24,156 nucleotides of DNA from a virus: positions 1 through 24,156 of the IMG/VR virus record IMGVR_UViG_3300006865_000029, one strand, 5' to 3'. The notes under the pieces were generated by a model, which saw only the letters and a list, made by a program, of their open reading frames with translations, did not search any database and had not been told where the DNA came from. The position numbers and the translations under genes were made by a program. Position 1 is the first letter of the stretch. Every line of letters begins with the position of its first letter. Below are positions 1 through 24,156 of this stretch, one piece after another.

Positions 1-7
1 ACAGTGA

Positions 8-13
8 TATAAT
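8..13 (+). promoter_or_regulatory. Candidate -10 box for the first gene
   Basis: TATAAT at 8-13 matches the bacterial -10 consensus. Transcription would start near base 20, followed by an AGGAG ribosome site at 26-30 and the ATG at 38. The -35 region lies outside the window, so the promoter cannot be confirmed. Confidence 0.4.
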
Positions 14-37
14 GTTTATATCAACAGGAGAAATTTT

Positions 38-334
38 ATGCCAGGAAAACCAACAGGCAATGTCAATGTTATCGTGTATGTCAAGGAAACCTTGACAGAA
101 GCGCAGCAAAAGCAAATCAACAACGCAAAGCTTGTCGATGTTATTCGCCAGCTTAGAATTCCTGTCGGGAGAATTGAAGCTATTGACGATAAGACAGTAG
201 CCATATTCGAAACTGATAACTTCGTCATGGCTTCCGTAAAGACAACGCTTCTTGATTGGTGCAAGGTTGAATCATTTACCGAAGTTCATCCTCGCCTCAC
301 TCCAAACCTCGGCGCACTCACAGGGGGAGGCTAA
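38..334 (+). CDS. Small protein of unknown function (98 aa)
   Basis: I do not recognise this protein. The start is well supported: AGGAG lies 7 bases before the ATG, and the next gene follows after only 3 bases, so the two are probably co-transcribed and perhaps coupled. The protein is soluble-looking, with no membrane segment or cysteine motif. It has a charged helical stretch rich in Gln and Lys (about residues 17-30), then alternating hydrophobic strands, and a Gly-rich end (GALTGGG). A small structural or assembly protein is possible in a tailed phage, but this is a guess from context only. Confidence 0.75.
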   Translation: MPGKPTGNVNVIVYVKETLTEAQQKQINNAKLVDVIRQLRIPVGRIEAIDDKTVAIFETDNFVMASVKTTLLDWCKVESFTEVHPRLTPNLGALTGGG

Positions 335-337
335 GTA

Positions 338-841
338 ATGCCCATCATTCATGTAGTCGATAAGACACAATTAGCTGAAAGAAAGATTAGCTTTCTTGGA
401 TGTCCTTCGTTAGCTATACCCGTCCTCGAAAAAACATACTACGCAAAGTTTTCATGGTTTACCTCCATGGACGCTCTCGTAGCTGAAATGACAAAGCGCA
501 AGCCACTCATTGTTTTGGACTCTCCTGCTGATAAGGGTGTAACCGCTGACAAGATACCAGCAAACCTCAGAGCTTCCCCCGAAGTGTTTTGTATTCGTGC
601 CTGGGACACGCTTCCTGAAAGAGATTGGAGTATCGTCCGCAATAACATTTGCGAAACTGATAACCACAACTTTACATTCAAGTGGAACACCGCAAACTTC
701 TCAGATCCAGTTATCCTTGCAGCACAATCTCGTAAAGATAAAGAAGCACTCCGAGCAAGAGAATACGATAAGAAAGAACTTGAAGAGTATTCAACCATGC
801 ATAAGATGAGTGGAAAGAGGCACCCCCTCCTAAGCACTTAG
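338..841 (+). CDS. Unknown protein (167 aa)
   Basis: No family is recognised. It starts 3 bases after the preceding stop, with a GGGGGAGG purine tract just upstream as ribosome site, and is the last gene before a terminator at 871-901. The protein has a mixed alpha/beta-looking N-terminal two thirds and a strongly charged C-terminal helix (about residues 130-155, rich in Lys, Glu, Arg and Asp) that could be a coiled coil or a binding tail. It has three cysteines without a metal-binding spacing. A 132-residue open frame on the other strand covers most of it, but that frame has no ribosome site and reads against the operon. Confidence 0.75.
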   Translation: MPIIHVVDKTQLAERKISFLGCPSLAIPVLEKTYYAKFSWFTSMDALVAEMTKRKPLIVLDSPADKGVTADKIPANLRASPEVFCIRAWDTLPERDWSIVRNNICETDNHNFTFKWNTANFSDPVILAAQSRKDKEALRAREYDKKELEEYSTMHKMSGKRHPLLST

Positions 842-870
842 AACGGCTTCAAGTGTGTGAGACAGCTAGA

Positions 871-901
871 GGGGTGGCATAAGCCATCCCTTTTACTTTT
901 T
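871..901 (+). terminator. Rho-independent terminator
   Basis: GGGGTGGC (871-878) pairs with GCCATCCC (883-890) in an 8-bp stem with one G-U pair and an ATAA loop. It is followed by TTTTACTTTTT. It lies 30 bases after the stop of the two-gene unit to its left. Confidence 0.85.
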
Positions 902-914
902 GTAATTGCCATAA

Positions 915-922
915 GATAAATA
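915..922 (+). promoter_or_regulatory. Candidate T4-late-like promoter
   Basis: GATAAATA matches 7 of 8 bases of the T4 late octamer TATAAATA. It lies between a terminator and the HNH gene, 20 bases before the ATG at 943, and an AAGGAA ribosome site (929-934) fits in the expected leader. A match this short can occur by chance. Confidence 0.4.
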
Positions 923-942
923 ACACATAAGGAAATAACACC

Positions 943-1608
943 ATGACAGACACATCTGGGAGAGCCGTGCGTCCTAGCCTGCCCCGTTGTATGATTCTAA
1001 ACGCCAGCAACGAGTTCCTGTGCGTACGCGACTGGTTCCGCGCCATCCGTCTGTCCAAGGAAACCTACATTCCCGCTGATATCCTTGCAGATCCTACAAT
1101 TCCTAAGCACATCAAGGAATGCCGTGCGCTTCCGAAGATGGAAGTCCTGGCTTGGTACGATGATGTAACAGTCAAGTCGGAGCGTGACAATCACTGTCTG
1201 CCTGCCGTTATGCGTCTGCGCTATTGGGTAAAGACGGACAAGAAGAAGATGGATGGACGCCTCAACGCTCCTTCCCTCCGCAATGTGCTTGTCCGTGACA
1301 ACTTCAGGTGTCAGTACTGCGGTAAGGGCATCAGCCTTCGTAACGCCACTCGCGACCATGTGATTCCACTGTCCAAGGGTGGTCCTAACACGCTTGACAA
1401 CATCGTTGCATCATGTAAGGCTTGTAACGGACTCAAGGACAACATGAGCCTTCACACCTTCGAAGAGAAGTACCGCATGAAGCTGGCTAACAAGCCTCGC
1501 ATGCTTACCGAGGAGGAAAAGCTGCAAGCCGCTCTCAAGGGCTTCAAGAGCCGTGAGCGTAAGACTTGGCTCAACTGCTTGGCTGAAAACGGCATTGAGT
1601 TGTGGTGA
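943..1608 (+). CDS. HNH endonuclease (221 aa)
   Basis: The C-terminal half carries a complete HNH (beta-beta-alpha metal) nuclease domain. CQYC (C123, C126) and CKAC (C158, C161) form the zinc-binding knuckles. RDH (137-139) supplies the catalytic His, and LDN (151-153) and CN (161-162) supply the conserved Asn positions. The lead-in RNVLVRDNFRCQYCG is typical of the McrA-like HNH family common in phages and bacteria. The N-terminal 110 residues are not recognised and may set DNA specificity or reflect a host-gene function. The gene stands alone between two terminators and is clearly GC-richer than its surroundings (35 of 60 bases in 1021-1080). Such free-standing HNH genes in phages are often homing endonucleases, but DNA packaging or restriction-like roles are also known. 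Confidence 0.9.
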   Translation: MTDTSGRAVRPSLPRCMILNASNEFLCVRDWFRAIRLSKETYIPADILADPTIPKHIKECRALPKMEVLAWYDDVTVKSERDNHCLPAVMRLRYWVKTDKKKMDGRLNAPSLRNVLVRDNFRCQYCGKGISLRNATRDHVIPLSKGGPNTLDNIVASCKACNGLKDNMSLHTFEEKYRMKLANKPRMLTEEEKLQAALKGFKSRERKTWLNCLAENGIELW

Positions 1609-1617
1609 TATCGAAAT

Positions 1618-1643
1618 AACTCCAAGAGACTCTTGGAGTTTTT
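1618..1643 (+). terminator. Rho-independent terminator
   Basis: AACTCCAAGA (1618-1627) and TCTTGGAGTT (1631-1640) form a perfect 10-bp stem with a GAC loop. The second arm runs into five T residues. It begins 9 bases after the HNH stop codon. Confidence 0.85.
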
Positions 1644-1660
1644 CGTTTTATCGCTATAAT
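1633..1660 (+). promoter_or_regulatory. Promoter for a probably leaderless mRNA
   Basis: TTGGAG (1633-1638), a 16-base spacer and a perfect TATAAT (1655-1660) resemble a sigma-70 promoter. The -35 lies inside the preceding terminator stem. The ATG at 1667 begins 6 bases after the -10 box, about where transcription would start, and no Shine-Dalgarno sequence is present. Confidence 0.5.
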
Positions 1661-1666
1661 AGTGTT

Positions 1667-1930
1667 ATGATGCACCTTGGACGATACTATCCAGTCAATC
1701 TTATAGGCAAAAACGACAGAGTAAAAAAGATTCTGGCTGCCTATAACAACACCATGCTCCTACAGGAGTATGATGACTTCGGGCGTCCATTGTGCATCTG
1801 CCCTAACGGCAAACAAGGTATTTTTTGCGTATCACCCGATAGATTCTGGAATGGTTGGTTTCAACTTGATGTTGATGTTGACTTTGCCGAACAGGACGAG
1901 ATACGCAAATTTATGGAAAGGAACGCATGA
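1667..1930 (+). CDS. Unknown small protein (87 aa), probably leaderless
   Basis: I do not recognise it. I chose the ATG at 1667 because a perfect TATAAT ends at 1660. The longer in-frame start at 1553 would lie inside the HNH gene and make the terminator coding. A second ATG follows immediately at 1670. The protein is rich in aromatic residues (Tyr, Phe, Trp), has a C-x-C pair near the middle and an acidic C-terminal end. Its stop overlaps the start of the next gene (ATGA at 1927-1930), which suggests coupled translation of genes 1667-2585. Confidence 0.7.
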   Translation: MMHLGRYYPVNLIGKNDRVKKILAAYNNTMLLQEYDDFGRPLCICPNGKQGIFCVSPDRFWNGWFQLDVDVDFAEQDEIRKFMERNA

Positions 1931-2343
1931 ATAGAGGATTTCCAGTCAGAGTCAATCGAAGGGACGCTGACAAGCACTTCCATCAGAAGAGCTTTCAAAA
2001 GAAACCAGAGAGTGATATAAAGGTATTCTCTCGGGGCGCCCGCCACTATCTGCACCCAGCCCTATCCATTCTTGATAGACTGGACTGCGAGCTTGCCTAC
2101 TACAAGAAGGACAAGATTATAGTTCTTTCATATGAACCATTGGAAGAAAACATAAACAACACTGACTATACTCGAAAGTCATACCAGAAGTGTTTGATGT
2201 CGGGTGAAGTTGATTTTATCGTTGATATGATTCGGGAATATCTTGACGATAAAAGAAAAGAAAGGGAAGAATATAATATCTCCATAAATAGTGATGTTCA
2301 ATCAGAACCAATTGACATTACTACGGAGGACTACCCTGTATGA
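1927..2343 (+). CDS. Unknown protein (138 aa)
   Basis: No family is recognised. It overlaps both neighbours by 4 bases (ATGA at each end). The N-terminal 40 residues are basic and rich in Arg, Lys and His, which could suit nucleic-acid binding. The remainder has a helical, charged segment (about residues 92-118) followed by an acidic tail. There is no signal peptide or membrane segment. The tight packing implies it is made together with its two small neighbours, but no shared task can be read from the sequence. Confidence 0.75.
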   Translation: MNRGFPVRVNRRDADKHFHQKSFQKKPESDIKVFSRGARHYLHPALSILDRLDCELAYYKKDKIIVLSYEPLEENINNTDYTRKSYQKCLMSGEVDFIVDMIREYLDDKRKEREEYNISINSDVQSEPIDITTEDYPV

Positions 2344-2585
2344 TAAGATACTTTACCGATCCCGACGAATCCATTCTTGTTGGAGTTTCCTCCACTGATA
2401 GATCCGCAGAATCCATTATCAAGATAGTCGGCAAGCTACTCGACTACGATTTCGTTGAAGCGGAATCTGACGAGTTTGAGGAAATTGGCGATTTTCAGCA
2501 TGACACCATTGTTATTGCCGCTAATGACTTCACCGAAGAACTTCTTGAAATTATCAGCAAGGATATTAAGGTTTACTTAGTATAA
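2340..2585 (+). CDS. Unknown acidic protein (81 aa)
   Basis: This short, strongly acidic protein has no recognised family. Glu and Asp are concentrated in residues 38-52. A GGAGG site about 10 bases before the ATG, inside the preceding gene, supports the start, and the ATGA overlap supports coupling. Small acidic phage proteins sometimes inhibit host DNA-binding proteins by mimicking DNA, but nothing here shows that. Its stop overlaps the TATAAT box that precedes the nuclease gene. Confidence 0.7.
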   Translation: MIRYFTDPDESILVGVSSTDRSAESIIKIVGKLLDYDFVEAESDEFEEIGDFQHDTIVIAANDFTEELLEIISKDIKVYLV

Positions 2586-2586
2586 T
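2581..2586 (+). promoter_or_regulatory. -10 box 6 bases before an ATG
   Basis: A perfect TATAAT overlaps the stop codon of the preceding gene and ends 6 bases before the nuclease ATG at 2593. No -35 match is visible at 16-17 bases, and no Shine-Dalgarno sequence lies close to the ATG. The spacing matches that at 1655 and is close to that at 11599. Confidence 0.35.
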
Positions 2587-2592
2587 ACATAT

Positions 2593-3456
2593 ATGAGTTT
2601 ATATACCATTGACGAAGGCGCATACAAGCCACAAAAGCCTGGGCTAACACTTTCACCCTCTTCTATTGACACGATGGAGAAATGCCCTCGTCAATACTTC
2701 TTGCAGTATATTGAGAAGATAAAGGTAAAGGACGAGAAGCCTGCTAATACCTTCGGCAAGATGATGCATTTGATTGCCGAAAATTACAAGGGTGGCGGCG
2801 GTGAGGAAATCAAGGGCTTGGCTAAGTGTTTCCAGACGAATGAGAAGCTACGGGCTAAGTATTGGGATAAGCTGGACGATGAGTATAAGAGCAAGATTCC
2901 ACAGGCATTGAAGAATCTGCATTACTACCTGACGAAGCGGTATCCGCTGGCTGGGAATTTCAAGCATGAGGAATGCTTGGATGTTGTGGACTTCGACAAG
3001 ATTGGAGAAACGAATATCCACTTGCAGGGTAAGCTTGACGGGTTATATGAGCTTTCCGGTAAGGTGTGGATTACTGACTTCAAGAGCGGAAAAAAGACAA
3101 AGGATCACAGTGGTCAACTTGGTTTCTATTTGTTCTTGATTGAGAAGCTACGAAGCCCATGGTTGAAAAATCGTGAAGTGTTTGCGGAAGTCGTAAACAT
3201 TTGCTTAGAGGATGGAACTGTTGGTGAGGCTGCTATAAACCATATAAAACTTGAATCGTATGACAGCAGCGTAGCCGAGAAGCGGGTGAAGAAGGCTATT
3301 GAGACACTTCGTAAAAATGGTATAAATGTCGAGGATAAAGAAAAATGGCAGCCTAAAAAACAAGTTTTATGCAAGTGGTGTAAGTTTTATAAGGTTCATT
3401 GTGATCCAGATAAAAAGTCTGGACGTCAAGGAGAATTTGAATTATTCGTAGAGTAA
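2593..3456 (+). CDS. PD-(D/E)XK nuclease, RecB/Cas4-like, with putative Fe-S cysteines
   Basis: The PDDEXK_1/RecB-nuclease pattern is visible in order. LSPSSIDTMEKCPRQYF (20-36) is the N-terminal signature. H59 follows a G-K-M-M stretch. GKLDG (D149) and ITDFKSGK (D162, K164) supply the metal-binding acids and catalytic lysine. Q175 and Y179 form the Q-x3-Y motif. C31, C260, C263 and C270 are spaced C-x228-C-x2-C-x6-C, as in AddB and Cas4 proteins where four cysteines hold a 4Fe-4S cluster, so a similar cluster is likely. Proteins of this kind are DNA exonucleases in recombination, repair or genome processing. It stands alone, without helicase or CRISPR genes nearby. The length of 287 aa is normal for stand-alone phage members. 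Confidence 0.9.
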   Translation: MSLYTIDEGAYKPQKPGLTLSPSSIDTMEKCPRQYFLQYIEKIKVKDEKPANTFGKMMHLIAENYKGGGGEEIKGLAKCFQTNEKLRAKYWDKLDDEYKSKIPQALKNLHYYLTKRYPLAGNFKHEECLDVVDFDKIGETNIHLQGKLDGLYELSGKVWITDFKSGKKTKDHSGQLGFYLFLIEKLRSPWLKNREVFAEVVNICLEDGTVGEAAINHIKLESYDSSVAEKRVKKAIETLRKNGINVEDKEKWQPKKQVLCKWCKFYKVHCDPDKKSGRQGEFELFVE

Positions 3457-3460
3457 ATAA

Positions 3461-3619
3461 CTACGATTGGTTATTTGTTTCGCATATGAATGCTCCAGGA
3501 GCATTCACTATTATACTACCAGCTTCTTCCGCTTTGTAGTCTAACATCTCTAAAAAATTTCCCCATCCACAATCGCTAATGTGTCTTGCTAAGGTTGTAT
3601 AACCTTCTTTCAACATTTT
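3461..3619 (-). pseudogene. tnpB: Remnant of an IS605-type TnpB (OrfB) gene
   Basis: On the minus strand an open frame contains LARHISDCGWGNFLEML followed by DYKAEEAGSIIV. This matches the conserved TnpB stretch around the second RuvC motif, where the first Glu of KAEEAG is catalytic. Only about 45-50 residues remain. The RuvC-I part is absent upstream, and the zinc finger and RuvC-III Asp are lost, because the frame ends shortly after at 3461. The open frame extends back to 3709, but its first 30 residues do not look like TnpB and overlap the next gene. I read this as a dead fragment of a transposon-associated, RNA-guided nuclease gene, based on recall of the family and not on an alignment. 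Confidence 0.6.
3488..3506. repeat. 19-base near-perfect palindrome
   Basis: GAATGCTCC (3488-3496) and GGAGCATTC (3498-3506) are exact inverted repeats around one base. As RNA this gives at least a 7-bp hairpin. It lies 31 bases after the nuclease stop and inside the TnpB remnant. No T-tract follows on the + strand, so a terminator is only weakly supported. Confidence 0.6.
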
Positions 3620-3634
3620 CTGTATAGAGTTAAA

Positions 3635-3642
3635 TATAAATT
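3635..3642 (+). promoter_or_regulatory. Candidate T4-late-like promoter of the glycan island
   Basis: TATAAATT matches 7 of 8 bases of the T4 late octamer and lies 20 bases before the ATG at 3663. A GGGAG ribosome site (3654-3658) follows in the leader. The flanking DNA is AT-rich, so chance is possible, but position and spacing fit the other candidates. Confidence 0.4.
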
Positions 3643-3662
3643 GATGGTAGAATGGGAGTATT

Positions 3663-6605
3663 ATGACATTCAAGATACTTACGGGCGATACCAAAACTTT
3701 TCCAAGCATCCCGCAGAGAGATATTTCACCAGTAATCTCACAATTACCACCATATAATCCAAATGGTAAAAAGACATTTTGTTACTGGACGGTTGCCGAT
3801 GGTAAACATGGAGAGATGGCTAAAGCCACTGTCAAATCTGCTCGTAACTGCGGCGTAACCGCTGACTTCCACATCTGGACAGACTTACCCGAAATAGAAG
3901 ATGCTACGGTTCATCCATGTGGAAACTTTGATAAGAAGCTCTACATGTTCAAGTTTCATTTCTTGAAGAATGAAGTAAGCAAGCTCAACTACGACTATTA
4001 TGTTTTCTTTGATGCTGATAACTTTTTTGTTCGCGATCCTGGTGACTTGACACGTTTGATGTCTGATACTAATAGAGTCTTCGTTCAAATGGAAAATGAC
4101 TGCGATCCCAAGCGTAGTAAACGCAAAGATTGGTGGAGTTGTCCAATAGATAAGTGGGGTCCGCTGCTGAATGATATGGGTGTTCGTAAAGGTCAGGTAT
4201 GGAACACCAACGCCGGATTCTGGATTGTTGAGCGTAGCGTGGTTGATGAGTTCTATCGTCTTGGGGTGAATTTCTTCGAGGAAGGACACCGCAGAGGTTA
4301 TAAGGGATTCACCGAGGAACCATCTTTGGCTTATATCGGTCACATGCTTCAGAAGCCAGAAGACAGAATTTTTGAAAAGACTAATTGGTTGTGGGGTTCT
4401 GACTGGACTGGAAACTGGAAAGATAAGATACCAACTGGTGCTGAATGGAATTTTGAGGACTACATGAGCGGGGAGAAAAAGCCTGTCAATCCATGCATAG
4501 TTCACGCCATGCGTTCTAAAGACGCTATGATTAGTTGGTATAAAAGTGATAAGCTAGAAGTGTTGAGCGGTGGCTTTTGGTGCGGTCATAACCTTTTGGG
4601 GGATGTTGTAGGGTTTGTTGCAGCGGCGCATCTCATGTATGTAAAAACTGGAAAGAGACAGAAGGTTTGGTTCCAAGAGGCTCGTAAGGATATATTAAAG
4701 TATTTTGATGGGGTTGATTGGGTTCCTAGAGAGTTTATACCAAATGCTATAGATGCTGGTAGGGATCCGAAGCGTGAAGAGTGGGATAATATGAACGGTG
4801 TGAAGAGGTTTTATAAGTGGATGGATCCTTCTCTGACAAATCCAAAGACATTTGATATCCATATGAAGGGTGAGAGATTAACCGGACATAAACTAATAGG
4901 ACTAATAACTCATGCAAATACGCAGGGTGATATACCTAACCATATAGTTGATGAAATGGTATCGGAGGCTCGTAAGAAGTATCCAGAGCATAAGATAGTT
5001 GCAATTGGAAACATGGATAATAAGTATGTCCCGAAGGGTGTTGAAGATTGGCGTCAGAGTAAAGGTGATATAAAATGGATAGTGGAAACTGTTCGTAAGT
5101 TAGATTTGTTGATAACGCCACAAACAGGACCGTGCTTTATTGCCGCCGGATATAGAATACCAATGTGGGTTTATAGAAGTAAAGAATCATTTTGGGATAA
5201 TGTTTTGAATTATGATACTTATAAGGTCGAGAGATGGTGGGATAGAGAGATTAATGATATTGATATTTCCGTCGAATCGGATATTACAAAGATAAAGAAG
5301 ACAAAAAATAAATATAAGAAGATTTTATGTTCTACAAAATTGTTAAACTTGTTAGATAAAAATTATCTATCGGTTGGTGGTTTCGTCCAGGCTAATAGAG
5401 GAACCGAGGCAGACGATGTAATGGTTCGGAAATTCTGTGAAAATAATGGATTTCTATTCTTTATTGATGCTGACAAATATTACTGCATAAACTATAAGAA
5501 AGAACATAGAAAGTATGAATACATAGGGTATGGCACATCATGCCGAGCATTTAAAGCCGGTTCCGTTGCGGTTAAGATATATCATCACTTCACAGAAGAT
5601 TATTATAATCAACTAATGGAAATCAAACAGGATTTTATAAAATTTCCGAAAAGAATCTCAGATAACATTATCAAGTGCAACGATAGAGACATCCATATAA
5701 TAGAAGAACAATTTATTAAGAATGATAAATCGGTATCGCGGGAAGTTTTCTTGAAAAGTATGGAATCATTTACTAAGTTGGTTTCTGACGATAATAGATT
5801 CCGTAAGATTGATTTGTACCTGAGTAATATTAAATGTAATTCAGGTAACATTTATCTTATTGACACTCATCGTAGAAATAAGTCAGAATATAACGATTTT
5901 GTTCTTGACCGTGAAAGTTGGAACAAATATATGCAAAAGACAATAACGGTAGATGGTAATGTTTATCTTGAGTCTTATTGTAAACATACAAATTTGGTTT
6001 TTGAGTCCGGTGAACTGAAACTAAAAGAAGTTATCAACAAAGAATATAACAATTACCATAAGGTAGGTAATACAGTTGGTAAAAGAAATTGCGAAGAAAG
6101 AATTAAAGAATTTGATGTGGAAGACATTAGAGACAAAACAATATTGGATATTGGATGTTCGATGGGTGGTATGATGATATCTGCGGTTGGAGTTGGAGCA
6201 AAAAAATGCATCGGATTGGAATACAATAGAGAAAGCGTAGATTTTATCAAGAAGTATTGTACGGAAAACAATATTTCGAATATTGATGCTAGATTACAAG
6301 ATATAGACGATTTCGATTGGTTTAGAACTATAGAAAAAGTAGATACCGTGTTTTTACTTTCAATATTGAATACCTCTAATTTTTCCGAGAAGGATGCGTT
6401 GATATCAATTGCAAATAGACTTGGAAAAGTATTATATATTGAAGGGCATAGTGGGGAGAATCATTTATCATACATGAAGAAGTTATATTATCATACAGAC
6501 TATACATCATTTTCACATAAATATGTTGTTGATGGGCTTGGAAAAAGACCATTGATTAGATGCGGATATGGTGGGTTCGTTATAGGTAAAAAGGAGTTTA
6601 AATGA
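3663..6605 (+). CDS. Four-domain glycan enzyme: GT-A, GT9-like GT, kinase-fold, SAM methyltransferase (980 aa)
   Basis: Residues 35-290 look like a GT-A glycosyltransferase: YYVFFDADNFFVRDP holds the DxD (D117, D119), followed by NTNAGFWIVE and EEPSLAYIGH. Residues 305-530 resemble a GT9/heptosyltransferase-type GT-B unit, with GDVVGFVAAAHLM at the start and TPQTGPCFIAAG (485-496) in the nucleotide-sugar half. Residues 615-760 show protein-kinase-fold landmarks: IGYGTS loop (621-626), VAVK (K638), D717-x4-N722 and LID (D734). Residues 800-980 carry a SAM methyltransferase, with ILDIGCSMGG (827-836) as motif I and GLEY (851-854) as motif II. Kinase plus methyltransferase recalls WbdD, which caps O-antigen chains by phosphorylation and methylation, although the order differs. 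GC content falls sharply near 5,280, between the second and third domains. It overlaps the next gene by 4 bases. The GT-A and methyltransferase calls are firm; GT9 and kinase are probable. Confidence 0.85.
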   Translation: MTFKILTGDTKTFPSIPQRDISPVISQLPPYNPNGKKTFCYWTVADGKHGEMAKATVKSARNCGVTADFHIWTDLPEIEDATVHPCGNFDKKLYMFKFHFLKNEVSKLNYDYYVFFDADNFFVRDPGDLTRLMSDTNRVFVQMENDCDPKRSKRKDWWSCPIDKWGPLLNDMGVRKGQVWNTNAGFWIVERSVVDEFYRLGVNFFEEGHRRGYKGFTEEPSLAYIGHMLQKPEDRIFEKTNWLWGSDWTGNWKDKIPTGAEWNFEDYMSGEKKPVNPCIVHAMRSKDAMISWYKSDKLEVLSGGFWCGHNLLGDVVGFVAAAHLMYVKTGKRQKVWFQEARKDILKYFDGVDWVPREFIPNAIDAGRDPKREEWDNMNGVKRFYKWMDPSLTNPKTFDIHMKGERLTGHKLIGLITHANTQGDIPNHIVDEMVSEARKKYPEHKIVAIGNMDNKYVPKGVEDWRQSKGDIKWIVETVRKLDLLITPQTGPCFIAAGYRIPMWVYRSKESFWDNVLNYDTYKVERWWDREINDIDISVESDITKIKKTKNKYKKILCSTKLLNLLDKNYLSVGGFVQANRGTEADDVMVRKFCENNGFLFFIDADKYYCINYKKEHRKYEYIGYGTSCRAFKAGSVAVKIYHHFTEDYYNQLMEIKQDFIKFPKRISDNIIKCNDRDIHIIEEQFIKNDKSVSREVFLKSMESFTKLVSDDNRFRKIDLYLSNIKCNSGNIYLIDTHRRNKSEYNDFVLDRESWNKYMQKTITVDGNVYLESYCKHTNLVFESGELKLKEVINKEYNNYHKVGNTVGKRNCEERIKEFDVEDIRDKTILDIGCSMGGMMISAVGVGAKKCIGLEYNRESVDFIKKYCTENNISNIDARLQDIDDFDWFRTIEKVDTVFLLSILNTSNFSEKDALISIANRLGKVLYIEGHSGENHLSYMKKLYYHTDYTSFSHKYVVDGLGKRPLIRCGYGGFVIGKKEFK

Positions 6606-7741
6606 ATACAACATTTTTAGAGTTAGAAAAAGATTTATTTGATTTTATTGATACATCATTGTATATATTATTACGATGTCAAGGTAAAAATACTATAAAT
6701 TATGGACAAAATGCACATGAAACGGAATATGCAAAAAACCTTAAAAATAATTTTTCCTCACTAAATAAAAATAGAGGATATGGTTTAAAATATCCACATC
6801 ATACTGGAATTATCAATACTATATTAATTAATAATAGAGAACATAGGCAAACAAAGCCTACAAACGAAGATTTTATTAATTTTGAAAAAGATAATCTACA
6901 TGGGGTGTTTCATGGTTTAATGACTTCATTTGTTTCTTTCATTCTGTTTAAAGAAAATAATTTACAACTAACTAATATTCAACAAAATGAATATTATATT
7001 AACTACTTTTTATCGTGTGTTTTACATGATTTTGCAAAAAAATATCCAAACCACGACTCATATATTAGATACTATTTCCCCCACCTAGTCGAAGAAACAT
7101 ATAGTCATTCTACACCGGATGATAAAACTCTACATTCAAATTTAATTATTTCGGATAGATGGGAATTATTAAGATTCCCCGATTGGGGTCAATGGGTTGA
7201 TATGGAAAAGGTATTATTAAAAAATAATCAAAGACTTAATAATAAATTATTGTTTTTTTATAAAAATATTAGACCACTTATAAATCAGTTAATTAATATT
7301 TGCGACAAACCACTTATTTCTCATGGGACAGAAATCGGTGATAATATAAGTAAATGCAAATTCAAAAAGTTTCCGGAAATACATTGGGGTAATTTTGATG
7401 ATGTTAATGTTTTTAGCGCATTCGATACTTATTTTGAAGATATGCCGAATGGCTGGAAGTCTTCGAAAATAATAGGCGTGCGCCCAATTATGAATATGCC
7501 TAATACAACTAAAAATTCTCCTATTTTTAGAGATCATATATTGGTCACTAATAATAATGATGATGACATAAAGAATTGGCTGTTTTTTAATAAAAGAAAT
7601 ATTTTGAAAAACGAAAAACAGAGTAATATCGAAGTTTCATTCCATAACAATGGAATCTTTACTTTAAATTCGTCACTCATGATAAAGTTTCTTCAACTAA
7701 GAAGAATGATATATTCACGAATAATGGTACATTCAATATAA
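6602..7741 (+). CDS. Unknown protein with HD-like His/Asp pattern (379 aa)
   Basis: Not confidently recognised. A helical stretch has HGVFHGLMTSF (100-110), then CVLHDFAKKYPNHDSY (139-154), H161, H178 and SDRWELLRFPD (184-194). This resembles the H...HD...D metal-binding order of HD-superfamily phosphohydrolases, which cleave phosphoesters or phosphoanhydrides, but the fit is only visual. The protein is very rich in Asn, Lys and Ile, and its DNA is extremely AT-rich (8 G/C in 60 bases at 7201-7260). The start overlaps the preceding stop (ATGA), so it is translationally coupled to the four-domain enzyme. A role in nucleotide-sugar or glycan phosphate metabolism is a guess from position. Confidence 0.7.
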   Translation: MNTTFLELEKDLFDFIDTSLYILLRCQGKNTINYGQNAHETEYAKNLKNNFSSLNKNRGYGLKYPHHTGIINTILINNREHRQTKPTNEDFINFEKDNLHGVFHGLMTSFVSFILFKENNLQLTNIQQNEYYINYFLSCVLHDFAKKYPNHDSYIRYYFPHLVEETYSHSTPDDKTLHSNLIISDRWELLRFPDWGQWVDMEKVLLKNNQRLNNKLLFFYKNIRPLINQLINICDKPLISHGTEIGDNISKCKFKKFPEIHWGNFDDVNVFSAFDTYFEDMPNGWKSSKIIGVRPIMNMPNTTKNSPIFRDHILVTNNNDDDIKNWLFFNKRNILKNEKQSNIEVSFHNNGIFTLNSSLMIKFLQLRRMIYSRIMVHSI

Positions 7742-7753
7742 GGAAAATATTCT

Positions 7754-8347
7754 ATGAATATAATTCTATTTAATCATATTCCAAAAACGGGTGGTAGGGC
7801 AATTGCCCGACATCTAAGAAATAATCTTGATAAATTTCATGATACAGGAAATTACTCGGATATAGATTTTAAGAATACTCGCCACAATTTACAAAAAGAT
7901 AATAAAAGATTTGAATCCCCAAATAATTTTATATTTACTATACTTCGCCACCCATATGAGAGATATGTAAGCGCAATCAATCACTTACACACCTTTCCAA
8001 ATACGAAAAAGAATTTTATAGACGGACTACATGAAACCAAGAAGAATGTTGCATTGGATATGGATTTGATTATAAACTTACCAGATATTAGAAGAAACCA
8101 TCTTATATTTCGCGATCAGACTAAACATATAAGATTACTCAATCATGATTATATACATAGATATGACAAGCCACTTTCAGATATTGTTGTAAAGATTAAC
8201 GAAAGATATAACATGGACTTTCCTTTGGAAATAGATAAATTCAATGTCTCTAAACAGATATTCAAGGTTAGTGACTTAACAGAGGAACAAAAAAGTAAAA
8301 TTCATAAAATATATAAGACGGACTTTGAAATATATGACACCGTTTGA
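7754..8347 (+). CDS. PAPS-dependent sulfotransferase (197 aa)
   Basis: The N-terminal HIPKTGGRAI (8-17) is the 5'-phosphosulfate-binding loop of the membrane-type/carbohydrate sulfotransferase family (Sulfotransfer_2-like), with K11 contacting the phosphosulfate. FTILRHPYERYVSAINH (61-77) is the 3'-phosphate-binding motif, with R65 and S73 as the expected contacts. Such enzymes move sulfate from PAPS to a hydroxyl of a sugar. The protein is short for the family, which usually runs 250-350 residues, but both cofactor motifs are intact. No signal peptide or membrane anchor is present, so it would act in the cytoplasm on a lipid- or nucleotide-linked glycan or on a virion protein. An AAGGAA site lies 8 bases before the ATG. 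The APS kinase that would supply PAPS lies 1.4 kb downstream. Confidence 0.88.
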   Translation: MNIILFNHIPKTGGRAIARHLRNNLDKFHDTGNYSDIDFKNTRHNLQKDNKRFESPNNFIFTILRHPYERYVSAINHLHTFPNTKKNFIDGLHETKKNVALDMDLIINLPDIRRNHLIFRDQTKHIRLLNHDYIHRYDKPLSDIVVKINERYNMDFPLEIDKFNVSKQIFKVSDLTEEQKSKIHKIYKTDFEIYDTV

Positions 8348-8825
8348 AATAAATATTCGGAAGAAAAAAAATCCAGACGGTACACCGGGAAATTCAGGAG
8401 CCGGTCTTTTTTGTTTCTTACAAGGAATCTTAAAAAGATTTAATATTGCACATCACAAACGCGGCAGCGTCAAGGCTCATGTCGAGTTGGACAGCTTACT
8501 ATATAAAGCAGATGGAAGTAATATATGGGACATATTTTTTGTTAATCCTAAAGTTCCAGATGATGCTCCTACTAGATGGTATTCAAATACTACTGGAGCA
8601 ACTCAATTAATTAACTCAAACCGCCGAATGTATTCAGATACTTTAAATAAGTATTTTATAAAAAACAGTATTTTCAGTGGTCGTTTAAAAGATGAGGTTC
8701 GGCAACTTGGGATTGATAATAGAACCCTCGGCTTACATTATAGGGGAACTGACAAGTATAAAGAGTATTATGGGAGAAAGCATATTGACTATGATTTATT
8801 TTATCGGGAGTTAAATCGCAACTAG
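8334..8825 (+). CDS. Fucosyltransferase-like glycosyltransferase, N-terminal part
   Basis: GLHYRGTDK (133-141 counting from the ATG at 8334) matches the H-x-R-x-T-D GDP-fucose-binding motif of the GT23/NodZ and O-FucT group, and NPDGTPGNSGAGLFCFLQ (13-30) resembles the glycine-rich N-terminal loop. An upstream in-frame TTG at 8325 is possible, but the ATG at 8334 is preferred. Either start overlaps the sulfotransferase end. The reading frame ends at 8825 in the middle of the expected fold, and the missing C-terminal half continues in the -1 frame to 9136. Either a frameshift made this a broken gene, or a programmed -1 shift at GTTAAAT (8810-8816) yields a 267-residue protein. Confidence 0.75.
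   Translation: MTPFEINIRKKKNPDGTPGNSGAGLFCFLQGILKRFNIAHHKRGSVKAHVELDSLLYKADGSNIWDIFFVNPKVPDDAPTRWYSNTTGATQLINSNRRMYSDTLNKYFIKNSIFSGRLKDEVRQLGIDNRTLGLHYRGTDKYKEYYGRKHIDYDLFYRELNRN
8810..8816 (+). promoter_or_regulatory. Possible -1 ribosomal slippery heptamer
   Basis: In the upstream frame the bases read G TTA AAT, the X-XXY-YYZ phase of a slippery site. GUUAAAC, one base different, is the known slippery sequence of equine arteritis virus. A -1 slip here joins the two halves of the glycosyltransferase exactly. No strong stimulatory structure is obvious just downstream. Loss of one A from an AAAA run gives the same frame change. Confidence 0.35.
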
Positions 8826-9136
8826 GTAATTATAATAAGATATTTCTGGCAACCGATGAAGTAGATTTTGTTGAGTATATTGAAAAAGCCAATCTTGGAG
8901 TACCAATAATCAAACAAGATATTAAAAGAATTCGAAGAGGAACGGATATAGCTATTCATAAGAGCAAGAATTTTACTGAAGATGAAAAGTTATGGGGGGC
9001 AATGCTAGATTGCTATCTTTTAGCTGAATGTGGTAGTATAGTTCATACCAGATCGAATTTATCTTGTTTCAGTCTTTTGATTAATCCAAATACAGCAAAC
9101 ATTCATGTCACTTGGAATAAGGTAAATATATTATGA
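8816..9136 (+). CDS. Fucosyltransferase-like glycosyltransferase, C-terminal part in the -1 frame
   Basis: These 106 codons stay open from the frame-change point to a TGA that overlaps the next ATG (ATGA at 9133-9136). They begin SQLGNYNKIFLATDE, a natural continuation of the upstream FYREL, and end with LDCYLLAECGSIVHTRS followed by NLSCFSLLINP. That pattern is typical of the C-terminal half of the fucosyltransferase-like GT-B fold, where the Ser/Arg-rich loop binds the GDP part. No ATG with a ribosome site begins the segment. The first internal ATG, near 9001, would give only a fragment, so it is unlikely to be made as a separate protein. It is either the frameshifted C-terminus of the 8334 gene or the tail of a pseudogene. 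The retained overlap with the next gene suggests recent or no decay. Confidence 0.6.
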   Translation, partial: SQLGNYNKIFLATDEVDFVEYIEKANLGVPIIKQDIKRIRRGTDIAIHKSKNFTEDEKLWGAMLDCYLLAECGSIVHTRSNLSCFSLLINPNTANIHVTWNKVNIL

Positions 9137-9756
9137 TAAAATTTTTGAAAAACGAATGTAGTTTATATGTTATTAATCTTGATAAAGATGTTGACAGAAT
9201 GAAATTCATTGATTCTCAACTTAAAAAATATGATATACCATATACCAGAGTATCAGGATCATATCGCCCACATAGACCAGTATTAGGATGTACAGAAAGT
9301 CACATAAAAGCAATTAATCAGTCACTATCAAATGATAAACATGCCGTTATTATTGAAGATGATGCTTTTTTCACTGAAGAATTTGATAAACATAGTATCG
9401 AATACGAAGACGCTTTAAAGAAACTAAAATGGGATATGGTGTTTCTATATTATTCAGGGCATCGCCCGAAAAAAGGAATTGTGAGAGAAAATGATAATAA
9501 TAATCTGTGGTTGAGAGGAAATACTTTTGGCGCTCATTTTTTTATAATAAATACATGTTTTAAGAAACGAGTATTAAATAATATTACTAAAAAAAATAAA
9601 CCTGTTGATAATATATATGCCGGTATGGTGAAAACATGCAATATGTTTGTTACCAAGTCTAATCTAGTAACTCAGAATTGCTCGTTTATGTCAAATATAA
9701 TTAATAAATTCAGAAATGATGGAAGCCATAATGGCATTTATATAAAAAAATATTGA
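9133..9756 (+). CDS. GT25-family glycosyltransferase (207 aa)
   Basis: The pattern of glycosyltransferase family 25 (LPS/LOS biosynthesis, often galactosyltransferases) is present. LYVINLDKDVDRM (11-23) is the N-terminal strand and loop. LGCTESHIKAI (51-61) is the conserved G-C-x-x-S-H motif. AVIIEDDAFF (71-80) contains the acidic metal-binding cluster (E75, D76, D77). Bacterial members add sugars to LPS or glycoproteins, using a UDP-sugar and a divalent metal. The length is a little short of the usual 230-280 residues, and the C-terminal part is poorly conserved. It overlaps the preceding frame by 4 bases, with no clear ribosome site of its own, so translation probably depends on the upstream gene being read to 9136. 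Confidence 0.87.
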   Translation: MIKFLKNECSLYVINLDKDVDRMKFIDSQLKKYDIPYTRVSGSYRPHRPVLGCTESHIKAINQSLSNDKHAVIIEDDAFFTEEFDKHSIEYEDALKKLKWDMVFLYYSGHRPKKGIVRENDNNNLWLRGNTFGAHFFIINTCFKKRVLNNITKKNKPVDNIYAGMVKTCNMFVTKSNLVTQNCSFMSNIINKFRNDGSHNGIYIKKY

Positions 9757-9796
9757 TAACAAATCTTTCGACACCAAAATAAAAGGAGTTAATTAA

Positions 9797-10318
9797 ATGC
9801 CTATTAACATATGGATTATGGGTTTATCGGGATCGGGAAAAACCACTATTGCTAATTACATCAAAAAAAACTATCTCACGGAATACATGTTATTGGATGG
9901 TGATGAATTTAGAAATGGTATAAGTAAGGATCTTGGCTTTTCCCCAGGTGATAGAATGGAAAATATAAGAAGATGTGCCGAAATATGTTTGTTGGCAAAT
10001 CGCAGCGGGGTTTCTACCATATGCTCATTTATAACCCCATTAGATTCTCAGAGAAATATGTTGCGTGATATACTTGGCGACTCTTTATTACTTTGTTATC
10101 TAAAATGTTCCGTAGAAGAATGCATTCGCCGTGATGTTAAGGGGTTATATAAAAAGGCAATTAACGGGGAAATACAAAATTTTACCGGAATTGATTCTGT
10201 ATTTGATATACCAACTTCCGTGGATTTGACAATTGATACTGAAATTATGACAATTGACGAATCAATAAAGTGTATGTTGAAAGCATTCCCCAAAGAATTT
10301 AAAGATTACGGTATATGA
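9797..10318 (+). CDS. cysC: Adenylylsulfate (APS) kinase
   Basis: All CysC hallmarks are visible: the Walker A loop GLSGSGKT (9-16), LDGDEFRNGIS (33-43), the LGFSPGDRMENIRR segment (46-59), SFITPL (77-82), and KGLYKKAINGEIQNFTGID (115-133), the lid region that closes on APS. The enzyme phosphorylates APS with ATP to give PAPS, the universal sulfate donor. At 173 aa it is a stand-alone kinase without a fused ATP sulfurylase. AGGAG lies about 10 bases before the ATG. It is the last + strand gene of the island, and its obvious customer is the sulfotransferase at 7754. Phages are known to carry cysC as a metabolic gene for sulfur assimilation, but here a sulfation role is more economical. APS must come from host ATP sulfurylase or an enzyme outside the window. 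Confidence 0.95.
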   Translation: MPINIWIMGLSGSGKTTIANYIKKNYLTEYMLLDGDEFRNGISKDLGFSPGDRMENIRRCAEICLLANRSGVSTICSFITPLDSQRNMLRDILGDSLLLCYLKCSVEECIRRDVKGLYKKAINGEIQNFTGIDSVFDIPTSVDLTIDTEIMTIDESIKCMLKAFPKEFKDYGI

Positions 10319-10389
10319 TTTCACTTCATTGGTTCTAGAATTCGTGTCGTTCCGCTGAGTATGAGGTAAAGCGGGTTCACGGGACTGAT

Positions 10390-10410
10390 AAGCCATTTCG
10401 GGCTTCTTCC
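10390..10410. terminator. Weak bidirectional hairpin between convergent genes
   Basis: AAGCC (10390-10394) pairs with GGCTT (10401-10405) around a 6-base loop, with CTTCTTCC following on the + strand. It lies between the convergent APS kinase and methyltransferase genes, where termination is expected. A second small inverted repeat, CCGCT/AGCGG, lies about 35 bases to the left. The stem is short and the U tract imperfect. Confidence 0.3.
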
Positions 10411-10421
10411 CCATCGGCTCC

Positions 10422-10469
10422 CTAAGCAGCCAGAGCAAGGGACAGGATAGTAGCAGTCACATGTTTCAT
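10422..10469 (-). CDS. 15-codon ORF resembling a signal peptide
   Basis: On the minus strand AAGGA lies 7-8 bases before an ATG that opens MKHVTATILSLALAA and then stops with TAG. The peptide has a basic start, a hydrophobic core and an ALAA end, as a Sec signal peptide would. It follows the methyltransferase stop by 28 bases. It may be the surviving start of a truncated secreted-protein gene, or a very small membrane peptide, or chance. The remaining 10319-10497 sequence holds no other gene that I can see. Confidence 0.3.
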   Translation of the reverse strand: MKHVTATILSLALAA

Positions 10470-10497
10470 AAAGGGTTTCCTTCTTGGGTTACTCTAT

Positions 10498-11154
10498 TCA
10501 ATTTCTTTTACGATACACACACTCGTATACCTTTTTACCATTTCCCTGTCTAATAACATCGTGCGTTTTCTGTATCTCTTTATGAAACCACAATGCTATA
10601 TCTTTTATTTCCTCGTCAAATAAATGATACTCCATGGATATCTGCCACATACAGCGCATCAAGTCGATATTCAACATAATATACTTCTCACACCCCTCGC
10701 AGTCCATTTTCAGTATTCCACGCTCGCTCAAGTTTATTCCATACTCCTGAACGATGCCCTCCAGTGTCCGTGTGCAGCCATCCTTACACTCTCCAGGCGT
10801 CTCCAGAACTCTCCAGCTTCCAGGGTTTCTTTTATTCCCCTTTCCATGCGTCACCGCCGACTTCCCACTCGTAGAGCCAATAGGAGCAAGTATCGCCTCA
10901 AATCCATAGTGTATTGAGTTGACACACAAATGCTCGTAAGTATCTTTGTCACCCTCTATAGCCACTATAAGAGGGGCTACTCCAAACAACTCTCGGCACC
11001 TTGCGGAGAACACTCCGTAATTCGCCCCCACATCCAAAACCCAATACGGCATAGGAATGTTTTTTATTCGGTAAGCATCTCCGTTGACAATGTTGTTGTA
11101 GTTATGCTTTCTCTGCCATTCACTTGAACATGAAATCGAATCGTAGTACGACAT
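10498..11154 (-). CDS. FkbM-family methyltransferase (218 aa)
   Basis: WVLDVGANYGVFS (38-50) is the SAM-binding motif I, IEGD (66-69) the acidic motif II loop, and TLEGIVQEYGI (130-140) followed by GILKMDCEGCE (146-156) is the characteristic FkbM block. FkbM enzymes O-methylate sugars, polyketides and other small hydroxyl groups, and in polysaccharide clusters they usually methylate glycans. AGGGGG just before the ATG serves as ribosome site. It is the only convincing protein-coding gene of normal length on the minus strand, facing the island end-to-end, and its base composition is more balanced than the island's. It has nine Cys residues, including C-K-D-G-C at 123-127, which is unusual but not a clear metal site. 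Methylating the same glycan as the island enzymes is likely from context but not proven. Confidence 0.9.
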   Translation of the reverse strand: MSYYDSISCSSEWQRKHNYNNIVNGDAYRIKNIPMPYWVLDVGANYGVFSARCRELFGVAPLIVAIEGDKDTYEHLCVNSIHYGFEAILAPIGSTSGKSAVTHGKGNKRNPGSWRVLETPGECKDGCTRTLEGIVQEYGINLSERGILKMDCEGCEKYIMLNIDLMRCMWQISMEYHLFDEEIKDIALWFHKEIQKTHDVIRQGNGKKVYECVYRKRN

Positions 11155-11165
11155 GTTTCCCCCTA

Positions 11166-11193
11166 TTGCATTATTTAGATAACCGGCTATACT
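11166..11193 (+). promoter_or_regulatory. Sigma-70-like promoter for the 88-aa gene
   Basis: TTGCAT (11166-11171), a 16-base spacer and TATACT (11188-11193) precede the 11245 gene. The approximately 45-base leader contains GGGG-AAAGAAA-CCCC (11207-11221), a possible small hairpin, followed by an AAAGGAG ribosome site. Confidence 0.5.
11172..11179 (-). promoter_or_regulatory. Candidate T4-late-like promoter for the methyltransferase
   Basis: Read on the minus strand, TCTAAATA matches 7 of 8 bases of the T4 late octamer and lies 17 bases before the ATG at 11154. It overlaps the spacer of the divergent + strand promoter, so the two could compete. Confidence 0.35.
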
Positions 11194-11244
11194 TTACTTA
11201 TAACCAAGGGGAAAGAAACCCCGTATCTCAAAAGGAGAAAACAA

Positions 11245-11511
11245 ATGAGAGTGACTGCAACTGAATACTTTATCGTCCGTGACCGCGACTCGGGTGGGGA
11301 GTACCTTACCAACCGCAAGAGCCGCAGCAACGCCAACCAGCCTGCATATCGCTGGACCAAGGATCGCCGTAGCCTCGCCGTTCGCTTCGCCACCTATGAC
11401 GCCGCTCAGAAGGCAGCCCAGCGTTACGGCGGTGATCTTGTCCGCTGCACCAAGGTAGCTATCAAGTCCTCAAAGGGCTACAACAAGACAACCTTTCAGG
11501 AAGTTCTCTGA
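11245..11511 (+). CDS. Small basic protein of unknown function (88 aa)
   Basis: Not recognised. It is a compact, Arg/Lys-rich protein (RNRKSRSNA-type clusters and WTKDRRS) with a probable beta-strand start, YFIVRDRDSGGEYLT (8-22), and a helix around residues 50-62 (YDAAQKAAQRYGG). This could suit nucleic-acid binding. AAAGGAG precedes the ATG by about 8 bases. The gene is GC-rich and uses C-ending codons, unlike the AT-rich island on its left. It forms its own transcription unit between a sigma-70-like promoter and a strong terminator. That arrangement suggests strong, independently timed expression, perhaps early in infection. Confidence 0.75.
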   Translation: MRVTATEYFIVRDRDSGGEYLTNRKSRSNANQPAYRWTKDRRSLAVRFATYDAAQKAAQRYGGDLVRCTKVAIKSSKGYNKTTFQEVL

Positions 11512-11539
11512 GCTAACTGAAACGGCTTGAAGCCACAAG

Positions 11540-11578
11540 AACCCCGTATGCTTCGGCATGCGGGGTTTCTTCGTTTTT
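11540..11578 (+). terminator. Strong Rho-independent terminator with UUCG loop
   Basis: AACCCCGTATGC (11540-11551) pairs with GCATGCGGGGTT (11556-11567), giving 12 bp with one G-U pair, across a TTCG tetraloop. TCTTCGTTTTT follows. A shorter self-complementary stretch, GGCTTGAAGCC, lies just upstream at 11524-11534. Confidence 0.92.
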
Positions 11579-11604
11579 GATAAATACGGAAACAAGAGTA
11601 TAAT
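11577..11604 (+). promoter_or_regulatory. Overlapping sigma-70-like and T4-late-like promoters
   Basis: TTGATA (11577-11582), a 16-base spacer and TATAAT (11599-11604) form a good sigma-70 promoter whose transcript would begin near the ATG at 11612. GATAAATA (11579-11586), 7 of 8 to the T4 late octamer, overlaps the -35. The two could give leaderless and short-leader mRNAs at different times. Confidence 0.5.
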
Positions 11605-11611
11605 AATCCGT

Positions 11612-11905
11612 ATGATTCCATTACTAACTTTATTCTTTATGCTGCTCGGAGCATTAGCCCTCACGAAAATGTGGGATGACTCTGATATCTTCCGTCCAGT
11701 GAGAAATAAGATGGCGGATTATGTATGGCTGCGTAAGCCTTGGCTCTGCGCTAAGTGCATGTCGTTTTGGATGGGCATTGTTAGCGCACTTGTTATAGGC
11801 GATCCATTCCACCAGTTAGGAGTTGTTATAGGTGTGTCAACTGCTTTCTGCGGACTCGTCTCACATCTTATAACATGCCTTCTCATACAAAAAGAATTAT
11901 TCTAA
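11612..11905 (+). CDS. Small membrane protein, possibly DUF1360-like (97 aa)
   Basis: MIPLLTLFFMLLGALAL is an N-terminal membrane helix. A second hydrophobic segment surrounds SFWMGIVSALVIG (51-63), and a third covers 68-92. The sequence LCAKCMSFWMG (45-55) resembles the C-x2-C-x-x-F-W pattern of DUF1360-type small membrane proteins of phages and Bacillus, whose function is unknown. I chose the ATG at 11612 because the longer in-frame start at 11558 lies inside the terminator stem. The start follows a TATAAT box by 7 bases without a clear Shine-Dalgarno sequence. Ten bases separate it from the next gene, so it probably heads the transcript into the baseplate block. Confidence 0.75.
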   Translation: MIPLLTLFFMLLGALALTKMWDDSDIFRPVRNKMADYVWLRKPWLCAKCMSFWMGIVSALVIGDPFHQLGVVIGVSTAFCGLVSHLITCLLIQKELF

Positions 11906-11914
11906 GGAGAAATT

Positions 11915-12439
11915 ATGTCAGAAGAAGTACTCAATGTTCCACTTTTCCTTGAGAACATCAGAACAAACGATAAATACAGAGAAGAGTTTTTAGTAGTTGC
12001 GCCCGATATAAAAGCTGATGTGATATCGTTTCAAAATAATCCAAACTGCGGCTGCCGTCGAAAGATAGTGGACTATGTTGACAAGAATAGGGACGCTGCC
12101 GAAATAAAAGGATTCTTCGCCAACTGGAAGGCACAGATACCTAACCTGTTCATAAATGTAAGTCCCTCTGTTGGAAAGGCTGTCAAGACATCATCAAACG
12201 GAGTCATGACGGTCGAAGCGGTAAAAGAATCAGCACCCGCCACTCCAGCGCCTCAACCAGCTTCCGCTACTTCCGTCAAGGTGATGGCTGGGCATGTTGT
12301 TGAGATTCCAGCTTCACCAGAGGAATACAAGAATCTGCTTGCACATGGCTCGAAGGATAGATGGGTGTATCGTGGCTTGTCAATAATGGAAAAAAAGAAT
12401 GCTGCTGGACAGGATGTTTGGCTTGTATTCTTCTTCTAA
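11915..12439 (+). CDS. Unknown protein upstream of the baseplate spike (174 aa)
   Basis: No family is recognised with confidence. The N-terminal domain (1-100) contains FQNNPNCGCRRKIVDYV (39-55), with a CxC pair. A Pro/Ala-rich linker (106-118) leads to a small C-terminal domain that ends in a very hydrophobic WLVFFF. TAAGGAG lies 6 bases before the ATG, and the gp5-like gene starts 12 bases after the stop, so the two are co-transcribed. A baseplate or tail-assembly role is plausible from this position, but no T4 counterpart could be assigned. The end resembles an exposed tail that could insert into a partner protein. Confidence 0.75.
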   Translation: MSEEVLNVPLFLENIRTNDKYREEFLVVAPDIKADVISFQNNPNCGCRRKIVDYVDKNRDAAEIKGFFANWKAQIPNLFINVSPSVGKAVKTSSNGVMTVEAVKESAPATPAPQPASATSVKVMAGHVVEIPASPEEYKNLLAHGSKDRWVYRGLSIMEKKNAAGQDVWLVFFF

Positions 12440-12451
12440 TAGGAGAAATGG

Positions 12452-14080
12452 ATGACACCAATTGGTGCGGATATAAACGATATTGGTAATGATGTCTTTA
12501 CCTTTCAAGGTAACTATAGAGCTATTGTTGAGGATAACGAAGATCCTATAGACATTGGTAGAGTTCGCGTCCGCATATTCGGTATGCATTCATTGGATCC
12601 GAAGGAAACTCCAACTGATCACCTTCCGTGGGCAGAGCCGTGCCTTGCCATGTATTACTCGGGTGGAAAGAATCTCGACTCAAAAGAAGAGAAGAATGCA
12701 AAGCGTTATACACCGGAGGGAAGCACCTTCACCCCTCCAGCCAGGAATACTACTGAGCTAACACAATCGTTTGTCGATAATGTCATGCAGAAGGAAGGCG
12801 AGGGCGGCATATTCACCGTTCCTCGCAAGGGTTCGATGGTTTGGATATTCTTTGAGAATGGTGATCATACTCGTCCGCAGTATTGGGCTATCGCTTCCAA
12901 GAAAGAAGATTGGGTAAGCCAAAAGAAGAAGATAGTCGATGACATCAAAATAAAGCGTGATAACGTTACATACTGGCGTGACGAATTCCAAAAGATATTG
13001 GATGTCAAGGAACATAGGGGAACCGACACTCCGACACAAAACGCCAAGCTCAAGCTGATAAACGAAAAGCCAAAACTTGAGATATTCAATGTTGATGATA
13101 TTGAAAACTACCATATAACAAGCTACACAAGTCCGGGTGGCGTAACACATATAACCGTCAACAAGCGTGGGCTTGAGAAACACTATATCATCCATAAAGG
13201 AACTATAGAATATATAGAACATAACGGACAGAGAAAAGTCATGGTTGGTAACAATGACTTCAAGAACTCCGGCGAAAAGGGTACAGCTAACGACTTCGAG
13301 CATCTTGTCGGAAACAACTATGAGCTTCACATTGGAGGCGACTTCGAAGTGTTTGTCAAGAAGTCCAAGTCAGTCCAGATTGACGGAGATTGTCAAGTAA
13401 ATGTCAAGAAGAACATCGGTATCGTGTGTCGTGAAGGCAATGTCTCGATTATCGTTGAGAAGGGTGACTGCAACATAGACACCAAGGGTAAGACGAATAT
13501 ACACGCTGCCGATCAGATACAGATTCACTCCAACAAAGACATACTCATCAAGAATGATGCTACGCTGAATATCCACTCCGTCAAGAAGATGTCAGTAACT
13601 TGTGATGACGAAATAGCCTTTAAGGCGGCTAATGCTATTTCATTTGAGGCTGGAACCGAATTCAATGTAAAGTGCGGAACGTCTCTGAATGTAACAAGTG
13701 GAACAACAACATCCTTCAAATGCACACAATATAGTGTCGTTTGCACCCCCGCTGGATTCCATGTTGACGCTGGAAGCAAATTCCGTATAGATCCTGCTGG
13801 CTTCGGTGGTGATAAGACATGTAACGCTCAAGTTGTCAACGCTCGCCACCCTGGATGCTTCCCCGGACCTATCGCCGGTTTCGCTACACCATACCCAGGA
13901 ACACCGATCCAACCAACCCCCCCTATCCCACCAACTCCATTGGTATTCGTTGCGGGAGCCGCTACAACGCTTGAGAAAGCCAATCCTCCAGCTTATCAAG
14001 AAACTCCAAGCGGCGCAGCACTTCCTCCTATAAACACACCGCCAGCATCTAAGTTTACATTCTTTGGACTTGAAGTGTAA
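12452..14080 (+). CDS. gp5: gp5-like baseplate central spike protein (542 aa)
   Basis: Residues 15-155 fit the gp5/VgrG OB-fold: a first strand FQGNYRAIVEDNEDP, then IGRVRVRIFGMH, and later GIFTVPRKGSMVWIFFENGD with RPQYWAIA. Residues 225-460 are a long run of alternating short strands (for example GDCNIDTKGKTNIHAADQIQ), as in the triple-stranded beta-helix needle of T4 gp5. The end (470-535) is Pro-rich (PTPPIPPTP). T4 gp5 carries a lysozyme domain between the OB fold and the helix. Here residues 156-225 are too short and lack it, so cell-wall cutting must be done elsewhere. The protein would form a trimeric spike at the tail tip. AGGAGAAATGG precedes the ATG. A VgrG-like hub is the alternative name for the same fold. 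Confidence 0.85.
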   Translation: MTPIGADINDIGNDVFTFQGNYRAIVEDNEDPIDIGRVRVRIFGMHSLDPKETPTDHLPWAEPCLAMYYSGGKNLDSKEEKNAKRYTPEGSTFTPPARNTTELTQSFVDNVMQKEGEGGIFTVPRKGSMVWIFFENGDHTRPQYWAIASKKEDWVSQKKKIVDDIKIKRDNVTYWRDEFQKILDVKEHRGTDTPTQNAKLKLINEKPKLEIFNVDDIENYHITSYTSPGGVTHITVNKRGLEKHYIIHKGTIEYIEHNGQRKVMVGNNDFKNSGEKGTANDFEHLVGNNYELHIGGDFEVFVKKSKSVQIDGDCQVNVKKNIGIVCREGNVSIIVEKGDCNIDTKGKTNIHAADQIQIHSNKDILIKNDATLNIHSVKKMSVTCDDEIAFKAANAISFEAGTEFNVKCGTSLNVTSGTTTSFKCTQYSVVCTPAGFHVDAGSKFRIDPAGFGGDKTCNAQVVNARHPGCFPGPIAGFATPYPGTPIQPTPPIPPTPLVFVAGAATTLEKANPPAYQETPSGAALPPINTPPASKFTFFGLEV

Positions 14081-14083
14081 ACG

Positions 14084-14091
14084 TATAAATA
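14084..14091 (+). promoter_or_regulatory. Perfect T4-late-like promoter octamer
   Basis: TATAAATA, identical to the T4 late consensus, lies in the only gap of the baseplate block, 18 bases before the ATG at 14110. A GAAGGA ribosome site fits between. Confidence 0.6.
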
Positions 14092-14109
14092 ATCAGAGAA
14101 GGATTATTT

Positions 14110-14502
14110 ATGCCCCGCTCACTCAAGAGACAATTTCTTTACAACGACTTACCATTCAATATGGAGTTGGGTTCGGACAAGGACATTCCTCTCAAGGAAG
14201 ATAGAGACGCTATTCGTCAGGCTATATTCAACATAATAAATACAGTAAAGGGTTCGCGCCCTATAAACCCTGACTTCGGATGTAACCTCAATCTTTATCT
14301 CTTTGAGCCGTATAATGATGATACTGCTATGAAGATAGGTAAAGACATTCAGAGGGGTATAAATGGTGAGCCGAGAATAACACCGCTTCGCATTGATGTT
14401 ATTATGGATGATGATAACGCTGCATATGAAGTAAATGTCGTTTACAGCATAAAAGCAACGCAGACGAGAGACAGTATAAACTTTAGATTACAGGCACTAT
14501 AA
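14110..14502 (+). CDS. gp25: gp25-like baseplate wedge protein (130 aa)
   Basis: DRDAIRQAIFNIINTVKGSR (32-51) followed by PINPDFGCNLNLYLFEP (52-68) is the diagnostic block of the GPW/gp25 family. In T4 and related contractile tails, gp25 binds gp6 and forms the sheath-initiating layer of each baseplate wedge. The fold is lysozyme-like, but catalytic residues are not expected to work. The length matches T4 gp25 (132 aa). The C-terminal part, IDVIMDDDNAAYEVNVVYSI, forms the expected strands. The next gene (gp6-like) begins 2 bases after the stop, fitting the direct gp25-gp6 partnership. Confidence 0.95.
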   Translation: MPRSLKRQFLYNDLPFNMELGSDKDIPLKEDRDAIRQAIFNIINTVKGSRPINPDFGCNLNLYLFEPYNDDTAMKIGKDIQRGINGEPRITPLRIDVIMDDDNAAYEVNVVYSIKATQTRDSINFRLQAL

Positions 14503-14503
14503 A

Positions 14504-17500
14504 ATGGAAGAAACAAAAGAAAAAAGAAGTTTAGACTATACCACATTCGACTTCAATGAGAAGTTGGCTGAGTATGAGGCGTTCCTCCGTGAAACGAACA
14601 CTTTCAAGGACTTCCAAGCTGAAGGCTCTAACATCAGAGTTCTTATGGAACTCATGGCGATGCAGGGTTCGCAAAACTCCTTCTATATACATGCCGCAGC
14701 TAACGAGATATTTAAGGATACTGCAAAGCTTTACAAGTCTCTCAACAAGATAGGAAACACACTTCGCTATGCAGCCCGTGGAAAGACATCCTCGACTGTT
14801 GATGTTGTCGGCTCGCTCAATCCAGAATATGTTTACAGCAAGATATCGCAGTATATCGAAATACCAGCATACTCCATATTCCCTTCAAACTTACCAACCA
14901 CTGACGGAGCATCATTCTCCTTCACCAATCCACTTCCAATCGTTTACATCGTAAGAGGATTCGGTATTCGTGAGTTACAGGCTGAAGACATCCGTTATAG
15001 AGGATATGCGCTTCCATACACCGCTCCAAAGTCATTCTTCATGTTGAATGCTACGGATGTCGGCATTGATCCAACACTCATAACGTTGCCATTGTCTTTG
15101 ACTAAGCCACTTTCGATAATACGAAAGACATCCACTGATAACTATCGTGGATTTGATACGGACAACTATCCTTTAGTTGATAGAGCAGACAGCCAGAGTA
15201 TCGGACAGCCATTCTCCAAGACAATATCAACCCAGGAATACGGCTCGCCAATGGTTCCGGGCGTAAGCTACGCATTGATATTCAATTTGGATCCATCGAC
15301 ATCCTCCGCTTACATGACAATATCGGAAGCTCAGAATGTCATCAACGATAAGCAGGACGATGTTATCTGCACATTCTCGCTACAGCCAACCGACTCTACT
15401 GAGACATTCTTCTCAATGAAGATTGAAGAGATGCGTTCCTACCATCGCTTCTATGTCGGTGTAACTGGACTTCAGAATCTCGAAAGCTGCCGTCTTGAGT
15501 TTGATGCTATCCCAGGAAAGCAGAACTCCGTTGAGCGCATGAAGCTTGTAGTCAATAAGGACGGAAACTCGGCTCCGCTCTCCGTTCTCGTCAACGGAAA
15601 GATATTCACATTTAGCTCTGGAATCATATCCAGTCAGAAGATACCAGTTGATTTTTGGGACTCTGGTATAGAGGAATACAATGTCAATCTCGTCATAACC
15701 GATGAATTGTCACCAGAGACAAACTATGGTGCCCAGCTTGTCATAACTTCGCAGGAGCCTATCTCCAACCAAGTTACTATCGCAAAGATAAACACTAAGT
15801 ATTCAGATGCAGCATCAAACACCAAGACACTTGAAGCTACTGCTGGTAAGCGTTATGGTGACTTGAAGTTCGTAGAGAAGTCGCCATTACAGACTTCGGA
15901 ACAGAAGGCTGGAAGACTATTCTTCCAGAAGGGCGAGACTGTCCAAAAGATTATATTTGACACTCCATTCGTACCCGCAGCAGGCGAAGACGCAGCATCA
16001 TACATAGCGAACATTACTCCTGAAGGAAATGTCCGTACATGGTATGCTAACAAGACTGATGGCGGGTTCGAGATATATGTTGAGCCAAATACTCAGTTTG
16101 AAGGCTATGTCGCGTGGACTGCTACAAGAACTGTAACAGGAAACTTCAAAGAAGTCAGGGTGGAGTTTACCGAATCAATTCCAAGCGCAGTTGATTTGGC
16201 TGGATCGTCCTCTAACTACATGGTGCAGTTGACACCCAACGATAATGTTCAGGTATGGTATGAGAATCCATCCGCAACAGGATTCACTATCCGAACCGAA
16301 AAGGAATTCAAGGGAAAGATAAGCTGGAGCATATTCAATTACTTCAGTGGTGATATAGTTCCCGTCGAGCCTGAATCGGCTTATCGTCAGCGTGGAACCA
16401 TCATACTCAATCCGAGTGACGCCGAATCTGGTAGTCAGATATCGTTGAGCGTCCCAATGAGCGATAGAAACTACGCTATTCAGTTGATACCAAACAAGAA
16501 TGTCAATGTCTACTACAGCGATAAGAGTCCAACTGGATTCACCATCAAGGCTGAGAAGAATCAAGAAGTCCTCACTATAGACTGGTATGTTGACTCAAGT
16601 GAAGGTTACGCATTCCAGAAGCACGGGGAAGTTGACTTCTCGGGGCAGTCATCGAATGAGCTTCAGATACCTGGGCTTTACTTCTCGAATATACCAGAAA
16701 CATTTGACATAGCTGGATTGATGCAAGGATCAGTATCTTTCACATACATCAACTCCAACACTGTTGTTGACTCTGCTAACAATGGACTTTCCATATCGTT
16801 AGATCCTACTCGCCAGTTTGAGACTGATACCAGATTCATCATTGACGATGATACGGTAGCTATAAACTCCATTCGTGTATTCGCAAAAAATGAGCGTGGA
16901 ACTTGGGATGAATGGAACCGTGCGGGAACCGGATTCGATCAAGATGTGTCCGCTGGAAACCTCGTATTCTTCGCCAAGGTAAACCCTGAAAAGAAGATAA
17001 CCCTGGAATTTGGTGACGGCAATGTTTGGGGAACCTCGGTGATGAATAGAGAAGTATTCATACTCGCATTGAAGTCGGTTGGAGTCAAAGGAAATGTAGC
17101 CAAGGGAACCTTATCGGATAAGGTGGTTATCTCGCAATACATCCTCGGAAACGACAACACAAACATCTCGTTTGAGAAGAACTTCGTATCTCTCGTCGGG
17201 TTGAAGTCATCGGTATACTTCGAGAATGGAAACACTTCTACAAGAGTCATCGACTCTGAGAAAACAAAGCTGAAGGAAACCGATTTGATTGTTATTCAGA
17301 ACAAGAATGCTTTCGGTGGAAATGAAGTAGAATCGGTTGACGAGATTCGTCAGAACCTCACCAACACCTTCATCCGTCAGGATAGAAATGTATCGCTTCT
17401 CGACTATGAGAAGTTCGTCAAGGAAGTATTCAATAACTACTTGCAAGAAGCAAAAGTTCTATCATACGAAGACGCTAAGACTCAAGGCATCATAACAGGA

Positions 17501-18112
17501 AACCAGAACTACTGGTTCAACCATATATTCATCATAGGTTTGAATAAGGATGGAAGTAATGTCATAGCCAGAAACTTGAAGGATGCTATGATAGAAACTC
17601 TCAATGGAACCTCATTCCGTATGATAGGTGCAAAGCATGAGATAATTGAAGCTAAGTGGATTCCTGTCGATGTCGCTGTCAGATACCGCAAGTCCAAGTT
17701 TGGAAGTGCTGAACAGGTTGAGACTCAGATGAGAAAGAATATACAAGACTTCTTCTCTCCTAAGAATCATACCCTTGGCGGCAAGATAAGCCACTCCGAC
17801 TTGGTTTCGCTGCTCAAGGTTGACTATGTTGAGTCGGTTGAAGTCATGCTCAACAGAGACGCTAATGACGAATTCAATGCAAGTGATTATGATGTTAGCG
17901 TTAGACAGTCGGATACTGATTTGGATATTTCCCGTAGAAACAAGCTTATGACATTGGTAGCAAAGGATCCTTCGCTCGTCAAGGTATTCCAGCCGCTCTT
18001 CAATGTCTTGAAGACAGACGGAACAACCGAATGGAGTTATAGCCTTGATGTAACCTTTGGCGCATACGAATTCCCTAAACTCGGTGATATAGTAATCAAG
18101 AGAGAAGAATAA
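14504..18112 (+). CDS. gp6: gp6-like baseplate wedge protein, enlarged (1202 aa)
   Basis: The N-terminus YTTFDFNEKLAEYEAFLRET (12-31) and the block FKDFQAEGSNIRVLMELMA (34-52) match the start of T4-type gp6, as does the helix carrying AAANEIFKDTAKLYKSLNKIG. The C-terminal third has a baseplate-J-like region: RQNLTNTFIRQDRNVSLLDYE, the segment on AKWIPVDVAVRYRK, then GGKISHSDLVSLLKVDYVESVEV. T4 gp6 has 660 residues. This one is nearly twice as long, mainly through an inserted beta-rich middle that contains three repeats (about 470-700). The gene order gp25-gp6 and the large downstream wedge gene fit a complete wedge. The stop overlaps the next start by one base (TAATG). Confidence 0.9.
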   Translation: MEETKEKRSLDYTTFDFNEKLAEYEAFLRETNTFKDFQAEGSNIRVLMELMAMQGSQNSFYIHAAANEIFKDTAKLYKSLNKIGNTLRYAARGKTSSTVDVVGSLNPEYVYSKISQYIEIPAYSIFPSNLPTTDGASFSFTNPLPIVYIVRGFGIRELQAEDIRYRGYALPYTAPKSFFMLNATDVGIDPTLITLPLSLTKPLSIIRKTSTDNYRGFDTDNYPLVDRADSQSIGQPFSKTISTQEYGSPMVPGVSYALIFNLDPSTSSAYMTISEAQNVINDKQDDVICTFSLQPTDSTETFFSMKIEEMRSYHRFYVGVTGLQNLESCRLEFDAIPGKQNSVERMKLVVNKDGNSAPLSVLVNGKIFTFSSGIISSQKIPVDFWDSGIEEYNVNLVITDELSPETNYGAQLVITSQEPISNQVTIAKINTKYSDAASNTKTLEATAGKRYGDLKFVEKSPLQTSEQKAGRLFFQKGETVQKIIFDTPFVPAAGEDAASYIANITPEGNVRTWYANKTDGGFEIYVEPNTQFEGYVAWTATRTVTGNFKEVRVEFTESIPSAVDLAGSSSNYMVQLTPNDNVQVWYENPSATGFTIRTEKEFKGKISWSIFNYFSGDIVPVEPESAYRQRGTIILNPSDAESGSQISLSVPMSDRNYAIQLIPNKNVNVYYSDKSPTGFTIKAEKNQEVLTIDWYVDSSEGYAFQKHGEVDFSGQSSNELQIPGLYFSNIPETFDIAGLMQGSVSFTYINSNTVVDSANNGLSISLDPTRQFETDTRFIIDDDTVAINSIRVFAKNERGTWDEWNRAGTGFDQDVSAGNLVFFAKVNPEKKITLEFGDGNVWGTSVMNREVFILALKSVGVKGNVAKGTLSDKVVISQYILGNDNTNISFEKNFVSLVGLKSSVYFENGNTSTRVIDSEKTKLKETDLIVIQNKNAFGGNEVESVDEIRQNLTNTFIRQDRNVSLLDYEKFVKEVFNNYLQEAKVLSYEDAKTQGIITGNQNYWFNHIFIIGLNKDGSNVIARNLKDAMIETLNGTSFRMIGAKHEIIEAKWIPVDVAVRYRKSKFGSAEQVETQMRKNIQDFFSPKNHTLGGKISHSDLVSLLKVDYVESVEVMLNRDANDEFNASDYDVSVRQSDTDLDISRRNKLMTLVAKDPSLVKVFQPLFNVLKTDGTTEWSYSLDVTFGAYEFPKLGDIVIKREE
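15911..16597 (+). repeat. Three tandem beta-sandwich-like protein repeats inside the gp6-like gene
   Basis: Residues about 470-542, 548-612 and 628-698 share the pattern Y-x-x-x-(L/I)-x-P-(E/N)-x-N-V-x-x-(W/Y)-Y-x-(N/D)-x-(S/T)-x-(T/G)-G-F-x-I. Examples are NYMVQLTPNDNVQVWY, YAIQLIPNKNVNVYY and ATGFTIRTE. Similar TGFTI repeats are common in phage tail proteins. They are recognisable at protein level but not as DNA repeats. Confidence 0.75.
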
Positions 18113-21100
18113 TGGCTACATTCAAGTCCATAATAGAAATACAAGGTGACGGCTCTTATGCAAATGAAATTGTCGAGTTCAGAAGCAATTCAACCGTAGG
18201 AAATATACCTGAAGATGTTGTAATCGTCGGAGATGTGGATTCATCTGAAATTGATATAACTCAGTACGTCGCTTACGAGATATCAAGAGTCCAGTGGGAG
18301 ACTAGCGACGGTAAGTTTTATTCAGATGTCAATACTACTCATAAGTTTGCATCAAGTGGAGTATATCAGATAAAGCTCACCATATGGAGTGAGCCGTTCT
18401 TGACGAATGACGGTAGAACCTTCTACTTTACACATGCGACTTTCAAAGATATTACAATACATTCAAGAATACTCAAGTACTTCTTGCAGTTCAATCCAAC
18501 ATGGGAACTTACCAAGAACGAAGCTGCTCTCGACTTCTACAAGGCTTCAGCCAACTTCTTCGAAAAGATTTATCGTGATACAACTGGATTGTTTGACTTG
18601 TGGGACGCTGAGAGAATCAATCCAAGCTTCTTCGAGTACCTAGCCATAACTCTCGGACATAGTAGCAACTATTCCAAGAAGGTTGGTTATGACATGACTA
18701 AGGACGATTTCGAGTCATACGATATCTACGACAAGATAAAGAAGAATATAGCCACCAAGGAACAAATACAGGCATTCCGCCGCTTCCTCATGTTATCGTC
18801 AGAACTCTTCCGTAAGAAGGGTTCGAAGGAAAATATCGAAAAGTTTCTGTCGCTCTTCACCATCAATGCTCAGGCTATTGAGCTTTGGACTACGAATTGG
18901 GGACAGACACCAGTTGGCGAAACTGACGAAAGCTTCATAGGTTTCGATATAGAGGATAATGATCATGGCTTCGTCTGGAAGAATATCAGAGTTGTCGGAA
19001 ACTGCATAACTGAGAAGGGTTACATCCGTAAGAATCTCAGTTCCATAACTCTCGACAACTATCACAACATAGAGAAGATTCAATATCCTTCCGCAGTTGT
19101 AGGCTATGTAACATCTGGCGAAATGGCTGGATGGGAACAGATGGAGTTGGAGAAGTCCGCTCCATATGTATTTGACATCAGAACCGAAGATGGTAACTAC
19201 ATAACAAGTGAAGAAGACTACCACAACGAACCACTCGTTTACGATATCGTTCCTAATGAACCACCCGTAACCGACGATAGAAAGCGTGGATTGCTACTTC
19301 TCAAGCCAGGAGTGGTTGAGATTGGTGACAGACTCGTTGTAGCGTATTATGGAACCGAGCAGTCCATATTCGACAGCATGTTGGTTACTAAGGAAAAGAA
19401 GTCCAAGGACTTTGATATCAGAGCCAAGTTTGTTTTGAAGGATGTAGTCGATCCTAACACCTTCGAAAGCTTCAAGTATCCTGAGAATGAAGTATTTGTC
19501 ATATTCCGTGGTATCCAGTCGAATGCTGACTTATACGCAACTTTCGACGAGTATTACAAGGTTGTCGTAAACGGCACCCGTGGAACCGCTTCGCTTGTCA
19601 AGGTTATAGCTACTGCTGATGGAAACACCGTCTACCAGAAGCTCAATGTATCTGGTAATAGAAACAATCCAGTGTATGATATTCAGATTATAAAGTCTGA
19701 TGATCCTTCGTGCCCAACTGAGTTGCGTGCTGATACCTTCTACGAGTTAGAAGTCAATGTCGCTGGCTCTCTCGTATCGGCATACCTCCTAGAGAATGAT
19801 GTTGAAACTGCTATTCAGAACAATATAGAGTCTGATACAGGTGGAAACCCTTATGGAGTCAAGACATGCAAGCCTCCGTTTGTTCTCTTTGAGAATATAA
19901 CACTCAGCCAGGATTCGGCTCAGATAACTACATACGATGCAGATGGTAACGATGTAGTTGACAGAAAGTATACAGAAATAACCGAAGCTGGACATTACGG
20001 ATTTGGTATTCGTGCATCCATAGTTGAGTTGAAGGACTTCTACATCAATAACCTTGATGCCGATGAAACTCTTTACACAACCACTGACAAAGAATTCAAC
20101 TTGATGCCGAAGTATCTCGACTATAAAAAGACTGAGCTACTGAAGTATAACAACTACGGCGACGGAACAGAAACATTCTATACGGATACTGTTGTCAAGG
20201 GATTCAAACCATCGGTAACTGATTACGATGTAAACACCAAGGCGATGAATCTTCTATACGCTGATAATGTAAAGGTAACTGAAGATATATCGACAAGATA
20301 CACAGTTACATTCGATGAAGCATGGATGACTGAGAATTTCGCTAACGCAAGTGAATTAGCTAAGAAAATAATAGTTCCATTTGGAAGCCAGCGTAAGTGG
20401 TTCGTTCCAGAGATGAGAGCGCACAATAGAGATGTGTATAGAAACTACTACGGTGGTTACTCGTTGAAGGATGGAGACAAGGTAATCCCAGGTTTGTTCC
20501 GTTACAACAACTCAACTGTATTGGATACATATGATTTGGAACCTGGAGATAGTTTCTCGGCACTCACAAGAAGCGGCGACTCACTCTCCTTCACCGCAAG
20601 CCCAAGGCTCATTCAATACTTGTATAGCAAGAAGCCATTTGGCTTCCGTGGTGTATTCCAAGAAGTATGTCCTAATTCTGGAAACTTCAGCACCATAAAC
20701 GAGAATATAATTCTTCCAGACAACACCATATTCAAGAATCCAGTATTCCAGCCTATAACCGTTGACACGCCATATGGTGTCCGTATAGTCGGCGTCAGAT
20801 TCAAGAATTGTGATGATATCGAAAGACTCGTAACCGCTAACAAGACATCCCTATATAAGAATGTTCAGCTATATGGACACTTCTCCATGCATGTCTCAGC
20901 AGAGTCAATAAGATACTGCCCTGACAAGACACAATTCATTCCACACCCAAGCCTACCGGACACTTACATTGTAAAGTTGTTCGTTCCACTTGGCATCCTT
21001 GATAAGAATAGAAGAACATACTCTCTCAACGCGGAGTTCTTGCGGATTGAAGAGAATTCGGGTAGTGATATAATAAACATAGAAGGTTTGTATGTTCGTA

Positions 21101-23895
21101 ATCCAAAGGATTTGATAAGTTACGATGAATTTACCAATACCTTCAAACTGGATGATTCGCTGAAAAACCCTTATGAAGAAGCTTCAAACAATCTCTACTG
21201 CAAGTATTTCTTGAGTGGACAGATAAAGCTTGCGGCTGGATTACAGACATTCGACTATGGCGAAGAATTCCCAACAACATACGTACTCAGTTCTGAAGTA
21301 AGAAACCTTCTTCACGGCATAGAGCTTGGGTTGAGAGCGCCAGAATTATGCGAGACTAAGAGCGTAACATACTCGTATGAAGCCGACTACAATTGGTGGC
21401 TTCCAAAAAATGTATGGAGAAAGAGGGACATAGTTCGTGGTGCGGTATCGTATGCTTCGGACATTCTTACTGGAATAAACTACAAGAAGAATCAGTTTGA
21501 TAAGTTCTTCTATAACTTCAAGATAGACGCTGGCTCTGAGAAGCCAAGAGCATTATCATTCAGGATATCTGATGGTAGCATAAACAAAAACACCATCTAT
21601 TACGCCAAGGTAAATGTATTCTTTGACTACAGCGGGTTCTCATACTCGGAGATATCCAAGACTGGTGAGCCAAGCAATCCTATCAGCGATGGCGAGCTAT
21701 CGAGCCTCTCCGTAAGAGAAGGTTCCCGCAAAACATACACCGACTTCAAGCGTTCGCCGGTATCGACATGCTCCACATTCTACATTCCTATTTCATGGTA
21801 TCCAACCGCTCCAGCCGATAATAACTTGGAGTGGTTCAACTATATAGTTGGAAGTGCTGGCGATTCGGAATCGTCACCATCCATAACAATAACACCAATC
21901 GGATTGATGACATACCTCCTAAACAATGCTGGGGATGCTAACAAAACGGATGGTGCTGGTGCAGACGCTCTTGCAAACGCAACAAGAGAATGGACTATAG
22001 AAGAATGGAACCAGCTATTCGACACTCATGTAGACATTGAATTCGTAGCCGAAGAAATACCTAAAGACAAGTATAAGCTCTTCAACAAGTATGTCATTCT
22101 TCCTGAGTATCCTATAAATGTTGGAACTGAGATAAAGATAGAATACAATGTCGCTGATACAGAATCCCTTGGATGGGCTGTATTTGACAATCACACGATA
22201 TATGCTAAGTCCAGTGAGCAAAAGGTATTCGACTTACCGGCTCAATTGAAGTCCATACGCACATGGGCAACCTCTGTCCGTAATATAACATTGAATAAGC
22301 TTGTAATACCTAACGATAGCTATGATGTCGTTTCGGACACCAAGATACGATTCAAAACCACCCCAACGGTAGTCAGTTTGGCTGGTGGTGATATCGTCGG
22401 AAGATACTTCTTTGACTTGATATTGGATGATAATTTCACTATCAAGAGAGAAGATGACTTCCTCTTCAACAAGGAAAGAACCATAAGTCTGCTTCCATAT
22501 GAAGCTGGCTCGGACAGACTATTCTCAAGCTCGAACCGCCTCCCAAGTGAAAACCTCGTATTCCACTCCAGAGACACTATCTACAATATAGAGAATGTCG
22601 ATGGACAATTGGTATTCAAGTCCATCAATAAGAATACCTCAATGGCTATTGACTCCAAGAGAAGCGGCGTTGTAAATGTAAACAACAATGAAGTAACATT
22701 TACAAAGAAGGCTGAAGACAATGTGTTGAAACTCTATGCTATTGACGATAACAACACCATCTTTGATATGGCTGCCTACTTCAAGTTCGATAAGAAGATG
22801 GCTGGAATGAAGAATTATGATGGTAAGAAGTTTGAATTCATCATAAAGGCTGAAACCATTTACGATCCTGTCAGAAAGAAGCACATCCTCGGCGGATACT
22901 ACTTCGTCGGTGTCGGTGTATATGGATTCGACATCGGTGTTGGAATAGCCCGTTACAACTCTGAAACGGGAAAGATGGAGAAGTCCTTCTTGGCTGGATT
23001 CGGTGAGTATAACACCCGTGGTGTAAATGTCGATACATGGTATAAGCTCAGAGCCATAGTAACCGAAGACTTCATCCGTGTCATATTCAACGAGAAGAAC
23101 GAATCTGATAGACTTGTAATAAACTACAGTATAAACAAGAAGGTTCAGAATGATACATCTAGATACATAGATGGCTCGTTTGAAGAGCTTGTTTATGTTG
23201 TTACTGGTTTGGATAAGATGTCTTTGACTTACCCAGGAAAGCTTGGGGACAAGACAAGTGCATCATTCGTCAGTGATAACTTCAACGAGTCACTTGTAAA
23301 GGCATTCCGCCCAGCCGGAACCCTCTCGGGTGTAGTATTCCATAATGAGTTGACATACCTTGAGAAGCTTGAATACATCGCTCAGATACAGGGAAACACC
23401 GTATACGGTGATGCTCACAGAACCTCCGACGCTACCGATTATCTTGAGCAGATGTACAAGTTTAGCGGATCGACATCAATAGACTACATTGGGAGAACCA
23501 CTAATAATACCCTTGTTATACTCTCTGGTAATTATTTGTTCTATAAACTCAATGGTGGTAAAATAAATCTTTATAGTGATAAGGTTAAAGAAGCGTATGT
23601 TAATGGTGAATTTGTAATAATAAGATATATAGACACTGAATCAAATTTGCAACTAATAGACCAAAACTTCTCTACTCCAAAATCAGTGTATGTTAAAGAC
23701 TTGTCATTTAATGTGGATCATATATTTAACTATCTTAAATTTACTAATAGAAGAATAAATAAGGTATGGAATGGTAAAGATAAGGTATACATATATTTCT
23801 GTGATATTGGTAATTGTTTAGCGTGGGGTCAGACTAATTGGGAAATGCCAGTGTGGGGATGTTTCGGGGATGCGCGGAAAAACATTTGCAATTAA
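18112..23895 (+). CDS. Giant gp7/tail-protein-I-like baseplate wedge protein (1927 aa)
   Basis: Residues 1-115 look like a PKD/Ig-type beta domain (VQWETSDGKFYSDVNTTHKF, then ASSGVYQIKLTIW). Residues 138-255 resemble tail protein I of P2 and the N-terminal part of T4 gp7: LDFYKASANFFEKIYRDT, INPSFFEYLAITLGHS, then FRRFLMLSSELFRKKGSKEN followed by IEKFLSLFT. Such proteins join the wedge to peripheral fibres. The rest is almost entirely beta-rich. A LamG/concanavalin-like stretch lies at about 430-640, and another at about 1540-1690 (DMAAYFKFDKK ... VDTWYKLRAIVTEDFIRVIFNE), suggesting carbohydrate-binding or spacer domains. The last 130 residues come from noticeably more AT-rich DNA and end with several Trp/Gly (AWGQTNWEMPVWGCFG). 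T4 gp7 has 1032 residues. The wedge assignment is good; exact orthology to gp7 is less sure. Confidence 0.8.
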   Translation: MATFKSIIEIQGDGSYANEIVEFRSNSTVGNIPEDVVIVGDVDSSEIDITQYVAYEISRVQWETSDGKFYSDVNTTHKFASSGVYQIKLTIWSEPFLTNDGRTFYFTHATFKDITIHSRILKYFLQFNPTWELTKNEAALDFYKASANFFEKIYRDTTGLFDLWDAERINPSFFEYLAITLGHSSNYSKKVGYDMTKDDFESYDIYDKIKKNIATKEQIQAFRRFLMLSSELFRKKGSKENIEKFLSLFTINAQAIELWTTNWGQTPVGETDESFIGFDIEDNDHGFVWKNIRVVGNCITEKGYIRKNLSSITLDNYHNIEKIQYPSAVVGYVTSGEMAGWEQMELEKSAPYVFDIRTEDGNYITSEEDYHNEPLVYDIVPNEPPVTDDRKRGLLLLKPGVVEIGDRLVVAYYGTEQSIFDSMLVTKEKKSKDFDIRAKFVLKDVVDPNTFESFKYPENEVFVIFRGIQSNADLYATFDEYYKVVVNGTRGTASLVKVIATADGNTVYQKLNVSGNRNNPVYDIQIIKSDDPSCPTELRADTFYELEVNVAGSLVSAYLLENDVETAIQNNIESDTGGNPYGVKTCKPPFVLFENITLSQDSAQITTYDADGNDVVDRKYTEITEAGHYGFGIRASIVELKDFYINNLDADETLYTTTDKEFNLMPKYLDYKKTELLKYNNYGDGTETFYTDTVVKGFKPSVTDYDVNTKAMNLLYADNVKVTEDISTRYTVTFDEAWMTENFANASELAKKIIVPFGSQRKWFVPEMRAHNRDVYRNYYGGYSLKDGDKVIPGLFRYNNSTVLDTYDLEPGDSFSALTRSGDSLSFTASPRLIQYLYSKKPFGFRGVFQEVCPNSGNFSTINENIILPDNTIFKNPVFQPITVDTPYGVRIVGVRFKNCDDIERLVTANKTSLYKNVQLYGHFSMHVSAESIRYCPDKTQFIPHPSLPDTYIVKLFVPLGILDKNRRTYSLNAEFLRIEENSGSDIINIEGLYVRNPKDLISYDEFTNTFKLDDSLKNPYEEASNNLYCKYFLSGQIKLAAGLQTFDYGEEFPTTYVLSSEVRNLLHGIELGLRAPELCETKSVTYSYEADYNWWLPKNVWRKRDIVRGAVSYASDILTGINYKKNQFDKFFYNFKIDAGSEKPRALSFRISDGSINKNTIYYAKVNVFFDYSGFSYSEISKTGEPSNPISDGELSSLSVREGSRKTYTDFKRSPVSTCSTFYIPISWYPTAPADNNLEWFNYIVGSAGDSESSPSITITPIGLMTYLLNNAGDANKTDGAGADALANATREWTIEEWNQLFDTHVDIEFVAEEIPKDKYKLFNKYVILPEYPINVGTEIKIEYNVADTESLGWAVFDNHTIYAKSSEQKVFDLPAQLKSIRTWATSVRNITLNKLVIPNDSYDVVSDTKIRFKTTPTVVSLAGGDIVGRYFFDLILDDNFTIKREDDFLFNKERTISLLPYEAGSDRLFSSSNRLPSENLVFHSRDTIYNIENVDGQLVFKSINKNTSMAIDSKRSGVVNVNNNEVTFTKKAEDNVLKLYAIDDNNTIFDMAAYFKFDKKMAGMKNYDGKKFEFIIKAETIYDPVRKKHILGGYYFVGVGVYGFDIGVGIARYNSETGKMEKSFLAGFGEYNTRGVNVDTWYKLRAIVTEDFIRVIFNEKNESDRLVINYSINKKVQNDTSRYIDGSFEELVYVVTGLDKMSLTYPGKLGDKTSASFVSDNFNESLVKAFRPAGTLSGVVFHNELTYLEKLEYIAQIQGNTVYGDAHRTSDATDYLEQMYKFSGSTSIDYIGRTTNNTLVILSGNYLFYKLNGGKINLYSDKVKEAYVNGEFVIIRYIDTESNLQLIDQNFSTPKSVYVKDLSFNVDHIFNYLKFTNRRINKVWNGKDKVYIYFCDIGNCLAWGQTNWEMPVWGCFGDARKNICN

Positions 23896-23907
23896 AGGAA
23901 ATTAAAA

Positions 23908-24156
23908 ATGCCAAGAATCATAAGCGAGCAAAGTTCTTTTGATGAGAGTATTCCAACTCCGGTGCGCGGGGATATGGATTATGCCTCCACCGTTGATGAA
24001 TCACTTCAGAAGTTGGTAAATAGAACAAGATGGTTAAAGGATCATCCGTCAGTTGGTCCGCAGGGGGCTACGGGACCGCAAGGTAGTGTTGGAGCCACTG
24101 GTCCGCAGGGGGCTACGGGACCGCAAGGTAGTGTTGGAGCCACTGGTCCGCAGGGG
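23908..24156 (+). CDS. Collagen-like tail fibre protein, N-terminal part (cut by window end)
   Basis: AAAGGAA precedes the ATG. The 83 codons seen run in frame to the window edge. Residues 1-49 form a short non-collagen head with RTRWLKDHPSV at its end, probably the attachment part that docks to the preceding wedge protein. From residue 50 every third residue is Gly, as in GPQGATGPQGSVGAT, the Gly-X-Y pattern of collagen triple helices. Phage collagen-like segments form trimeric rods in fibres or spikes, with a receptor-binding domain usually following. That domain lies outside the window. Confidence 0.9.
   Translation, partial: MPRIISEQSSFDESIPTPVRGDMDYASTVDESLQKLVNRTRWLKDHPSVGPQGATGPQGSVGATGPQGATGPQGSVGATGPQG
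24055..24156 (+). repeat. Exact 45-bp tandem repeat in the collagen-like gene
   Basis: Two identical 45-base units (24055-24099 and 24100-24144) and the first 12 bases of a third encode five Gly-X-Y triplets each. They are identical at every base, including third codon positions. The array continues past the window end. Confidence 0.97.

Follow-up and report, generated by a model that had tools for sequence, protein, structure and literature searches.

Introduction

The closest described systems are TnpB-only insertion elements and deleted derivatives of IS605. Campylobacter phages CP220 and CPt10 carry the TnpB-only IS200/IS605 elements ISCaje1-3, which are described as IS elements in virulent phage genomes (PMC2853527). 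Core-deleted IS605 derivatives, named PATEs, are described for Haloquadratum (PMC3119063), and tnpB next to putative CRISPR arrays is mentioned for phages of Thermus (PMC11437467). For the TnpB of ISDra2, mutating D191 or E278 is reported to compromise function (PMC8612924).

The locus described here is a tnpB fragment in a window of 24,156 nucleotides, the whole stretch of DNA that was analysed (IMG/VR record IMGVR_UViG_3300006865_000029, positions 1 to 24,156). The closest sequence found is on a second phage contig, IMGVR_UViG_3300037851_000298, called L002 below, where a gene encodes an intact TnpB of 381 aa. The segment that follows RuvC-II in IS200/IS605 TnpB proteins (ISDra2 type, NF040570) is alike in the remnant, and the right-end tip GGAGCATTCA of the L002 element is putatively present in it as well. 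Compared with IS200/IS605 TnpB elements, however, the remnant lacks the catalytic residues and the zinc finger, little of the right end is kept, and no left end was recognized. Like the CP220 and CPt10 elements it places tnpB sequence in a phage genome, but those were described as IS elements, whereas the window has a scrap. PATEs share with the remnant a mostly deleted tnpB and partly kept terminal sequence. They differ in having near-terminal palindromes at their ends and many copies; instead of palindromes at both ends and several copies, the window, itself a fragmentary record, has one palindrome with 10-bp arms and one copy of the remnant.

A further relic, IS605-like and unannotated, occupies an intergenic gap of Thermus phage YS40_Isch (91701-91978; 855-1132 of our extract L037). 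It keeps a 26-bp tnpB-like piece (CCTACAAAGAGGAAGAAGCTGGTAGG) from the same region of the gene as the window's. Unlike the remnant, it also retains a left end, with 94 bp that are 90% identical to the region before tnpB in Thermus phage T72. The 3' end of the T72 gene is matched as well, by a block of 27 bp. A tblastn search with L002 TnpB gave nothing significant in this relic.

Genes of the tnpB type are common in phages. At E 0.001 the TnpB query P0002 had matches in 603 phage records; at least 80% of the query was covered at some place in 376 records, and in the other 227 it was not. Of the 603, 182 are Salinibacter phages, which among the matches listed align at residues 252-376 only. With intact or partial tnpB in so many phages, the remnant is an ordinary relic. 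Close relatives of this TnpB were found in one viral contig only (protein search, DNA pattern), and a scan of species genomes gave four distant loci in two archaeal MAGs, 41-61% identical over the best segment. The first 12 kb of the window had no megablast match in the phage collection.

A tnpB fragment without catalytic residues

The minus strand at 3619-3461 is translated as KMLKEGYTTLARHISDCGWGNFLEMLDYKAEEAGSIIVNAPGAFICETNNQS*, with the stop at 3461. The features of the locus are the following.

2593-3456, plus strand: complete PD-(D/E)XK nuclease gene with its own stop (Pfam PDDEXK_1, E 1.7e-24)
3476-3514, minus strand: possible weak continuation of tnpB (IIVNAPGAFICET versus QVIYVNPAYTSQT), in protein register only, BLASTP to residue 325
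3483-3496, minus strand: GGAGCATTCATATG, putative relic of the right-end tip, one arm of the palindrome (L002 right end ...GGTAGGGGAGCATTCACATATAAATAG)
3487-3507, no strand: perfect inverted repeat, 10-bp arms and 1-nt spacer (TGAATGCTCC-A-GGAGCATTCA)
3515-3626, minus strand: tnpB-homologous block, about residues 275-312 of L002 TnpB (L002:5377-5488)
3635-3642, plus strand: TATAAATT, candidate variant of the phage late promoter TATAAATA, 28 nt 5' of the glycan-gene ATG
3641-3656, plus strand: decayed second nuclease-gene 3' end (TTGATGGTAGAATGGG; in the relative TTGATGGTAGAATAGG, stop TAG), then a ribosome site and the glycan-gene ATG
3663-6605, plus strand: 980-aa gene, the first glycan gene (methyltransferase domain at residues 824-922, E 4.7e-8)
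5100-10362, plus strand: AT-rich, recently exchanged tract shared with the relative on contigs G003 and G006; left edge approximate

The first-pass annotation, made from the sequence alone, had read the fragment as TnpB debris, and database comparison agrees. Window 3515-3626 (minus strand) is 88% identical over 112 bp to the tnpB of L002 (E 1.4e-37), whose product is full-length by profile (NF040570, E 6.6e-90). The NCBIfam profile guided_TnpB, NF040570, matches the fragment at positions 299-338 of 389 (E 1.1e-6); the score, 28 bits where a whole protein would need 100, is expected, because only a fragment is present. These two matches place the fragment, by homology only, with tnpB-derived sequence. 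BLASTP aligned it to residues 275-325 of L002 TnpB with 34 of 51 identical (E 9e-23, a single comparison), and residues 290-320 of the ISDra2 TnpB structure 8bf8 also match (E 0.0034). A tblastn search against phages likewise found the similarity: 95 records matched at E <=1, the best at E 4e-5 over residues 6-34, and among the matches listed (40 of 95) the annotations are transposase, DNA endonuclease or hypothetical protein. A Pfam TNB-domain match is weak and under its cut-off (E 0.0034).

Not all of the 45 residues first assigned to TnpB hold equally well. Those within 3515-3626 do, whereas the last 17 (3464-3514) are weakly or not TnpB. The sequence 3' of the block (beyond 3515) was considered as simply diverged tnpB, which a DNA shuffle test did not support (1898 of 2000 shuffles as good), although the protein alignment does span 3476-3514. 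The fragment had also been described as the RuvC-II neighbourhood, which is right for its position, but the RuvC-II Glu itself falls outside the fragment and the window has Ile there.

At most, the fragment spans residues 275-325 of L002 TnpB, approximately 37-50 of 381. Outside it in L002 TnpB are GIDLG (183), the RuvC-II Glu (272), CSKC (326) and DRDYN (352), the catalytic residues being assigned by motif. The third RuvC catalytic residue sits in RuvC-III. Alignment to L002 TnpB leaves the fragment with none of the RuvC catalytic residues of a functional IS200/IS605 TnpB, and the C-terminal zinc finger (CxxC...CxxC) is absent from its translation, which ends ICETNNQS*. Lacking both, the piece cannot be a working nuclease, and with most of the right end missing too it is debris.

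Within the block, 8 of 35 codons differ from L002, four synonymously and four nonsynonymously, and the frame is still open as part of an 82-codon ORF from ATG 3709. Decay is therefore not visible inside the block itself, a point against reading it as a decayed remnant. ATG 3709 lies antisense within the glycan gene, and inspection by eye of the minus strand 5' of the internal ATG 3616 showed no Shine-Dalgarno-like site. The remnant probably encodes nothing today.

Element ends and palindrome

The L002 element has a hairpin before tnpB (4391-4435) and, at its 3' end, the hairpin CCCCTACC/GGTAGGGG followed by GGGGAGCATTCAC. A search for matching IS605 ends around the fragment, suggested in the first-pass annotation, gave a probable tip on the right side and a weak alignment on the left. 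For the right end, the 41-nt segment 3457-3497 matched L002 at a score that 16 of 5000 shuffles equalled, and the 58-nt segment 3457-3514 at one that 35 of 5000 equalled; under a different scoring scheme the match was weaker, with 76 of 2000 shuffles reaching it. When the 58-nt segment was compared with both strands of the L002 contig, 3 of 920 half-overlapping slices scored as well, all covering the tip, and for the 41-nt segment 2 of 920 slices were as good, again only tip-covering ones. These comparisons suggest that the right-end tip GGAGCATTCA probably survives. The right-end hairpin CCCCTACC/GGTAGGGG of L002 is absent from the window remnant.

The sequence on the left-end side of the fragment showed no hairpin. 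Over 28 nt it aligned weakly with the part of L002 that precedes tnpB; 81 of 5000 shuffles were as good, and the score of 22 is bettered by a stretch on the other strand of L002 that scores 25. The case for a retained left end is weak.

The palindrome folds as single-stranded DNA with a z of -3.27, and 1 of 200 shuffles was as stable. Its sequence, TGAATGCTCCNGGAGCATTCA, has no other exact copy in viral_contigs. An Rfam search around the fragment returned four matches, none at its own family's threshold.

The junction between nuclease and glycan gene

The remnant was reported to lie between the nuclease gene and the first glycan gene, and the coordinates (2593-3456 and 3663-6605) bear this out; it is antisense to both. 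The 980-aa gene has, besides its methyltransferase domain, a sub-threshold Glyco_tranf_2_4 match at residues 101-128 (E 0.021). The window nuclease ends EFELFVE-stop at 3456. Between this stop and TTGATGGTAGAATGGGAGTATTATG (3641-3665) stand, in order, 30 bp, the palindrome, 7 bp, the tnpB piece and another 14 bp.

Nuclease relatives occur on three contigs. Two of them, G003 and G006, are one relative, identical across a 34,569-bp overlap, and the third ends within the nuclease gene, so that the remnant site is comparable with one relative only. There, the nuclease ends ...FDLMVE-stop directly 5' of the glycan gene with no remnant between. Window 3641-3665 is identical at 23 of 25 bases to the nuclease end, ribosome site and glycan ATG of G003, and in the window's copy of the nuclease end the stop TAG has become TGG. 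A decayed second nuclease end thus follows the remnant on its right, and the remnant lies where two sequence histories join. This supports recombination at the remnant site, whatever its cause, at a junction known from a single metagenome contig in which a chimeric join is possible.

The reading that we favor, with a probability of about 0.82, is a decayed IS200/IS605-type tnpB element, shrunk by deletion and caught at an illegitimate join of two phage lineages. The genome that carries it is that of an uncultivated phage with T4-type baseplate genes. An ancestral phage would have carried a tnpB element downstream of the nuclease, and the element would then have lost most of its length by deletion. 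Illegitimate recombination would have joined the remnant to the final codons of a different nuclease allele, one that lay directly 5' of the glycan gene; this order of events is inferred from one relative only. The only likely effect of the remnant today is that it keeps the nuclease gene apart from the glycan gene, before which it may also leave the late-promoter-like TATAAATT.

An older fragment unrelated to the glycan island, an ordinary insertion that decayed in the intergenic gap, is an alternative. In its favor, nothing found ties the remnant functionally to the island, other phages carry tnpB as well, and the remnant DNA is present in two of eight records, the window and, within its intact gene, L002. 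However, the duplicated nuclease tail puts the remnant where two histories meet, so that insertion into today's gap alone does not account for it, and we regard this explanation as unlikely. As it stands the remnant matters little, since it adds a further tnpB relic to those of other phages. Its use lies in marking the junction of nuclease and glycan gene as a place where phage lineages once recombined.

Base composition and recent exchange

The remnant had further been placed at the edge of a compositionally distinct block. It does not lie there. G+C is 0.37-0.44 in the 500-base windows of 3001-5250 and 0.31-0.34 in those of 5001-6000; within the 980-aa gene it is 0.42 (4200-5100) and 0.33 (5100-5700). 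The drop falls at about 5.1-5.3 kb, inside that gene.

Synonymous-site difference from G003 is 0.55 in the nuclease and 0.61-0.95 in eleven other comparable flanking genes. Along the 980-aa gene it is 0.26 (3663-4200), 0.58 (4200-5100) and 0.25 (5100-5700), and it is 0.02-0.11 in six genes or gene parts between 5253 and 10318. The tract in G003/G006 is approximately 97% identical to the window. Recent exchange thus spans about 5.1-10.36 kb, and the distance from its left edge to the remnant is some 1.5 kb. For three genes at 38-1608, the left end of the window, G003 has no counterpart. Nuclease codons 34-121 (window 2692-2955) show synonymous differences of only 0.10 from G003 and 0.23 from G002, with 0.43-0.79 in the codons either side; this stretch may be either an intragenic conversion tract or a sign of hidden constraint on the DNA.

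No other TnpB match was found in the window (fragment query at E <=1; L002 TnpB query at E <=1e-6), hence none at the right edge of the tract, 10362. The two contig records of G003/G006 gave no TnpB match at E 0.1, though the island is present, and query P0002 matched one of seven related records, L002's own. The related records are fragments, so TnpB absence is valid for the parts they cover; G003 and G006 cover the site. A relative covering the remnant site and lacking the island was not found.

These results weigh on the proposal that the remnant is the entry point of the glycan island, which would have come with a TnpB element or been cut in by one. The remnant does sit at a recombination scar directly 5' of the first glycan gene, and in 100-base bins across 3700-4200 the window is 89-97% identical to the relative, far more so than in the nuclease tail. 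Against an entry point, the composition change and the recently exchanged tract both start about 1.5 kb to the right of the remnant. The island is also present in the relative, whose records gave no TnpB match, and the window has no other such match, including at 10362. The similar low-divergence tract at 2692-2955 inside the nuclease gene, away from the remnant, also speaks against it. We consider an entry point quite unlikely. Of the mobile-element origin suggested for the island, the recombination scar at the remnant stands, but no link between TnpB activity and island arrival was found. The remnant does not explain the arrival of the neighboring sugar-modification genes. Transposon scrap beside an unusual gene block need not be the cause of the block's arrival, since here the edge of the block was measured at about 1.5 kb from the scrap, and a relative that lacks the scrap carries the block too.

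Past RNA-guided cutting of rival alleles by TnpB, with repair, could have made the mosaic, including the nuclease/glycan junction, the element having since decayed. We give this very little weight; if true, TnpB would be a phage homing nuclease spreading a surface-modification cassette. A short functional TnpB-derived product, either a small protein or a regulatory RNA, is hardly credible, as the open frame and the stable palindrome fold that speak for it are set against the start codons (one without a Shine-Dalgarno-like site, the other antisense inside the glycan gene), the lack of any Rfam match at family threshold and the absence of another exact palindrome copy in viral_contigs.

A possible late-promoter-like site before the glycan gene

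The phage that carries the remnant has late-promoter-like sites. The sequence TATAAATA, the T4 late promoter consensus, was found at 31 sites in the eight pieces scanned, and at 16 of them an ORF of 60 codons or more has its ATG 24-29 nt further 3'; the scan left out pieces L028, L030 and L031-L033, counted one site twice where pieces overlap, and counted relatives' homologous sites separately. Among the TATAAATT sites listed, 1 of 17 has the 24-29 nt spacing, and it is the one at window 3635. The L002 contig has TATAAATA 26-27 nt 5' of the ATG both for the intact tnpB and for the gene after the right end. Reading of the relative's nuclease end revealed no TATAAATT-type site there, and a scan of 3300-3800 for sigma-70-type promoters and terminators found none. 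The position of TATAAATT suggests that it may act as a late-promoter-like site for the glycan gene.

Other features of the window and its relatives

Within its first 1.6 kb, the 980-aa gene has two parts (window 3779-5246) that match L010 7980-9493, where they are two separate neighboring ORFs in reversed order relative to the window gene. L010 1795-1847 also matches window 3664-3612 on the opposite strand (53 bp, 79%, E 3e-5); this match lies inside L010 ORF 1656-2021 and was set aside as not being an element end. The HNH protein encoded at window 943-1608 matches IscB (E 1.4e-10) and Cas9d (E 5.8e-12) profiles in its HNH part, under the curated cut-offs.

Assemblies of relatives break on both sides of the island. 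Contig L022 ends at window-equivalent 3299, L026 begins at 11214 and L029 begins 287 bases before 11164; L022 and L026 share their sample of origin (3300035394). The relative carries approximately 450 extra bases at window 10362-10420, where the tract has its right edge. Genes of the cassette include a sulfotransferase family member (7754-8347), a glycosyltransferase-family-25-like gene (9133-9756) and an APS-kinase gene (9797-10318), and by their family assignments the exchanged cassette is a possible phage-borne route for sulfating a glycan.
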